Assembly (NCBI RefSeq): GCF_000463015.1
Contig: NC_022247.1
Span: 4,774,001-4,838,000, forward strand
DNA from: Variovorax paradoxus B4
Lineage (GTDB): Bacteria; Pseudomonadota; Gammaproteobacteria; Burkholderiales; Burkholderiaceae_C
Direction: 5' to 3'
Length of the DNA: 64,000 nt
Part shown: positions 1-64,000 of the stretch, in pieces
How the letters are laid out: every line of letters starts with the position of its first letter
Position numbering within the stretch: position 1 is the first letter of the stretch
Notes under the pieces: model-generated
Told to the model about the DNA's origin: nothing
What the model saw: only the letters and a program-made list of their open reading frames with translations
The model's database searches: none
Position numbers and translations under genes: made by a program

Positions 1-2
1 GC

Positions 3-1160
3 ACCGTGAAGTTCGCCTTCGACCGCGCCGGCAGCGAGAAGAGCACCAACAAGGACAAGCGCACCTTCGCGAACCTGAGCACGCAGGTGGTCGACGACTA
101 CACCGTGGTGATCATCAACAAGGAAATCGATCCCGACCTGCCCTTCGTGCTGGGCCAGGCCACGGCCGTGATCGTCGAGCCCAAGAGCGCCGACGGCAAC
201 GCCACCAAGCCGGTCGGCACCGGCCCCTACAAGCTCGACAGCTGGGCCAAGGGCTCGTCGCTCACGCTGAGCAAGTGGGACGGCTTCCGCAGCCCGGCCA
301 CGGCCAAGATCAACAAGGTCACCTTCCGCTTCATTTCCGACACGGCTGCGCAGGCCGCCGCGCTGATGGCCGGCGACGTCGACGTGTTCACGCGCATCGG
401 CACGCGCGTGGTGCCACAGTTCAAGATGAACCCGCAGTTCCAGGTCATCCTGGCCGGCTCGCGCGCCAAGACCATCCTTTCGATCAACAACAAGAAGAAG
501 CCGCTGGACGACGTGCGCGTGCGCCGCGCCATCCTCGCGGCCATCGACCGCAAGGCCGTGATCGAAGGCGCGGCCGACGGCTTCGGCGTGCCGATCGGCA
601 GCCACTACGTGCCGGGCGCCGCGGGCTATGTCGACACCACGGGCGTCAACCCCTTCGACATCGAAAAGGCCAAGAAGCTGCTGGCCGAGGCCGGCGTGAA
701 GACGCCGCTCGAACTCACCATGACGCTGCCGCCGCCGCCCTATGCGCGCCAGGGTGGCGAGGTGATCGTGGCCCAGCTGGCCAAGATCGGCATCACGGTC
801 AAGGTGCAGAATGTCGAGTGGGCGCAGTGGCTCAGCGGCACCTACGGCAACAAGGACTACGACCTGTCGATCGTCTCGCACGTCGAGCCTTTCGACCTCG
901 GCAACTACGCCAAGCCCGACTACTACTGGGGCTACCAGTCGAAGGCCTTCAACGCGCTGTTCGACAAGATCAGGGCCACGGCCAATGCCGCCGAGCGCAA
1001 CAAGCTGCTCGGCGAAGCGCAGAAGATGCTGGCCGTGGACGCGGCCAACGGCTTCCTCTACCAGCCGCAGTTCCCCACCATCGCGAAGAAGAACGTGAAG
1101 GGCATCTGGAAGGAGAACCCGATCTTCGTGAACGACCTCTCGGCGCTGTCGTGGGGATGA
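3..1160 (+). CDS. ABC transporter substrate-binding protein, family 5 (3' part)
   Basis: This is the C-terminal 385 or so residues of a periplasmic solute-binding protein of the SBP_bac_5 type (dipeptide/oligopeptide/nickel class). The frame is open to the left edge of the window, so the signal peptide and first lobe (roughly 120-150 residues by family length) are missing. Visible family features are the early VKFAFDRA segment, the GTGPYKLDSW motif, the DVRVRRAILAAIDRKAVIEG segment and the closing lobe ending near ALSWG. Its TGA stop overlaps the ATG of the following amidase (ATGA), so the two are probably translationally coupled and the ligand may be an amide or peptide. The ligand itself cannot be read from the sequence. 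Confidence 0.9.
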   Translation, partial: TVKFAFDRAGSEKSTNKDKRTFANLSTQVVDDYTVVIINKEIDPDLPFVLGQATAVIVEPKSADGNATKPVGTGPYKLDSWAKGSSLTLSKWDGFRSPATAKINKVTFRFISDTAAQAAALMAGDVDVFTRIGTRVVPQFKMNPQFQVILAGSRAKTILSINNKKKPLDDVRVRRAILAAIDRKAVIEGAADGFGVPIGSHYVPGAAGYVDTTGVNPFDIEKAKKLLAEAGVKTPLELTMTLPPPPYARQGGEVIVAQLAKIGITVKVQNVEWAQWLSGTYGNKDYDLSIVSHVEPFDLGNYAKPDYYWGYQSKAFNALFDKIRATANAAERNKLLGEAQKMLAVDAANGFLYQPQFPTIAKKNVKGIWKENPIFVNDLSALSWG

Positions 1161-2569
1161 GTGCCGACGTGCCATCCTCGCTGAACGAGCTTTCCGCCCA
1201 GGAACTTTCCGCCGCCTACCGCGACAGGCGCCTGTCCCCTGTCGAAGTCACGCAGGCCGTCATCGCGCAGATCGAGCGCTGGGAGCCGAAGCTGCAGGCC
1301 ACCTGGCTCTTCAGGCCCGAAGCCGCGCTCGAGCAGGCGCGCGCTTCGGAAGCACGCTGGCAGCGCGGCGACGCGCTCGGTCCGCTGGACGGCGTGCCGG
1401 CCACCATCAAGGAGAACATCGCGACCCGCGGCGATCCGATGCCGGCCGGCACGGCCGCCGTCGACCTGAAGCCCGCGGCCGCCGATGCACCGCCCGCCGC
1501 GCGCCTGAAGGAAGCCGGGGCGGTGATCGTGAGCAAGACCACCATGCCGGACTACGGCATGCTGTCTTCGGGCCTCTCGAGCTTTCACACGCTGGCGCGC
1601 AACCCCTGGGACCTGAGCAAGACTCCCGGCGGTTCGAGCGCCGGTGCCGGTGCGGCTGCCGCCGCGGGCTACGGCCCGCTGCACATCGGCACCGACATCG
1701 GCGGCTCGCTGCGTCTGCCCGCGAGCTGGTGTGGCATCTTCACGCTCAAGCCGAGCCTGGGCCGCATTCCGATCGATCCGCCGTACATGGGCCGCGCGGC
1801 CGGCCCCATGACGCGCAGCGTCGGCGATGCCGCGCTGATGATGCAGGTGCTCGCCAAGCCCGATGCGCGCGACAGCATGAGCCTGCCGGCGCAGGACATC
1901 GACTGGGAGAGCTTCGACGTATCGCCCGACCACCTGCGCGGGCTGCGCATCGGCCTGCTGCTCGACGCGGGCTGCGGCCTGGCGGTCGAGCCCGAGATCC
2001 AGGCGGCGGTCGAGCATGCGGCGCGCCTGTTCGAAAAAGCCGGCGCAATCGTCGAACCCATGCAGCCGTTCATGTCGCAAGCCATGCTCGACGGCATGGA
2101 CCATCTGTGGCGCATGCGCTCGCTGGTGGACATGAAGGCCCTGCGCCCCGACCAGCGCGCCAAGGTACTGCCCTACATCCGCGAGTGGGCCGAGAGCGCG
2201 GCCGAGTTCAGCGGCGAGCATGTGTTCCGCGGCTTCAGCCAGTTCCATGCAACACGCGTGGCCACGGTGCAGGCCTGTGCGCGTTTCGACTACGTGATCT
2301 CGCCGGTGTCGCCGAACATGCCCGCGGCCGCGGAGGCGCCTTCGCCGACCAACGATCCGCTGCGGCCGCTGGAGCACATCGGCTTCACGGTGCCGTTCAA
2401 CATGTCGGAACAGCCGGCTTCCTCGGTGAACTGCGGATACTCTGCGAGCGGGCTGCCGATCGGGCTTCAGATTGCAGGGCAGCGCTTCGACGACCTCGGC
2501 GTGCTGCGCGTGTCGCGTGCGTTCGAGCAGATCAGGGAGCCGCAGCGGCCCTGGCCTGCGGCGCATTGA
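1157..2569 (+). CDS. Amidase, amidase-signature family
   Basis: A 470-residue amidase-signature hydrolase expected to cleave a carboxamide. The Ser-cisSer-Lys triad is visible: Lys85 in PATIKEN, the cis-Ser at about 160 in TPGGSSAG, and the nucleophile Ser184 in GTDIGGSLR. The ATG at 1157 overlaps the stop of the binding-protein gene, which fixes the start and indicates coupling with uptake. Length is normal for the family. The substrate is unknown: paralogues range over aryl amides, indoleacetamide, small-chain amides and GatA-like roles, and the catabolic operon context argues against GatA. The stop codon lies only nine bases from the left end of an IS630-family insertion, so any co-transcribed genes further downstream have been separated from it. 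Confidence 0.88.
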   Translation: MSADVPSSLNELSAQELSAAYRDRRLSPVEVTQAVIAQIERWEPKLQATWLFRPEAALEQARASEARWQRGDALGPLDGVPATIKENIATRGDPMPAGTAAVDLKPAAADAPPAARLKEAGAVIVSKTTMPDYGMLSSGLSSFHTLARNPWDLSKTPGGSSAGAGAAAAAGYGPLHIGTDIGGSLRLPASWCGIFTLKPSLGRIPIDPPYMGRAAGPMTRSVGDAALMMQVLAKPDARDSMSLPAQDIDWESFDVSPDHLRGLRIGLLLDAGCGLAVEPEIQAAVEHAARLFEKAGAIVEPMQPFMSQAMLDGMDHLWRMRSLVDMKALRPDQRAKVLPYIREWAESAAEFSGEHVFRGFSQFHATRVATVQACARFDYVISPVSPNMPAAAEAPSPTNDPLRPLEHIGFTVPFNMSEQPASSVNCGYSASGLPIGLQIAGQRFDDLGVLRVSRAFEQIREPQRPWPAAH

Positions 2570-2578
2570 ACGCTACTA

Positions 2579-2595
2579 GTACATTGACACGTAAA
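2579..2595 (+). repeat. IS630 left terminal inverted repeat
   Basis: The left end reads GTACATTGACACGTAAA. Compared with the reverse complement of the right end it matches at 13 of 17 positions, with the block ACACGTAA fully conserved. Weaker similarity (an AAAC block) continues inward for about 15 more bases. Confidence 0.8.
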
Positions 2596-2650
2596 TAACA
2601 AAACATGAATACACTCCATCTATCCCCGTTGGGGTTACGAAGGAGTGCTC

Positions 2651-3766
2651 ATGCGCCAGACCGAACTGCATTTGACCGAGAAGGATCGGGCGATCATCGA
2701 GGAGATTCGACGCAAGGGAATCCATCATTCGCGCGAAGTGAACCGGGCGCATGCGCTGTGGTGCCTGGATCGCGGGATTCCCGAGGCGCAGATCATGGAC
2801 GTTCTGGGGATCGGACGCACCGCGCTGTGGCGCACCCGGTCGGCATACCTGCAAGGGGGCGTCGATCTGGCCGTGTTCGACGTTGCACGCTCGGGTCGGC
2901 CGCGACAGTACGACACCGATGCCGAGGCGCGCGTGACGGCACTGGCATGCTCGGCTGCGCCCGAGGGTCGCCAGCGCTGGACGATCGTCGAACTCGAACG
3001 TGCCGCGCGCCAGGAATTGGGCCTTGGCAACGTCAGTCGGGAAACCGTCCGGCGCATGCTAAAAAAAACGATCTCAAGCCCTGGCGACGGCTGATGTGGT
3101 GCATCGGCACGCTCACCGAAGAGTACCGCTGCCGCATGTACAACCTGCTCAAGCTGTACGCCAAACCGATGTGCGGCGACGAGCCCGTGATCTGCATCGA
3201 CGAGAAGAGTCTGCAACTCGTTGCTCATAGCCGAGAGCCGTTGCCCATGGCGCCGGGCGAGGCGGCCAAGCTGGACTACGAATACGTGCGCAAGGGCACC
3301 ACCAATCTGTTCGTGGCAGTCGAGCCCGAAGGCGGGACAGCGCGTCTTCTCAGGTACCGATCACCGGGGCAAGACAGACTTCGTCGGCTTCGTCCAGGCA
3401 CTTCTCACCGACACTTATGCGACGGCACGCCGCGTTCACCTCGTGCTGGACAACCTGAACATTCACTTCAGGAAATGCTTCGACGATGTGTTGGGAGTGC
3501 GCGCGGCCAACACGCTGTTGCGCCGGGTGTGCTTTCACTACACGCCCAAGCACGCAAGTTGGCTCAACATGGCAGAAATCGAGATCGGCATCCTCACGCG
3601 CCAATGCCTGAACCGCCACCTCCCCAGCCAGCAACTCCTGCGACGCGAAGTCGATGCCTGGCAAGCAGATCGAAACGCGCTGCGCCGAACCATCGAGTGG
3701 AAGTTCACTCGACAGGATGCAGATCACAAGCTCGGTCGTCATTACGTTTCGAAACTTACGTGTTGA
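2651..3766 (+). pseudogene. IS630-family transposase, two frame changes
   Basis: The first part (2651-3094 in the ATG frame) encodes the helix-turn-helix half through SRETVRRMLKK. Homology then continues one frame back after a run of eight A (3061-3068), giving KKNDLKPWRR and on to VAVEPEGG. This fits either a programmed -1 slip, as reported for some IS630 elements, or loss of one A. A second change of frame is needed near 3335-3338, where one extra base lies between the GG and QRVFSGTDHRGK; this one has no slippery run. The DDE catalytic residues are all present when frames are joined: Asp in CIDEKS, Asp in VLDNLNIH, Glu in NMAEIEIG. The stop lies inside the right inverted repeat. The second break suggests a decayed copy unless it is a base-calling error. 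Confidence 0.82.
3061..3068 (+). other. A8 slippery run, candidate -1 frameshift site
   Basis: Eight consecutive A follow ATGCT in the transposase. Zero-frame reading gives LKKTISS and stops at 3094. Re-reading one A gives LKKNDLKPW, which continues the IS630 transposase fold. The expected single-frame sequence would have nine A. Confidence 0.6.
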
Positions 3767-3771
3767 CGTAC
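3755..3771 (-). repeat. IS630 right terminal inverted repeat
   Basis: Read on the minus strand from 3771 the end is GTACGTCAACACGTAAG, matching the left end at 13 of 17 positions. It overlaps the last codons of the transposase. The external TA at 3772-3773 pairs with TA at 2577-2578 as the presumed target duplication. Confidence 0.8.
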
Positions 3772-3784
3772 TAGGACAGCCGCG

Positions 3785-4058
3785 GTTCAGGGCGCGCTCC
3801 CGCCGATAGGGTACCTTGCTCCGCGAATGTCCCCCGGCCTGCGGCCTCCTCCTTTATTTCGCTGCGCAAGGCACCCCATCGGCGAGAGCGTTGGTCAGAG
3901 CGGTTGTTGATCAGCCGGCACAAGCGCTGCCCAGGTGCGCAGGGCATCGGGTACTCCCCGCAGCGAAATCAAGGAGGAGGGGCGTAGCCCCGGGGGACAT
4001 TCGCGGAGGGGAGTACCCGGTGGCCTGTGCACGCGCCCCGAACAACAGCGCCCTGAAC
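3785..4058. repeat. Large imperfect inverted repeat between IS630 and yitT-like gene
   Basis: An outer 11-base arm GTTCAGGGCGC at 3785-3795 is exactly complementary to 4048-4058. Inside lie two inverted copies of a ~68-base unit, 3809-3877 and 3949-4018, sharing blocks such as CTCCGCGAATGTCCCCCGG, CCTCCTCCTT and ATTTCGCTGCG. The right copy is itself bounded by GGGTACTCCCC and GGGGAGTACCC. No open frame in this stretch looks like a gene. It resembles a dispersed non-coding repeat, but copy number elsewhere in the genome cannot be seen here. The whole 291-base gap between the IS and the next gene is occupied by this structure. Confidence 0.75.
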
Positions 4059-4062
4059 AAAC

Positions 4063-4689
4063 TCAAGTCGCAGCGTAGCGCCCCGGCTTGTGGTTGATCC
4101 ACAGAAAAAGCCCCATCACCACCGCAGCCAGCACCGACCACCCCACGCGCTGCGGCGGAATCACGAACAACGCGAGCAGCACCACCGTGCAGTCGATGCC
4201 GATCTGCACCTTGCCGGCGGGCCAGCCGCGCTTTTCCTGCAGGTACAGCGTCAGCACCGTAGCACCGCCCAGGCTCGCGCGATGGCGCGCGAGGAACAGG
4301 CATCCGGTGCCCAGCAGCAGGCCGCCGAGCACCGCCGCGAAGGCCGGGTGCAGCGAATCGATCGAGATGTAGCGCGGCGCCCAGTCGGTCATCACCGACA
4401 GCAGTGCGATCGCCGAGAAAGTCTTGACCGTGAAGGCCCGCCCCATGTGGCGCCATGCGAACCAGTAGAACGGCAGGTTCACCAGGAAGAACACTTTGCC
4501 GAAACTCACGCCGGTGGCGTAGTGCAGGAGAAACGCGACACCGGCCGTGCCGCCCGTGAGCAGGCCTGCCTGGCCGCACAGCATCATGGCAATGGCGACG
4601 AACAGGGTGCCCGAAAAGATGGCCTGCGCGTCGTCGAAGCGGGAGTGACGCAGCAGTTCGGGCCGCGTGGTGGATTGTGGCGCATCCAT
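4063..4689 (-). CDS. YitT family (DUF161) membrane protein
   Basis: A 208-residue integral membrane protein of the YitT/DUF161 type with about five to six hydrophobic segments. Recognisable family blocks are GLLTGGTAGVAFLLHYATG near the first helix, FFLVNLPFYWFAW, and GGLLLGTGCLFLARHRASLGG. It lacks the C-terminal DUF2179 cytoplasmic domain seen in many Firmicutes members, as is usual for short proteobacterial forms. The start at 4689 (MDAPQSTTRP) was chosen because residues further upstream are arginine-rich shadow sequence that overlaps the next gene. Function is unknown; a transport role is only a guess from topology. The stop lies beside the large palindromic repeat. Confidence 0.85.
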   Translation of the reverse strand: MDAPQSTTRPELLRHSRFDDAQAIFSGTLFVAIAMMLCGQAGLLTGGTAGVAFLLHYATGVSFGKVFFLVNLPFYWFAWRHMGRAFTVKTFSAIALLSVMTDWAPRYISIDSLHPAFAAVLGGLLLGTGCLFLARHRASLGGATVLTLYLQEKRGWPAGKVQIGIDCTVVLLALFVIPPQRVGWSVLAAVVMGLFLWINHKPGRYAAT

Positions 4690-4727
4690 GGCAGGCCTGA
4701 CGCAAATCCCGCGCCACCCCGCAGGCG

Positions 4728-5597
4728 TCAGACCAGGTAGGTCGCCAGCATCTCCCGCGCCCGCGTCACGAACTCGGTCTCTCCGCGGCGCGCGGGCAGG
4801 AACTGGAACGCGACCCGGGGCAGGGCCGGCAGTCCGTGCGGCGGTGCGAGCCGAGCGACCCCTTCGCACACCGCCGATTCGTTCAGGCAGGCCACGCCCA
4901 GCCCCGCGGCCAGCGCCGACTGCAATCCCGCCACGCCCGAAGCCACGTGCGCCAGCACATACGGCACCCGGCGCCGCCGCAACAGCGCCACGGTGTACTG
5001 ATGCAGTGAGCAGGTGTCCGGCAAGGCCAGCAGCCGAACCGGCTCACCCCGCGCCAGCCGCATGCCGACCGCGCCGAGCCACACCAGCGATTCGCGCCGG
5101 ATCACCGGTGCCTTTGCGCCTTGCTCCGGCGAAGACGATGTTCCGGCGATATTCATTGCCAGCCCCACGTCGAAATCGCCGTGCGCATAGGCGGCCCGCA
5201 GCGCGTCGCTCTTCATGATGCTCACGTTCAGCCGCACCTGCGGATAGCTCTCGCCGAGGCGCCCCAGCAGCCGCGTGAGATCGCCGGGACGAAAGTAGTC
5301 GGTCACGGCGAGCCGCAATTCGCCCTGCAGCATTTCGCCGTGCAGATCGCGGAACGCCTCGTCGCTGAGCGCGAGGATGCGGCGCGCATAGGCCAGGAGC
5401 CGCGTGCCGGCCTCGGTCGGCGCCACGCCGGCCTTGCTGCGCGTGAGCAGCGACTGCCCTGCCCGCTCCTCGAGCTTGCGTATCTGCTCGCTGACCGACG
5501 ACTGCGACAGGAACACGCGCGGCGCCGCGGCCGTGAGGCTGCCGGCATCGATCACCGCGGCCAGGGTGCGAAGCTGTTCCAGATCGAAGGTCTGCAT
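4728..5597 (-). CDS. LysR family transcriptional regulator
   Basis: A 289-residue LysR-type regulator. The N-terminal winged helix covers about residues 5-65, with SLTAAAPRVFLSQSSVSEQI as recognition region, followed by the linker and an effector-binding domain. It is divergent from a tautomerase gene with 111 bases between the two starts, the classical LysR arrangement, so the tautomerase is the most likely target. A 7-base inverted repeat lies directly upstream of its own start, consistent with autoregulation. The inducer cannot be inferred. Confidence 0.9.
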   Translation of the reverse strand: MQTFDLEQLRTLAAVIDAGSLTAAAPRVFLSQSSVSEQIRKLEERAGQSLLTRSKAGVAPTEAGTRLLAYARRILALSDEAFRDLHGEMLQGELRLAVTDYFRPGDLTRLLGRLGESYPQVRLNVSIMKSDALRAAYAHGDFDVGLAMNIAGTSSSPEQGAKAPVIRRESLVWLGAVGMRLARGEPVRLLALPDTCSLHQYTVALLRRRRVPYVLAHVASGVAGLQSALAAGLGVACLNESAVCEGVARLAPPHGLPALPRVAFQFLPARRGETEFVTRAREMLATYLV

Positions 5598-5602
5598 GGT
5601 TC

Positions 5603-5653
5603 ATCCATCCGGTTTTCCGATGGATTCCATCATATCTTCCTGCTTTTCCGATG
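5603..5653. promoter_or_regulatory. LysR-tautomerase divergent control region with repeats
   Basis: ATCCATC (5603-5609) and GATGGAT (5619-5625) form an inverted repeat with a 9-base spacer. The decamer TTTTCCGATG occurs twice in direct orientation at 5613 and 5644, 31 bases (three helical turns) apart. Both fall in the 111-base gap between the regulator and the tautomerase, where a LysR tetramer would be expected to bind. Confidence 0.5.
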
Positions 5654-5708
5654 CCCCTTGGATTCCCACAATAGCCCATCGTTCACTCATTCCTTCATGG
5701 AGTTCCCT

Positions 5709-6107
5709 ATGCCGCACATCGTTGTCCACCTCTCGGGCGAGCCCGACGCCCAGCTCACACGCAAGACGGTCGACGTGGTCGCCGAACTGACCCAGAGCGT
5801 GCTCGGCAAGCAGCTGCCGGTGATTGCCATCACGGTGCAGTACATCGCCGCCGACACATGGTTCATCGGCGGGCAGTCGCTGGCCTCGCTCGGCAAGTCG
5901 GCCTTCCACCTCGACATCAGCATCACGGACGAAACCAACACCAAGGCGGAAAAGGCGCGCTACCTGCGCGAGGTGCATGCCGCCATGGCGCGGCTGCGGC
6001 CCGACCTGCACGAGGTCTCGTACATCCACGTGATCGACGCCCGCGGCGCGGCCTACGGCTACGGCGGAAAGACGCAGGAATACCGCCACCAGCAAGCGGG
6101 CGTTTGA
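5709..6107 (+). CDS. Tautomerase family protein (4-OT superfamily)
   Basis: A 132-residue member of the tautomerase superfamily. It starts MPHIVVHLSG, so removal of Met leaves the catalytic N-terminal proline. Upstream in-frame methionines were rejected because only this start exposes Pro; GGAG at 5699-5702 provides a ribosome site. The length is about twice the 62-residue 4-oxalocrotonate tautomerase and fits fused or MIF/CHMI-like forms. Central ITDETNTKAEKARYL and the C-terminal YGYGGKTQE segments are distinctive. It probably isomerises a keto-enol intermediate of aromatic or heterocycle breakdown under the divergent LysR regulator; the actual substrate is unknown. Confidence 0.85.
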   Translation: MPHIVVHLSGEPDAQLTRKTVDVVAELTQSVLGKQLPVIAITVQYIAADTWFIGGQSLASLGKSAFHLDISITDETNTKAEKARYLREVHAAMARLRPDLHEVSYIHVIDARGAAYGYGGKTQEYRHQQAGV

Positions 6108-6138
6108 AGCCTGCGGCGGGGCATGGCACCATCCGGCC

Positions 6139-7497
6139 ATGCCCACCGCCACCCTGCACGCCGACAGCTTCGGCAACCCGCTCACGCTCGACGACGCCGC
6201 CAGCCTGCCGCTGGTCGAAGACTTCGTCATGGGTTTCGTGTCGACCGAGGCGCGCGCGGTCAACCTGCTCGCCCTGGCCGGCAGCGACGCGAGCCCGATG
6301 GTGCAGGCCTACTGCGCAACGCTGCATCTCTTCGCCGAATCTCGCGACGCTGCAGCCAATGCACGGCCCTTTCTTGCCAAGGCCCGTGCCGCATCCGAGC
6401 GCGCCACGCCGCGCGAACGGCGCTACATCGCAGCCATCGAGGCCTGGGCCGATGGCGACATCGCCCGGGCCATCGCCCTGCACGCCGAGCAGGCGCGGGA
6501 GCATCCGCGCGACCTCGTATCGGTGAAGCTGGGGCAATACCACTGCTTCAATACCGGTGACTGCCCAGGCATGCTGCGCCTGGCACTCGCCGCGCTGCCG
6601 GCCGCGTCCGACGTGTCCTACGTGCACGGCATGGCGGCCTTCGGCTACGAGCAATGCCATTTGATGCGCGAGGCCGAGGCCAGTGCGCGACGCGCCATCG
6701 GCATGTGCCGCAAGGAGCCGTGGGCGCACCATGCGCTGGCGCATGTGATGCTTACCGAGGGCCGGCTCTCCGAGGGGCTGGCGTTCATGCAGGGCGTGAG
6801 CGACACCTGGAGCGGGCTCAATTCGTTCATGGTCACGCACAACTGGTGGCACGTGGCGCTGTTCCTGATCGAGCTCGGCCGCGACGGCGAAGCGCTCGCG
6901 CTGTACGACCGCGAGGTGTGGGGCGTGGTGAAGGACTATTCGCAGGACCAGATCGGCGCCGTCTCGCTGCTCGCGCGCTTCGAACTCGCGGGCATCGACG
7001 TCGGCACGCGATGGGACGACGTGAGCAGCCATCTGCTGCAGCGCACCGCCGACCATGTGCTGCCGTTCCTCGACCTGCAGTACCTGTATGGCCTGGCGCG
7101 CGCCGGCCGCCCCGAAGCAGATACGCTGCTGCGCAACATCGAGGCCCATGCGCCGCGCGCACCGCTTTCGACGCGCACGGCCTGGGAACACGTGTGCGTG
7201 CCGGCCGCGCGCGGGCTCGCGGCCCACGCGCGCGGCGATTTCGCTTCCGCCATCGAAGAGCTCGGCAGCGCCCTGCCGCGCCTGCTCCAGATCGGCGGCA
7301 GCCATGCGCAGCGCGACCTGTTCGAGCAGCTGTACCTCGATGCGCTCGTGCGCACCGGCAGCCAGGCCACGCTCATGGGCGCACAGGGCATCCTGCAGCA
7401 GCAGCTCAACGGCCAGCCCGAATCGCTGCGCCTGCGGCGCCAGGCCGGCGAGGTCCATGCGCGGCTCGGCCTCGAGCAGCTGGCTTCCCGTCCTTGA
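6139..7497 (+). CDS. TTC38-like tetratricopeptide repeat protein
   Basis: A 452-residue, all-helical protein with no signal peptide. Its architecture matches the bacterial TTC38 family: paired helices such as RRYIAAIEAWADGDIARAI, the conserved centre HNWWHVALFLIELGRDGEAL, and a C-terminal repeat HARLGLEQL. Such proteins are predicted scaffold or carbohydrate-like solenoids with no established biochemical role. No Shine-Dalgarno is visible; a CACCAT hexamer ends six bases before the ATG, a spacing found in several genes of this window. It is flanked by the tautomerase and a secreted aminoacylase, with gaps of 31 and 112 bases, so an operon is uncertain. Confidence 0.82.
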   Translation: MPTATLHADSFGNPLTLDDAASLPLVEDFVMGFVSTEARAVNLLALAGSDASPMVQAYCATLHLFAESRDAAANARPFLAKARAASERATPRERRYIAAIEAWADGDIARAIALHAEQAREHPRDLVSVKLGQYHCFNTGDCPGMLRLALAALPAASDVSYVHGMAAFGYEQCHLMREAEASARRAIGMCRKEPWAHHALAHVMLTEGRLSEGLAFMQGVSDTWSGLNSFMVTHNWWHVALFLIELGRDGEALALYDREVWGVVKDYSQDQIGAVSLLARFELAGIDVGTRWDDVSSHLLQRTADHVLPFLDLQYLYGLARAGRPEADTLLRNIEAHAPRAPLSTRTAWEHVCVPAARGLAAHARGDFASAIEELGSALPRLLQIGGSHAQRDLFEQLYLDALVRTGSQATLMGAQGILQQQLNGQPESLRLRRQAGEVHARLGLEQLASRP

Positions 7498-7609
7498 CGG
7501 GCGAGCGAAGGTCATGCCTTCCGGTCATGGGGCGTGTCGCAAAAGGAATTAACGGACATGCGAGGGCGACTTCTAAACTGCCCGCTCCACATCGCTCCGG
7601 TTCCTTCCC

Positions 7610-9205
7610 ATGCAGAAATCAGTTGTCGTGCTCGCCGTGCTCGCGGCCCTGGCAGTTCTCTCATCCGCAGCCCGTGCCGCGACCGATGCCCCGGCCGAGC
7701 TCGACCTGCTGCTGCGCGGCGGCACCGTCTACACGGGTGACTCGAACGAGCCCGTGGTGGGCGATGTCGGCATCGTGGGCGACCGCATCGTCTTCGCGGG
7801 CAGGAAGGCGCCGGCACAGTTCAGCGCGCGGCGAACCATCGATGCGACCGGCATGGTCGTGGCACCGGGCTTCATCGACGCACACACCCATGCCAACGCC
7901 GATCTGCATTCCACCGATCCACGCAAGCGCCTGAACATTCCCTTCCTCACCCAGGGCGTGACCACCGCGGTCATCGGCAACGACGGCTTCGGCGGCTTCG
8001 ACATTGCCGCGCAGACGCAGCGCCTGCGATCGGCGCCCGTTGGAACCAACGTCGCCATGTACGTGGGCTTCGGCCCCGTGCGCATCGACCAGCTCGGCGA
8101 AGCCAACCGCGCGCCGACGCCCGAGCAGCTCGACGCCATGCGCCAGCACGTGAGCCACGCCATGTGCGACGGCGCGCTGGGGCTTTCGACCGGCCTTTTC
8201 TATCCGCCGCAGAATTTCTCGAAGACCGAGGAAGTGATCGAGCTCGCGAAGGTCGCGGCCCGCCACGGCGGGCTCTACGACAGCCACATCCGCGACGAGT
8301 CGATGTACAACATCGGGCTCAAGGGTTCCATCGAGGAAGTGATTCGCATCGGCCACGAAGCCCGCCTGCCGGTGCACGTGGCGCACATCAAGGCACTGGG
8401 CGTGGACGTGCAGGGCCAGAGCGGCGACATCATCCGCCGCATCGAGAAGGAGCGTGCCGCCGGCCTCGACATCACGGCCGACCACTATCCGTGGACGGCA
8501 TCGAGCACACGCTTCTCGGCGGCCCTCGTGCCGCCCTGGGCGGTCGACGGCGGGCGCGAGGCAATGCTCAAGCGCTTCGACGACGCGGCCGTCCAGGAGC
8601 GCCTGCGAACCGGCATGCGCGAGAACCTGCGGCTGCGTGGCGGTCCGGAGACCATCCTGTTTTCAGCCGGCAGCACCAAGTACGTGGGCAAGACGCTCGC
8701 CGACGTGGCCAAGGCCTCGAGTGCCGATCCGGTGGATGCCGCCATCGCCGTGCTGCGCGACGGCGACCTGATGATCGCCTCGTTCAACCAGAGCGACGAA
8801 GACGTGCGCGCGTTCATGAAGCGGCCTTGGGTCATGACCTCGTCCGACTCCTCGCTGGGCCATCCGCGCGCCTACGGCACCTTCGCACGCAAGTACGACC
8901 AGTACGTGGTGAAGGAACACACGATCTCGCTGGGACAGTTCATCCGCAGCAGCTCGTCGCTGACCGCCGACACGCTGGGGCTGAAACAGCGCGGGCACCT
9001 GCGGCCGGGCTACTACGCCGACGTGGTCGTGTTCGACCCCGCACGCTATGCCGCCAAGGCCACGTACACGCAGCCGGCGCTGCTGTCGGAAGGCGTGGTC
9101 ACGGTGCTGGTGAACGGCCGTCTGGCGGTGGATGCCGGCAAGCCCACTGGCGTTGGCGCAGGCCAGCCGTTGTTGCGCACGCCGAAGGCCGGCAGCTGCA
9201 CCTGA
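7610..9205 (+). CDS. Exported D-aminoacylase / N-acyl-D-amino-acid deacylase
   Basis: A 531-residue amidohydrolase with a Sec signal peptide (about residues 1-24, ending SSAARA). The composite urease-like fold begins LDLLLRGGTVYTGDS. Metal ligands appear in GFIDAHTHAN (HxH), in DSHIRDE, in the HVAHIKALG block and in TADHYPWTAS. The C-terminal SSDSSLGHPRAYGTF is typical of the D-aminoacylase/N-acyl-D-glutamate deacylase branch. It should hydrolyse N-acylated D-amino acids (or related N-acyl amides) in the periplasm. Dipeptidase-like or dihydroorotase-like alternatives fit less well. It ends 28 bases from the convergent phosphatase gene. Confidence 0.87.
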   Translation: MQKSVVVLAVLAALAVLSSAARAATDAPAELDLLLRGGTVYTGDSNEPVVGDVGIVGDRIVFAGRKAPAQFSARRTIDATGMVVAPGFIDAHTHANADLHSTDPRKRLNIPFLTQGVTTAVIGNDGFGGFDIAAQTQRLRSAPVGTNVAMYVGFGPVRIDQLGEANRAPTPEQLDAMRQHVSHAMCDGALGLSTGLFYPPQNFSKTEEVIELAKVAARHGGLYDSHIRDESMYNIGLKGSIEEVIRIGHEARLPVHVAHIKALGVDVQGQSGDIIRRIEKERAAGLDITADHYPWTASSTRFSAALVPPWAVDGGREAMLKRFDDAAVQERLRTGMRENLRLRGGPETILFSAGSTKYVGKTLADVAKASSADPVDAAIAVLRDGDLMIASFNQSDEDVRAFMKRPWVMTSSDSSLGHPRAYGTFARKYDQYVVKEHTISLGQFIRSSSSLTADTLGLKQRGHLRPGYYADVVVFDPARYAAKATYTQPALLSEGVVTVLVNGRLAVDAGKPTGVGAGQPLLRTPKAGSCT

Positions 9206-9232
9206 GGCGACGCGTCCGCCCGCCCAGGCGGC

Positions 9233-9925
9233 TCAGCTCTTCTTCAGATGCCGCCGCTGGTCGTAGGTCGGCTGCGGCGGCAAGTCGGCCAGATGCCGCG
9301 TGTCGGCCCAGTCGACGATCTCGATGGCATCGGGCATGGCGGGATCGGCAATGCGGACGCGGTTGAAGCCCGCGTTGGGAATGTCGCTCTGGCGCGGCCC
9401 GCTGAGGCTGAGCCCGCGCGCGGTGCGCCACACCATGTCGAGCACGCCACCATGGGTGACGACCACCAGCCGCTGCCCCCGGTGCGCAGCCGCCAGGGCG
9501 CCGATGGCCGCGACGATGCGCGTGTGGAATTCGCGCGCCGTCTCGCCTTCGGGCATGGCGTGGTCCTCGCGGAACTCCAGCCATTGCTCCCAGGCGCGCG
9601 GATGCAGCGTCTGGATCTCGTCGGCCCGCATGCCTTCGACAATGCCGAAATACTGCTCCCGCAAGCCCGCCGACGTGACCACCGGCAGAGACAGCTGCAG
9701 CGACGCCGGCGCGGCGGTCTGCTGCGCGCGCATGAGATCGCTGCTGATGATGTGCTGCGCGGTTTCGCTCGCCAGGCGCAGGCCGAGGCGGCGCGCCTGC
9801 TCGTGGCCGATGTCGTTGAGCGGCACATCGGCATGCCCCTGAAATCGCAGTTCGCGGTTCCAGGCGGTTTCGCCGTGGCGGATCAGGATGAGTTCGGTCG
9901 CGGAGTCGGGTGGAGGCATGGGCAT
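9233..9925 (-). CDS. Histidine phosphatase family protein
   Basis: A 230-residue branch-1 histidine phosphatase (phosphoglycerate mutase-like). The catalytic RHGETAWN motif occurs near residues 17-24, and the second histidine lies in VVVTHGGVLDM. Surrounding GMRADEIQ and GETAREFHTRI fit phosphatases of the CobC/GpmB type rather than a true mutase. Substrate unknown. Two in-frame ATG codons (9925 and 9919) give MPMPPP or MPPP; the longer is listed. The Yip1-type gene lies upstream on the same strand with 32 bases between them. Confidence 0.88.
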   Translation of the reverse strand: MPMPPPDSATELILIRHGETAWNRELRFQGHADVPLNDIGHEQARRLGLRLASETAQHIISSDLMRAQQTAAPASLQLSLPVVTSAGLREQYFGIVEGMRADEIQTLHPRAWEQWLEFREDHAMPEGETAREFHTRIVAAIGALAAAHRGQRLVVVTHGGVLDMVWRTARGLSLSGPRQSDIPNAGFNRVRIADPAMPDAIEIVDWADTRHLADLPPQPTYDQRRHLKKS

Positions 9926-9957
9926 GGAACGCCCATTCTCCACTGCGCGCGTGACGC

Positions 9958-10599
9958 TCAGGACCTCGATGGCAGCATCTGTTGCACGGCCACCACCCGC
10001 ACCTCGAACGGCACCGCCCCCACGCGCGCCGGCGAGGGCGTGAGAAGCGAGAGCACCCAGGCAATCACCACACCGCCGACGATGGCGCAGACCACCACCA
10101 CGGCCGTGTACGCCAGCGCCTTGTCGGCCGGGCATTTCATGAGCACCGGCAGGCCCACGTAGATCAGGTAGATGCCGTAGAGCGCCGCCAGCGCGCCGAT
10201 GATTGCCAGCGACGGAATCAGGCTGAAGATCCCGCCCAGGAAGCTGGCCGTGCTGGCATAGGCAGAGAGCTTGAGCGCGCCGATCTGGCTCTTGGTGCCC
10301 TGGAAGGTCGGCGCCAGCGCGTCGATGATCAGCGCCAGCACGAACACCATGACGAGCGAAAGCACGTAGCCGACCACCATGTTCACGAGCCCCGAGACAA
10401 CGGGCACGCGAAAGTTGACGCCGAAGGCGCCGATGCCGATGACCGACAGGCCGATGAAGCCCGCCACCGCCGGAATCAGTGCAAGGATCATCACGTAGTT
10501 CTTGTAGAGCGACGCGGCGTCCGCGGGCTCTGCGTCGATGGTCGGCCAGGTGGCCTTGGGCTTGAGCAGGATGTCCTGCACGCGTTGAACCAGGTTCAT
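9958..10599 (-). CDS. Yip1 family membrane protein
   Basis: A 213-residue inner-membrane protein of the Yip1/DUF1282 type. The short cytosolic N-terminus MNLVQRVQDILLKPKATW is the family hallmark, followed by five hydrophobic segments (about residues 33-55, 65-95, 112-130, 135-155 and 165-185). The start at 10599 is supported by GAGGA about eight bases upstream; a longer frame to 10641 lacks such a site. Bacterial Yip1-like proteins are common in Burkholderiales but have no defined role. Confidence 0.85.
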   Translation of the reverse strand: MNLVQRVQDILLKPKATWPTIDAEPADAASLYKNYVMILALIPAVAGFIGLSVIGIGAFGVNFRVPVVSGLVNMVVGYVLSLVMVFVLALIIDALAPTFQGTKSQIGALKLSAYASTASFLGGIFSLIPSLAIIGALAALYGIYLIYVGLPVLMKCPADKALAYTAVVVVCAIVGGVVIAWVLSLLTPSPARVGAVPFEVRVVAVQQMLPSRS

Positions 10600-10742
10600 T
10601 TTTTTGTCCTCGATGTGGAGCGCAAAGGCGCGGACCGCCAAGCGCGCAGCGGCAAAAAGTATGTCGATTCCGGCGCAAAAAAACTTCTGGCCAGGAAGCC
10701 TATGCCGTTATGCCGGGTGGCGCCTTGGCGCAAAATCCGGCC

Positions 10743-11444
10743 ATGCCCAACCTTGTCCTGCTGCCCGGCCTTGCCTGCGACGAGCGCATCTGGGAGGCCC
10801 AGCTTCCCGCGCTTGCGCCCCTGCTCGAAACGCGCGTGAGCGATGCCCACATGCGCCACGACACCATCGAAGCCATGGCCGCGGCCGTGCTGCGCGAGAA
10901 CCCCGGCCCGCTCGTGCTGTGCGGCGCGTCGATGGGCGGCATGGTCGCGATGGAAGCCGCGCGGCAGGCGCCCGAACGCATCGCGGGGCTCGCTCTGCTG
11001 GGCACCAATGCCCGGCCCGAGGCGCCCGACATGTACGAACTGCGCGAAAGCGCGATCGAATTGTTCGAGCGGGGCGAACTGCGCGACGTGATCGAGCCGA
11101 ACGTCGTGTTCGCCTTCCACCCCGCGCAGGCCGCCGACGAGGCGCTGGTGCAGCGCTACGTCGAGATCGTGCTGGACGCCGGCACGCAGCAGCTCATCAC
11201 GCAGAACCGCGCGGTGATGCGGCGCCCCGACGCGCGCACCCACCTGCCCTCGCTGCGTGCGCCGGTGCTGCTGGTGTGCGGCGATACGGACCGGCTGACC
11301 CCACCCGACTGCACGCGCGAGATCGCGGCGCTGGTGCCGCATGCCGAAGTGGTGTGGGTGCCGCAATGCGGCCACATGCTGACGATGGAGAAGCCCGCTT
11401 CCGTGAATGCGGCGCTGCTCGGCTGGCTCGCTCAGTGGAGCTGA
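10743..11444 (+). CDS. Alpha/beta hydrolase
   Basis: A 233-residue alpha/beta hydrolase with the nucleophile elbow GASMGG at about residues 60-65, an acid in GDTDRL and the catalytic His in QCGHML. The oxyanion region [12 protein letters not shown] is typical of small esterases and BioH-like hydrolases. The ATG at 10743 is preferred over 10710: it directly begins the first beta strand and has CAAAAT ending six bases upstream with no ribosome site, suggesting leaderless expression. The last 13 bases overlap the end of the convergent pcp gene. Confidence 0.85.
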
Positions 11445-12091
11445 CCGCCGGTTTCGGCCACGTCCTTTTCGACGGCCAGCGCGGTGGAGACCGCAATGCG
11501 CAGCGCCTCGACCATGGTGGCCAGCGACATGCTCGGCACGCCGGGAAAACGCGCGGCCTGCTCGGGCAGGTAGGGAATGTGGATGAAGCCGCCGCGCAGC
11601 CCTGCCGCCGGATGCGTGGCAATGCGGTGCATCAGGCCGTAGAAGATGTGGTTGCAGACAAAAGTGCCTGCCGTGTTCGATACCGCCGCCGGAATGCCGG
11701 CCACACGCAGGTCGCGCACCATGGCCTTGATCGGCAGCGTCGAGAAATACGCGGCGGGCGCGCCGGGCACCACGGGCACGTCGACTGGCTGCCGGCCCGC
11801 GTTGTCGGCAATGCGGCCGTCGTCGATGTTGATGGCCACCCGCTCGGGCGTGATCTCGGCGCGGCCGCCGGCCTGTCCGATGCACAGCACCAGCCGGGGC
11901 TGAAGTTCGTCCATCGCACTCGCAAGCGCCTCGATGGCCTGGCCGAAGACGCAGGGCACCTGGCGCGCATGCACGGTGGCGCGGCCGCACTTCCAGCCGT
12001 CGAGTGCGCGCACGGCCTCCCATGAGGGATTGAGGGCTTCGCGGTCGAACGGATCGAAGCCGGTCAGCAGGACATCGGTTCGCTGCGCCAC
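11432..12091 (-). CDS. pcp: Pyroglutamyl-peptidase I
   Basis: A 219-residue cysteine peptidase of family C15 that removes N-terminal pyroglutamate. Visible features are the start strand VLLTGFDPF, Glu in [10 protein letters not shown], catalytic Cys in [13 protein letters not shown] and His in [10 protein letters not shown]. The GTG at 12091 is chosen because it gives the normal family length and lies 16 bases after the pxpA stop; a longer frame runs into pxpA. It is the last gene of the pxpBCA-pcp string, so free 5-oxoproline it releases could be opened to glutamate by the upstream products. Its 3' end overlaps a convergent hydrolase. Confidence 0.9.
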
Positions 12092-12107
12092 GGCTTGAAC
12101 CGGGCGC

Positions 12108-12848
12108 TCAGGCCATCGCGCGAACCGCGATGCCCTCTTGCTGCAGGCGGTCGCGAATACGGCGCGCAAAAGCCAGCGCGTGGGCGCCGTCGCCATGCAG
12201 GCAGACGGTCTGGGCATTGACCGGCACGATGCTGCCGTCGATGGCCGTCACCTTGCGGTCGCGCACCAGCGAGAGCGTCTGGGCGAGCGACTGCTCTTCG
12301 TCCTCGATCAGCGCGCCAGGCTGGCTGCGCGGCACCAGGCTGCCGTCGGGCATGTAGCCGCGGTCGGCAAATACCTCTTCGACGGGCGTGAGGCCGGCGC
12401 GGCGCGCGGCGTCGATCATGCCGCTGCCCGCAAGGCCGAAGAATCGGAGCGAGGGATCGAAGCGCCGCACCGCTTCGCAGAGCGCGTCGGCGAGTTCGGG
12501 CTCCTTCACCGCCTGGTTGTAGAGCTGCCCGTGCGCCTTCACGTGCGAGAGCTTGCCGCCCTCGGCCCTGGCGATCGCGGCCAGCGCACCGACCTGGTAG
12601 AGCACATTGGCCACGATCTCGTCGGGCGGCAGGTGCATGGTGCTGCGGCCGAAGTTCTCGCGGTCCGGGAAGCTCGGATGGGCACCGATGGCCACGCCGT
12701 GCTCGATGGCCCAGCGCACGCATTGCCGCATGGTCTTGGCGTCGCCCGCATGCCAGCCGCATGCGATGTTGGCCGAGCTCACGAGGCCGAGCAGTGCTTC
12801 GTCGCTGCCGGCGCCTTCGCCGAGGTCGGCATTCAGGTCGATTTGCAT
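12108..12848 (-). CDS. pxpA: 5-oxoprolinase subunit PxpA (LamB/YcsF family)
   Basis: A 246-residue LamB/YcsF protein starting [12 protein letters not shown], the family signature. [13 protein letters not shown] and [14 protein letters not shown] carry the conserved His and Asp residues, and [10 protein letters not shown] follows. PxpA acts with PxpB and PxpC as the prokaryotic ATP-dependent 5-oxoprolinase that opens pyroglutamate to glutamate. GAAGGA lies nine bases before the ATG at 12848. Gene order pxpB-pxpC-pxpA-pcp on one strand supports a single transcript. Confidence 0.93.
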
Positions 12849-12919
12849 TGGGTTGGTTCCTTCTTCAAGACGGGCCGGCACATCGGAGGCCAGCCCGCGC
12901 GCATGCCTGCTCGCACAGT

Positions 12920-13918
12920 CTATGCCGGTCCGGTCCAACCCGCTGCCGCAAGCCCTTGCGCCACCTGCGCAAGATAGCGCTGCTGCTCGGCCCACGCCTC
13001 GAGCGCCGCGGCCATGTCGACCTGCACCAGCCGCAACCGGCCATCCAGCGGCGCCTGCGCGAGCTTCCACAGGTCGGCGCGAATGACCACGCCGATGCGC
13101 GGATAGCCGCCGGTGGTCTGCGCGTCGCCCATCAGGATGATCGGCTGGCCCGAGGGCGGCACCTGGATCGTGCCGGGAATGACGCCCGACGAGAGCATGT
13201 CGGCGCTGCGCCTGCGCTTGAGTGCGGCGCCCGCGAGCCGGCTTCCCATGCGGTTGCTCTGGGCCGTGATGCGCCAGCGCTCGCTCCAGAGCAACGCTTG
13301 CGAGGCCACCGTGAACTGGTCGAACTCGGGGCCGGGCAACACGCGCAAGGCGATGGCCGAGTCGCCCTCCTCCGGCCCCCAGTCCGGACCACGCAGGCCG
13401 AACGGGCGCCGGGCGAGCCGGGCGGCATCGAGCGCCGTGGCGCCCAGTGGGAGCCGGTCGCCCTTGCGCAGCGCGCGCCCCTCGTGGCCGCCGAAGCCGG
13501 CCTTGAGGTCGGTGCTGCGCGAGCCGAGCACCAGCGGCACGTCGATGCCGCCCGCCACCGCGAGCCAGCTGCGCAACCCGGCTTTCTTCACGCCGGCTGC
13601 GTTGGCACCCGCGAGCTTCAGCGTCTGGCCCGCCGACACCGGCACGCTCCAGCAGGGCCAAATGGGCGCGCCGTCGAGCCGGGCGCCGAAGCCGTCTCCC
13701 ACCAGCGCGATGCGCGTGGCGGTCTCGAAGCGGATCTCGCACCCGCCCATGGTGAGCTCGAGGCCGGCCGCGCCGTCGGCATTGCCGACCAGCCGGTTCG
13801 CCAGCGTGAGCGCCAGCACGTCGAGCGCGCCGCCGGGGCAGATGCCGAGCTGGCGATGCCCGTGCCGCCCCAGGTCCTGCACCGAGGCCAGCATGCCGGG
13901 CTTCTGCACGAGCATCAT
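12920..13918 (-). CDS. pxpC: 5-oxoprolinase subunit PxpC (biotin-dependent carboxyltransferase-like)
   Basis: A 332-residue protein of the KipA/AHS2 type, one of the two allophanate-hydrolase-like subunits of 5-oxoprolinase. Family blocks are [20 protein letters not shown] at the start, NRMGSRL and the C-terminal [13 protein letters not shown]. Its ATG (13918) overlaps the TGA of pxpB, showing translational coupling. A 71-base gap separates it from pxpA. Confidence 0.93.
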
Positions 13919-14580
13919 GTCTGCACGCTTTCGACGACGAAGCGCACGCGGTCGCCCGGACGCAGCAGGGTGGGCGGCTCGGCCGACGGATCGAAGAGTT
14001 CGAGCGAGGTGCGGCCGATCAGCTGCCAGCCGCCCGGCGACACCAGCGGATAGATGCCGGTCTGCTCGCCGCCGATGCCGACCGAGCGCGCGGGCACCGC
14101 TGTGCGGGGCTCGGCGCGGCGCGGCGTGGCGAGCTCGGGCGGCAGCCCGCCCATGAAGGCGAAACCGGGCAGAAAGCCCAGCAGGTAGACCACGTACTCG
14201 GCCGCGCTGTGGCGCCGCACCACTTCGGCCGGCGTGAGCCCGGTGTGCGCCGCGACGTCGGCAAGGTCGGGACCGTGCTCGCCGCCATACGCCACCGGGA
14301 TCTCCACCCTCCGGCCTTCGATCGCCGTGGCCGACAACCGCGGCCAGGCCTCGTTCACGCGCGCCATCAGCGCATCGATGCCGATCGCGGTCGGATCGAA
14401 GGTCAGCGTGAGGTTGTTCATGCCCGGCAGCACCTCGCCCACGCCGGCCCACCGCTGCACCTCGGCGCCCAGCGCCCAGATCTGCTGCTGCTGCGCCAGC
14501 GTGGCGGGCGGCGCCAGCTCGCAAAGCAACGCCGCATCGCCCAGCGGATGCAGGCGCGGCAAAGGAAGTCGGCTACTCAT
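13915..14580 (-). CDS. pxpB: 5-oxoprolinase subunit PxpB (KipI family)
   Basis: A 221-residue KipI/AHS1 protein, the first gene of the pyroglutamate operon. The conserved core includes [15 protein letters not shown], the [16 protein letters not shown] block, and [13 protein letters not shown]. It probably forms the PxpBC complex that activates 5-oxoproline. The upstream 143 bases hold a dispersed-type repeat but no clear promoter that I could assign. Confidence 0.93.
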
Positions 14581-14585
14581 CTCAA

Positions 14586-14720
14586 AGCCCCATGCCGACT
14601 ATGCGGATGACGGTCTTGCATCTTCGTGGAACACCGCGGAACCGGCTTTGCCGGGCCGCTGGTGTTGCCCCCGGCGAGGGGGTTGGCGAAGCGACACGAA
14701 GTGCGCGAAGACTGGGGGAG
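14586..14720. repeat. Non-coding intergenic repeat between coaD and pxpB
   Basis: The gap of 143 bases contains no gene. It includes a C5/G5 hairpin (CCCCC at 14668-14672, GGGGG at 14678-14682) and ends with GTGCGCGAAGACTGGGGGAG (14701-14720). That exact 20-mer recurs at 41538-41557 before another gene. From memory, similar stretches are scattered between genes in Comamonadaceae, but this cannot be verified from one window. Confidence 0.55.
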
Positions 14721-14723
14721 GAC

Positions 14724-15227
14724 CTATTCACGACCGAGGCTGCGCACCTTGGCTGCGAGCTGCTTCTCCACATCTGGCGAAACGAACTTGTGGACCTCGC
14801 CGCCGAGCATGGCGATCTCGCGCACGAAGGTGCTGGAGATGAACTGGTACTTGTCGCTGGGCGTCAGGAACACGGTTTCCACATCGGGCATCAGCGAGCG
14901 GTTCATGCCCGCGAGCTGGAACTCGTAGTCGAAGTCGGTCACGGCGCGCAGGCCGCGCACCATCGCCTTGCCGCCGCGCGCCACCACGAAGTCGCGCAAC
15001 AGGCCCGAGAAGCTCTCGACCGTGACCTGGTCGCTGTACGGCTTCACGGCCTCGCGCGCCATCTCCATGCGCTCCTGCAGGCTGAACAGCGCCTTCTTGT
15101 GATGGCCCGCCGCAACCGCGACGATGACCTTCGAGAAAAGCTGGGTTGCACGCCGCACCACGTCCTCGTGGCCGAGGGTGATGGGATCGAAAGTGCCGGG
15201 ATAAACCGCGATCACGTTGCTGGCCAT
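14724..15227 (-). CDS. coaD: Pantetheine-phosphate adenylyltransferase
   Basis: A 167-residue phosphopantetheine adenylyltransferase, the fourth step of coenzyme A synthesis. The nucleotidyltransferase motif [14 protein letters not shown] is at residues 11-24, and the second motif [10 protein letters not shown] lies near 130-139. GGAAG precedes the ATG at 15227 by eight bases. It follows rsmD on the same strand with 43 bases between, a pairing conserved in many proteobacteria. Confidence 0.96.
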
Positions 15228-15270
15228 GGTTGCTTCTTCCTCATGCAGCCGGTGCGGCTTGTTCGGCGGA

Positions 15271-15939
15271 TTATGCAGTCCCGTTTGCGGCCTGCCGCAG
15301 CAAGTGCGCATGCACGGCCCCGGCCTTCAGGTAACGAAAACCTACAAGACCGAGGGCGGCCAGCTCTTCGTCGTTCCAGCGGCGTGGCGCCTCCAGGTAG
15401 ACGGCGCCCCCGGCTTTCACGGCGCGCGCGGCGGCGCGCAGCGCGGGTTCGTAGAGGGCGGTACTGTCGAAAGGCGGGTCGAGAAAGACCGCATCCAGGC
15501 TGCCCGCGGGGGCGCGTTCGAGCGCGGTGAGCCCGTTGCCGCGCTCGATGCGGACGGCTTCGGCGGAAAGCTTGGTCTTCGCGGCCTGCAGCTGGGCCGC
15601 CAGCGCGGCGTCCTGTTCACAGAGGAGCACGCTCGCGGCGCCGCGCGATGCGGCCTCCAGGCCGAGCGCGCCGGTGCCCGCGAATGCATCGACGCAATGC
15701 CAGCCCGGCAGCTCGCCGCCGCCGGCTCCCGCGATGCTCGCCAGCCAGTTGAACAGCGTTTCGCGCACACGATCGGGCGTGGGGCGAAGGCCCGGCTTGT
15801 CGGCCACCGAAAGGCGGCTGCGCTTCCATTGGCCGCCGATGATGCGCACCTCGCGCGGCAGCGATTTCGATCGCGGTGATGGCGACGGCGATGGCGTCGA
15901 GGGGGAACGCCTGGCGGCTGCGGCTTTCTTCTGGGGCAT
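15271..15939 (-). CDS. rsmD: 16S rRNA (guanine(966)-N2)-methyltransferase RsmD
   Basis: A 222-residue SAM-dependent methyltransferase. After a basic, proline/serine-rich N-terminal tail come [15 protein letters not shown], the SAM motif [19 protein letters not shown] and the catalytic DPPF. It methylates G966 of 16S rRNA. No Shine-Dalgarno precedes the ATG; TAAGCT ends exactly six bases upstream, suggesting a leaderless transcript. coaD follows. Confidence 0.95.
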
Positions 15940-15969
15940 GCGGCGAGCTTAACGCCGCCGCGCGCGAAG

Positions 15970-16605
15970 TCAGGCGCCGAGCAAGGCCCGCCGCGCCAGC
16001 AGCGCGGCAAGCACCAGCATCGTGCCGCCGATCAGCGCGTCGAGCATCTGCCAGGCGCGCGGGCGCGCAAACACCGGTGCCAGCCAGCGCGCGCCAAAGC
16101 CCAGCGCCGAGAACCACAGAGCGCTCGCAAGCGCCGAGCCCGCGACGAACCAGGCCTTGAGCGAGCCGCCGTACTGGGCGCCGGTGCTGCCCACGAGCAG
16201 CACGGTGTCGAGATAGACATGCGGATTCAGCAAGGTGAAGCCCGCCGCCTGCGCCAGCACGGCGGTGCGCGAGAGCGTTGCGCCCCGGGCCTTTGCGTGC
16301 AGTGCGCCGGGCTGCCGCGAACGCCACAGCGCGCGCAGCCCGTACGCACCCAGGAACAGCGCGCCAAGCCCGGCCAGAGCGGTGGCAAATGCGGGCCGCC
16401 CTTTCAGTGCCTGCGCCATTCCAGCCACGCCTGCCGTGATCAGGACCGCATCGCTCGCCGCACAGAACAGCACCACGGTGCTCACATGCTCGCGCCGCAG
16501 GCCCTGCCGCAGCACATAGGCGTTCTGCGCGCCGATGGCAACGATGAGCACCAGGCTCATCAAGAGCCCGTTGACGAATGCGGCAGAGATTTGTTCGATG
16601 ACCAT
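15970..16605 (-). CDS. LysE/ArgO family amino-acid exporter
   Basis: A 211-residue membrane protein with about five to six helices and the LysE-family N-terminal block IVAIGAQNAYVLRQGL. The GFTLLNPHVYLDTVLLVG segment carries the characteristic NPHVYLD motif. It is expected to export arginine and/or lysine. It is divergent from an ArgP/LysG-type regulator, the standard pairing. Cargo specificity cannot be decided from sequence alone. Confidence 0.92.
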   Translation of the reverse strand: MVIEQISAAFVNGLLMSLVLIVAIGAQNAYVLRQGLRREHVSTVVLFCAASDAVLITAGVAGMAQALKGRPAFATALAGLGALFLGAYGLRALWRSRQPGALHAKARGATLSRTAVLAQAAGFTLLNPHVYLDTVLLVGSTGAQYGGSLKAWFVAGSALASALWFSALGFGARWLAPVFARPRAWQMLDALIGGTMLVLAALLARRALLGA

Positions 16606-16686
16606 GGCGCCAACTTGCCGCTCCGGCCGGATTAACTCAAACTAAACTTCCTAAGCCACATTCAGTTCTTCTAATTCACACGAACC
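16606..16686. promoter_or_regulatory. Divergent promoter region argO-like / argP-like
   Basis: The 81 bases between the two start codons are distinctly AT-rich for this genome (TTAACTCAAACTAAACTTCC and onward), as expected for a LysR-controlled divergent promoter. I could not assign a single convincing -35/-10 pair or T-N11-A site. Confidence 0.45.
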
Positions 16687-17604
16687 ATGCTCGACTACGC
16701 CGCCCTGAATGCATTGGCCGCCGTGGTGCGGGAGGGCAGCTTCGAGCGCGCGGCCCGCGCTCTGAACGTCACGCCGTCGGCCGTCTCCCAGCGCGTGAAG
16801 CTGCTCGAGGAGCGCACGGGCGGCGCGCTGCTGGTGCGCGGCCAGCCTTGCGTGGCGACGGAAGCCGGGCAGCAGCTCTGCCGGCACATCGAGCGCGTGG
16901 GCATGCTGGAGCACGAGCTGCGCGAGGCGCTGCCCGCGCTCGGCATGGGCGGCAGGAATGGCGAGGGGGCCGAGCGCGTCACGGTGCGGGTGGCGGTGAA
17001 CGCCGACAGCCTGGCCACCTGGTTCATGGCCGCCGCCGCGGCCTTTGCAAAGCAGGAAGCATCCGCCCTGCTCGACCTGACCGTGGACGACCAGGACCAC
17101 ACCGCCGAGCGCCTGCGAAGCGGCGCGGTGCTGGCGGCCGTCACAGCGCTGGCGCACCCGGTGGCCGGCTGCAACAGCGAGGCGCTGGGCAGCATGCACT
17201 ACGTGGCCGCCGCGAGCCCGGAGTTCGTCGATCGGTATTTCGCCAGGGGAGTGGGCGCGCGCACCTTGGCCCATGCGCCGAGCCTGGTGTTCGACCGCAA
17301 GGACCGGCTGCAGGCACGCTGGGTGCGGCGCATCTGCCATCGCAGCATCGAGACACCGCGGCACTGGCTGCCCTCGGCCCAGGGTTTCGTCGAAGCGGCG
17401 CGCGCCGGCATGGGCTGGGGGATGCTTCCGGCCAGCATGGCGGCCGACGCGATGCGCACGGGCGCACTGGTGGAACTGGTGCCCGGCTCGGTGCTGCAGG
17501 TGCCGCTCTACTGGCAGCAGGCGCGCGCGGCGCCGCAATTGCTCGAACGCCTCAAGGCGGCGGTGCGCGCAGCCGCCGGAAGCGGCGCGCACGCCCTGCG
17601 TTGA
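16687..17604 (+). CDS. LysR family regulator, ArgP/LysG/IciA type
   Basis: A 305-residue LysR-type regulator starting MLDYAALNALAAVVREGSFE, a pattern typical of ArgP/LysG. The winged helix (about residues 3-60) contains ALNVTPSAVSQRVK. The effector domain has VNADSLATWF as in ArgP. Being divergent from the LysE/ArgO-type exporter, it should activate export in response to lysine or arginine. It ends 12 bases from a convergent peptidase gene. Confidence 0.92.
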   Translation: MLDYAALNALAAVVREGSFERAARALNVTPSAVSQRVKLLEERTGGALLVRGQPCVATEAGQQLCRHIERVGMLEHELREALPALGMGGRNGEGAERVTVRVAVNADSLATWFMAAAAAFAKQEASALLDLTVDDQDHTAERLRSGAVLAAVTALAHPVAGCNSEALGSMHYVAAASPEFVDRYFARGVGARTLAHAPSLVFDRKDRLQARWVRRICHRSIETPRHWLPSAQGFVEAARAGMGWGMLPASMAADAMRTGALVELVPGSVLQVPLYWQQARAAPQLLERLKAAVRAAAGSGAHALR

Positions 17605-17616
17605 CAGCGCGGCCTG

Positions 17617-18963
17617 CTACTTGCCGCCCACCACCACGGTCACCATGCGTTCGGGCTGCAGCTTGCGCGCATAAGCGGCCCGGATGTCAGCCGCGGTGAC
17701 CGCGTTCATGCGCGCGGTCCAGGTGTCGAGATAGTCGAGCGGCAGGTCGTGCCAGGCGATGTTGGCCACGTTGCCGATGAGCTTGCGGTTGCTGTCCAGC
17801 AAGAGGGGGAAGCCGCCGATCAGGTTGTCCTTCGCGGCCTTGAGCTCGCTGGCGGTCGGGCCTTCGGCCACGAACTTCGCGAGCACTTCGCGGGAGACCT
17901 TCACGGCTTCTTCGGCCTGGTCGGGACGCGTCTGGAAACCGATGCGGAACGCACCGGCGTCCAGGCCCGGCGCAAAGCCGCTGTAGACGCTGTAGGCCAG
18001 GCCGCGCTTCTCGCGCACTTCGTTGGTCAGCCGCGAGACGAAGCCGCCGCCGCCCAGCACGTAGTTGCCGAGCGTGAGCGCGAAATGGTCGGGGTCCTTG
18101 CGCGGATAGCCGGGCTGGCCGATCAGCACGTGGGCCTGGGCCGAAGCGAACGGAATGCGCTCGTCCTTGGGCGCGGTGAGCGCAGCCACCGGCGAGATTG
18201 CGGGCAGCGGCGTGCATGCCTCGGGCCCCGGCAGCCGAGAGAGCAGCGCGGTGGCCATGGCTTCCGCCTCGGCACGGGTCACGGCGCCCACGATGCTGAG
18301 CTTGGCACGGCACGGCACGATCAGATGCTGGTAGCGCTGCCGCATGGCGGTGGTGTCGATGCGCGCCAGCGTGGCTTCGGTGACTTCCTGCCCGTAGGGA
18401 TGGCTGCCGTAGACGCTCTTTGCGAAGGCGCGGCCCGCAATGGTCGCCGGCTTGGTGTTGGCTTCCTTCAGCGACGCATTGATGCGTTCGCGCTCGCGCT
18501 GCCAGACGTCGTCGGGAAAGGCCGGCTCGCCGATCTCGCGGGAGGCCAGCGCCACCACCTTGGCCAGCAGCGCCGGGTCGGACAGGGTGCGCAGCGAGTA
18601 GCTGGCGCGGTCGGTGCCGGCGCTGGTACCGAACTCGGCGCCCAGGTCGGCCCAGGCTTCGCCGAGCGCGTTCTCGTCGAGCGCCGGCTCGCCGTTCCTG
18701 CCGGCGCGCACGCCCTTCTCGACCATGGTCGCGGTCGTACTGGCAAGGCCGGCCTGGTCTGCCGGATCGCGCCGGCTGCCGGCGTCGAAATCGATCTGCA
18801 CGTCGACGATGGGCAGCGCCTGGGTCGACACCAGGTAGATCCTGGCGCCGCTCGCGAGCGTCCAGTGCTCGATCGGCAGTGCGGCCTGTGCGGCGTTCAA
18901 GCCTGCGAAAACAGTGGCGGCCGCGAACAGCGCGGAACGCAGAATTTTTGTCATTGGGGTCAT
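17617..18963 (-). CDS. M16 family peptidase-like subunit without zinc motif
   Basis: A 448-residue protein of the pitrilysin (M16) fold with a signal peptide (about residues 1-27, ending AAQA). Where the catalytic HxxEH should be it reads TTATMVEKG, so zinc binding and catalysis are lost. The C-terminal M16 half is intact, with the glycine-rich VLGGGGFVSRL and REKRGLAYSVYS. It lies 17 bases after a catalytic M16 gene and probably forms the inactive half of a heterodimer, as in alpha/beta mitochondrial processing peptidase-like pairs. ATG 18963 is listed; 18954 is an alternative three codons in. Confidence 0.88.
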   Translation of the reverse strand: MTPMTKILRSALFAAATVFAGLNAAQAALPIEHWTLASGARIYLVSTQALPIVDVQIDFDAGSRRDPADQAGLASTTATMVEKGVRAGRNGEPALDENALGEAWADLGAEFGTSAGTDRASYSLRTLSDPALLAKVVALASREIGEPAFPDDVWQRERERINASLKEANTKPATIAGRAFAKSVYGSHPYGQEVTEATLARIDTTAMRQRYQHLIVPCRAKLSIVGAVTRAEAEAMATALLSRLPGPEACTPLPAISPVAALTAPKDERIPFASAQAHVLIGQPGYPRKDPDHFALTLGNYVLGGGGFVSRLTNEVREKRGLAYSVYSGFAPGLDAGAFRIGFQTRPDQAEEAVKVSREVLAKFVAEGPTASELKAAKDNLIGGFPLLLDSNRKLIGNVANIAWHDLPLDYLDTWTARMNAVTAADIRAAYARKLQPERMVTVVVGGK

Positions 18964-18980
18964 TGAAGAGTCCGGGCCTT

Positions 18981-20447
18981 TCAGCGCAGTTCGCCCTGCG
19001 GGGCAGCAAAACCGCGGCCGCGCGGCCTGGCTTCGAGCGGCAAGGGGCGCAGGGTGGCCACGGTGAGCTGGTCGTCGCCGAAATATTTGGCGGCCACAGC
19101 CTGCACCTGGGCCGGCGTCACGGCCTGCAGCTTCGCGACGATGCGCGCGCTGGTGTCCAGCGGCAGCCCCTGCACCCAGTTGCTGCCGAGCTCGCGGGCC
19201 TGCGCCATCACGGAGTCGCGCTTGTAGGTCTGGCTGGCCACCCATTGCGTCTTGACGCGCGCGAGTTCGGCTTCGCTCACGCCCTCCTTTGCAACGCGCG
19301 CCACCTGGGCGCGCAGTGCCGCCTCGACCGCTTCGGCGCTCTTGCCGTGGGCCGGCACGCCTACCAGCATGAACAGCTGCGGCCCGCGGCCGGCCAGGCC
19401 CGAGTAGGCACCGGCCGAATCGGCCACGCGGTCGGGGCCCTGGGTCAGGGCGCGGTCGAGCCGCGCGCCCGTATAGCCGTCGAGCACGGCCGACAGCACT
19501 TCGAGCGCCCACACGTCGCTGTCCGCGGCATCGATGCTCTCCAGCTGCGGAATGCGGAACGCGAGCGACACGTAGGCCTGCTCGGCCGGCGCCTTGAACT
19601 CGATGCGGCGGATGCCGCGCTGCGCGGGCTCGGTGCGCGGCTTGCGCGCCGGCACGGCGCGCGCGGGAATGCGGCCGTAGTACTTCTCGGCCAGCGCGCG
19701 CACCTGGGCCACGTCGACATCGCCGGCCACCACCACGGCGGCATTGGCGGGCACGTACCAGCGGCGGAAGAAGGCGCGCGCGTCGTCGGGCGTCATCGCG
19801 TCGAGGTCGCTCATCCAGCCGACCACGGGGCGGTGGTAGGGCGAGGCCGTGAACACGGCCGCGTTCTGCTGCTCGCCGAGCAATGCGCGCGGCTGGTCTT
19901 CGGTGCGCATGCGGCGTTCTTCCTTGACCACCTCGATCTCGCGCTTGAACTCGTCATCGGGCCACTGGTTGTTGGCGAAGCGGTCCGATTCGAGCTTCAT
20001 GACCTGCTCCAGGCTGGCCACGGGAATCTGCTGGTAGTAGCCGGTGTAGTCGCGCGTGGTGAAGGCGTTCTCCTGGCCGCCCAGCGCCGCGACACGGCGC
20101 GAGAACTCGCCGGGCTTGATGTCCTTGGTGCCCTTGAACATCATGTGCTCGAGCACGTGGGCCACGCCCGAAGTGCCGTCGACCTCGTCGACCGAGCCCA
20201 CGCGTACCCAGACCATCTGCACCGCGGTGGGCGCGCGCCTGTCGGGCTGCACCAGCAGCGTCATGCCGTTGGCCAGGGTGAATTGCTGGGGAGTGGATGC
20301 CGCCGCGGCGGCGTCGGATGGAGCGGTGGTGGATGGAACAGAGGGAACCGGTGTGGACTGGGCCTGCGCAGGCATGGCCCACAGCGCGCAAAGCGCCATT
20401 GCCAGCACCGCACCGGACGCAGCACGGCGTGGCGAGGGGTGTTTCAT
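18981..20447 (-). CDS. M16 family zinc metallopeptidase
   Basis: A 488-residue periplasmic peptidase with a signal peptide ending near AMPAQAQ (about residue 30). The inverted zinc motif HxxEH is visible in GVAHVLEHMMFKGT, and the downstream Glu in EIEVVKEERRMRTED. It should degrade peptides in the periplasm together with the zinc-less paralogue downstream. It is divergent from ftsY with only 29 bases between starts; this M16-M16/ftsY neighbourhood is common in Burkholderiales. TACAAT lies 12 bases before its ATG as a plausible -10. Confidence 0.93.
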   Translation of the reverse strand: MKHPSPRRAASGAVLAMALCALWAMPAQAQSTPVPSVPSTTAPSDAAAAASTPQQFTLANGMTLLVQPDRRAPTAVQMVWVRVGSVDEVDGTSGVAHVLEHMMFKGTKDIKPGEFSRRVAALGGQENAFTTRDYTGYYQQIPVASLEQVMKLESDRFANNQWPDDEFKREIEVVKEERRMRTEDQPRALLGEQQNAAVFTASPYHRPVVGWMSDLDAMTPDDARAFFRRWYVPANAAVVVAGDVDVAQVRALAEKYYGRIPARAVPARKPRTEPAQRGIRRIEFKAPAEQAYVSLAFRIPQLESIDAADSDVWALEVLSAVLDGYTGARLDRALTQGPDRVADSAGAYSGLAGRGPQLFMLVGVPAHGKSAEAVEAALRAQVARVAKEGVSEAELARVKTQWVASQTYKRDSVMAQARELGSNWVQGLPLDTSARIVAKLQAVTPAQVQAVAAKYFGDDQLTVATLRPLPLEARPRGRGFAAPQGELR

Positions 20448-20476
20448 AGAATGGGTCGGATTGTAAAAAGCTCCCG

Positions 20477-21715
20477 ATGTTCAGTTTCTTCAAGAAAAAA
20501 CCGCCTGCCGAATCCCCGGCCGCGCCGGCGCCCTCCCCGGCCGCCGAGCCGGCACCTGCCCCCGAGCCCGCGCTTGCGCCCGCTGCCGCACCCGCGCGCT
20601 CGGTGTTCTCTCCGTCGAGCTGGTTCGGCTCGAAGCCCGCCGCGGAGGAAGCGGTGCCCCCGCCTGCAGCGCCAGCCACAGCGCCATCGGTAGCGCCCCC
20701 TCCGCCACCGGCCGCCCCCGCCGCTGTGCCGAACGTCGCACCGGTGCCAGCGCCGGCGCCTGCCGAGCTGGCCACCCCCCTGCCCGCCCTTGTCGCCGAG
20801 GCTGCGATGCCGGCCGAGCGCAAGGGCTGGTTCGACAAGCTCAAGACCGGCCTGCGCAAGACCGGCACCGGCATCCAGGCAGTATTCGTCAACGCCCAGA
20901 TCGACGAAGCGCTGTACGAGGAGCTCGAATCGGCCCTGCTGATGGCCGATGCCGGCGTCAAGGCCACCGAATACCTGCTCGACGACCTGCGCGGCCGCGT
21001 CAAGCGCCAGATGGCGACCGATGCGGCACAAGTGAAGCGGCTGCTGGCCGACGCCATCACCGACCTGCTCCAGCCGCTCGAAAAACCGCTGGTGATCGGC
21101 CAGTTCACGCCGACGGTGATCATGGTGGCGGGCGTCAACGGCGCCGGCAAGACCACCTCGATCGGCAAGCTCACCAAGCACCTGGCCAACGAGGGCGCCT
21201 CGGTCCTGCTGGCGGCAGCCGACACCTTCCGCGCGGCGGCGCGCGAGCAGTTGCTGGTCTGGGCCGACCGCAACACGGTCGAGATCGTGAGCCAGGAAGG
21301 CGGCGACCCATCGGCAGTGAGCTTCGACGCGGTCACGGCCGGCAAGGCGCGCGGCAAGGACGTGGTGCTGGTCGACACCGCCGGCCGGCTGCCGACGCAG
21401 CTGCACCTGATGGACGAGCTCAAGAAGATCAAGCGCGTCGTCACCAAGGCCGACGCCACCGCGCCGCACGAGGTGCTGCTGGTGATCGACGGCAACACCG
21501 GGCAGAACGCCCTGGCGCAGGTCAGGGCCTTCGACGAGACGCTGGGCCTCACCGGCCTGGTGGTGACCAAGCTCGACGGCACGGCCAAGGGCGGCGTGCT
21601 CTGCGCCATCGCGCGCGAGCGGCCGGTCCCGGTCTACTTCATCGGCGTGGGCGAGAAGCTGGAAGACCTCGAGACCTTCAACGCGCGCGAGTTTGCCCTG
21701 GCGCTGCTGGGCTGA
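20477..21715 (+). CDS. ftsY: Signal recognition particle receptor FtsY
   Basis: A 412-residue SRP receptor GTPase that docks SRP-ribosome complexes at the inner membrane. The first ~115 residues form a proline/alanine-rich acidic-poor A domain beginning MFSFFKKKPP, a likely membrane-binding helix. The NG domain follows: G1 loop GVNGAGKT at 219-226, DTAGR at 300-304, TKLD at 364-367. The spacer is much richer in Pro-Ala than that of E. coli FtsY. A strong hairpin follows the stop. Confidence 0.97.
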   Translation: MFSFFKKKPPAESPAAPAPSPAAEPAPAPEPALAPAAAPARSVFSPSSWFGSKPAAEEAVPPPAAPATAPSVAPPPPPAAPAAVPNVAPVPAPAPAELATPLPALVAEAAMPAERKGWFDKLKTGLRKTGTGIQAVFVNAQIDEALYEELESALLMADAGVKATEYLLDDLRGRVKRQMATDAAQVKRLLADAITDLLQPLEKPLVIGQFTPTVIMVAGVNGAGKTTSIGKLTKHLANEGASVLLAAADTFRAAAREQLLVWADRNTVEIVSQEGGDPSAVSFDAVTAGKARGKDVVLVDTAGRLPTQLHLMDELKKIKRVVTKADATAPHEVLLVIDGNTGQNALAQVRAFDETLGLTGLVVTKLDGTAKGGVLCAIARERPVPVYFIGVGEKLEDLETFNAREFALALLG

Positions 21716-21726
21716 GTCGGCTGAGA

Positions 21727-21750
21727 CGCAGGCGGCAAAAGCCGCCTGCG
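21727..21750. terminator. Hairpin between convergent ftsY and lipoprotein gene
   Basis: CGCAGGCGGC and GCCGCCTGCG form a perfect 10-base-pair stem with an AAAA loop. No run of T follows on either strand, so it is not a canonical intrinsic terminator, but its position two bases beyond one stop and 11 beyond the other suits a 3'-end stabiliser or bidirectional stop. Confidence 0.55.
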
Positions 21751-21751
21751 C

Positions 21752-22789
<1,038 letters not shown>

Positions 22790-22864
22790 TTTGGAATCCT
22801 CCCTGATCGATGTGTGTGCGACCCAGGGAAGGTACGTCTGGAGGTCCGACTGCCACCAGTGCCA

Positions 22865-22906
22865 AAAGTCATGACATTGCCGGCAATTCCTGTCAATTGT
22901 CGGCAA
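22865..22906 (-). promoter_or_regulatory. Candidate promoter and tandem operator of lipoprotein gene
   Basis: The undecamer ATTGYCGGCAA occurs twice (22876-22886 and 22896-22906), start-to-start 20 bases, two helical turns. On the minus strand TTGACA (22896-22891) lies between them and could be a -35, but I see only a weak -10 (CATGAC) 17 bases on. The position, roughly 90-120 bases upstream of the lipoprotein ATG, suits an activator site, perhaps for the neighbouring NarL-type regulator. Confidence 0.45.
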
Positions 22907-22920
22907 CGAGCTCGAAAGTA

Positions 22921-24714
22921 TTAAATACTGCGGTGTTCCGAGCTTGCCATGCTGGCCATCATCCGGAACAGCGAATCGGTGGCCACCGGCTTGAACAGCA
23001 CGGGAACGCCTGATTCCCGAACGCGCTGCAGCCTGTCGGGGGAGGTCTCGCCTGTGATCAGCAGCAACGGGATCGTGGGCCCGCCTTGCCGCCGGCCGCT
23101 CAGGCGCAGGCCCACGTCCAGCCCGTCGACGCCATCGGCCAGGCGGTAGTCGCACATCAGCAGGTCGAAGGACCGCCCTTCGCTGCTCGCCTGCTGCAAG
23201 GCCGCGGCGGCGGCGGCCTCATCCGCCACTGCAAACGCGTCGATCGAATGCGAGCGCAGCAGGCCTGTCATGGCTTCCCGGATTTCCGATTCGTCGTCCA
23301 GCAGCAGCACCCGCGCAGGCAGTGCCGGCGCCGTTCGCCTGGGCCGGTGTTCCTGCTGCGGCGCCGCAGCGTCGGTCGGGAAGTTTCCGGCAAGCGTGCT
23401 GGCCTGCGGCGCAGCGGCCGGCAGCACGACGCGGAAATGGGTGCCGCGCCCCAGCCGCGAATGCATTTGCACTGGATGCCCCAGCAGGCGCGAGAGCCGC
23501 TGCACGATCGACAGGCCAATGCCAAGCCCCCGCGAGCGGTCGCGCCCCGGATTGTCGATCTGGTAGAACTCCTCGAAGATCCGGTTCGACTGCTCGGGCG
23601 CAATGCCGATGCCCGTGTCCCGCACCTCGATCCACACGAACTCCCCACGCTCGCGGGCCGTCACCGTCACTCCGCCATGCACGGTGTACTTGAGGGCGTT
23701 GTCCATCAGATTGGACAGCATCCGACGCAGCAGTTGCGGGTCGCTGCGCACCCACAATCCGCTGGCGCGCACGCGCAGCTGCAACTGCTTTTGCTCGGCC
23801 TGGGCCGAGAAGGTGTGGTTGAGCGGCAGGAACAGGGCATCGAGCTGAACGGCCTGAAGCGCGGGCGTGACCACGCCGGCGTCCAGCCGGGAGATGTCGA
23901 GCATGGTGTCGAGCGACGTGCCCAGCGCATTCACGGCGCGCATCAGGCGCTCCGCGTTGACTCCTTCCGGGCGGCCGCGCAACTCGTTCTCCAGTGCGGC
24001 GCCGAACAGCGCGATGGCGTGCAGCGGCTGGCGCAGGTCATGGCTGGCGCTCGCCAGGAAGCGGGTCTTTTCCTGGCTGGCCCGTTCGGTGGCGGCAATC
24101 TGCTCTGCCAGCCGCACGGCCAGGGCTTCCTTCTCGAAGCGCAGGATCAGCGAATCCGCCAGCAGCCTGTGCTCCTGCACGCCGACGCGCAGCATGAGAA
24201 AGAGGTAGATCGAGGCGAAGGCCGCGAGGAAGAGATGGATGGAGTCGCGCTGCCACGCCAGGGCAATGATCAGCCCGCCCATCATGGGCAGCGTGTGGCC
24301 GAACAGTGCCGCCTTCAGCGGCCGCAGCGACTGCACGGCCCGGGCACAGTTGCCCATCATCACCACCATCAGCGCGGCGGTGACCGGCAGGTTGCCCGCG
24401 GGCACGAAGATCCACGGCGCCAGGGCATCGGCAAACCCGAGCAGGGTCACGATGCGGGTGATCCTGCGTGCCCACCAGGCGCTGTCCGCCGCCGGCACCG
24501 ACGGATTCCAGCGCGGCGTGAAGTACATGCACAAGTACAGCGTCAGATGCAGCACCACGAACGGCAGCACCATCGGGTCGCCCAGCTGCAGGTACATGAA
24601 CGCGCCGAGCACCAGGACGAAGACGACGCGGGCCAGGAAGGTCGCGTTGTAGTTGAAGTAGACCGACGCCACGTGCTCGCGCAGCACCCGCTGGTTCAGC
24701 GGCGTGTCGGCCAT
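22921..24714 (-). CDS. Hybrid sensor histidine kinase / response regulator
   Basis: A 597-residue membrane-bound hybrid kinase. Residues ~25-175 form about six hydrophobic segments with no large periplasmic loop, so the signal is probably sensed in or at the membrane. The dimerisation/phosphoacceptor helix has ASASHDLRQPLHA with His225. ATPase boxes follow: NLMDNALKYT, EVRDTGIGIA and RGLGIGLSIV. A C-terminal receiver domain (about 468-590) has Asp522 in LLMCDYRLADG and Lys575. The start at 24714 lies 11 bases after the regulator gene stop, so the pair is one operon. The stimulus is unknown. Confidence 0.92.
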   Translation of the reverse strand: MADTPLNQRVLREHVASVYFNYNATFLARVVFVLVLGAFMYLQLGDPMVLPFVVLHLTLYLCMYFTPRWNPSVPAADSAWWARRITRIVTLLGFADALAPWIFVPAGNLPVTAALMVVMMGNCARAVQSLRPLKAALFGHTLPMMGGLIIALAWQRDSIHLFLAAFASIYLFLMLRVGVQEHRLLADSLILRFEKEALAVRLAEQIAATERASQEKTRFLASASHDLRQPLHAIALFGAALENELRGRPEGVNAERLMRAVNALGTSLDTMLDISRLDAGVVTPALQAVQLDALFLPLNHTFSAQAEQKQLQLRVRASGLWVRSDPQLLRRMLSNLMDNALKYTVHGGVTVTARERGEFVWIEVRDTGIGIAPEQSNRIFEEFYQIDNPGRDRSRGLGIGLSIVQRLSRLLGHPVQMHSRLGRGTHFRVVLPAAAPQASTLAGNFPTDAAAPQQEHRPRRTAPALPARVLLLDDESEIREAMTGLLRSHSIDAFAVADEAAAAAALQQASSEGRSFDLLMCDYRLADGVDGLDVGLRLSGRRQGGPTIPLLLITGETSPDRLQRVRESGVPVLFKPVATDSLFRMMASMASSEHRSI

Positions 24715-24725
24715 GCGCGGCGGGC

Positions 24726-25472
24726 TCAACGCAGGCTGCTGATCAGCTGCGCGCGCGAACGCACGCCGAAGAGCAGCAGGATGGTCGATACATGGTTCTT
24801 CACCGTGCCTTCGCTCAGGTTCGCGAGCTGGGCGATTTCCTTGTTCGCCTTGCCCTCGAGCACCCACTGCAGCACCTGCATCTGGCGCGGCGTGAGTTCC
24901 TGCCAGGCGCTGGCCTGGGCGGATTCAGCGTAGCCGCCGAGCGCCTTCGGTACCGTGGCGGGAGGAGAAATTCCGGAGGCGCCGGGCTCGAGCAAGCCGC
25001 AGGCGCGGATGAATCCCACCACCTCCTTCAAGTCTGCCGACTTGGGAAGAAAGGCGCTCGCGCCCAGCGCCACCGCCCCCTGTGCCAGCGACGTGCTGCC
25101 GGTGCCCGAAAGCACCACGATGCGGGCAGACGGATAGCGCAGGCGGAATTCCGCGAGGCCGCTCAGGCCGTGGGTGTCGGGCAGCGCCAGATCCAGCAGC
25201 ACCAGGCGAATCGACTCGCGGTGCTTTGCGTAGAGCGCCAGCGCATCGGCCACGCTGCCGGCCTCGAAGACCTCGATGCTCGCGCCCGTAGAAGCGCTCT
25301 GCGCCTGCACCAACGCGCGCACACCGAGCCGCAGCAGATCGTGGTCGTCCACCACCAGGATCGCGCCCGGGTGCGCGGGGATGCCGCCCTCCAGGGTCGG
25401 CGGCGGCGGCGGGTTGGATGAAGATTCGAGCGAGGCCACGCGGTCGATCTTAGCGATGCCCGACCTGCGCAA
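24726..25472 (-). CDS. NarL/FixJ-type response regulator
   Basis: A 248-residue two-component regulator. The receiver begins near residue 38 (ILVVDDHDLLRLGVR) with phosphoacceptor Asp94 in RLVLLDLALPD; a flexible linker is followed by a LuxR-type helix-turn-helix (about 185-245: LTPRQMQVLQWV, NKEIAQLANLSEGTVKNHV). The N-terminal 35 residues before the receiver are unusual and proline-rich, so a later start is possible. It precedes the hybrid kinase in the same operon. Confidence 0.92.
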   Translation of the reverse strand: MRRSGIAKIDRVASLESSSNPPPPPTLEGGIPAHPGAILVVDDHDLLRLGVRALVQAQSASTGASIEVFEAGSVADALALYAKHRESIRLVLLDLALPDTHGLSGLAEFRLRYPSARIVVLSGTGSTSLAQGAVALGASAFLPKSADLKEVVGFIRACGLLEPGASGISPPATVPKALGGYAESAQASAWQELTPRQMQVLQWVLEGKANKEIAQLANLSEGTVKNHVSTILLLFGVRSRAQLISSLR

Positions 25473-25607
25473 CAGTGCCCTAAGTCATGGCGCGGCCATC
25501 ACAAGCGGGAGGCATTCGCTACCATTTTCATAGCACTTGCCATCCACTGCGGGCGGGAGCACCATGCGCTACCCCGCCGCACCGAACGGCGCTCTTGGAG
25601 ACAAACC

Positions 25608-26072
25608 ATGATGCACACCGCCGATGCCCCACTGGCAGCGGACGAGCGCAAGGTCGACAGGCTGTTGGCCCACTACGGCGAGAGCCACCGACATCCGACC
25701 AACGAGCTGATTCACTTCGCCGCGATCCCGGCCATCATGCTGAGTCTCGTCGGCCTGCTGTTTGCGCTGCACCCCTGGGCCGCCTACGTCTTCGTGGCCG
25801 CGAGCCTGGTCTACTACGCCACCCTGCGCTCCCCGGCCTTCCTCGTCACCATGCTGGCCGGCACGGCCCTTTTGCTGGCGCTGGTTCATGCCATGGGGAG
25901 CCTTGTACTGCCGGTTTCCGCCGCCATCTTCGTGGTGGCATGGATTTTTCAGTTCATCGGCCACAAGATCGAGGGCAGGAAACCTTCGTTCTTCGAAGAC
26001 ATCCAATATCTTTGGGTGGGGCCCCTGTTCGTACTCTCCAAGCTGTTTTCGCGCCTGGGTATCCGCTGGTAG
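25608..26072 (+). CDS. Mpo1-like protein (DUF962)
   Basis: A 154-residue membrane protein of the DUF962/Mpo1 family. Conserved histidines appear in LLAHYGESHRHPTNELIHF and FIGHKIEGRKPSFFED. Yeast Mpo1 is an iron-dependent dioxygenase that shortens 2-hydroxy fatty acids; the bacterial role is inferred only. About four hydrophobic segments lie between the His motifs. The start MMHT at 25608 is preceded by GGAG. The 135 bases upstream show no recognisable regulatory site. Confidence 0.85.
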   Translation: MMHTADAPLAADERKVDRLLAHYGESHRHPTNELIHFAAIPAIMLSLVGLLFALHPWAAYVFVAASLVYYATLRSPAFLVTMLAGTALLLALVHAMGSLVLPVSAAIFVVAWIFQFIGHKIEGRKPSFFEDIQYLWVGPLFVLSKLFSRLGIRW

Positions 26073-26163
26073 GCCCCGGGCCGGACGGTGCCGCAGGCCG
26101 GATCGCCGCCCGGCTGACAGCTTTGACTATCGGTGCGATAGAAACTTAGGGGGAACCCTTGGT

Positions 26164-26190
26164 TTAGCACTCCCTCTAATCGAGTGCTAA
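26164..26190. promoter_or_regulatory. CIRCE element, HrcA operator upstream of rpoH
   Basis: A perfect CIRCE: TTAGCACTC (26164-26172), nine-base spacer, GAGTGCTAA (26182-26190). It ends 28 bases before the rpoH start and overlaps a TAATAT hexamer at 26188-26193 that could be the -10. HrcA bound here would repress rpoH and be relieved by heat, as is known for rpoH in several betaproteobacteria. The 146-base gap before rpoH holds no gene. Confidence 0.93.
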
Positions 26191-26218
26191 TATGCCCTAT
26201 ACAAAGGAGTTTCCCCTG

Positions 26219-27160
26219 ATGACCACGCTGTCTGGAGCCTCTGCCAACCAGCTCGCCGTCGCCAATCCATGGTCGATGGTGCCGCCGCTGGGCAACCTGG
26301 ATGCTTATATTTCGGCCGCCAACCGCCTGCCGATGCTCACGCTCGAAGAAGAGCAGGGCTTCGCACGCCGTTTGCGCGACCACAACGACCTCGAAGCGGC
26401 CGGTGCGCTGATCCTCTCGCACTTGCGCCTCGTGGTGTCCATTTCGCGCCAATACCTGGGTTACGGGCTGCCGCACGGCGACCTGATCCAGGAGGGCAAC
26501 GTCGGCCTCATGAAGGCCGTGAAGCGCTTCGACCCCGACCAGGGCGTGCGGCTCGTGAGCTACGCCATGCACTGGATCAAGGCCGAGATTCACGAGTACA
26601 TCCTGAAGAACTGGCGCATGGTCAAGGTCGCGACGACCAAGGCCCAGCGCAAGCTGTTCTTCAACCTGCGCTCGATGAAGCAGGGCTTCAAGGCCGACTC
26701 GGCCGCGGCCGACAACGGCACCCACCGCGAAACGCTGAGCCCCGACGAGGTGTCGCAGATGGCGACCCGGCTCAACGTCAAGCCCGAAGAAGTGCTGGAG
26801 ATGGAAACCCGCCTGTCGGGCGGCGACGTGCTGCTCGACCCGGGTCCGTCGGACGACGGCGACGAAGCCTTCGGCCCGATCGCCTACCTGGCCGACGCCA
26901 CCCAAGAGCCGACCGCCCTGCTCGAGTCGCAGCAACGCGACCGGCTCTCGAGCGACGGCATTGCCACCGCGCTCGAAGCGCTGGATGACCGCAGCCGCCG
27001 CATCGTGGAAGAGCGCTGGCTCAAGGTCAACGACGACGGTTCGGGCGGCATGACGCTGCACGACCTGGCGGCGGTGTACGGCGTGAGCGCCGAGCGCATT
27101 CGCCAGATCGAAGTCGCGGCCATGAAGAAGATGAAGAAGGCGCTGGCCGATTTCGCCTGA
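26219..27160 (+). CDS. rpoH: RNA polymerase heat-shock sigma factor (sigma-32)
   Basis: A 313-residue alternative sigma factor. Region 2 contains LILSHLRLVVSISRQYLGYGLPHGDLIQEGNVGLMKAVKRFD; the RpoH box QRKLFFNLRSMK follows, and region 4 ends with LHDLAAVYGVSAERIRQIE. It directs RNA polymerase to heat-shock promoters. The ATG at 26219 has AAAGGAG (26203-26209) ten bases upstream; an in-frame ATG at 26192 abuts the operator and has no ribosome site. Control by the CIRCE element puts sigma-32 under HrcA. A strong terminator follows. Confidence 0.97.
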   Translation: MTTLSGASANQLAVANPWSMVPPLGNLDAYISAANRLPMLTLEEEQGFARRLRDHNDLEAAGALILSHLRLVVSISRQYLGYGLPHGDLIQEGNVGLMKAVKRFDPDQGVRLVSYAMHWIKAEIHEYILKNWRMVKVATTKAQRKLFFNLRSMKQGFKADSAAADNGTHRETLSPDEVSQMATRLNVKPEEVLEMETRLSGGDVLLDPGPSDDGDEAFGPIAYLADATQEPTALLESQQRDRLSSDGIATALEALDDRSRRIVEERWLKVNDDGSGGMTLHDLAAVYGVSAERIRQIEVAAMKKMKKALADFA

Positions 27161-27184
27161 GCCCCGTCGCGCTTCGCCCGAACG

Positions 27185-27209
27185 AGCCCGGCCGCGTGCC
27201 GGGCTTTTT
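27185..27209 (+). terminator. Rho-independent terminator of rpoH
   Basis: AGCCCGGC (27185-27192), a five-base loop, GCCGGGCT (27198-27205), then five T. It ends within the stop codon of the convergent AlkD-like gene. Confidence 0.88.
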
Positions 27210-28048
27210 CATGCCTGTTTGGCCAGCGTTCGCAGAGCCCTCTTGGCGATGTACCGGGTGGCCGGCGTGTCCGATTCGGCCACCCAGCGCGCGCAGAGCC
27301 GGTCGACCCACTCGGGCTGGGTCTTGCTCGCATCGTTGAGCCAGTTGGCCACCGAGTTCTGCACATAGCGGCTGGTGTCGGCCCGAAGCGGCTCGATCAG
27401 CGGCAAGGCGCGCCAGGGTTCCGCCTTGAGCGCATCGATCTGCGCGCACCAGACGCCGCGCGGGCGCGTGAGCTCGCTGGCAAAGCGGCGGATGTTCGGA
27501 TCGGTGTCGGCCGTCCACGGCTGCAACAGCGCGAGCGACTCGTCGAGCGAGGCGATGACCGCGTCGCGCACCGCCATCCAGGCGATTTCCCGCACGCCGA
27601 AGTGCGGATCGGCGGCAAAGCGCCGCACCGCCTCCAGCTGTGCCGCCAGCGGCAAGCCCGAGAGCGTGACCCACTGCGCGGCCCAGCAGCGCGCAACGTC
27701 GCTGGCATGCGTGGCCAGCCGGTGGGCGACGGTATCGCGCTCGGCATGCAGCGCCGCCAGGTCGTAAAGCACCCGCGCAATGTGGCCATGCCGCTGCATC
27801 GGCTTGAACGCGCCGAGCATGGCGATGGTGTCGGCCAGCCGTTCGCTCGCCGGATCGAGGCCGATGTGGGCCGCCACGCTGCGCGCGAGCTGCGGCAGCT
27901 CGAGCGCCATGAATTCGTTGAGGTTGACGGTTTCGAGCAGCCCGTCGTTGAGCGCGCGCAGCACCTCGGGCGGAATGAGCGCAATGCGGAAGGCGCCCCT
28001 GCGCGCCTTCAGGTGGTCGACTGAGGCCAGGGCAACGGCGGCATCCAT
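27209..28048 (-). CDS. DNA alkylation repair protein, AlkD-like HEAT repeats
   Basis: A 279-residue helical-repeat protein resembling AlkD-type DNA glycosylases. Repeated paired helices include WVTLSGLPLAAQLEAVRRFA, PHFGVREIAWMAVRDAV and DTDPNIRRFASELTRPRGVW. The aromatic/acidic surface used by AlkD to hold alkylated bases looks plausible (Trp in EIAWMAVRD, Asp/Arg in FASELTRPRG) but cannot be confirmed here. The start at 28048 (MDAAVALASVDHL) is chosen; a GTG at 28069 is possible. It follows the Sco gene on the same strand by 28 bases. Confidence 0.8.
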   Translation of the reverse strand: MDAAVALASVDHLKARRGAFRIALIPPEVLRALNDGLLETVNLNEFMALELPQLARSVAAHIGLDPASERLADTIAMLGAFKPMQRHGHIARVLYDLAALHAERDTVAHRLATHASDVARCWAAQWVTLSGLPLAAQLEAVRRFAADPHFGVREIAWMAVRDAVIASLDESLALLQPWTADTDPNIRRFASELTRPRGVWCAQIDALKAEPWRALPLIEPLRADTSRYVQNSVANWLNDASKTQPEWVDRLCARWVAESDTPATRYIAKRALRTLAKQA

Positions 28049-28076
28049 GGGCGGCGGCGGGTAGGTCACGGCCCGC

Positions 28077-28694
28077 TCAGGACTTGAGCAGCGCCTTGAC
28101 GTCCGACACCATGGGCGCCGCGCCGGCGCCATAGCGTGCGTAGAGCCGCAGCCTGCCGTCGGCGTCGTAGACGAAGCTGGCGGCCGAATGGTCCATCGAA
28201 TAGCTCGTGGGGGTCTTGCCCTCGACCTTCTTGTAATAGACCTTGAAGTCCTTGGCGACTGCGACGAGCTGGTCGGCCGTGGGAATCAGCGCGACGAAGC
28301 TCGGGTCGAACGCGCCCATGTAGGCCTTGAGCACCTCGGGCGTGTCGCGCGCGGGATCGACCGTGACGAACAGCACCTGAAGCTTGTCGCCGTCGCTGCC
28401 AAGCTGCTGCTTGACCTGCGCCATCTCGGTCATGGTGGTGGGGCAGACGTCGGGGCACTGCGCGTAGCCGAAGAACAGCACCACCACCTTGCCCTTGAAA
28501 TCCGCCAGGGTGCGGACCTTGCCGTCGGCATCCTTCAGCGAGAAGTCACGGGCGTAGTCGGCACCCGTGATGTCGACCGCATTGAAGCTGGGCTTGGGCT
28601 CGCCGCAGGCCGAAAGCCCCAGGCCCAGGGTTGCGGCCATGCCGGCCCATCCCGCACCACCGGCAATCAGTTTCAGAGCGTTTCGCTTGTTCAT
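28077..28694 (-). CDS. SCO1/SenC family copper chaperone
   Basis: A 205-residue lipoprotein (lipobox LSAC, Cys30) with a thioredoxin fold. Copper/redox ligands are Cys80 and Cys84 in the CPDVC motif and His169 in SMDHSAASFVYD. It delivers copper to the CuA site of cytochrome oxidase subunit II and/or keeps its cysteines reduced. It is the last gene of the SURF1-ctaA-ctaB-sco string. ATG 28694 begins the signal peptide MNKRNALK; an ATG at 28706 adds four residues. Confidence 0.94.
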   Translation of the reverse strand: MNKRNALKLIAGGAGWAGMAATLGLGLSACGEPKPSFNAVDITGADYARDFSLKDADGKVRTLADFKGKVVVLFFGYAQCPDVCPTTMTEMAQVKQQLGSDGDKLQVLFVTVDPARDTPEVLKAYMGAFDPSFVALIPTADQLVAVAKDFKVYYKKVEGKTPTSYSMDHSAASFVYDADGRLRLYARYGAGAAPMVSDVKALLKS

Positions 28695-28718
28695 GGGCAC
28701 GGGCATTCGATCAATCAA

Positions 28719-29624
28719 TCAGCGGAGGTAGTGGTCGGCGAGCAATGCCGCGAACAGCACGCTCAGGTGGATCAGCGAGAACCGGAAGGTCTTGCGCGCC
28801 AGCGTGTCGGAGTAGTTGCGCCAGAGCGCGAAGGCGTAGCCCGTGAAGCCGATGCTCACGCCCACCGCCACCGCCAGGTAGAGCCAGCCGCTCATGCCGT
28901 AGATGAAAGGCATCAGGCAGGCCGCGAACAGGATGAAGGTGTAGAGCAGCACCTGCAGCCGCGTGAACTCGTTGCCGTGCGTGACGGGCAGCATCGGCAG
29001 CCCGGCCTTGCGGTAGTCCTCGACGCGGTAGAGCGCCAGCGCCCAGAAATGCGGCGGCGTCCACAGGAAGATGATCAGGAACAGGATCAGCGCCTCGGGG
29101 CCCACATCGCCGGTCATCGCGGCCCAGCCCAGCACCGGCGGCATCGCGCCCGAGGCGCCGCCGATCACGATGTTCTGCGGCGTCAGCGGCTTGAGGATCA
29201 CGGTGTAGATCACCGCGTAACCGACAAAAGTGGCAAAGGTCAGCCACATGGTGAGCGGATTGACCTGGAACCACAGCAGCGCCGAGCCGGCCACGCACAG
29301 CAGCGCGGAAAACACCAGCGCCTGCAGGTCGCTGAGCTGCCCGCGCGCCGTGGGGCGCCAGGCGGTGCGCTTCATCTTGGCGTCGATGCCCTTCTCGACC
29401 AGGCAGTTGAACGCCGCCGCTGCACCCGCCACCAGCCAGATGCCGATGCAGGCCAGCACGGCGCGCTGAACGTCGGCCCACGAAGGCAGCCCGGGCACGG
29501 CCAGTACCATGCCGATGAGGGCGCAGAAAACGATCAGCTGCACCACGCGGGGCTTGGTCAGCGCATAGAACTGGCGCAGCACGTTGGCGGTGCTTGTCTG
29601 CTGCACGGAAATCGGCGTGCTCAC
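28719..29624 (-). CDS. ctaB: Protohaem IX farnesyltransferase (haem O synthase)
   Basis: A 301-residue UbiA-family prenyltransferase with about eight to nine helices. The first aspartate-rich region is replaced by the haem O synthase form [20 protein letters not shown]; the second block is [20 protein letters not shown]. It farnesylates haem B to haem O for haem A of the oxidase. Its ATG overlaps the ctaA stop by four bases. Confidence 0.96.
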
Positions 29625-30835
29625 GCGGCGGCCTCCCTCTGGTTGTTATGTGGGGCGCCGGGCGCCTTGTCTCTGTCGTGCGCGACTGTAGCGGCCGCCC
29701 TGCGGCGGCTCTCGCACAGCGCCCAGGTCAGCACCACGGCCAGCGCCGCGGCGCCTCCGGTGTGCAATACCGCGGCAGCCAGCGGCCAGCCGAGCAGCAC
29801 GTTGCCAAGGCCGGTGGCAAGCTGGAGCAGGGCCAGCCCGGCAAGCCAGCGCGCCTGCGGCCGCAACGGCGGGGTGCGGCGCAACTGCCAGGCGAGCACG
29901 CCCAGGGCGGCGAACACGGCGTAGGCCATCAGCCGGTGCGCGTAGTGGATGGCGGTGAGCGCGGAAAAATCGAGCGGCGCGCCGTTGCCGGTCACGCCCA
30001 GGTGGCGCCAGATCTCGAAGCCTTGCGCAAAACTCATCGGCGGCCACCAGCTGCCCTGGCAGGTCGGGAACTGGGTGCAGGCCAGCACGGCATAGTTGGT
30101 GCTGACCCAGCCGCCGAGCGCAATTTGCAGCAGCAGCAGTGCCGAGGTGGCGATCAACCCGTTGCGCAGCGCAGGCGATACGGCCGTGGGCAGGCGGTCC
30201 GCCGCGGCCTGCCGGTAGCGCACCGCCTGGATGCACAGCAGCACCAGCAGCACCACGGCGCCCAGCAGGTGCAGCGTGACGATGGCGGGAAAGAGCTTCC
30301 AGGTCACCGTGAGGGCGCCGAACGCGCCCTGCAGGCAGACCCAGACCAGCGTGAGCGCAGGCCACCATGCGCTGAGCGTGGCGTGCTCGCCGCCCGCTGG
30401 CGCAGGCACACGGCGCTGGCGCCGCCGCACGATCCAGGTGGCGCCCGCGAGCGCGAGGATGAGCACGCCGACGCCGGTGGCCAGGTAGCGGTGCACCATC
30501 TCGACCCAGGCCTTGCCGTGCGTGACCGGGCCGGTCGGCTGGGCCGACTGCGCCATGGCGATCTCATGGCGCGCGCCCACCGGGCTCGCGTTGCCGTAGC
30601 AGCCCGGCCAATCGGGGCAGCCCAGGCCCGAATCGGTGAGCCGGGTGAAGGCGCCGAACAGCGTGAGGTCGAAGGTGAGGAACAGCGTCAGCACCGTGAG
30701 CGCGTGCAGCCGGCGCGCCGGTCCGGCGCCCGCGTTGCGGCGCCACACCCACACCAGCGGACCGAGCGCGATCAGCACGCCGGCAGCCATCAGCCAGGCA
30801 ATGGGTGTGAGGTCGTAGAGCGAGCCGGTGTCCAT
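29621..30835 (-). CDS. ctaA: Haem A synthase (COX15/CtaA)
   Basis: A 404-residue membrane enzyme with eight predicted helices that oxidises haem O to haem A. Conserved regions are [21 protein letters not shown] near residues 60-80, the haem-ligand His in [12 protein letters not shown], a second CTQFPTCQG cysteine pair, and [11 protein letters not shown]. Translationally coupled to ctaB (ATGA). Confidence 0.95.
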
Positions 30836-30844
30836 CGTGCAGTG

Positions 30845-31528
30845 CTAGCGGCCGGGCTCGTCCCAGGATGCAGAGGCGCGCAGCAGGCGGTCGAGGTCGC
30901 GCTTGGCGCGGCTCGCGCCCGCGGCGTCCATGCGGGCCGGAAAACGCATCATCCAGTTGCCCATCGGATCGACCACGTACAGGTGCTCGGCCAGCCCATG
31001 GCCCGGGACCGGCGCGAGCCACCTGGCGAGCTGCTCGGCCGGCAAGCGCAGCACGGTGGCACCGCGAAGGCCGTTGTCCAGCCGCGCCGGAACGGGCGCC
31101 GCATCGCTCACGAGCCAGACGCGGTCGAGCCGGTCTTTCTCGCGGCCCAGGCTTTCGCGCAGCTGGCGCTGCAGGTAGAGCTGCTGTTCGCAGAGCGCGT
31201 CGCAGGCCGCGTCGGCCACCGCCACCAGCAGCCATTGGCCCTTGAGCGTGGCGAAGTCGACCGGCGCACCGTTGCGGTCCGCCGCGGTGAATGCCGGCAG
31301 CGTGCGCTGCGGATCGATGAGCTCGCCGTAGACGCTGCGCCCTTCGGGCCGGATCACGTAGTAGGTGAAGTAGGACGCGATGACGGGCGCGGCGCACATC
31401 AGCATCACGGCAATCATCTTCCAGCGGCCGACCACCGTGCGGCGGCCCTCGGCACCGTCGAGCGCCTGGTTGGGCGACGGCATGGAGTGCACCGTCAGGC
31501 CCAGCGGTTCGTCAGAGGCTGTTTGCAT
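30845..31528 (-). CDS. Membrane-anchored SCO-like thioredoxin-fold protein, oxidase assembly
   Basis: A 227-residue protein with one transmembrane helix at about 37-59 and a C-terminal soluble domain. It is normally labelled hypothetical in cox clusters. The soluble part follows the SCO/peroxiredoxin plan: LPAFTAADRNGAPVDFATLKGQWLLVAVA, then CDALC with Cys109 and Cys113 in the CxxxC spacing of SCO proteins, and a distal HGLAEHLYVVDPMG in which His177 falls where SCO proteins have their copper His. It could be a second copper or thiol carrier for subunit assembly. Start 31528 overlaps the 3' end of the SURF1 gene by 17 bases; ctaA follows ten bases downstream. Confidence 0.78.
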   Translation of the reverse strand: MQTASDEPLGLTVHSMPSPNQALDGAEGRRTVVGRWKMIAVMLMCAAPVIASYFTYYVIRPEGRSVYGELIDPQRTLPAFTAADRNGAPVDFATLKGQWLLVAVADAACDALCEQQLYLQRQLRESLGREKDRLDRVWLVSDAAPVPARLDNGLRGATVLRLPAEQLARWLAPVPGHGLAEHLYVVDPMGNWMMRFPARMDAAGASRAKRDLDRLLRASASWDEPGR

Positions 31529-32321
31529 TGCGTGCGCGGCGCCTCGAGCGGCGGTAGGGGGAAATGATTTGGAACCAGACATAGAGGATGACCACGAGAG
31601 CCGAAAGCCCGAACCACTGGAATGCATAGCCGTAGTGCTTCTCCAGACCCAGAGCGGGGGCCGGCCAGTCGCGCTGCAACCCCTCGGAAGCGGGGCCGAC
31701 CTGCTGCAGCGACACATCGGTTCGCAGCGGCAGCTTGGTTTCGGCGCGGAACGCTTCCAGGTCGAGATTCTGCCGGATGGGCGAAGACCCCGTGGATTCC
31801 GGTGCCGAGGCAGCCGCGGCCGGCTTGCCGAGTTCGAACAAATGGCCCGGCGGCGGCTCGATCAGGCCCGTGACTTCGACGATGCCGGCCGGCGTCTCGA
31901 CCGCGCCCAGCTGCGTGCGGTCGTTGAAATTGCGCTGCACCCAGCCGCGCTGGATCATCACGGCCTGGTCGCTGCCTTCCAGGGCGAACGGCGTCAGCAC
32001 GTAGAAGCCCGGCACGCCGTGCATCTGCCGGTTGTCCAGGTAAACCGTTTGCGGCGTCAGCCAGAGGCCGCGCAGCCGCACGGGCCGGTGCAGCGCGCCG
32101 GCCGGCGCTTCGAGCGCAAGAAACTCGGCCTGGGCCAGCGGCGGCTTCTGCTTCTGGGCCTCGATCTCGGCTTGCAGCGCCTCCTTCTGCGCCGCACGCG
32201 AAAGCTGCCAGCGGCCCAGCGACACCGTGGCGGACAGGGTCAGCACGGCGGCCAGCGTGACCAGCAGGAAGCGACCCCGCCGCGGCCTCGTCCCGGCGGG
32301 GTGAAGGGGTTCCGGCGTCAC
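31512..32321 (-). CDS. SURF1 family cytochrome oxidase assembly protein
   Basis: A 269-residue inner-membrane protein with helices near residues 17-37 and 235-255 bracketing a periplasmic domain. Family motifs are LGRWQLSRAAQKE, the VYLDNRQMHGVPGFYVLTPF block, QRGWVQR and the C-terminal HYGYAFQWFGLS. SURF1 helps insert or hold haem A in subunit I. No ATG exists at a sensible place; GTG at 32321 is chosen, 36 bases from the divergent DUF2909 ATG. Confidence 0.9.
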   Translation of the reverse strand: MTPEPLHPAGTRPRRGRFLLVTLAAVLTLSATVSLGRWQLSRAAQKEALQAEIEAQKQKPPLAQAEFLALEAPAGALHRPVRLRGLWLTPQTVYLDNRQMHGVPGFYVLTPFALEGSDQAVMIQRGWVQRNFNDRTQLGAVETPAGIVEVTGLIEPPPGHLFELGKPAAAASAPESTGSSPIRQNLDLEAFRAETKLPLRTDVSLQQVGPASEGLQRDWPAPALGLEKHYGYAFQWFGLSALVVILYVWFQIISPYRRSRRRARNANSL

Positions 32322-32357
32322 TGGAGTGGATGAGGCGTGCGGCCGATAATTGGGGTC

Positions 32358-32579
32358 ATGAAATATTTCATCGCCCTGGTTTTCGTGGGCATCTTCGTGA
32401 GCCTTGCCTTCGCGCTCTTCTACATGCTGAAAGACGGGCGCAACGGGCGCGCCAAGAGCGGCGGCATGGCGCGCGCGCTCACCTTTCGGATCGGCCTCTC
32501 GGTGTTTTTGTTCCTCTGCATGCTGCTGGCCTGGAAATTCGGCTACATCCAGCCCACCGGGCTCCCGCTCGGCAAGTAG
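32358..32579 (+). CDS. Twin-transmembrane protein DUF2909
   Basis: A 73-residue protein with two hydrophobic helices (about 3-22 and 47-65) joined by a basic loop, the DUF2909 pattern. It sits inside the cox cluster but on the opposite strand, divergent from SURF1 and convergent with coxC. GATAAT (32345-32350) lies seven bases before the ATG and no Shine-Dalgarno is present, so the transcript may be leaderless. Role unknown, presumed oxidase-related by context. Confidence 0.85.
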   Translation: MKYFIALVFVGIFVSLAFALFYMLKDGRNGRAKSGGMARALTFRIGLSVFLFLCMLLAWKFGYIQPTGLPLGK

Positions 32580-32605
32580 ATGGTGCTCGTTCCACGAGAA
32601 CCATG

Positions 32606-32633
32606 AAAAAGGCGCCTTCCGGCGCCTTTTTTT
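32606..32633. terminator. Bidirectional terminator between DUF2909 gene and coxC
   Basis: AAAAA-GGCGCC-TTCC-GGCGCC-TTTTTTT: a six-pair GC stem extended by A/T pairs, with a T run in both directions. It lies between two convergent genes. Confidence 0.9.
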
Positions 32634-32653
32634 CTGCATGCCGCGGGGTTCGC

Positions 32654-33535
32654 TCAAAGCCAATACACCAGCATGTAAAGGCCGAGCCACACCACGTCGA
32701 CGAAGTGCCAGTACCAGGCCGCGCCCTCGAAGCCGAAATGGCGCTCCGGCGTGAAGTGGCCCTTTTGCAGGCGCAGCGTGATGAACAGCAGCATCAGCAT
32801 GCCGATGAACACGTGCAGGCCGTGGAAGCCGGTCAGCATGAAGAAGGTCGAGCCGTAGGCGCCGGAGCTGAGCTTGAGGTTCAGGTCGGTGTACAGGTGG
32901 TGATACTCGTAGCCCTGCACGCCCAGGAAGAGCACGCCGAGCAGCACGGTGAGCCACATGAAGCGGATGGTCTGGGCACGATGGCCGGCGCGCAGCGCGT
33001 GGTGGGCAATGGTGAGCGTCGCGCCCGAGCTCAGCAGGAGCGCGGTGTTGATCGTGGGCAGCCAGAACGGGCCGACGGTCTGGAAGGGCTCGACGATGTC
33101 GGCCGGCGAACCGGTGGCGCCGGCTGCAATGCTGGGCCAGACGGCCTTGAAGTCGGGCCAGAGCAGCGCGTTGTCGAGGCTGCCGAGCGCCGGCAGCGAA
33201 TGGGTGCGGGTCCACCACAGCGCGGTGAAGAAGGCGCCGAAGAACATCACTTCTGAGAAGATGAACCAGCTCATGCTCCAACGGAACGAGAGGTCGATCT
33301 TGTGGCCGTACTGGCCGCTTTCGCTTTCGCCGATGGCGGTGCGGAACCACACGAACAGCGTGGCAAGCCATCCGACCATGCCCAGCAGCAGGGACCAGGC
33401 GCCCCATTGGTGGCCGTTGATCCACTGGCCCGCGCCGAGAATCACGAAGAACAGGCCGGTCGCGGCCATGACCGGGTAGGCGGACGGCCCGGGCACAAAG
33501 TAGTAGGGCGTGGTGCCGTGGGTGGTTGAACTCAT
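32654..33535 (-). CDS. coxC: Cytochrome c oxidase subunit III
   Basis: A 293-residue subunit III with seven predicted helices. Conserved are YYFVPGPSAYPVM at the start, RWSMSWFIFSEVMFFGAFF and the end motif GFHGLHVFIGMLMLL with HFGFEGAAWYWHFVDVVWL. It supports proton uptake and stability of the aa3/caa3 enzyme. The ATG at 33535 follows GGAG. The bidirectional terminator lies just beyond its stop. Confidence 0.96.
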   Translation of the reverse strand: MSSTTHGTTPYYFVPGPSAYPVMAATGLFFVILGAGQWINGHQWGAWSLLLGMVGWLATLFVWFRTAIGESESGQYGHKIDLSFRWSMSWFIFSEVMFFGAFFTALWWTRTHSLPALGSLDNALLWPDFKAVWPSIAAGATGSPADIVEPFQTVGPFWLPTINTALLLSSGATLTIAHHALRAGHRAQTIRFMWLTVLLGVLFLGVQGYEYHHLYTDLNLKLSSGAYGSTFFMLTGFHGLHVFIGMLMLLFITLRLQKGHFTPERHFGFEGAAWYWHFVDVVWLGLYMLVYWL

Positions 33536-33611
33536 ATCAGCTCCTGGCTTTCTTTCTTCTCTCGATTCGATGGGTTCTGGTTCTGGATGTCGTGGGCCAT
33601 GCGGACCGTGT

Positions 33612-33821
33612 TCAGGGCGCAACCACGTAGCGCACCAGCAGCACCAGGCCGACGATGAAAACAACGACCGCGGCAAAGGCCACCGCGATGATGTGCAGCG
33701 GGTTCAGCTTGGCCAGGTCGTCCTGGTAGGCGCTTTTCTTGCGCACCCCGAAGAACGACCAGCACACGGCCTTCACCGTGTCCCACAGCGTGGCCTTGGG
33801 GGGCGTGTTCGGTGCGGTCAC
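33612..33821 (-). CDS. DUF2970 small membrane protein
   Basis: A 69-residue protein with one C-terminal helix (about 43-66) and an N-terminal WDTVKAVCWSFFGVRKKS block that defines DUF2970. It is invariably found between ctaG and coxC in Burkholderiales. Its ATG overlaps the ctaG stop by four bases, indicating coupling. Presumed assembly role; not demonstrated. Confidence 0.9.
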   Translation of the reverse strand: MTAPNTPPKATLWDTVKAVCWSFFGVRKKSAYQDDLAKLNPLHIIAVAFAAVVVFIVGLVLLVRYVVAP

Positions 33822-34444
33822 GAGCGGGGCTCATGGGCAGCATTCGAAACAGCAGCCACCGGGGCTGCGGGCGTCTTGCCGCCGACTTCGAAGAAGGTGT
33901 AGGACAGCGTGATGGTCTTCACGTCCTTGGAGATCTTCGGGTCGATCACGAAGGCAACGGGCCACTGCTTTTTCTCGCCCGGGTCGAGCGTGTACTGGTT
34001 GAAGCAGAAGCACTCGAGCTTGTTGAAGTACGGCGCGGCCTGCTGCGGCGCGTAGCTCGGAATGGCCTGCGCCGCCATGCGGCGGTTCTGCACGTTCTGG
34101 AATTCGTAGACCACGGTGTTGAGCTGGCCGGGATGCACCTGCATCGTCCGCTCGGCCGGCTTGAAGTCCCAGAGGCCGCCGCGCACGTTGGAGTCGAACT
34201 CGACCGTGATGGTGCGCGTGGTGTCGACCTGCGTGTTGTCGGGCACGCGCACGTTCTTGCCGCCGCTTGCACCGCCCGGCACCTCGAGCTCGCTGAGCGC
34301 GAGGATGTTGATGCCGGTCATTTCGCAGATGGCGCGGTACAGCGGCACCAGGGCATAGCCGAACGCGAACATGCCGCAGGTCACCACGGCCAGCTTGCCG
34401 ACCATGCGGACATTGGCGCGCTTGATGCGTTGACCGAGGCTCAT
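33818..34444 (-). CDS. ctaG: Cytochrome c oxidase assembly protein CtaG (Cox11)
   Basis: A 208-residue Cox11-type copper chaperone for the CuB site of subunit I. One transmembrane helix (about 15-37) anchors a periplasmic immunoglobulin-like domain. The copper-binding motif CFCF lies in FNKLECFCFNQYTLDPGE. Located between the small assembly peptide and DUF2970 gene. Confidence 0.95.
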   Translation of the reverse strand: MSLGQRIKRANVRMVGKLAVVTCGMFAFGYALVPLYRAICEMTGINILALSELEVPGGASGGKNVRVPDNTQVDTTRTITVEFDSNVRGGLWDFKPAERTMQVHPGQLNTVVYEFQNVQNRRMAAQAIPSYAPQQAAPYFNKLECFCFNQYTLDPGEKKQWPVAFVIDPKISKDVKTITLSYTFFEVGGKTPAAPVAAVSNAAHEPRS

Positions 34445-34469
34445 GATGCGGGCGGCTCCGTTGGCTGCT

Positions 34470-34595
34470 TCAGCGTCCGCCGAACCAGATCATGCGGACC
34501 AGGAATCCGAGAAAGAACAGCACGGCGATGGAGGCCAGCGTGAGCCCCATGCGGCGGTTGTTCCTTTTTTGTTCGGGCGTGGTCATTGTGGTCAT
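34470..34595 (-). CDS. Cytochrome oxidase small assembly protein
   Basis: A 41-residue peptide starting MTTMTTPEQKRNNRR, with a basic stretch followed by one helix (about 17-36) ending RMIWFGGR. A peptide of this size and pattern regularly occurs between subunit I and ctaG in Burkholderiales. A second ATG at 34586 would give 38 residues. The function is inferred from position. Confidence 0.8.
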   Translation of the reverse strand: MTTMTTPEQKRNNRRMGLTLASIAVLFFLGFLVRMIWFGGR

Positions 34596-34618
34596 GCAAG
34601 CCGGCGGCCTGGAGCCGT

Positions 34619-36250
34619 TCAGCCGATCACCTTGGTGGCGGTCGCATCGAGCTTGGGCGGGTTCTCGAAGGTATGGAAGGGTGCCGGCGACGGCACTTCC
34701 CACTCGAGGCCTTCAGCGGCTTCCCAGGGCTTTTGCGATGCCTTCTCGCCCTTGCCGAGCATGGTCGGCAGCACGATGAAGAAGAAGAAATAGACCTGCG
34801 CGAGTCCGAAGGCGAAGGCACCGACCGAAGCCACCGCGTTGAAGTCGGCGAACTGCATCGGGTAGTCGGCATAGCGGCGCGGCATGCCCGCCAGGCCCAG
34901 GAAGTGCATCGGGAAGAAGGTGACGTTGAACGAGATCAGCGACCACCAGAAGTGGATCTTGCCGCGCGTTTCGTTGTACATCACGCCGGTCCACTTGGGC
35001 GCCCAGTAGTAGTAGCCCGCGAACATGGCATAGAGCGAACCGGCCACGAGCACGTAGTGGAAGTGGGCCACGACGTAGTAGGTGTCCTGCAGCTGGATGT
35101 CGATCGGGGCGATGGCCAGGATGAGGCCGGTGAAGCCGCCCATCGTGAACACGAAGATGAAGCCCACCGCGAACAGCATCGGGGTTTCGAAGGTCATCGA
35201 GCCCTGCCACATGGTGGCGATCCAGTTGAAGATCTTCACGGCCGTGGGCACCGCGATCAGCATGGTCGCGTACATGAAGAAGAGCTGGCCCGTGACCGGC
35301 ATGCCGGTCGTGAACATGTGGTGCGCCCAGACGATGAACGACAGGATCGCGATCGACGAGGTGGCGTACACCATCGAGGCATAGCCGAACAGCCGCTTGC
35401 GCGAGAACGCCGGCACGATCTGGCTGATGATGCCGAAGGCCGGCAAGATCATGATGTAGACCTCGGGGTGGCCGAAGAACCAGAAGATGTGCTGGTACAT
35501 CACCGGGTCGCCGCCGCCGGCGGGGTTGAAGAAGCTGGTGCCGAAGTGGCGGTCGGTCAGCGTCATGGTGATGGCGCCTGCGAGCACGGGCATCACGGCG
35601 ATCAGCAGGTAGGCGGTGATGAGCCAGGTCCAGCAGAACATCGGCATCTTCATGAGCGTCATGCCGGGGGCGCGCATGTTCAGGATGGTGACGATGATGT
35701 TGATCGAGCCCATGATCGACGAGGCGCCCATGATGTGCATCGCGAAGATGCCGGCGTCCATCGAGGGGCCCATCTGCAGCGTGAGCGGCGCATAGAGCGT
35801 CCAGCCCGCAGCGGGTGCGCCGCCAGGCATGAAGAACGAGCCCACGAGCATCAGCGCAGCGGGGATCAGCAGCCAGAAGCTGAAGTTGTTCATGCGCGCG
35901 AACGCCATGTCGGATGCGCCGATCTGCAGCGGGATCATCCAGTTCGCGAAGCCCACGAAGGCCGGCATGATGGCGCCGAACACCATGATCAGGCCGTGCA
36001 TGGTGGTGAACTGGTTGAACAGCTCCGGATTCACCAGTTGCAGCCCGGGCTGGAACAGCTCGGCGCGGATCAGCAGCGCGAGCACGCCGCCCACCATCAG
36101 CATGGTGAAGCTGAACAGCAGGTAGAGCGTGCCGATGTCCTTGTGGTTGGTGGCGAACACCCAGCGGCGCCAGCCGGTGGGCGCTGCGTGGTGCTCGTCG
36201 TGTGCGTGGCCGTCGTGGGCGTGACCGTGGGGGTCGAGGACTGCACTCAT
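34619..36250 (-). CDS. ctaD: Cytochrome c oxidase subunit I
   Basis: A 543-residue, 12-helix haem-copper oxidase subunit I. Haem and CuB ligands and the cross-linked pair are visible: [35 protein letters not shown] and [10 protein letters not shown] histidine-rich N-terminus ([15 protein letters not shown]) precedes the first helix, possibly metal-binding. AAGGA precedes the ATG at 36250. It follows coxB by 46 bases. Confidence 0.97.
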
Positions 36251-36296
36251 TTCGTTGTTCCTTGCAATTTCTTCGTCGCGGGGCGCTGGGGCACGG

Positions 36297-37484
36297 TCAC
36301 TTGCCGCGCAGGGCCAGAACTTCGGCCGGCTGCACCAGCTGGCCCGTCTTGTTCGACCAGCTGTTCTTGGTATAGGTGGCGACCGCTGCGAGGTCGGTGT
36401 CACTCAGCTGCTTCCAGGAGGGCATCGCACCATTGTTCTGGCCGTTGAGCAGCACCATCAGCTGTACCTTGTGGTCCGCGTCGACCACCTTGGGGCTGGC
36501 GTCCAGCGGCTTGATCGGGCCGGCACCCTTGCCGTTGGCCTGGTGGCAGGCCGCGCAGTTGGCGGCATAGACCTTCTCGCCGCGCGTCATCATGTCGGGC
36601 AGGGCCCAGACCTTGCCTGGATCGTCGAGCTTGGCAGCGGCTTCCTTGCGCTTGCCATCGACCCACGCCGTGTAGTCGGCGGCCGAGACCACCTTCACGT
36701 GGATCGGCATGTAGGCATGCTCCTTGCCGCAGAGCTCCTGGCACTGGCCGTAGTAGTCGCCCACGGTTTCGGCGCGGAACCAGGTGTCGCGCACGAAGCC
36801 GGGAACCGCGTCCTGCTTGATGCCGAGCTGTGGCACGGCAAACGCGTGGATCACGTCGTTGGCGGTGGTGATGATGCGGACCTTCTTCTGGACCGGCACC
36901 ACCAGCGGGTTGTCGACCTTGAAGAGGTAGTCGTCGGGCATGGCGCCCTTGGCGCCGGCGTCGGACATGGCGCGCTGCGAACTGTCGAGCGTGGAGATGA
37001 AGGCCAGGCCCTCGCCTTCGCCGTTCAGGTAGTCGTAGCCCCACTTCCACTGGTAGCCGGTGGTCTTGATCGTGAGGTCGGCGTTGGTGGTGTCCTTCTG
37101 GGCCACCAGCACCTTGGTGGCGGGCAGCGCCATCACGATCACGATGATGAAGGGCACGATGGTCCAGATGACCTCGACCACCACCGATTCATGGAAGTTG
37201 GCCGCCTTGTGGCCGACCGACTTGCGGTGCTTCCATATCGAATAGAACATGACCGCGAACACGGCAACGAAGATGACCGTGCACAGGATCATCATCACCG
37301 TGTGCAGGAAGTGCTGTTCCTGCGCAATCTTGGTGACGCCCAGCGGAAGATTCAGCTGGCGCACCGAGGGGCCGCCGGGCAGATCGTTGACTGCGTGCGC
37401 CGCGCCGCTGAAAGCCGCGCCGGCCGCCAGCAACAGATTCGCCGGCCTGTACTTATTGCGCCAAATGCTCTTCATCGTGTTCAC
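36297..37484 (-). CDS. coxB: Cytochrome c oxidase subunit II with fused cytochrome c domain
   Basis: A 395-residue caa3-type subunit II. An N-terminal signal segment and two helices (about 59-83 and 102-124) precede the cupredoxin domain, with CuA ligands His213, Cys248, Cys252, His256 and Met259. A C-terminal cytochrome c domain (about 298-378) carries CAACH (Cys310, Cys313, His314) and a likely axial Met354. Electrons therefore can enter through a tethered cytochrome c. First gene of the coxB-coxC transcript. Confidence 0.96.
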
Positions 37485-37535
37485 GTTTCTTCAATTTTTT
37501 TCAACAAACCCAACCGTGCAGCGCCGCGCGAGCCC

Positions 37536-38012
37536 TCAGGCGCCACGCAACGCCATGCGAATCTCGCGCGCCAATGCGGCTCGCAACTCCGGGCGTACAT
37601 AGCGCCCCACCCTGACCGATCGACCCTGACCCGAGACCTCGATCAGCGAACGATCGCCGGCCTGCGGTTCGATCCGCACCTGGTGCGGCAGAAATTCCGT
37701 GCGCTCGTAGTCTCCACCGTTCTCGAGCTCTACCACCAGCCGGCCGCCCTGCAGCGCAATCCGTTCTCCATCGGTCGCGTGCCGTGCGTACAGCATGAAC
37801 GCAAAACCCACCGCGGCCAGTTCGAGCCAGGCAAAAGGCAGCACCAGCGGCGCACCGAGCATCCAGAAGACCGCGCCGATACCGAGCGATACCACGCACA
37901 GCGAGGCGTAGAGCCAGCCCAGCTGGCTCGGCGTCACCGAGCAGTTCCGCTTCAGGAACCAGTGGATGTTCTGGCCTGAAACAGTGGCAAAACGAAACAC
38001 GGAATTCGACAC
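37536..38012 (-). CDS. DUF2244 membrane protein
   Basis: A protein of about 158 residues with two adjacent helices (about residues 33-75) and a C-terminal beta-rich domain including VELENGGDYERTEF and RVGRYVRPELR, the DUF2244 pattern. It lies directly upstream of coxB with 51 bases between. The frame stays open to an ATG at 38111, but the extra 33 residues look non-coding; the GTG at 38012 gives a normal family length and is preferred with modest certainty. Function unknown. Confidence 0.75.
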   Translation of the reverse strand: MSNSVFRFATVSGQNIHWFLKRNCSVTPSQLGWLYASLCVVSLGIGAVFWMLGAPLVLPFAWLELAAVGFAFMLYARHATDGERIALQGGRLVVELENGGDYERTEFLPHQVRIEPQAGDRSLIEVSGQGRSVRVGRYVRPELRAALAREIRMALRGA

Positions 38013-38180
38013 GGGCGAGTTCAGCAAATCGGTGCGTCGACGGCTGCCCAACCCCTTGTCTCCACAGGATCGGACAGACCTCGTTCGCGGAACACTACCC
38101 GCGAGTTTCACGCAACGGCGGATTGTAGCGGGTAGACACAGGCGCCCGGTCGCGGATGCGCAGCTGGCCGCCCGCGCCGA

Positions 38181-39095
38181 TCAGGCGCCGGGCCGCCCGC
38201 GCTGCAGCATCGAGCGCATCTCGCGCAGCGACACCGCGCTCTCGGCCGAAAGCGCCACGCGCGGCGCGGGCTTGAAGGCATGGCCGTAGATGACCTCGAA
38301 GGTCAGCGCGATGCGCCCGCCGCCCTCCTGCGCCGGCGCCAGCTCGGGCAGCGCATGCTTGAGCGCCTGGTGCCATGCCTTGCCGCGAAGCGCCGGGAAG
38401 CGCGCGGGATGCAGGTTGCGCCCGAGCGTGCGCAGCTCGGCCAGCGCCGCCTCGGGCGTGGCCCAAGTGAGCACGATGCGTTCCATGTCCATCACCGGCT
38501 CGGCGAAGCCGGCGTGCACCAGCATGTCGCCCCAGTCGTGCATGTCGGTGTATTCGTGGCCCGCGGCCGGCCAGCCCAGGCGCGCGTGCAGCGCCCGCAG
38601 CTCGCGGACCGTGTCGGGGCCGAGGCACGAGAACATCAGGAAGCCGTCGGTCGCCACCAGCCGGTGCCAGCGCGCGATGAGCGCCTCTGGATCGGCCGCC
38701 ATGTGCAGCGACATGTTGGCCCAGAGCAGGTCCACGCCGTCTTCGGGCGGCACATCGAAGCGCGCCTTGCCGCCCTGCCAGCGGCGCGCGCTCCACCAGG
38801 GCGCCGCCAGCGCCTCGCCGGCCGCGGCGGCCAGGTCCGCTTCGGGTTCGATCACGAAGCAGGTGGCTTCGCGGTAGCGCCGGGCCACGAGCTCATGCGC
38901 CTCGAGGCCGCCGCGCAGCGGCGCCCAGTCGGCCCAGGTGCGCGGCTGCGCCTTGATCCATTGCAGCCGGTCTTCCATGCGGCGGCCGATTTCCTCGTGC
39001 AGCCAGGGCGAGCCGTCGGCAGGCGCGAGCCGGCTCCAGCGCGCGGCCGCCGTGGGATCGATGGTCGGCGGTCTTCTTGCGGGGTCGGTGGCCAT
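38181..39095 (-). CDS. BioC-like SAM-dependent methyltransferase
   Basis: A 304-residue class I methyltransferase resembling malonyl-ACP O-methyltransferase BioC as annotated in Burkholderiales. The glycine-rich SAM loop is degenerate (the region around CFVIEPEADLA), while the DLLWANMSLHMAADPEALIARWHRLV and FSCLGPDTVRELRALH segments match BioC. BioC starts biotin pimelate synthesis; no other bio gene is in the window. Start 39095 is divergent from comF with only 23 bases between starts. Confidence 0.82.
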   Translation of the reverse strand: MATDPARRPPTIDPTAAARWSRLAPADGSPWLHEEIGRRMEDRLQWIKAQPRTWADWAPLRGGLEAHELVARRYREATCFVIEPEADLAAAAGEALAAPWWSARRWQGGKARFDVPPEDGVDLLWANMSLHMAADPEALIARWHRLVATDGFLMFSCLGPDTVRELRALHARLGWPAAGHEYTDMHDWGDMLVHAGFAEPVMDMERIVLTWATPEAALAELRTLGRNLHPARFPALRGKAWHQALKHALPELAPAQEGGGRIALTFEVIYGHAFKPAPRVALSAESAVSLREMRSMLQRGRPGA

Positions 39096-39118
39096 GGGGC
39101 CGTGAGTATATTGAGCCC
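39096..39118. promoter_or_regulatory. Shared -10 region of comF and bioC-like gene
   Basis: Only 23 bases separate the two start codons. The near-palindrome AGTATATT (39105-39112) reads TATATT on the plus strand, ending six bases from the comF ATG, and TATACT on the minus strand, nine bases from the methyltransferase ATG. The two promoters would therefore overlap, with the start of each gene lying in the other's -35 region. Confidence 0.55.
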
Positions 39119-39835
39119 ATGTTCAGCCGTTGGGCCGATCGGCCTTTGACCTCTCTGCTCGCACGGCTGCCCAGCCAGTGCGAGGTGTGCTGCGCATGGC
39201 CTTCCCGCCGCGTCTGCGATGCCTGCGTGGCCCGCTTCGCGCCGCCGGCCGCGCGCTGCGGCAGCTGCGCCCTGCCCGTGCCCGAGGGCGTGGCCCGATG
39301 CAGCGAATGCATGCGCGATCCGCCGCCGCTCGATGCCTGCTTCGCAGCCTGCACCTATGCGTGGCCATGGCCCGATTGCACCGCTCAATTCAAGTTTCGC
39401 GGCGAGGCCGGCTGGGCCGGGCCGCTCGCCACGCTGATGCGCAGCGTGCCGTGGGTGGAGCCGGCGCTGGAGCAATGCGACCGGGTGCTGCCCATGCCGA
39501 TGGCACCGGCCCGGCTGCGCGAGCGCGGCTTCAACCAGGCGCTCGAACTGGCGCGCCAGCTGGCCGCCGCCAAGACCGACGCGACGCCGCTCCTGCGCAC
39601 CCGCGAAACACCGGCGCAGAGCGGCCTCGCGCACGCCGAGCGTCTGCACAACCTGCGCGGCGCCTTCGCGGTGGAGCCCTTGCGCGCCCACGAGCTGCAA
39701 GGCCGGCGCGTGGTGCTGGTCGACGACGTGATGACCAGCGGCGCCTCGCTGTTCTCGGCCGCTGCGGCGCTGCGGCTGGCGGGCGCGGTGCATGTCACGG
39801 CCCTGGTGTTCGCGCGCACCGATCCGCCGCATTGA
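39119..39835 (+). CDS. ComF family protein
   Basis: A 238-residue ComF-type phosphoribosyltransferase-fold protein. The N-terminal double zinc ribbon has the cysteine pairs CEVC, CDAC, CGSC and CSEC. The PRPP-binding motif VVLVDDVMTSGASL lies near residues 199-212. ComF is needed for natural transformation in competent bacteria but is widespread otherwise. No ribosome site; a TATATT hexamer ends six bases upstream. Confidence 0.92.
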   Translation: MFSRWADRPLTSLLARLPSQCEVCCAWPSRRVCDACVARFAPPAARCGSCALPVPEGVARCSECMRDPPPLDACFAACTYAWPWPDCTAQFKFRGEAGWAGPLATLMRSVPWVEPALEQCDRVLPMPMAPARLRERGFNQALELARQLAAAKTDATPLLRTRETPAQSGLAHAERLHNLRGAFAVEPLRAHELQGRRVVLVDDVMTSGASLFSAAAALRLAGAVHVTALVFARTDPPH

Positions 39836-39864
39836 GCGGCCCGCGCCGCCGCGACAATCGGCGC

Positions 39865-40326
39865 ATGTTCCATATCGTCCTGGTCCAGCCCGAAATCCCG
39901 CCGAACACGGGCAATGTGATCCGCCTTGCCGCCAACACCGGCTGCACGCTCCACCTGGTCGAGCCGCTGGGTTTCTCGATGGACGACCGCCTGCTGCGCC
40001 GCGCCGGGCTCGACTATCACGAATATGCCGAGGTGAAACGCCATGCCGGCTGGCAGGCGCTGCTCGATGCCGAGCGGCCGGCCGCCGAGCGCATGTTCGC
40101 GCTCACCACGCGCGGCACGCGCGCCGTGCACGACGTGCGCTTCCAGCCGGGCGACTGGCTGGTGTTCGGTTCGGAAACCAGCGGCCTGCCGCCCGCGGTG
40201 CGCGATGGCTTTGCCGAACCGCAGCGCCTGCGGCTGCCGATGCGCGAAGGGCAGCGCAGCCTGAATCTCTCGAACGCCGTGGCGGTGACCGTTTTCGAGG
40301 CCTGGCGCCAGAACGGGTTCGGCTGA
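39865..40326 (+). CDS. trmL: tRNA (cytidine(34)-2'-O)-methyltransferase
   Basis: A 153-residue SPOUT methyltransferase. The three family motifs are visible: PEIPPNTGNVIRLAANTG, FGSETSGLP, and MREGQRSLNLSNAVAVTVFE (trefoil knot). It methylates the wobble base of some leucine tRNAs. GACAAT ends six bases before the ATG and no Shine-Dalgarno is visible. Confidence 0.95.
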   Translation: MFHIVLVQPEIPPNTGNVIRLAANTGCTLHLVEPLGFSMDDRLLRRAGLDYHEYAEVKRHAGWQALLDAERPAAERMFALTTRGTRAVHDVRFQPGDWLVFGSETSGLPPAVRDGFAEPQRLRLPMREGQRSLNLSNAVAVTVFEAWRQNGFG

Positions 40327-40334
40327 GCCGCTTT

Positions 40335-40796
40335 TCAGCGGTAGCGGCGCACCACCGATTCGGCCACGCAGGCCGGCTTGGCCGCGCCTTCGAGCTCGAT
40401 CGTGGTTTCCCAGGTCATCTGGATGCCGTCGTCGGCGATCGGCTCCGCCGTGAGCAGCTTCATGCGCGCCCGCAGCCGCTTGCCCACCGGCACGGGCGAC
40501 ATGAAGCGCACCCGGTTCAGCCCGTAGTTCACGCCCATGCGCGACTCGACCACCTCGAGCGCCGTCTCATAGAAGCGCGGCAGCAGCGACAGCGTCAGGA
40601 AGCCATGGGCAATCGGGCCGCCGAAGGGCCCGGCCTTGGCGCGCTCGACGTCGACATGGATCCACTGGTGGTCACCCGTGGCCTCGGCGAACTGGTTCAC
40701 CTGCTCTTGCGTGATGGTGATCCAGTCGCTCACGGCAACTTCCTGGCCGACGCAGGCCGCAAGATCCTGAAGCGTCTGGAATGTCTTTATGGTCAT
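40335..40796 (-). CDS. MaoC-like (R)-specific enoyl-CoA hydratase
   Basis: A 153-residue hotdog-fold protein. The hydratase signature is present: FAEATGDHQWIHVD with catalytic Asp/His, and AKAGPFGGPIAHGFLTLSL. It probably hydrates an enoyl-CoA, or acts as a thioester-binding homologue. Start 40796 (MTIKTFQTL) is chosen over 40805. It is convergent with trmL, eight bases apart. Confidence 0.9.
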   Translation of the reverse strand: MTIKTFQTLQDLAACVGQEVAVSDWITITQEQVNQFAEATGDHQWIHVDVERAKAGPFGGPIAHGFLTLSLLPRFYETALEVVESRMGVNYGLNRVRFMSPVPVGKRLRARMKLLTAEPIADDGIQMTWETTIELEGAAKPACVAESVVRRYR

Positions 40797-40872
40797 GCGG
40801 GGCATTCTGGCGCCAAGGCCGGCGGCGCGGCTGTCGGGCTTGCGACAAGCAGGCTCAGGGAAAACCGGGGGC

Positions 40873-41493
40873 TCAGGCTTCCAGCCATTCGCAGATCGGC
40901 TGCCACTGCTCCAGGTCGCGCTGGACGCGCCCCGGCGCAATGTCGAACAGCGTGAGGCCGCGCGCCGCGAGCTGCACGTAGTTCTGCGTGTCGCGCAGTT
41001 CGCCCAGCACCGGCACGCCAAGGCCGGCGATGAACTCGTGCAGCCGGTCGGCCGCCAGGGTGCGGGCGTTCACGCGCATGCCCACGAGGCTGATCCTCGT
41101 CTTTTCGGCGCGGCGCTGCTCCATCAGCCGGTCGAGGAAATCGCGCGTGGCATAGATGTCGAAGATGCTCGGCTGCAGCGGCACGATCACCCGGTCGGCC
41201 AGCGCCAGCACCTCCTTGAAGCACCAGCCGTGCAGGCCGGCGGGCGTGTCGAGCACGGCATGCGTGGTGCCGCGCGGCGGCCGCACCACGGCGCTGTCGC
41301 CGGTGGCTTCCCAGGTGGCGATGGTCCGCGCCTGCGGCGGGCGCAGGCCCAGCCAGAGGCGCGACGACTGCTGGCGGTCCACGTCGCCCAGCATCACCGC
41401 ATGGCCGCGGCTCGCAAAGTAGCCCGCGATGTTCGTCGCGATCGTCGACTTGCCCACGCCACCCTTGGGGTTGGCGACCAGAACCACCGGCAT
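40873..41493 (-). CDS. ParA family ATPase, orphan
   Basis: A 206-residue ParA/MinD-type ATPase with a deviant Walker A NPKGGVGKST at residues 8-17, GDVDRQQSS (Walker A'-like) and VLDTPAG (Walker B). No parB or centromere-like repeat is adjacent. It probably positions a cell cargo other than the chromosome. GGAGGAG precedes the ATG at 41493. Confidence 0.9.
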   Translation of the reverse strand: MPVVLVANPKGGVGKSTIATNIAGYFASRGHAVMLGDVDRQQSSRLWLGLRPPQARTIATWEATGDSAVVRPPRGTTHAVLDTPAGLHGWCFKEVLALADRVIVPLQPSIFDIYATRDFLDRLMEQRRAEKTRISLVGMRVNARTLAADRLHEFIAGLGVPVLGELRDTQNYVQLAARGLTLFDIAPGRVQRDLEQWQPICEWLEA

Positions 41494-41537
41494 GAAGTTC
41501 TCCTCCAGAGCGGGAATAGGCCCGCATCGTAGTGCCT

Positions 41538-41557
41538 GTGCGCGAAGACTGGGGGAG
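41538..41557. repeat. 20-base repeat shared with 14701-14720
   Basis: An exact second copy of the 20-mer found at the end of the intergenic repeat before coaD (GTGCGCGAAGACTGGGGGAG). Here it lies between the ParA-like gene and the kefF-like gene, 27 bases before the latter's ATG. Confidence 0.7.
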
Positions 41558-41583
41558 AGCCAATCTTGCGCTATGTTCGCGGC

Positions 41584-42324
41584 ATGACGACAACAACATC
41601 GGCCGCCGGCGACACCGGCGGCATCTACGTGCTCGCGGCCCATCCGCACTGGCGCGACTCGCGCGTGAACCGGCGCATGCTGGCCGCCGCGCGCGGCGTG
41701 CCGGGGGTGGACGTCAACGACCTCTACGGCAGCTACCCCGACTTCGCGATCGACGTCGAAGCCGAACAGGCCCGGCTCGCGAAGGCCAGCCTGGTGGTGC
41801 TGCTGCACCCGATCCAGTGGTATTCGATGCCGGCGCTGCAAAAGCTCTGGATCGACGACGTGCTCAGCTACGGATGGGCTTACGGGCCCGGCGGCACGGC
41901 CCTGCAGGGCAAGGACTTCTGGCTGGTCGCCACCACGGGAAGCCCCGAGGCGAGCTACCACCCCCAGAGCTACCACCGCCATTTCTTCGACGCCTTCCTG
42001 CCGCCCTACGAGCAGACCGCGGCGCTCTGCGGCATGCGCTTCCTGCCGCCGCTGGTCTTCCACGGCGCACGCGGCGCCGCCGAGGCCGAGGTGGCGGCGC
42101 ACGTCGACGTGTTCACCCAGCGGCTCGGCAGCTACCCCCGATGGCCCGAGCTCGAGGAACTCGACACCTGCGTGGCCTGTCCCGTCCCCGAAACCGACCG
42201 CCCGGCCGAACCCGACGACATGGACAAGGTGGCGTCCGGCGCCTTCCACTCCGCGACGGCCCGGGGCCTTGCCTCCATGTCCGCCGCCAACGAAGAAAAG
42301 AACAACGAAGAAGGCCTGGCCTGA
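41584..42324 (+). CDS. KefF-like NAD(P)H quinone oxidoreductase
   Basis: A 246-residue flavodoxin-fold oxidoreductase. GIYVLAAHPHWRDSRVNRRM, VVLLHPIQWYSMPALQKLWID and GKDFWLVATTGSPEASYHP are KefF/MdaB features. In enteric bacteria KefF is the ancillary activator of KefC. It is two bases upstream of the kefC-like ATG, supporting the same partnership. A ~55-residue acidic C-terminal tail rich in Asp, Glu and Asn is unusual compared with E. coli KefF. TATGTT ends six bases before the ATG. Confidence 0.9.
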   Translation: MTTTTSAAGDTGGIYVLAAHPHWRDSRVNRRMLAAARGVPGVDVNDLYGSYPDFAIDVEAEQARLAKASLVVLLHPIQWYSMPALQKLWIDDVLSYGWAYGPGGTALQGKDFWLVATTGSPEASYHPQSYHRHFFDAFLPPYEQTAALCGMRFLPPLVFHGARGAAEAEVAAHVDVFTQRLGSYPRWPELEELDTCVACPVPETDRPAEPDDMDKVASGAFHSATARGLASMSAANEEKNNEEGLA

Positions 42325-42326
42325 GC

Positions 42327-44192
42327 ATGGAACACGCACCCGCCTGGCTGACCAACAGCCTGATCTACCTGGGCGCCGCCGTGCTGGTGGTGCCGCTTTC
42401 CAGGGCCCTGGGCCTGGGCTCCATCATCGGCTACCTCGTGGCCGGCATCGCCATCGGCCCGTGGGGGCTGGGGCTGGTCTCCAGCGTGGAAGACGTGCTG
42501 CACTTCGCCGAGTTCGGCGTGGTGCTGATGCTGTTCCTCGTGGGACTCGAACTCGAACCCAAGCGACTGTGGAACCTGCGCCGGCCGATCTTCGGCTGGG
42601 GCACCGCGCAGGTGCTGAGCTGCGCCGCGGTGCTGTTTGCCGTCGGCTGGGCCGTGGGCGCCGAATGGCGCGTGGCGTTGGTGGCCGCGCTGGGCCTGGC
42701 GCTTTCGTCCACGGCCATTGCGCTGCAGGTGTTCGGCGAACGCAACCTGCTCAGGACGCCGAGCGGCCAGGCGGGCTTCTCGATCCTGCTGTTCCAGGAC
42801 GTCGCGGCCATCCCGATCCTGGCGCTGCTGCCGCTGCTGGCAGGCGCCACGGCGGCCGAACAGTCGCTCAGCGGGCTGGACCGCGCACTGGAAGCGCTGA
42901 AGATCGTCGGCGTGATCGCCGGCATCATCCTCGGCGGCCGGCTTGCCCTGCGCCCGCTGCTGCGCTGGATCGCGCGCAGCGACACGCCCGAGATCTTCAC
43001 CGCCGCGGCGCTGCTGCTGGTGGTGGCCATCGCGGCGCTGATGCAGTTCGTGGGCCTGTCGATGGCGCTGGGCGCCTTCCTTGCCGGCGTGCTGCTGGCG
43101 GAAAGCGAATACCGGCGCGAGCTCGAAACCGACATCGAGCCGTTCAAGGGCCTGCTGCTGGGCCTGTTCTTCATCGCCGTGGGCATGTCGATCGACTTCG
43201 GCGTGCTGATTGCGAGCCCGGGGCTGATGGCGATGCTGGTGGTCGGCTTCATGGCCATCAAGCTGGCCGTGATCTACGCGCTGGCCAAGGCCATGGGCCT
43301 GGCCTACCAGGAGCGGCCGGTGTTCACGCTGCTGCTGGCGCAGGGCGGCGAGTTCGCGTTCGTGGTGTTCCAGGCCGCGGGGCCCGACGTGCTGCCGCCC
43401 GAGATCACCTCGCTCCTGATCGGCGCGGTGGCGCTGTCAATGCTGCTGTCGCCGCTGTTGCTGGTGCTGCTCGACAAGTTCGTGCTGCCGCGCTACAGCC
43501 GCAGCAACGGCCCGCAGCTCGAAGAAATTTCCGAGCAGCAGGATGCCAAGGTGCTGATCTGCGGCTTCGGCCGCTACGGCCAGATCGTCGGCCGCATGCT
43601 GATGTCGCAGGGCCTGCGCGTGACGGTGCTCGACCACGATGCCGACACCGTCGAAGGCCTGCGCCAGTTCGGTTTTCGCGTGTTCTATGGCGATGCGACG
43701 CGGCTCGACCTGCTGCGCACCGCGGGCGCCGGCACGGCCAAGGCCATCGTGGTGGCGGTGGACGACATCGAGCAGTCGCTCGAGATCGTCGACCTCGTGA
43801 AGGAGCACTTTTCGCAGGCACGCATCATCGCGCGGGCCCGCAACGTGACCCATCTCTTCCAGTTGCGCGACCGCGGCGTGACGGATGTCGAACGCGAGGT
43901 GTTCGAGTCGTCGCTGCGCAGCGCGCGCACCACGCTCGAGGCGCTGGGCTGGCCGGCGCACGAGGCGCGCGAGTCGGCCATGCGGTTCCGCCGCCGGAAC
44001 ATCAAGCTCAGCGACGAGATCTACCCGCACTACAAGGACCGCGCCAAGCTGATCGCGGCCAACAAGGCGGGCCGCCAGCAGTTCGAGGAACAGATGGCGC
44101 GCGAACGCGAGGAAAGGCAGCGCCGCTCGGGGCGCGACTGGGACCGGATCGGGGAGGAAGAGGAACGGAAGAAAGAAGAAGCTGACGGCTAG
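42327..44192 (+). CDS. Glutathione-regulated K+ efflux protein, KefB/KefC type
   Basis: A 621-residue CPA2 antiporter. Twelve to thirteen helices occupy about residues 5-385, then an RCK/TrkA-N domain begins at VLICGFGRYGQIVGRM. In KefC the RCK domain binds glutathione adducts and gates K+ efflux, acidifying the cytosol against electrophiles. The C-terminal 60 residues are highly charged, with Arg/Glu repeats. The stop is immediately adjacent to the stop of a convergent amidohydrolase gene, with no intervening base; a small GCTGAC/GTCAGC hairpin spans both stops. Confidence 0.92.
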   Translation: MEHAPAWLTNSLIYLGAAVLVVPLSRALGLGSIIGYLVAGIAIGPWGLGLVSSVEDVLHFAEFGVVLMLFLVGLELEPKRLWNLRRPIFGWGTAQVLSCAAVLFAVGWAVGAEWRVALVAALGLALSSTAIALQVFGERNLLRTPSGQAGFSILLFQDVAAIPILALLPLLAGATAAEQSLSGLDRALEALKIVGVIAGIILGGRLALRPLLRWIARSDTPEIFTAAALLLVVAIAALMQFVGLSMALGAFLAGVLLAESEYRRELETDIEPFKGLLLGLFFIAVGMSIDFGVLIASPGLMAMLVVGFMAIKLAVIYALAKAMGLAYQERPVFTLLLAQGGEFAFVVFQAAGPDVLPPEITSLLIGAVALSMLLSPLLLVLLDKFVLPRYSRSNGPQLEEISEQQDAKVLICGFGRYGQIVGRMLMSQGLRVTVLDHDADTVEGLRQFGFRVFYGDATRLDLLRTAGAGTAKAIVVAVDDIEQSLEIVDLVKEHFSQARIIARARNVTHLFQLRDRGVTDVEREVFESSLRSARTTLEALGWPAHEARESAMRFRRRNIKLSDEIYPHYKDRAKLIAANKAGRQQFEEQMAREREERQRRSGRDWDRIGEEEERKKEEADG

Positions 44193-45059
44193 TCAGCCCT
44201 CCAGCTTCAGCAGCCTGACCGCATTGCCCTTCAGGATGCCCGGCATCACCTCGGGCTTGAAGCCGGCCGCCTCGAAGTCCTTCATCCAGCGGTCGGGCGT
44301 GATCAGCGGGTAGTCGCTGCCGAACAGGATGCGGTCCTTCAGCAGCGTGTTGGCGTACTGCACCAGCTGCTTCGGAAAGTACTTGGGGCTCCAGCCCGAC
44401 AGGTCGATCCACACGTTGGGCTTGTGCGTAGCCACGCTCAGCGCTTCGTCCTGCCAGGGGAAGCTGGGGTGCGCCATCACGATCTGCATGTCGGGGAAGT
44501 CGATGGCCACGTCGTCCAGGTGCATCGGGTTGCTGTATTCCAGCCTGAGGCCGCCGCCGCAGCGCATGCCCGAGCCGATGCCGCTGTGGCCGGTGTGGAA
44601 GATGGCCGGCAGCTTGTGCTCGGCAATCACCTCGTAGATCGGCCAGGCCATCTTGTCGTAAGGGTGGAAAGCCTGCACCGTCGGGTGGAACTTGAAACCC
44701 TTCACGCCGTGCTCCTCGATCAGCCGACGCGCCTCGCGCGCACCCATCTTTCCCTTGTGCGGATCGATGCTGGCGAAGGCAATCATCATGTCGCTGTTCT
44801 GCTGCGCAGCCTCGGCGATTTCCTCGTTCGGAATGCGCCGGCGGCCCATGTTCGATTCGGCGTCGACCATGAACATCACCAAACCGATCTTGCGTTCACG
44901 GTAGTAGGCCACGCTCTCGGCAATGGTGGGCCGGCCGCTGGAGCCGAAGTACTTGTCGGCGGCGCGGTCGTATTCCTCGCCGTAGTTGTCGAACGGGTTC
45001 CAGCAGCTCACTTCGGCGTGGGTGTGGATGTCGATGGCGATCAGGTTCTGGTGGTCCAT
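44193..45059 (-). CDS. Amidohydrolase family protein, possible beta-ketoacyl-CoA hydrolase
   Basis: A 288-residue amidohydrolase-2 (TIM-barrel) enzyme. Metal-site motifs are DIHTHAE near residue 10, FKFHPTVQAF, IFHTGHSG, IVMAHPSF and LFGSDYPLI. It is divergent from the crotonase/feruloyl-CoA synthase operon. In the rhodococcal p-hydroxycinnamate (Cou) pathway an amidohydrolase-family enzyme hydrolyses the beta-keto thioester, as I recall, which would fill the thiolase step missing here. A decarboxylase of the ACMSD class is the main alternative. Confidence 0.82.
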   Translation of the reverse strand: MDHQNLIAIDIHTHAEVSCWNPFDNYGEEYDRAADKYFGSSGRPTIAESVAYYRERKIGLVMFMVDAESNMGRRRIPNEEIAEAAQQNSDMMIAFASIDPHKGKMGAREARRLIEEHGVKGFKFHPTVQAFHPYDKMAWPIYEVIAEHKLPAIFHTGHSGIGSGMRCGGGLRLEYSNPMHLDDVAIDFPDMQIVMAHPSFPWQDEALSVATHKPNVWIDLSGWSPKYFPKQLVQYANTLLKDRILFGSDYPLITPDRWMKDFEAAGFKPEVMPGILKGNAVRLLKLEG

Positions 45060-45163
45060 GTCGTTGTCTCCAGTACGGGTAAGTCCCTAGGAATCGGGGG
45101 GCTCAAGTGCCTTGAATTGATTATTTATCATAACCATAATCCAACTCACACTCGAATGCAATC
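45060..45163. promoter_or_regulatory. Divergent promoter with AT-rich palindrome, candidate MarR operator
   Basis: The 104 bases between the amidohydrolase and crotonase starts contain GATTAT (45120-45125) and ATAATC (45137-45142) separated by 11 bases, in an AT-rich patch that contrasts with the genome. The size and symmetry suit a MarR dimer, and a marR gene closes the operon. The palindrome lies 21 bases before the crotonase ATG, so binding would block transcription or translation start. Confidence 0.55.
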
Positions 45164-45937
45164 ATGACCAATCCCGACCTCCAACTCGACATCCGCGACG
45201 ACGTGGCCATCGTCCGCCTGACGCGCGGCGCCAAGCGCAATGCGCTGTCGGACGGCCTGATCCTCGCGCTGCGCAACACCTTCGAGACGCTGCCTTCCAC
45301 GGTGCGCGCCGCGGTGCTCGACGGCGAGGGCCCGCACTTCTGCGCCGGCCTCGACCTGAGCGAACTGAAAGAGCGCGACGCGGGCCAGGGCATGCAGCAC
45401 TCGCGCCTGTGGCACGGCGCGCTCGAGCTGATCCAGCACGGCCCGGTGCCGGTGATCGCGGCGCTGCACGGCGCGGTGGTAGGCGGCGGCCTCGAGCTGG
45501 CGAGCGCCTGCCACATCCGCGTGGCCGACCGCAGCACCTTCTATGCGCTGCCCGAAGGTTCGCGCGGCATCTTCGTGGGCGGCGGCGGCTCGGTGCGCAT
45601 TCCCAAGCTGATCGGCGTGGCCCGCATGACCGACATGATGATGACCGGCCGCGTCTACAACGCCGAGGACGGCGAGCGCGCCAACTTCGCGCAGTACCTG
45701 GTCGATGAAGGCACGGCCTTCGACAAGGCCTTCGAACTTGCCAGGCGCGTGGCCACCAATGCGCCGCTGACCAACTACGCGCTGATGCATGCGCTGCCGC
45801 GCATCGCCGAGCAGTCGGCCGACCACGGCTTCTTCACCGAGGCGCTGATGTCCGGCATCGTGCAGGCCGCGCCCGAAGCCAAGGAGCGCGTGCGCGATTT
45901 CCTCGAAGGCCGCGGCGCGAAGGTGAGCAAGGGATGA
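45164..45937 (+). CDS. Crotonase / enoyl-CoA hydratase family protein
   Basis: A 257-residue crotonase. Both catalytic glutamates of enoyl-CoA hydratase are in place: Glu111 in VVGGGLELASAC and Glu131 in ALPEGSRG. The oxyanion-hole region is HFCAGLDLSEL. It lacks features of hydroxycinnamoyl-CoA hydratase-lyase, so plain hydration of a cinnamoyl-CoA double bond is more likely than direct aldehyde release. Its stop overlaps the next ATG (ATGA), coupling it to the CoA ligase. Confidence 0.88.
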   Translation: MTNPDLQLDIRDDVAIVRLTRGAKRNALSDGLILALRNTFETLPSTVRAAVLDGEGPHFCAGLDLSELKERDAGQGMQHSRLWHGALELIQHGPVPVIAALHGAVVGGGLELASACHIRVADRSTFYALPEGSRGIFVGGGGSVRIPKLIGVARMTDMMMTGRVYNAEDGERANFAQYLVDEGTAFDKAFELARRVATNAPLTNYALMHALPRIAEQSADHGFFTEALMSGIVQAAPEAKERVRDFLEGRGAKVSKG

Positions 45938-47787
45938 CCACGATCCGATACCGTCCGCTGGCCTTCGGCGTCACGCGCGCCGTGCTGCGCGAAGGTGCGC
46001 CGGGCACGCAGTACCTGCGGGCCGAAACCCAGCTCGCGCCCTATCGCGACCGCATGACCGACCGCCTCGCGCACTGGGCCGAGCAGACGCCCGAGCGCAC
46101 CTTCATCGCCCGCCGCGAACGCCTGGCCGACGGCAGCACCGGCGACTGGATTCGCGTGAGCTACGCCGAGGCGCTGCAGAAGGCGCGCGGCATCGGCCAG
46201 GCCCTGCTCGACCGCGGCCTGAGTGCGGAGCGCCCGGTCGCGATCCTGAGCGAGAACGGTATCGAACACGCCCTGATGGCCCTCGGCTGCCTCTATGCGG
46301 GCGTGCCGTATTGCCCGGTGTCGCCGCCCTACTCGGTGGTGAGCCAGGACTTCGAGAAACTGCGCCACGTGCTGGACACCCTCACGCCGGGCCTGGTGTT
46401 CGCAGCCGACGCCGCGCGCTACGGCCGTGCCATTGCAGCCGCCGTGTCCGCCGACACCGAAGTCGTGATCGCCGAAGGCGCGCCCGAAGGCCGCGCGGTC
46501 ACAGCGTTCGATGCGCTGGCCGCCACGACCGCCACGCCCGCCATCGACGCCGCGATGCGCGCCACCGGCCCCGACACCATCACCAAGTTCCTCTTCACCT
46601 CGGGCTCCACCAAGATGCCCAAGGCGGTGATCAACACGCACCGCATGTGGTGCGCCAACCAGCAGCAGCTGCGCCAGTCGATTCCCGCCCTGGGCGAGGA
46701 GCCGCCGGTGCTGGTCGACTGGCTGCCCTGGAACCACACCTTCGGCGGCAACCACAACGTGGGCATCGTGCTGGACAACGGCGGCACGCTCTACATCGAC
46801 GATGGCAAGCCCACGCCCGGCGGCATGGCCGAGACGCTGCGCAACCTGCGCGAGATCGCGCCCACCATCTACTTCAACGTGCCGACCGGCTTCGAGGCCA
46901 TTGCGCACGCCATGGAAACCGACGCGGTGCTGCGCCGCAACCTGCTGTCGCGCGTGAAGATGTTCTTCTACTCGGGCGCCGCGCTCTCGCAGCCCGTGTG
47001 GGACAGCCTGCACAGAACGCAGGAGTCCGAAGTCGGCGAGCGCATCGTGATGGGCACGGGCCTCGGCATGACCGAGTCGGGCCCGTTCGCGCTCTACGTC
47101 ACGGGGCCCGAGGTCAAGTCGGGCGACGTGGGCCTGCCCGCGGCCGGCATCGAGCTCAAGCTGATCGAGGTCGACGGCAAGACCGAGGTGCGCTACCGCG
47201 GCCCCAACATCACGCCCGGCTACTGGCGCGCGCCCGAGGCCACGGCCGAAGCCTTCGACGAAGAGGGCTTCTTCTCGACCGGCGATGCGGTGAAGTGGAT
47301 CGACGACCAGAACATCCACCGCGGGCTGCGCTTCGACGGCCGCATCGCCGAAGACTTCAAGCTCGCCACCGGTACCTTCGTGAGCGTGGGCCCGCTGCGC
47401 GCGAAGATCATCGCGGCCGGCGCGCCCTATGTGCAGGACGCGGTGCTGACCGGCATCAACCTGAAGGAAGTCGGCGCGCTGGTCTTTCCGACGCAGAAGG
47501 TGCGGCAGCTGGCCGGCCTGCCCGAAGGCGCCGCCATGCAGCAGGTGCTCGAAAGCGCACCGGTGCAGGCGCACTTCCAGCAGGTGGCCAGCGCGCTGGC
47601 GGCCATGGGCACCGGCAGCGCCAACCGCATCGCTCGGCTGCACCTGATGGCCGAGCCGCCCTCCATCGACAAGGGCGAAGTGACCGACAAGGGCTCCATC
47701 AACCAGCGCGCCGTGCTCAAGCACCGCGCCGAGATCGTCGAGGCGCTGCATGCCGACACCCTGCCCTTCACCCTGAAGCCCCGCTGA
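45934..47787 (+). CDS. fcs: Feruloyl-CoA synthase
   Basis: A 617-residue ANL-superfamily CoA ligase. The adenylation P-loop is TKFLFTSGSTKMPKA; GLGMTESGPF and the STGDAVKWID/FDGRIAEDFKL hinge follow. The IHRGLRFDGRIAEDFKLATG form and overall length match the feruloyl-CoA synthase group, which activates ferulate and p-coumarate. Coupled to the crotonase and followed 22 bases later by an SDR dehydrogenase, it makes the entry step of a side-chain shortening route. Confidence 0.88.
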   Translation: MTTIRYRPLAFGVTRAVLREGAPGTQYLRAETQLAPYRDRMTDRLAHWAEQTPERTFIARRERLADGSTGDWIRVSYAEALQKARGIGQALLDRGLSAERPVAILSENGIEHALMALGCLYAGVPYCPVSPPYSVVSQDFEKLRHVLDTLTPGLVFAADAARYGRAIAAAVSADTEVVIAEGAPEGRAVTAFDALAATTATPAIDAAMRATGPDTITKFLFTSGSTKMPKAVINTHRMWCANQQQLRQSIPALGEEPPVLVDWLPWNHTFGGNHNVGIVLDNGGTLYIDDGKPTPGGMAETLRNLREIAPTIYFNVPTGFEAIAHAMETDAVLRRNLLSRVKMFFYSGAALSQPVWDSLHRTQESEVGERIVMGTGLGMTESGPFALYVTGPEVKSGDVGLPAAGIELKLIEVDGKTEVRYRGPNITPGYWRAPEATAEAFDEEGFFSTGDAVKWIDDQNIHRGLRFDGRIAEDFKLATGTFVSVGPLRAKIIAAGAPYVQDAVLTGINLKEVGALVFPTQKVRQLAGLPEGAAMQQVLESAPVQAHFQQVASALAAMGTGSANRIARLHLMAEPPSIDKGEVTDKGSINQRAVLKHRAEIVEALHADTLPFTLKPR

Positions 47788-47809
47788 ACCATCCGAGGAG
47801 ACACACACC

Positions 47810-48574
47810 ATGAAGATCGAAGGACAAGCCGCACTCGTGACCGGCGGCGCATCGGGCCTGGGCGAAGCCACCGCGCGCGAACTCGCGCGCCTGGGCGCCA
47901 AGGTGGCCGTGCTCGACCGCAATGCAGAGCTCGCCGAGAAGGTGGCGGCCGAGATCGGCGGCGTCGCCTGCGCCTGCGACATCACCGACACCGACAGCGT
48001 CAATGCCGCGCTCGACAAGGCCGAGGCCGCGCACGGCACCGCGCGCATCCTGATGAACGTGGCCGGCATCGGCAGCGCCAAGCGCATCGTCGGCAAGGAC
48101 GGCAATCCCGCACCGCTCGAAGACTTCGTGCGTGTGGTCAACATCAACCTGGTCGGCAGCTACAACATGGCGCGCCTCTTTGCCGCACGCTGCGCCAAGC
48201 TCGAGGCATTGGACAACGGCGAGAAGGGCGTGATGCTCTTCACCGCCTCCGTCGCGGCCTTCGACGGCCAGGTGGGCCAGCAGGCCTACAGCGCCTCCAA
48301 GGGCGGCCTGGTCGGCATGACGCTGCCGATGGCGCGCGACCTCGCGCAGCACGCGATCCGCGTGTGCACCGTGGCGCCGGGCCTCTTTGCCACGCCGCTC
48401 CTGATGGAGCTGCCCGAAGCCGTGCAGCAATCGCTGGCCGCATCGATCCCGTTTCCGCCGCGCCTGGGCAAGCCTTCGGAATTTGCCGAGCTGGCCTGCC
48501 ATATCGTGACCAACGGTCATCTGAACGGCGAAGTGATCCGCCTCGACGGCGCCCTGCGCATGGCGCCGCGCTGA
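47810..48574 (+). CDS. SDR family 3-hydroxyacyl-CoA dehydrogenase
   Basis: A 254-residue short-chain dehydrogenase of the HSD10-like type. NAD-binding ALVTGGASGLGEATA is at residues 9-23, NVAGIGSA at about 80, Ser in MLFTASVAAFDG, and the catalytic YSASKGG. It should oxidise the 3-hydroxy thioester made by the crotonase. GAGGAG precedes the ATG. Third gene of the fcs operon. Confidence 0.9.
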   Translation: MKIEGQAALVTGGASGLGEATARELARLGAKVAVLDRNAELAEKVAAEIGGVACACDITDTDSVNAALDKAEAAHGTARILMNVAGIGSAKRIVGKDGNPAPLEDFVRVVNINLVGSYNMARLFAARCAKLEALDNGEKGVMLFTASVAAFDGQVGQQAYSASKGGLVGMTLPMARDLAQHAIRVCTVAPGLFATPLLMELPEAVQQSLAASIPFPPRLGKPSEFAELACHIVTNGHLNGEVIRLDGALRMAPR

Positions 48575-48619
48575 TTTTCAGCCCCAGCAAACCGCCCCGG
48601 AAAACAAGGAGACAACACC

Positions 48620-49609
48620 ATGACCAACAGACGCCAATTCGTGCAGGCACTCGGCGGCGCAGCCGCGCTCGGCGCCCTGCATCCGCTTGCCGCACTCGCC
48701 CAGGCCGTGCAGCAGGCCAAGATCTACTACGGCTTTCCGGCCGGCAGCGCGGGCGACAGCGTGGCGCGCCGGGTGGCCGAGAAGCTGGGCGACACGCCCT
48801 ATTCGAAGATCAACGCGGTGGTCGAGAACAAGCCCGGCGCGGGCGGGCGCATTGCGCTCGACACGCTCAAGACTTCGCCGGCCGACGGCTCGGTGCTGTG
48901 CCTCGCGCAGGCCTCCGCGCTGTCGACCTACCCGCACATCTATACCAAGCTGAGCTACGGCATCGCCGATTTCGCGCCGGTTTCCATCGGCGCCGTGATG
49001 ACGCACGGCCTGGCCGTCGGCCCGATGGTGCCGGCCAGCGTGAAGACGCTGAAGGACTACATCGCCTGGGCCAAGGCCAACCCCGGGCAGGCCAGCTACG
49101 GCTCGCCGGGCGCGGGCTCCACGCCGCACTTCCTGGGTGCGCTGCTGGGCCTGAACACCGGCACCGACCTGCGCCACGTTCCCTACCGCGGCTCGCTGCC
49201 GGCCATCAACGACGTGGTGGGCGGGCAGATCGCCTCGAGCATGACGCCCGTGGGCGACTACCTGCCTTTCGCCAAGGCCGGCAAGCTGCGCGTGCTCGCC
49301 ACCTCGGGCGCACAGCGCGCGGCCTACCTGCCCGATGTGCCCACCTTCACCGAGCAGGGCTTCCCGGAAATCGTGGCCGACGAATGGTTCGGCTTCTTCG
49401 CGCCGGCGAAGACGCCCACCGCCGTCATCGCCGCCGCGAGCACCGCGATCCAGGCCGCGCTCAAGGACAAGGCCGTGGCCGAGGGCCTGCTGTCGGTCGG
49501 CCTGGTCGCCCACGGCTCCTCGCCCGAGGACATGAAGAAATCGCTCCAGTCCGAATACGAGCGCTGGGGCCCGCTGGTCAAGAAGATCGGCTTCACCGCC
49601 GAGTCCTGA
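48620..49609 (+). CDS. Bug family tripartite tricarboxylate transporter receptor protein
   Basis: A 329-residue periplasmic binding protein of the TctC/Bug family with a twin-arginine-like signal (NRRQFVQALGGAAALG). The ligand loop PAGSAGDSVAR, ENKPGAGGRIALD and YGSPGAGSTPHFLGALL are typical. Bug proteins are abundant in this family of bacteria and often lack dedicated permease genes nearby, as here. By position it probably binds the aromatic acid degraded by the operon. AAGGAG precedes the ATG. Confidence 0.93.
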   Translation: MTNRRQFVQALGGAAALGALHPLAALAQAVQQAKIYYGFPAGSAGDSVARRVAEKLGDTPYSKINAVVENKPGAGGRIALDTLKTSPADGSVLCLAQASALSTYPHIYTKLSYGIADFAPVSIGAVMTHGLAVGPMVPASVKTLKDYIAWAKANPGQASYGSPGAGSTPHFLGALLGLNTGTDLRHVPYRGSLPAINDVVGGQIASSMTPVGDYLPFAKAGKLRVLATSGAQRAAYLPDVPTFTEQGFPEIVADEWFGFFAPAKTPTAVIAAASTAIQAALKDKAVAEGLLSVGLVAHGSSPEDMKKSLQSEYERWGPLVKKIGFTAES

Positions 49610-49631
49610 CACTGCCCCGCACGCACCACCA

Positions 49632-51389
49632 ATGAACTACCGGCCCCGCCCCGAAGACAGCCGTTTCATCCTGAACGCAGTGCTCGATGCGCCGCCGAGG
49701 CTGCGCGCGCTGGCGCCCTTCGCAGAAGTCGACGAGGCGCTGCAGAGCCAGGTGCTCGAGGAGGCGGCGCGCTTCGTGGCCGAGGCGGTGGCGCCGTCGA
49801 ACCGCGACGGCGACGAGATCGGCTGCCGCTTCGCCGACGGCGAGGTCGTCACGCCACCCGGGTTCCGCGAGGCTTACCAGGCCTTCGTCGATGGCGGCTG
49901 GCCCGGCTTGTCGGCCGCGACTGAAGACGGCGGCCAAGGGCTGCCGGCCGTGCTCGAAGCCATCCTCTACGAATGGCTGAGCGCGGCGAACCACGGCCTC
50001 ACGATGGCGCCCGGCCTGCTGCACGGCGCCTATGCCTGCCTCAAGCACCACGGCAGCGACGAACTGAAGGCACGCTACCTCTCGAAGATCGCGACCGGCG
50101 AATGGCTTGCCACCATGTGCCTGACCGAAGCCCACGCGGGCAGCGACCTGGGCCAGGTGCGCACGCGCGCCGTGCCGCAGGCCGATGGCAGCCTGCGGGT
50201 GAACGGCGGCAAGATCTTCATTTCCGGCGGCGAACACGACCTGACGCCGAACATCGTGCACCTGGTGCTGTGCCGGATGCCCGATGCGCCCGCCGGTCCC
50301 AAGGGCCTGTCGCTGGCGCTCGTGCCGAAGGTGCTGCCCGACGGCGCGCGCAACGCGGTGCACTGCGAACGTATCGAAGAGAAGATGGGCCTGCACGGCA
50401 GCCCCACCTGCACGATGCGCTTCGACGGCGCCACCGGCTGGCTGGTCGGCGAGCCCGGCCGCGGCCTGGCCGCGATGTTCGTGATGATGAATTCGGCGCG
50501 CCTGCACGTGGCGTTGCAAGGTATCGGCCTGCTCGACGCGGCCTGGCAGAAGGCAGACGCCTATGCGGCAGAGCGCCGCCAGATGCGCGCCCCCGGCGCG
50601 GTGCCGGCAAGCCGGGGCGGCGAAGCGGCCGACCTGATCGCCGAGCATCCCGCCATCCGCCGAATTCTCGACACGCAGCGCGCCTGGATCGACGGCACAC
50701 GCACCCTCGCCTACCGCAGCGCGCTCATGCTCGACATGGCCTCGCACGACGCCGATCCCAAGGCGCGCGAACGCGCGCAGCGCTGGTGCTCGCTGGTCAC
50801 GCCCGTCCTGAAGGCCGCGTGCACGCACCAGGCCTTCCATGGCGCGAGCGAATGCCTGCAGGTGTTCGGCGGCCACGGCTACGTGCGCGAATGGGGCATC
50901 GAGCAGATCGTGCGCGACGCGCGCGTGACCATGATCTACGAGGGCACCAACGAGATCCAGGCCATCGACCTGCTGGTGCGCAAGGTGCTGCCCGACGGCG
51001 GCGCCGGGATGTCGGCCGTGCTGCTCGAACTGCGCGACGCGCTCGACGCCTCGCGCGAGGCCGATGCCGACGCGCAGCGCCGGCTCGCGCAGCTGCGCTA
51101 CCTGGGCACCACCATCGCGATGGCCGCGCACGCCAACCCCGTGCTGCCGTACGAAGTGGCCGACGACTACCTGCGCGTGGTGATGCTCGCGATGATGGCC
51201 TGGGCCTGGGCGCGCATCGACGCGGCCGAGGCATCGGAGGCCGAGCGCGCCGCCAGGACAGGCCCGGCAGCGGCGTTCCGGCGCTGGGTGCTGCCCGAAT
51301 TCGACATGCGGCTGGGCATCGTCAAGCGCGCCTGCGAGGGCATCGCCATGTCGCACGACGCCGCAAAAACTCCGGCATCCGCGAGCTAG
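49632..51389 (+). CDS. Acyl-CoA dehydrogenase
   Basis: A 585-residue flavoprotein of the longer acyl-CoA dehydrogenase type with a C-terminal extension (about 465-585). MCLTEAHAGSDLGQVRT and FISGGEHDL bind FAD/substrate; QVFGGHGYVREW and the catalytic Glu in MIYEGTNEIQAID are present. In this setting it might desaturate a phenylpropanoyl-CoA (dihydro-hydroxycinnamate) before the ligase/hydratase route. A fatty-acyl substrate is also possible. It starts 22 bases after the Bug gene and ends just before a hairpin. Confidence 0.9.
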   Translation: MNYRPRPEDSRFILNAVLDAPPRLRALAPFAEVDEALQSQVLEEAARFVAEAVAPSNRDGDEIGCRFADGEVVTPPGFREAYQAFVDGGWPGLSAATEDGGQGLPAVLEAILYEWLSAANHGLTMAPGLLHGAYACLKHHGSDELKARYLSKIATGEWLATMCLTEAHAGSDLGQVRTRAVPQADGSLRVNGGKIFISGGEHDLTPNIVHLVLCRMPDAPAGPKGLSLALVPKVLPDGARNAVHCERIEEKMGLHGSPTCTMRFDGATGWLVGEPGRGLAAMFVMMNSARLHVALQGIGLLDAAWQKADAYAAERRQMRAPGAVPASRGGEAADLIAEHPAIRRILDTQRAWIDGTRTLAYRSALMLDMASHDADPKARERAQRWCSLVTPVLKAACTHQAFHGASECLQVFGGHGYVREWGIEQIVRDARVTMIYEGTNEIQAIDLLVRKVLPDGGAGMSAVLLELRDALDASREADADAQRRLAQLRYLGTTIAMAAHANPVLPYEVADDYLRVVMLAMMAWAWARIDAAEASEAERAARTGPAAAFRRWVLPEFDMRLGIVKRACEGIAMSHDAAKTPASAS

Positions 51390-51392
51390 CAG

Positions 51393-51413
51393 GCGACCGG
51401 CAAGGCCGGTCGC
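51393..51413 (+). terminator. Hairpin between acyl-CoA dehydrogenase and marR
   Basis: GCGACCGGC and GCCGGTCGC form a perfect nine-pair stem with a three-base loop, three bases after the stop. There is no T run, so it may attenuate or protect the operon 3' end rather than terminate efficiently. marR begins 16 bases later with its own -10-like hexamer. Confidence 0.5.
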
Positions 51414-51429
51414 GGGTTACGCTTGCGCC

Positions 51430-51921
51430 ATGCCTCGTCCATCCAAAAACAGTCCCGCAAAAGCAGAGCCGGCCACGGCTGCCAACGGCAAGCCCGACCG
51501 GCTCGATGCCCGGGTGCTGGAAGCCCTGGTCGGCTACAACGCACGCCGCGCCTGGCTGATCGTGAGCGGCGTGTTCGCCGAGCGCATGGCGCCGTACGGC
51601 CTCAAGCAGATCGACTTCTCGGTGCTGTCGCTGCTGGCGCACAACCCGGGCGCCACCTCGCGCCAGCTCTGCAACACGCTCGACATCCTGCCGCCCAACC
51701 TGGTGAGCCTGGTCGCCACGCTGGACAGCCGCGGGCTCATCGAGCGCCGCCCGCATCCGCACGATGGCCGCGCGGTGGGGCTGCACCTCACCGAAGCCGG
51801 CGAAAAGCTGATTCGCGAGGCCGAGCAGACCGTGACGCAGCTCGAGGCCGACGCCAGCGCCCGGCTCACGGTACGCGAGCGCGAAACGCTGATCCGGCTG
51901 CTGCAGAAGATCTATCTGTAG
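51430..51921 (+). CDS. MarR family transcriptional regulator
   Basis: A 163-residue winged-helix regulator. The DNA-binding part has ATSRQLCNTLDILPPNLVSLVATL with wing GLIERRPHPHDGRAVGLHLT. It closes the hydroxycinnamate cluster and is the likely repressor of it, with a CoA thioester as inducer by analogy with CouR and FerC regulators. TACGCT ends exactly six bases before the ATG with no ribosome site. Convergent with the tetR gene, 15 bases apart. Confidence 0.9.
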   Translation: MPRPSKNSPAKAEPATAANGKPDRLDARVLEALVGYNARRAWLIVSGVFAERMAPYGLKQIDFSVLSLLAHNPGATSRQLCNTLDILPPNLVSLVATLDSRGLIERRPHPHDGRAVGLHLTEAGEKLIREAEQTVTQLEADASARLTVRERETLIRLLQKIYL

Positions 51922-51936
51922 CCTCGGCCGCCCAGG

Positions 51937-52599
51937 CTAGAGCCCCCGCTCCACCATGTCGATCAGCCGCTGCCCCAGCGCGTGGCTCGACTGCGCATCC
52001 ATGCCCTTGAGCGGTCCTTCGATGATCAGCAGCGCCAGGCCGTGCACGGCCGACCAGGCCAGGTATTCGGCGTTCGGGCGGTGCGAAGGGTCGAGCGCAC
52101 CCGCTTCCACGAGCCGGTCGATCGCAGCGCCCAGCAGCTGGAACGGGTCCTTGCCGCTGGCCCCCGCCTTTCCCGGCCCCACCTCGCCTTCGGCGTCTTC
52201 CGACGACACCACGAAGGCGGTACGGAACAGGCCCGGCTCGGCCTGGGCAAAGCGCAGATAGGCCGTACCGATGGCCCGCACCTGCGCCCGCGCGAAGTCG
52301 GCGGGCGGCTGGTCGCAGGGCAGCACCGCCAGCTCTTTTTCCATGGCCCCGGCCGCCGCCGACAGCGCGGCCGCGCGCACCGCCAGCAGCAGCTCCCGCC
52401 GGCTCGCGAAATGGCGGTACGCCGCATTGGGCACCACCCCCGCGCGCCGCGTCACCTCGCGCAGCGCCACAGCATCAGGGCCGCCATCACGGGCCAGTTC
52501 GATGCCCGCATCGAGCAGCGCGCGGCGCAGGTCGCCGTGGCGGTACGTGCTGCGGGCCGCGGGCGGGCTGGGGGCTGGCGGGACGATGCGGGGGCTCAT
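51937..52599 (-). CDS. TetR/AcrR family transcriptional regulator
   Basis: A 220-residue TetR-type regulator. The helix-turn-helix lies at about residues 18-65 (YRHGDLRRALLDAG, ALREVTRRAGVVPNAAYRHF), the rest being the ligand-binding helical domain. It has GGAG upstream of the ATG at 52599. It is divergent from a VOC-SRPBCC-VOC-MFS operon and two related palindromes lie between them, so it should repress both. The effector is unknown. Confidence 0.92.
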   Translation of the reverse strand: MSPRIVPPAPSPPAARSTYRHGDLRRALLDAGIELARDGGPDAVALREVTRRAGVVPNAAYRHFASRRELLLAVRAAALSAAAGAMEKELAVLPCDQPPADFARAQVRAIGTAYLRFAQAEPGLFRTAFVVSSEDAEGEVGPGKAGASGKDPFQLLGAAIDRLVEAGALDPSHRPNAEYLAWSAVHGLALLIIEGPLKGMDAQSSHALGQRLIDMVERGL

Positions 52600-52613
52600 C
52601 AGGAATCTCCATG

Positions 52614-52658
52614 TGGACAGTGTCCATTATGTCTGCTATTCTTTGTGGACGGTGTACA
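52614..52658. promoter_or_regulatory. Two TetR operator-like palindromes
   Basis: TGGACAGTGTCCA (52614-52626) is a perfect palindrome around a central G. A related site TGGACGGTGTACA (52646-52658) sits within a longer symmetric context, TTTGTG...CACAAA (52642-52662). The two are 32 bases apart, close to three helical turns. They lie in the 127-base gap between tetR and the VOC gene, which holds no other gene. Confidence 0.7.
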
Positions 52659-52726
52659 CAAACTTAGTTATTCCGTATGCGCGCAGGTCTCTGCGCATCC
52701 TTTCATCCTCAGTCCAAGGAAACGCC

Positions 52727-53164
52727 ATGAAAGTCCAGTCCTATCTGTCCTTCGAAGGCCGCTGCGACGAAGCGCTCGCGTTCTACAAGAAGGCGCTCGG
52801 CGCCGAAGTCGTGCAGCTCATGCGCTACAGCGAGGCGCCCGAAATGCCGCCCTCGTCCGATGCCGACGCCAGCTGCGGCGGCGGCGCGCCGGCGGCCGAC
52901 AAGGTGATGCACGCGGTGGTGCGCATCGGCGAAACCGAGCTGATGGCCTCCGACGGCCGGTGCTCGGGCCAGCCGGAGTTCAAGGGCGTCATGCTGGCCC
53001 TCACCGCCGCCACCGACGCCCAGGCGCGCCAGTGGTTCGATGCGCTGGCCGATGGCGGCCAGGTGATGCAGCCGCTCACGCCGACCTTCTTCAGCTCCAG
53101 CTTCGGCATGCTCGCGGACCGCTTCGGCGTGGGCTGGCTGCTGGTGGTGCACGCCGGCCAGTAA
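52727..53164 (+). CDS. VOC family protein (PhnB-like)
   Basis: A 145-residue glyoxalase-fold protein of the PhnB/YdhR-like branch, with SYLSFEGRCDEALAFYKKALGAEV at the start and FGMLADRFGVGWLLV near the end. The usual N-terminal metal His is not evident, so catalysis is unproven. AAGGA precedes the ATG. First gene of a TetR-controlled string; a second, related VOC gene is two genes on. Confidence 0.87.
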   Translation: MKVQSYLSFEGRCDEALAFYKKALGAEVVQLMRYSEAPEMPPSSDADASCGGGAPAADKVMHAVVRIGETELMASDGRCSGQPEFKGVMLALTAATDAQARQWFDALADGGQVMQPLTPTFFSSSFGMLADRFGVGWLLVVHAGQ

Positions 53165-53209
53165 TCCATCATCAATCGCGACGGTCCGCCCCCCGCTCCA
53201 GGAACCCTC

Positions 53210-53737
53210 ATGCTCAAGAAAATCGCCCTCGCCGTCGTCGCGCTGATCGCGATCGTGCTCATCTACGCCGCCGTCCGGCCCGGCAGCTTTCGCGTCGAGC
53301 GCACGGCGCGCATCGCGGCGCCGGCCGAGAAGATCTTTCCGCTGATCAACGACTTCCACCGCTGGGGCGAGTGGTCGCCCTACGAGAAGCTGGACCCGGC
53401 CATGAAGCGCACTTTCGGCGGCGCACCGGCCGGCCAGGGCGCGACCTACGCGTGGGAGGGCAACGACAAGGCGGGCGCGGGCCGCATGGAAATCGCCGAG
53501 TCCACGCCGGCTTCGAAGATCGCGATCCGGCTCGATTTCATCAAGCCCTTCGAAGCTCGCAACATGGCCGAGTTCACGCTGCAGCCAGAGGACGGCGCGA
53601 CACAGGTGACCTGGGCCATGCACGGCCCGAGCCCCTACATCGCAAAGCTCATGGGCATCTTCTTCAACATGGACCAGATGATCGGCAAGGACTTCGAAAC
53701 CGGCCTTGCCAACCTCAAGACGGCCTCCGAAAAGTAA
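53210..53737 (+). CDS. SRPBCC family protein with N-terminal membrane anchor
   Basis: A 175-residue START/Bet v1-type protein. A single hydrophobic helix (about 5-22) is followed by VERTARIAAPAEKIFPLINDFHRWGEWSPYEKLD, the typical polyketide-cyclase opening, and a long C-terminal helix. It is likely a lipid or hydrophobic-ligand binder attached to the membrane. It lies between two VOC genes in the TetR-linked operon. Confidence 0.87.
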   Translation: MLKKIALAVVALIAIVLIYAAVRPGSFRVERTARIAAPAEKIFPLINDFHRWGEWSPYEKLDPAMKRTFGGAPAGQGATYAWEGNDKAGAGRMEIAESTPASKIAIRLDFIKPFEARNMAEFTLQPEDGATQVTWAMHGPSPYIAKLMGIFFNMDQMIGKDFETGLANLKTASEK

Positions 53738-53755
53738 CCACCGAAAGGAAACACC

Positions 53756-54175
53756 ATGTCTCCCATCCACGCCTACCTCACGTTCGACGGCAACGCGGCC
53801 GAGGCCATGCGCTTTTATGAAAAGACGCTCGGCGGCACCATGCAGATGATGATGACCGTCGGCGAAGCGCCCGGTACCGAGCAGATGCCCGCCGACGCCA
53901 AGAGGCGCATCATGCATGCGTCCCTGGCCTACGGCGACGGCATGCTGATGGCCTCCGACACCGTGCCCGGCCAGACCTACGAAGGCATGAAAGGCTTCGG
54001 CGTTGCGCTGACCCTCGAGACCGTCGCCGAAGCGCGCCGCGTGTTCGACGCCTTTGCCGAGGGTGGCACCGTCTCCATGCCTTTCGACAAGACCTTCTGG
54101 GTCGAGGGCTTCGGCATGGTGACCGACCGCTTCGGCACGCCGTGGCTCATCAACGGCGGCAAGCCGCTGGTCTGA
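53756..54175 (+). CDS. VOC family protein (PhnB-like), second copy
   Basis: A 139-residue glyoxalase-fold protein starting MSPIHAYLTFDGNAAEAMRFYEKTLGG and ending GFGMVTDRFGTPWLING. It is paralogous to the VOC gene at 52727, sharing the same opening and the MASD and FGMxxDRFGxxW blocks. It has a normal AAGGAA ribosome site 18 bases after the SRPBCC stop. Role unknown. Confidence 0.88.
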   Translation: MSPIHAYLTFDGNAAEAMRFYEKTLGGTMQMMMTVGEAPGTEQMPADAKRRIMHASLAYGDGMLMASDTVPGQTYEGMKGFGVALTLETVAEARRVFDAFAEGGTVSMPFDKTFWVEGFGMVTDRFGTPWLINGGKPLV

Positions 54176-54211
54176 ATCCACCTCACTCGCAATTTGCAGG
54201 AATCGCTCTTC

Positions 54212-55702
54212 ATGACCGACACACTCGACAACAACCGAAAGCGCTGGCTCGCATTGATGGTGCTGTGCCTCGGCGTGCTGATGATCGTGCTCGACACCAC
54301 GATCGTGAACGTGGCGCTGCCCTCGATCCGCACCGACCTCGGCTTCACCGAGACCTCGCTGGTCTGGGTGGTGAATGCCTACATGCTGACCTTCGGCGGC
54401 TTCCTGCTGCTGGGCGGGCGGCTGGGCGACCTGTACGGCCACCGCAGGCTTTTCCTGATCGGCCTCGTGCTGTTCACGCTGGCCTCGCTGGCCTGCGGCC
54501 TCGCCAACTCTCAGGCCCTGCTGGTCGCGGCGCGCGCGGTGCAGGGGCTGGGCGGCGCGGTGGTCTCGGCGGTGGCGCTCTCGCTGATCATGAACATCTT
54601 CACCGAGCCGGCCGACCGCGCCAAGGCGATGGGCGTCTATGGCTTCGTCTGCGCGGGCGGCGGCAGCATCGGCGTGCTGCTGGGCGGGCTGCTCACGAGC
54701 ACGCTGAGCTGGCACTGGATCTTCCTGGTGAACCTGCCGATCGGCGTGGCGGTGTATGCGCTGTGCATTGCGCTGCTGCCCTCCGCGCGCGGCCATGCCC
54801 ATGGCGAAAAGCTCGACGTGGCCGGCGCGGTGGCGGTGACGCTGTCGCTGATGCTCGCGGTGTATGCCATCGTCAACGGCAACGAGGCCGGCTGGCAGTC
54901 GGCGCAGACGCTCGGCCTGCTGGGTGCGGCAGTGGTGCTGATGGTGCTCTTCATCGCCATCGAGGCCCGGGTGCAGCATCCGCTGATGCCGCTGGGCCTG
55001 TTCCGGCTGCGCAGCGTTTCGGTCTCCAACGTGGTGGGCGTGCTGTGGGCGGCGGCCATGTTCGCGTGGTTCTTCATTTCCGCGCTCTACATGCAGCTGG
55101 TGCTGGGCTACACGCCGATGCAGATCGGCCTGGCGTTCCTGCCGGCCAACCTGATCATGGCGGTGTTCTCGCTGGGCATCTCGGCCAGGCTGGTGATGCG
55201 CTTCGGCATCCGCAGGCCGCTGTCCGTGGGGCTCTGGCTGGCGGCCATCGGGCTCGCGCTGTTCGCGCGAGCGCCGGTGAACGGCAGCTTCGTGGTCGAC
55301 GTGCTGCCGGGCATGCTGCTGCTCGGCCTCGGCGCGGGCATGGCGCTGAATCCGCTGCTGCTCGCGGCCATGAGCGAGGTGAGTCCGACCGAGTCGGGTC
55401 TGGCCTCGGGCGTGGTCAACACGGCCTTCATGATGGGCGGGGCGCTGGGCCTGGCGGTGCTGGCCAGCGCCGCCGTTGCGCGCACCGCGTCGATGGAGGC
55501 GGCCGGCGCAACGCTTGCCCTCGCGCTCACCGGCGGCTACAACCTCGCGTTCCTCATCGGGGCGGTCTTCGCGGCCGTGGCGGGGCTGCTCGGGGCCGTG
55601 CTGCTTCGCACCGCATCGCCAGGGTCCACCCAGAACAACAAAGACAACAACAAGGGGGCCGCGGCATCCGCAGGCACGGCCAACCGTGCAGCGGCGTCCT
55701 GA
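54212..55702 (+). CDS. MFS transporter, DHA2 (EmrB/QacA) family
   Basis: A 496-residue major facilitator with 14 predicted helices. Family motifs: LDTTIVNVALPSI in the first helix (DHA2 motif D1), GGRLGDLYGHRR (motif A) and GVLLGGLLTSTLSWHWIFLVNLP (motif C region). Expected to export drugs or hydrophobic compounds with protons. AGGA precedes the ATG at 54212. A hydrophilic Asn/Lys/Ala tail ends the protein, followed at once by a terminator. Confidence 0.92.
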   Translation: MTDTLDNNRKRWLALMVLCLGVLMIVLDTTIVNVALPSIRTDLGFTETSLVWVVNAYMLTFGGFLLLGGRLGDLYGHRRLFLIGLVLFTLASLACGLANSQALLVAARAVQGLGGAVVSAVALSLIMNIFTEPADRAKAMGVYGFVCAGGGSIGVLLGGLLTSTLSWHWIFLVNLPIGVAVYALCIALLPSARGHAHGEKLDVAGAVAVTLSLMLAVYAIVNGNEAGWQSAQTLGLLGAAVVLMVLFIAIEARVQHPLMPLGLFRLRSVSVSNVVGVLWAAAMFAWFFISALYMQLVLGYTPMQIGLAFLPANLIMAVFSLGISARLVMRFGIRRPLSVGLWLAAIGLALFARAPVNGSFVVDVLPGMLLLGLGAGMALNPLLLAAMSEVSPTESGLASGVVNTAFMMGGALGLAVLASAAVARTASMEAAGATLALALTGGYNLAFLIGAVFAAVAGLLGAVLLRTASPGSTQNNKDNNKGAAASAGTANRAAAS

Positions 55703-55730
55703 GGGCCCGCCCGGCCGGCGGCCCCTTTTT
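55703..55730 (+). terminator. Rho-independent terminator after MFS gene
   Basis: GGGCC, bulged C, GCC pair with GGC and GGCCC around a five-base loop, followed by TTTTT. The stem begins one base after the stop codon. The DUF1428 gene follows 37 bases later. Confidence 0.75.
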
Positions 55731-55766
55731 CTTTCCTTTCTTCCGTTTCTTTCAAGGAGACTTCCA

Positions 55767-56126
55767 ATGGCTCGCTATGTCGATGGCTTCATCGTTCCCA
55801 TTCCCTCGAACAACATCGAGGCCTACCGCAAGCTGGCGCGCAAGGCGGGCAAGATCTGGATGGAATACGGCGCACTCGAATACGTGGAGTGCGTGGCCGA
55901 CGACGTGAAGCCCGGCAAGCTCACTTCGTTTCCGCAGAGCGTGAAACAGAAGGCCGACGAAACCGTGGCGTTCTCGTGGATCATCTACAAGTCGCGCAAG
56001 CACCGCGACGCGGTCAACGCCAAGGTGATGGCCGACCCGCGCCTTGCCGCGATGGACCCCAAGACCTTGCCCTTCGATGGGAAGCGGATGATCTTCGGCG
56101 GGTTCAAGTCGATCGTCGAGTTCTGA
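55767..56126 (+). CDS. DUF1428 family protein
   Basis: A 119-residue protein of the DUF1428 family (dimeric alpha-beta barrel), beginning MARYVDGFIVPIPSNNIEAY and ending FDGKRMIFGGFKSIVEF. AAGGAG precedes the ATG. It is a frequent companion of VOC/SRPBCC genes in proteobacteria; the activity is unknown. The upstream terminator means it may be expressed by read-through or its own promoter. Confidence 0.92.
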   Translation: MARYVDGFIVPIPSNNIEAYRKLARKAGKIWMEYGALEYVECVADDVKPGKLTSFPQSVKQKADETVAFSWIIYKSRKHRDAVNAKVMADPRLAAMDPKTLPFDGKRMIFGGFKSIVEF

Positions 56127-56141
56127 CCTGAGACCCCGGCC

Positions 56142-56900
56142 TCAGGCGAAGAATCCGTCGTAGACGAGCTTGAGGCCGGTCAGCAGCATGCCCAGGTACA
56201 CGAAGCGATAGAACCACGTCGCATCGATGCGCCGGGCAATGCGAATGCCCACCCACACGCCGAGCGGCGCCAGGGGCATCAGCGCCAGCGAAGTGGCCAG
56301 CGTGCGCAGGTCGATCAGGCCGAGCCATGCGTAGGGGATCCACTTGCTCAAATTCACCACGAAGAAGAAGTACGCCATGGTGGCGGTAAACACCACCGGC
56401 TTGAGCCGCAGCGGAATCACGTAGGCATTGATCGGCGGCCCGCCGGCATGCGCAATGAAGCTCGTGAACCCCGAGACCGCGGTGAGCGCCGCACCCACGG
56501 CGCGCGAGGGCAGCGGGTCGTCCGGCTTGGGCGGAAACACCAGCCGCTGCGCCAGGAACAGCAGCGTGAACACGCCGACGATGCCCGCCACGGTGTGGGC
56601 CGAGAGCGTGCGGAAAAGCAGCGTGCCGATCACCGTGCCGAGCAGCCCGAAGGGAATCAGGAACTTGAGCAGCGCGCGGTCGAAGTCATTGCGGAAGGCG
56701 GCCAGGCCGAGCAGGTCCATCAACAGCAGCAGCGGCATCAGGATGGCCGCGGCCTGCGGCACGGTGACCGCCAGCGCCATCAGCGGCACCGCCAATGACC
56801 CGAAGCCGGCGCCGAAGCCGCTCTTGCTGATGCCCAGCAGCAGCACGGCGGGAACGGCAACCGCATAGAAATGCGGATCGGTGATGAGGGGAAAGACCAT
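56142..56900 (-). CDS. Sulfite exporter TauE/SafE (TSUP) family permease
   Basis: A 252-residue membrane protein with about seven to eight helices. ISKSGFGAGFGSLAVPLMAL near residue 25 and GFTSFIAHAGGPPINAYVIPL near 145 are the duplicated TSUP motifs. Members export or import sulfite, sulfoacetate or other small anions; cargo unknown. ATG at 56900. It is convergent with the DUF1428 gene. Confidence 0.92.
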   Translation of the reverse strand: MVFPLITDPHFYAVAVPAVLLLGISKSGFGAGFGSLAVPLMALAVTVPQAAAILMPLLLLMDLLGLAAFRNDFDRALLKFLIPFGLLGTVIGTLLFRTLSAHTVAGIVGVFTLLFLAQRLVFPPKPDDPLPSRAVGAALTAVSGFTSFIAHAGGPPINAYVIPLRLKPVVFTATMAYFFFVVNLSKWIPYAWLGLIDLRTLATSLALMPLAPLGVWVGIRIARRIDATWFYRFVYLGMLLTGLKLVYDGFFA

Positions 56901-57029
56901 GGGGAAGGAAACGGCGCAGAAAAAAGCCCGCCGAGTCGGCTGGCGGGCAGTGCGAGCGTAGCAGGATGGCGCGGGCCCTGCAGGCGCCGCGGCACGGCAC
57001 TTACGCGGCCATGGGCCATCTTCGGAAAC

Positions 57030-57045
57030 TGTGCGTAAACGCACA
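57030..57045. promoter_or_regulatory. Palindrome upstream of doxX-like gene
   Basis: TGTGCGT-AA-ACGCACA is a perfect seven-base inverted repeat, 82 bases before the DoxX ATG, in the 227-base gap that separates it from the divergent TSUP gene. No other clear feature was found in that gap. It could bind a regulator of either gene. Confidence 0.45.
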
Positions 57046-57127
57046 TACCGGCAGGCGGCGGCTCCGCACACTGCAAGTACAACCGCCGCACCCCGCGGCG
57101 GCCCTCCCATTTTTTTCAGGATCCGCC

Positions 57128-57604
57128 ATGAACACCCAGGCCGTAGCCGCCAACTCCGCGCGTGCGCCGATCGCACCTTCGCAGGCTTCCTCCGTCTCCC
57201 CCGCCACGCTGGACGATTCCGGCAAGCTGCTGCTGCGCGTGGCGATCGGCGTGCTCGTGCTGCTGCACGGCATTTTCAAGATCTCCGCCGGCGTGGGCTT
57301 CGTGAGCGCGATGCTGGTGAAGGCCGGCCTGCCGGGCGGGCTGGCCTACCTGGTGTACGTGGGCGAGATCGTGGCGCCGCTGCTCATGATCGCCGGCTTC
57401 TGGACCCGCGCCGCCGCCGGCGTGGTCGTCATCAACATGCTCGCAGCCTTTGGCCTGGTGCACATGGCCGACCTGTTCGCCCTGACCAAGCAGGGCGGCT
57501 GGGCGCTCGAGCTGCAAGGCCTGTACCTGTTCGGCGCGCTGGCAGTGGTGCTGCTGGGCGCGGGCCGCTTCAGCCTCGGCGGTCTGCGCGGCCGCTGGAA
57601 CTGA
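57128..57604 (+). CDS. DoxX family membrane protein
   Basis: A 158-residue four-helix protein of the DoxX family. After a ~25-residue polar N-terminus comes LLLRVAIGVLVLLHGIFKISAG, then LVYVGEIVAPLLMIAGFWTRAAA. DoxX-like proteins are linked to redox stress and quinone reactions, without a settled function. CAGGA precedes the ATG. Convergent with the Crp/Fnr gene. Confidence 0.9.
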   Translation: MNTQAVAANSARAPIAPSQASSVSPATLDDSGKLLLRVAIGVLVLLHGIFKISAGVGFVSAMLVKAGLPGGLAYLVYVGEIVAPLLMIAGFWTRAAAGVVVINMLAAFGLVHMADLFALTKQGGWALELQGLYLFGALAVVLLGAGRFSLGGLRGRWN

Positions 57605-57616
57605 GCCTCCGCCGGC

Positions 57617-58336
57617 TCAGCCGGCGTCGCCTCGTACCTGTGAAACCATCGCCTCGAGCCGGGCGACGTCGGCCACCAGCAGGGCCTTGCCCTCTTTCTG
57701 CAACACGCCGCTGCGCGCCAGCACGTTGAGCTCGCGGGTCACCTGCTCGCGGTTGGTGCTGATCTGGCTCGCCAGCGCCGCATGCCTGGGCGCCGGCTCC
57801 AGCCGCGCCTGGTTGTACGCCACGCCCGCGGTTCGCGCGAGGCGCAGCAACTCGGCATGCAGCCGGTTCTGGACCCCCAGCGTGCTCAGGTCGATCACGC
57901 GCTCCGACAGCTGGCGCACCAATGACGCCAGCCGCTGCATCACCCGCTCGGCCACCAGCGGCTCCTCGCGCAGCAGGCCCAGGAAGGCGGCGCGGTCGAG
58001 GCTGGCAAGCACGCTGGGCAGCAGCGTGACCACGTCGGCCGAACGCGGCCCGCCGTCGATGGCGGCAATGTCGCCGAAGTGCTCGCCGGCTTCCGAATCC
58101 CTGAAAGTCACCTGCCGCCCATTGGCCGCATAAGTGGTCACGCGGACCCGGCCCGAAACCAGCATGAACACCTCGCCCTGCTGCTCGGCGCGCAGCAGCA
58201 GGGGTTTACCGGCCTCGACGCTGTGCCACAGGCATTGCTGCGCGAGCAGGTCGAGCCGCTGGTCTGAAAGGCCTTCGAAAAGCGCGATGCGGCGCAGCGC
58301 GAGGCTGGAACGGGGGGTGCTTGAAGTTGGGGCCAT
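57617..58336 (-). CDS. Crp/Fnr family regulator with cAMP-type binding cassette
   Basis: A 239-residue Crp/Fnr-type regulator. The cyclic-nucleotide domain occupies about residues 20-140; its phosphate-binding cassette reads HFGDIAAIDGGPRSADV, keeping the Arg-Ser of Crp and with Asp for the Crp Glu. No FNR cysteine cluster is present. The C-terminal winged helix has ALASQISTNREQVTRELNVL. It is divergent from an adenylate cyclase gene with 54 bases between starts, so it may read the cAMP made by it. ATG 58336 is used; 58360 adds eight residues. Confidence 0.9.
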   Translation of the reverse strand: MAPTSSTPRSSLALRRIALFEGLSDQRLDLLAQQCLWHSVEAGKPLLLRAEQQGEVFMLVSGRVRVTTYAANGRQVTFRDSEAGEHFGDIAAIDGGPRSADVVTLLPSVLASLDRAAFLGLLREEPLVAERVMQRLASLVRQLSERVIDLSTLGVQNRLHAELLRLARTAGVAYNQARLEPAPRHAALASQISTNREQVTRELNVLARSGVLQKEGKALLVADVARLEAMVSQVRGDAG

Positions 58337-58390
58337 GCCGGTGGGTAGGGGCGCGCGCATTATGCTCGGGTGCCCCCTTCGAAGCCCTTC

Positions 58391-60034
58391 ATGGACAGAC
58401 GCTCTCCACCCATCGCCCTGCTGCCGCGATCGCCGACCCGGCGCAACCTCCGATGGACGAGCGGGCTGGTGCTGATGGCCTATGTCACGGCGCACCTGCT
58501 GAACCATTCGCTGGGCATCGCCTCCTTCGCGGCGGCCGAGTCGGTGCTGCGCGGCGTGCAGGTCTTCTGGCACAGCCTGCCGGGCACGCTGCTGCTGTAT
58601 GGTGCGGCCAGCGTGCACCTGGCGCTGGCCGTGGCCGCGCTGTGGGAGCGCCGCACGCTGCGCATGCCGCCGCTCGAGGGCCTGCGCGTGCTGCTGGGCT
58701 TTGTGCTGCCGCTGCTGCTGGCCACCCACCTGACCGCCATGCGCGGCGCCTACCTCGCCTACGGCATCGAGGGTTCCTACGTCCGCGTGGTCTCGGGCCT
58801 GTGGAGCCTGCCGGGCGCCGGCGCGCAGTTCACGATGCTGCTTGCGGCCTGGACCCATGGCTGCCTCGGCATCCACTTCGCGCTGCGGGCGCGGCCGGCC
58901 TACCGCCGCTTTTCCTATCTGCTGCTGGCCATTGCCGTCGTGCTGCCGCTCGCGGCGATGATGGGTTTCGTCTCGATGGGGCGCGAGTTCCAGTGGACCG
59001 GCGTGCCGCCTGCGGCGCTGCCAACCCCGGCCGAGGGCCGTGCGCTCGACACGGCGGAAGGCCGCATCAAGCTCTTCTACGCGCTCGGCCTGGCCGCCCT
59101 GCTGGCGGCGTACGGGGCGCGCAACTGGTTCGCGCGCCGCGCGCGCGGGCTGTCGATCGCGCTGCGCTACCCCGGCCGCACGGTGCACGTGCCGCGCGGC
59201 TGGAGCGTGCTGGAGGCGAGCCGCTCGCACGGCATCGCCCATCTCTCGGTGTGCGGCGGCCGGGCACGCTGCTCGACCTGCCGCGTGCGCGTGCTCGGCC
59301 CCGCACAGCACACGGACCCGCCCGACCGCGACGAGCAGCGAACGCTCGAGCGCGTGCGCGCACCGGGCGGTGTGCGGCTGGCCTGCCAGCTGCGCCCGCG
59401 AGGCGACATTGAGGTCATCCCGCTGTTCGCGCCGGCAAGCCACGGAAGGCAGCCGGCGCCGGCCAGCAGCTTCGGCCGCGAGCGCGACGTGGCCATCTTG
59501 TTCGTGGACCTGCGGCGCTGGTCGGGGCTGTCGGAAGGGCAATGGCCCTTCGACCTGGCCTATGTGCTCGACCGCTACTTCGCCACCGTGGGCGCCGCGG
59601 TGCGCGAATGCGGCGGCGTGCCGAACCAGTTCATCGGCGACAGCGTGATGGCGATCTTCGGGCTCGACACCGACCTGCCCACTGCCTGCCGGCAGGCGCT
59701 GCGCGCGACCGAACTCATCGGCCAGCGCATGGATGCGTGGAGCGAAGGCTTCGAAGCCCAGTTCGGCCAGCCGCTGGACTTCGGCATGGGCCTGCACGCC
59801 GGACGCGCGGCGGTGGGTGAAGTGGGCTACCTCGACACGACCACCTTCACCGCGATCGGCGAAGTGGTCAACACCGCGAGCCGGCTTCAGGACCATTCCA
59901 AGACGGCCGCATCGCGCCTGGTGGTCTCGGTGTATGCCGCGCAGCAGGCCGGCTTCGCGCATGCGGGGGGACAGGTCGAAATGCTGGCCGTGCGCGGCCG
60001 CTCCGAGCCGCTTGCGGTGATCTGCTCCGAGTAG
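58391..60034 (+). CDS. Membrane adenylate cyclase with haem-type anchor and [2Fe-2S] domain
   Basis: A 547-residue class III cyclase of the CyaC type. Six hydrophobic helices (about 22-245) bear histidines in four of them: His35/39, His76, His113 and His156/162, matching the tetra-histidine pattern of dihaem succinate-quinone reductase anchors. A ferredoxin domain follows with Cys288, Cys294, Cys297 and Cys332. The catalytic domain (about 362-547) has metal Asp373 in FVDLRRW and Asp417 in IGDSVMAIFG, and the transition-state Asn494/Arg498 in VVNTASR. S. meliloti CyaC of this plan is known to respond to the quinone redox state. GTG at 58370 is an alternative start. Confidence 0.92.
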   Translation: MDRRSPPIALLPRSPTRRNLRWTSGLVLMAYVTAHLLNHSLGIASFAAAESVLRGVQVFWHSLPGTLLLYGAASVHLALAVAALWERRTLRMPPLEGLRVLLGFVLPLLLATHLTAMRGAYLAYGIEGSYVRVVSGLWSLPGAGAQFTMLLAAWTHGCLGIHFALRARPAYRRFSYLLLAIAVVLPLAAMMGFVSMGREFQWTGVPPAALPTPAEGRALDTAEGRIKLFYALGLAALLAAYGARNWFARRARGLSIALRYPGRTVHVPRGWSVLEASRSHGIAHLSVCGGRARCSTCRVRVLGPAQHTDPPDRDEQRTLERVRAPGGVRLACQLRPRGDIEVIPLFAPASHGRQPAPASSFGRERDVAILFVDLRRWSGLSEGQWPFDLAYVLDRYFATVGAAVRECGGVPNQFIGDSVMAIFGLDTDLPTACRQALRATELIGQRMDAWSEGFEAQFGQPLDFGMGLHAGRAAVGEVGYLDTTTFTAIGEVVNTASRLQDHSKTAASRLVVSVYAAQQAGFAHAGGQVEMLAVRGRSEPLAVICSE

Positions 60035-60059
60035 CAGCCGTCGGCAAACGCGGTGCGCT

Positions 60060-61097
60060 TCAGGCCGGCGCCACCTTCACGGTGGCCGCACCGGGCGCTT
60101 GCGTGATGGCGTAGCGCACCGGCAGGAAGCGTTCGATCACCGCGCAGTTGGTACGCGTGTGCTCGGTCACTTCGCTGCAGGTGAAGGTGCCGCCGCGGCC
60201 GCTTCGCCATGCCGCCAGCCCCTGCAGCAGGGCCAGTTGATCGGCAAGGTGCGGCCCCACGGCCGCCTGGCTGTTCTGGAATTCGCGCAGCTCCTTCACC
60301 AGCCCGTGCGCCACCTGCTCGGCGCTCAGCGACTTTTCGCCGAAGGCCGTGAAGACCTCGGTGACCTGCTCGTACGCCAGCGTGGCAAGCAGCGCGTTGC
60401 CGGGCCCCTCGTTCTGGCGCGCCGTTCCGGTGCGCAGCTGCTCGCCGGACCATCCCATGGCCTTGCCCAGCGTTTCCAGCTCGCGCGTGGCGACGTGGCG
60501 CGCAAGCCCCGGCGCCAGGCACTCCGCATGGCCCGACAGGAGCGCGCCGCGGGTCGCCAGATCGAAAGGCCGCAGCCCAGCGGCGGCCGGCACGATGGTC
60601 GCTTCGACCTCGCCGCCGCCGGCGGGATAGAAACCGCAGCGGCGCAGCACCAGCTGCAGGTCCGCGCCCAGGCGGCGCACCAGCGGCGCAAAGGCGCGTT
60701 CCAGAAAATGGAAGGGTGGCGCCATCGGGTTGTGTGTTCCGCCGCTCAGATGCAGATGGCTCGGCGCATCGGCCAGCAGCAGCGGCGGCAGCACCGTCTG
60801 CAGGACCAGCATGCAGCTGCCCGCACTGGCAATCGCGAAGCGGTAGTCGCCCGCGCGCACCGGCCCGGGCACGAAGCGCAGCGACTGCGAACCGAGCTCG
60901 GCCCCTTCCACCTGCGCGCCGCTGATCCGGGCTGCGGCATTCACGCACGCCAGGTGCTGGCGCATCAGGCCCGGCTTGACGCGGCCCGCGCGAATCTTCT
61001 CGATGGCCACGGGCTGGCCCGTAGCCACCGACAGGGCCAGGCTGGTGCGCAGGATCTGCCCGCCGCCCTCGCCTTGCGAACCGTCGAGCTCGATCAT
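60060..61097 (-). CDS. rtcA: RNA 3'-terminal phosphate cyclase
   Basis: A 345-residue RtcA. The signature GSQGEGGGQILRTSLALS is at residues 6-23, and the adenylated His lies in SEVTEHTRTNCAVIERFL near the C-terminus. It converts RNA 3'-phosphate ends to 2',3'-cyclic phosphates using ATP. GGAGG precedes the ATG at 61097, which overlaps the zinc-ribbon gene stop by four bases. Confidence 0.95.
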   Translation of the reverse strand: MIELDGSQGEGGGQILRTSLALSVATGQPVAIEKIRAGRVKPGLMRQHLACVNAAARISGAQVEGAELGSQSLRFVPGPVRAGDYRFAIASAGSCMLVLQTVLPPLLLADAPSHLHLSGGTHNPMAPPFHFLERAFAPLVRRLGADLQLVLRRCGFYPAGGGEVEATIVPAAAGLRPFDLATRGALLSGHAECLAPGLARHVATRELETLGKAMGWSGEQLRTGTARQNEGPGNALLATLAYEQVTEVFTAFGEKSLSAEQVAHGLVKELREFQNSQAAVGPHLADQLALLQGLAAWRSGRGGTFTCSEVTEHTRTNCAVIERFLPVRYAITQAPGAATVKVAPA

Positions 61098-61471
61098 GCG
61101 CGGCCTCCTTCCTGCGCCGCGGCCGCGCCGGAGCGCAGAAGCGCGCGCCTTGCGAGCCGGCAGGCACGGCAGCGCACCGCCGTGCTGTTGATGTTTCCCA
61201 GCGCCACCTCGTACCACCACTTCTGCTGCTTTGCCGTCCACACTTCGCCGACACCGCAGTCGCGGCAAGTGAAAGCCTTGTCCACATAGAACGTGGGCAG
61301 CAGCCCGTAGGTATTGTTGTGCGCGGCCAGCAGCGCCGTATCGGCGACCACCAGGCCGGCACCAGCCACCGGCCGCTCGCCGGCGGACAGCCGTTGTTCG
61401 GCCACCCTGCGCGCGGCGCGTTCGAGCCGATGTGCCTTGATTTCGGCGCGGCGTTGCTTGTTGCTTTTCAT
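61094..61471 (-). CDS. Zinc-ribbon protein in the rtc operon
   Basis: A 125-residue basic protein. After a Lys/Arg-rich N-terminal helix comes YVDKAFTCRDCGVGEVWTAKQQKWWY and a second pair CRAC, forming a four-cysteine ribbon of the zf-trcl type. It sits between rtcB and rtcA and overlaps rtcA (ATGA), so it is expressed with them. Basic charge plus zinc ribbon suggests nucleic-acid binding, perhaps as a partner of the ligase or cyclase. No function is known to me. Confidence 0.85.
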   Translation of the reverse strand: MKSNKQRRAEIKAHRLERAARRVAEQRLSAGERPVAGAGLVVADTALLAAHNNTYGLLPTFYVDKAFTCRDCGVGEVWTAKQQKWWYEVALGNINSTAVRCRACRLARRALLRSGAAAAQEGGRA

Positions 61472-61497
61472 GGCCCCTCTTCTTCTTCCTCAATGCC

Positions 61498-61523
61498 AGG
61501 CCGCGGGCAATCGCCCGCGGCCT
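61498..61523 (-). other. Intercistronic hairpin between rtcB and zinc-ribbon gene
   Basis: AGGCCGCGGGC and GCCCGCGGCCT form a perfect 11-pair stem with a four-base loop, four bases beyond the rtcB stop. No T run follows in the direction of transcription, so it probably protects the rtcB mRNA end or lowers expression of the downstream genes. Confidence 0.65.
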
Positions 61524-61527
61524 TTGC

Positions 61528-62751
<1,224 letters not shown>

Positions 62752-62789
62752 TTTTTTTCTCTCTTCCATCGTTCGTTCTTCAGTGCTCC

Positions 62790-63941
62790 TCAAGATGCGT
62801 TCGGCCGCAGCGTCACCAATCCGTTGAGCACCTGGTCCAGACCACCGACCACCGAGATCTTGTCGATCCGTTCGGCCACGCGTTCCAGCGTCTCGAGTTC
62901 CTTCATCCGCAACGCGACGGGGTTGCCCTCCATCACCTTGGCGGTGTTCAGCAGCGACCGCGTGGCCGCGGTTTCCTCGCGGCGGCGGATCACGTTGGCC
63001 TGGGCCGACTTCTCGGCCTCCACCACCTGGGCCAGGATGGTCTTCATCTCGCCCGGCAGGATGATGTCCTTCACGCCCACGCTCTCCAGCACGACGCCCG
63101 AATCCTTCAGCCGCTCGCGCATCTGCGCCAACACCGTCTGATCGATGGCCGCCTTGTTCTCCAACAGTGCGTCCAGCGTCTGCTCGCCTACCGCGGCACG
63201 CAGGCCGAACTGCAGTTCACGATAGACATGTTCGGCCGGCTTGGGCATTTGCGCCAGCGCCTGGCGCACGTCGGTGAAGCGCCATACCGCAGACAGGTTC
63301 AGCCGCAGCCCCACCTTGTCGCGGGTCAGGATCTCCTGGCCGCTCACCTCGGCGATCTGCGAACGCAGGTCCACGCAAGTCACCGCGACCTGACGGTTGA
63401 AACGCCAGAAGCCGTGGTTGCCCGGCGGCAGCATCGCCTGCATCTGCCCTTCGAGCGTCAGCACGCCGGCATGGAACTCGGGCACCTGCACCAGCAGCAC
63501 GCCGTCGAGCCCTTGCACCGCGCGTGGGCGCAGGGCCACGCTCTGCAGCTTTGCCAGCAATTCAGCCGGCAGGCGCGCATCGGCCGCCACGTCGACAACG
63601 TCCACGCGCTGCTCGCGCAGGCCGCGCCAGTACAACTTGCGCGTGGCAGGCGGCAGGATCTGCACCAGCACACCGTCTTCATGGCGCAGGCCGACCTGGG
63701 TTTCGCCCAGCGACACCTGCACGAACTCGCGTTCGACCAGCTCGGGCTCGCGCGCCAGGAAGTAGTCGGCCAGCTCGTGGTCGAAGGCCGGCTCGGCGAG
63801 CGAGAAGCGCTCCAGCTTCAGGGCATCGAAGCCCGAGAACACCCGGTGCTTTCCCGGGCCGAGCAGTTGCTCGAAGTCGCCATTGCGCAGCAGCAGCGCA
63901 CGTTCGTTCTTCTTGACGGTGTATTGATTGAAACCCAGCAT
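62790..63941 (-). CDS. Slipin / SPFH (band 7) family protein
   Basis: A 383-residue SPFH protein beginning MLGFNQYTVKKNERALLLRN. The band-7 core (about residues 165-335) includes VDLRSQIAEVSGQEILTRDKVGLRLNLSAVWRF and a coiled segment VVEAEKSAQANVIRRREETAATRSLLNTA. There is no N-terminal membrane helix, unlike most slipins. It leads the rtc operon; such a slipin-rtcB pairing is recurrent in RNA-repair operons. GGGAG precedes the ATG. The 59 bases beyond it show no sigma-54 (-24/-12) site, so the promoter, and any rtcR gene, would lie outside the window. Confidence 0.9.
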   Translation of the reverse strand: MLGFNQYTVKKNERALLLRNGDFEQLLGPGKHRVFSGFDALKLERFSLAEPAFDHELADYFLAREPELVEREFVQVSLGETQVGLRHEDGVLVQILPPATRKLYWRGLREQRVDVVDVAADARLPAELLAKLQSVALRPRAVQGLDGVLLVQVPEFHAGVLTLEGQMQAMLPPGNHGFWRFNRQVAVTCVDLRSQIAEVSGQEILTRDKVGLRLNLSAVWRFTDVRQALAQMPKPAEHVYRELQFGLRAAVGEQTLDALLENKAAIDQTVLAQMRERLKDSGVVLESVGVKDIILPGEMKTILAQVVEAEKSAQANVIRRREETAATRSLLNTAKVMEGNPVALRMKELETLERVAERIDKISVVGGLDQVLNGLVTLRPNAS

Positions 63942-64000
63942 TTTTTTCTCCCACTCGTTGTTCGGTTCAGTTGTTCGTTTCGTTAGTTCAATCCAGGCCC

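Follow-up and report, generated by a model that had tools for sequence, protein, structure and literature searches.

The locus lies in a 64,000-nucleotide stretch of the 7.15-Mb genome of Variovorax paradoxus B4, the whole of which we call the window. It holds a gene for a CyaC-like class III nucleotide cyclase and, on the opposite strand, a gene for a Crp/Fnr-family regulator (hereafter Crp). The features are as follows, in window coordinates.

28.7–37.5 kb: cytochrome oxidase genes (COX1, COX2, COX3, CtaA, UbiA-type)
56966–57604: DoxX-family gene, convergent with the Crp gene
57617–58336, minus strand: Crp/Fnr-family regulator with cNMP_binding (PF00027) and HTH_Crp_2 (PF13545) domains
57908–57910, minus strand: Leu151 of Crp, equivalent to Thr127 of E. 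coli CRP and Thr140 of Clr
58040–58045, minus strand: Arg106-Ser107 of Crp, the phosphate-contact pair of the cNMP pocket
58337–58390, no strand: divergent intergenic region of 54 bp, aligned across 42 such regions
58357–58366, no strand: conserved GCATTATGCT element that may combine two overlapping −10 elements of opposite direction
58391–60034, plus strand: CyaC-like class III nucleotide cyclase of 547 aa, start ATG 58391
58439–59140, plus strand: six-helix membrane domain (residues 17–250) with His35, His76, His113 and His156
59174–59398, plus strand: [2Fe-2S] ferredoxin domain (residues 262–336; Fer2, PF00111) with Cys288-x5-Cys294-x2-Cys297-x34-Cys332
59480–60031, plus strand: class III cyclase catalytic domain (residues 364–547; Guanylate_cyc, PF00211, at 364–519)
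59627–59629, plus strand: codon for Gln413, which substitutes for the adenine-specifying Lys

The immediate neighbors of the cyclase are Crp and RtcA; the latter belongs to a downstream group of RtcA, RtcB and Band_7 genes (60060–63941, minus strand) that resembles an RNA-repair cluster. The terminal oxidase cluster and doxX gene that the earlier note had pointed to in the same region were both found. The oxidase genes lie 20–29 kb from the cyclase/Crp pair, and nothing in our analysis connects them to it. DoxX is encoded near the pair in 28 of 41 Crp-linked loci and TauE in 14.

Six helices, a Fer2 domain and a Guanylate_cyc domain give the cyclase the plan of Sinorhizobium meliloti CyaC, as had been noted. 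All six histidines listed at that time (35, 39, 76, 113, 156 and 162) are present, and so are the four cysteines (288, 294, 297 and 332). The helical part matched no model in the Pfam search; its helices are present in the predicted models of the cyclase. We aligned 89 cyclase relatives, comprising 41 Crp-linked loci (39 distinct, because L076 duplicates L009 and L077 duplicates L015) and 48 unlinked ones, and left out two partial loci at contig ends (L026 and L027), seven sensor-only or odd loci (L086–L092) and four ferredoxin-only matches (G628, G415, G422 and G441). His35, His76, His113, His156 and the four cysteines are conserved in 89 of 89 relatives, including those with a degenerate cyclase domain. 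Not all of the helical histidines noted earlier share this status: position 39 is V, I or L in 3 of the 48 unlinked relatives, and position 162 is His in just 20 of them. Because four histidines are invariant, a di-haem ligation reading fits the domain.

We modeled the helical part separately; a fold search with the whole protein had returned a list full of cyclase domains. Its best fold matches, with modest scores, were the membrane anchors of succinate dehydrogenase (SDH) and quinol:fumarate reductase (QFR), which are of the diheme type. The profile of the ferredoxin domain matches adrenodoxin and putidaredoxin structures. The same modules also occur in other arrangements. Six relatives (L086, L087, L088, L089, L091 and L092) are short six-helix ORFs of 260–328 aa, stop to stop, with no cyclase domain, and L090 has helices and a ferredoxin domain, again with no cyclase domain. 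So does L190 (5899–7038), directly followed on the same strand by a 735-aa ORF. In two CyaC-like proteins (L084, 5996–8014; L085, 5858–8029), the helical part is separated from the ferredoxin part by a Gly/Tyr/Ser-rich insert of ∼90 residues.

The catalytic domain keeps Asp373, Asp417, Thr487, Asn494 and Arg498, and both Asp, the Thr/Ser, the Asn and the Arg are retained in all 41 linked loci, which argues that catalysis is under selection. To this extent the earlier description of an intact class III domain stands, but the domain is not fully canonical, because Gln413 replaces the substrate-specifying Lys. Measured against a canonical adenylyl cyclase, Thr487 occupies the Thr/Asp specificity site as expected (with Ser at this second site in 2 of 41 linked loci), and the Lys site differs. 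Gln is found there in all 41 linked loci and in every one of the 64 sequences in alignment A2, a set that includes the window protein and overlaps the linked loci, and the three other class III cyclases of the genome retain Lys. Among the 48 unlinked relatives, the residue is Lys in 24, Gln in 17 and another residue or a gap in 7. The change from Lys to Gln as a mark of the Crp-linked clade alone is ruled out by these 17, which come from several lineages. In 8 of the 48 unlinked loci, catalytic residues are lost (in one, the domain itself) and the sensor is retained. Four close relatives of the Crp-linked cyclases (L078, L080, L082 and L083) have lost catalytic residues but none of the four histidines or four cysteines; by their residues, these are redox sensors with a putative pseudo-cyclase.

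Crp can start at ATG 58336, leaving a gap of 54 bp to the cyclase, or at an upper ATG at 58360, leaving 30 bp. We favor ATG 58336, since the conserved −10-like element at 58357–58366 would overlap the upper ATG; with this start, the divergent spacing of 54 bases given in the earlier note is confirmed. Residue numbering nevertheless begins at the upper ATG, which gives 247 aa. Crp has two practically equal best sequence matches in the PDB, 7pza (Clr, E 1.6e-19) and 3d0s (Mycobacterium tuberculosis Crp, E 2e-19). Arg106-Ser107 is present in 42 of 42 aligned regulators of the pair, that of the window included, and corresponds to Arg95/Ser96 of Clr, which contact the nucleotide (PMC10127613). Arg-Ser thus bears out the cAMP cassette noted earlier, but the helix-C part of the pocket departs from it: the residue equivalent to E. 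coli Thr127 is Leu in 42 of 42 regulators (Leu-Ser in 36, Leu-Thr in 6), and Crp, therefore, does not have the Thr127-Ser128 base contacts of the main Crp cluster (E. coli CRP type). We considered whether this Leu co-varies with the Gln of the cyclase and rejected the idea, as Leu occupies the position in 15 of 16 Crp relatives from other families. Because both the Gln413 and the Leu151 changes also occur outside the pair, they are not by themselves proof of a changed nucleotide.

Within the 54-bp spacer, CATTATGCTC is found with at most one mismatch in 34 of the 42 intergenic regions and exactly in 22. SATTATGCTCRG has a single copy in the 7.15-Mb genome, so the element is no reused motif. 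The GCATTATGCT element can be read as −10-like on both strands, an arrangement in which a single site would start transcription in both directions. The spacer has no CRP-like site (TGTGA-N6-TCACA): no sequence in it matched more than 5 of 10 positions, a score that was also the most frequent among 2000 random stretches of equal length.

The divergent pairing is conserved. A cyclase of at least 50% identity over most of its length was found in at least 21 of 399 family genomes, and a Crp ortholog divergently adjoins it in all 21, among the matches listed. The genome searches scored few candidates per genome, so these counts describe the matches listed, and absence from them does not prove absence from a genome. 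In one genus of 17 genomes, the two genes lie side by side in 15, which are all those with an intact Crp. In the remaining two, a DDE transposase gene stands next to a truncated Crp and the matches listed include no cyclase (G328), or neither gene is among them (G265). The earlier note had named absence of conserved adjacency in related genomes as grounds for abandoning its proposal; adjacency was kept in all 21 family genomes with a close cyclase and in all 15 genomes of the genus with an intact Crp, so this ground did not hold. The truncated Crp ortholog of L146 (6001–7451) is cut short at its N-terminus and lies next to a DDE transposase gene; no cyclase adjoins it. The wider surroundings are not shared by the 16 linked loci from other genera (L059–L074): the MFS and Band_7 neighbors of the window were found in none of them, and RtcA and RtcB in a single one.

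Beyond these genomes, the Crp profile found no Crp with an HTH within ∼6 kb of the cyclase in 8 further family loci (40–45% identity) or in 40 loci of a 398-genome phylum survey, some of whose contigs end sooner. On the tree, the pairing is, therefore, restricted to one clade. Four of the 40 survey loci have a different cNMP-binding protein encoded directly upstream on the same strand. In three of these places (L168, 5302–7492; L172, 5359–7579; L175, 3179–5438), a 140–150-aa protein consisting of a cNMP domain only precedes a distant CyaC-like protein with degraded cyclase residues. In L185 (5299–9741), a gene for a metallo-beta-lactamase-cNMP-hemerythrin protein stands directly before an intact, Lys-type CyaC-like gene.

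The V. paradoxus B4 genome has 4 class III cyclase domains and 16 genes with a cNMP-binding domain; a search of it for a class I adenylate cyclase gave no match. The cyclase and Crp are its sole cyclase/cNMP couple encoded together, the next closest being 33 kb apart, and with so few such genes in 7.15 Mb, their proximity is more than chance. The association extends to the Crp subfamily. Among 18 further Crp matches listed in the family set, 12 share 43–69% identity and do not lie beside a CyaC-like cyclase; four of these are near another class III cyclase, namely a response-regulator cyclase (L139), divergent AAA cyclases (L149 and L150) and a SAM-AAA cyclase 2.3 kb away (L143). No class III cyclase was found near the other six, at 35–38% identity. 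Among 16 Crp matches from other families of the order, a class III cyclase lies within ∼6 kb clearly in five, including a divergent AAA cyclase (L238) and a CHASE2 cyclase (L247), and weakly in one (L235, 12 bits).

Retention of the nucleotide pocket follows this linkage within the family. Arg-Ser is present in 23 of 24 cyclase-linked Crps in the family tree vs. 1 of 12 unlinked ones (Fisher p 2.3e-7, with truncated L146 and remote L156 left out and five rows of 35–38% identity gapped at this position). In the other families, all 16 Crp relatives have Arg-Ser. Co-loss of Arg-Ser and cyclase linkage is weakened as a general rule, since it comprises just two to three independent pairs and is absent in the other families. 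Cyclase linkage accompanies a kept pocket, and pocket loss without linkage occurs only inside this family.

From these observations, we consider it probable that the cyclase and Crp form a dedicated signaling pair in which the redox state of the quinone pool sets the level of a cyclic nucleotide, Crp is its receptor and transcription is the output. The six-helix domain would probably bind two haem b groups through His35, His76, His113 and His156 and probably exchange electrons with the quinone pool. Quinone redox state would then set the state of the haems and of the FeS cluster, and the change would pass through the [2Fe-2S] domain to a dimeric cyclase domain, whose output would be a cyclic nucleotide. 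For that product, cAMP is the likeliest candidate, since Thr487 and the overall class point to an adenylyl cyclase; Gln413 and Leu151 leave room for another. The divergently encoded Crp would bind the product through Arg106-Ser107 and the helix-C Ser152 and thereby control transcription of target genes. The steps between quinone and cyclase are proposed by analogy with S. meliloti CyaC. The gene associations support the local quinone–cAMP–transcription circuit of the earlier note, but the Gln413 and Leu151 found in every linked member make its cAMP step less secure than that note assumed.

An alternative that we hold possible without expecting it is that Crp is not a private receptor but reads the cyclic nucleotide of any cyclase in the cell and merely regulates the adjoining cyclase gene. 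The three other, Lys-bearing class III cyclase domains of the genome would allow this, the shared intergenic element suggests co-regulation, and the Crp relatives of other families keep the pocket although no cyclase was found near 10 of the 16. Against it, most family Crps without a neighboring cyclase have lost Arg-Ser (11 of 12), and most have lost the Ser/Thr of helix C (9 of 12), even though eight of those 12 come from genomes that yielded one or more matches to a cyclase domain (in four, only the paired cyclase elsewhere). The spacer, too, has no CRP-like site.

The signal itself may also differ, a minor possibility that is compatible with a dedicated pair: the six-helix domain could answer to oxygen, to NO or to a soluble electron donor at the ferredoxin domain. 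Quinone is suggested here by resemblance, and the ferredoxin domain is of the adrenodoxin/putidaredoxin type, whose members exchange electrons with soluble partners. The four invariant histidines fit di-haem ligation, however, and S. meliloti CyaC, of the same plan, is described as answering to ubiquinone (PMC10463352).

A pair that works with a nucleotide other than cAMP, for example cGMP, appears doubtful. Gln413 would relax or switch substrate choice, and the Leu151/Ser152 helix would accept another base; the idea draws on the invariance of Gln413 in the linked loci against Lys in the other cyclases of the genome and on the Leu of all 42 regulators. Rv0386, however, is an adenylyl cyclase with Gln at the Lys site, and neither residue is specific to the pair, as the 17 Gln-bearing CyaC relatives without Crp and the Leu in Crps with no nearby cyclase attest. 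Precedents from other organisms point both ways: the gcyB-gcyC-cgrA cluster of Rhodospirillum centenum combines cyclase genes with their own cGMP-using CRP homolog (PMC4681086), and Clr binds both cAMP and cGMP, contacting the base through Thr140 and Thr141 (PMC10127613), but the GTP-specifying replacement of Lys in Ma1120 is Glu rather than Gln (PMC4215837). Quite doubtful, too, is a private line from redox state to transcription that would be kept apart from the cAMP of the cell, with the quinone-sensing Gln413 cyclase passing cGMP or a mixed product to the Leu-Ser/Thr Crp. Very unlikely is a cyclase that Gln413 leaves weak or dead and that signals by direct contact with Crp, as might be imagined from the eight degenerate unlinked loci that keep the sensor (three beside a cNMP-binding-only protein) and from the contact of S. 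meliloti CyaC itself with Clr (PMC10463352), because both Asp, the Thr/Ser, the Asn and the Arg persist in 41 of 41 linked loci.

The dedicated pair that we favor can be set beside three known systems. S. meliloti CyaC (SMc01818), a class III adenylate cyclase with two haems, responds to quinone and interacts with the Crp-like Clr (PMC10463352). The Variovorax cyclase is predicted to share its six helices with a haem-binding membrane domain, its FeS cluster and its class III catalytic domain. Published CyaC residues Lys410, Thr484, Asn491 and Arg495 (PMC10463352) match Gln413, Thr487, Asn494 and Arg498 at a constant offset of 3, and the two proteins, therefore, differ at the first of these sites. 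In S. meliloti, whose genome encodes 28 cyclases, the presumed reader of the cAMP from CyaC is a regulator whose gene lies elsewhere, together with a TetR partner; the TetR gene cycR precedes cyaC, and Clr (SMc02175) is encoded at another place (PMC10463352). Here, in contrast, Crp divergently adjoins the cyclase, and neither immediate neighbor is a TetR gene. Like Clr, M. tuberculosis Crp and E. coli CRP, the Variovorax Crp has a cNMP domain with Arg-Ser or Arg-Thr and a Crp-type HTH; unlike them, it has Leu as the first helix-C base-contact residue, with the second (Ser/Thr) kept. The R. centenum gcyB-gcyC-cgrA genes likewise encode cyclases together with a CRP homolog of their own, but they form a same-strand cluster that uses cGMP, and the portions of the source that describe it mention no haem or FeS sensor (PMC4681086).

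The architecture of the cyclase, and a response to quinone by an enzyme of this plan, are already known from S. meliloti CyaC. A search of the open-access literature found no report of the Crp/CyaC-like pairing, and what looks new against that literature is the stable partnership with a Crp-family receptor, the clade-wide Gln413 and the proximity of the Crp subfamily to class III cyclases. Because the sensor and its likely receptor are encoded and kept together, two genes suffice to test how a redox-made nucleotide reaches one regulator. For base selection, the natural Gln and Leu substitutions offer test material on both the enzyme side and the receptor side.
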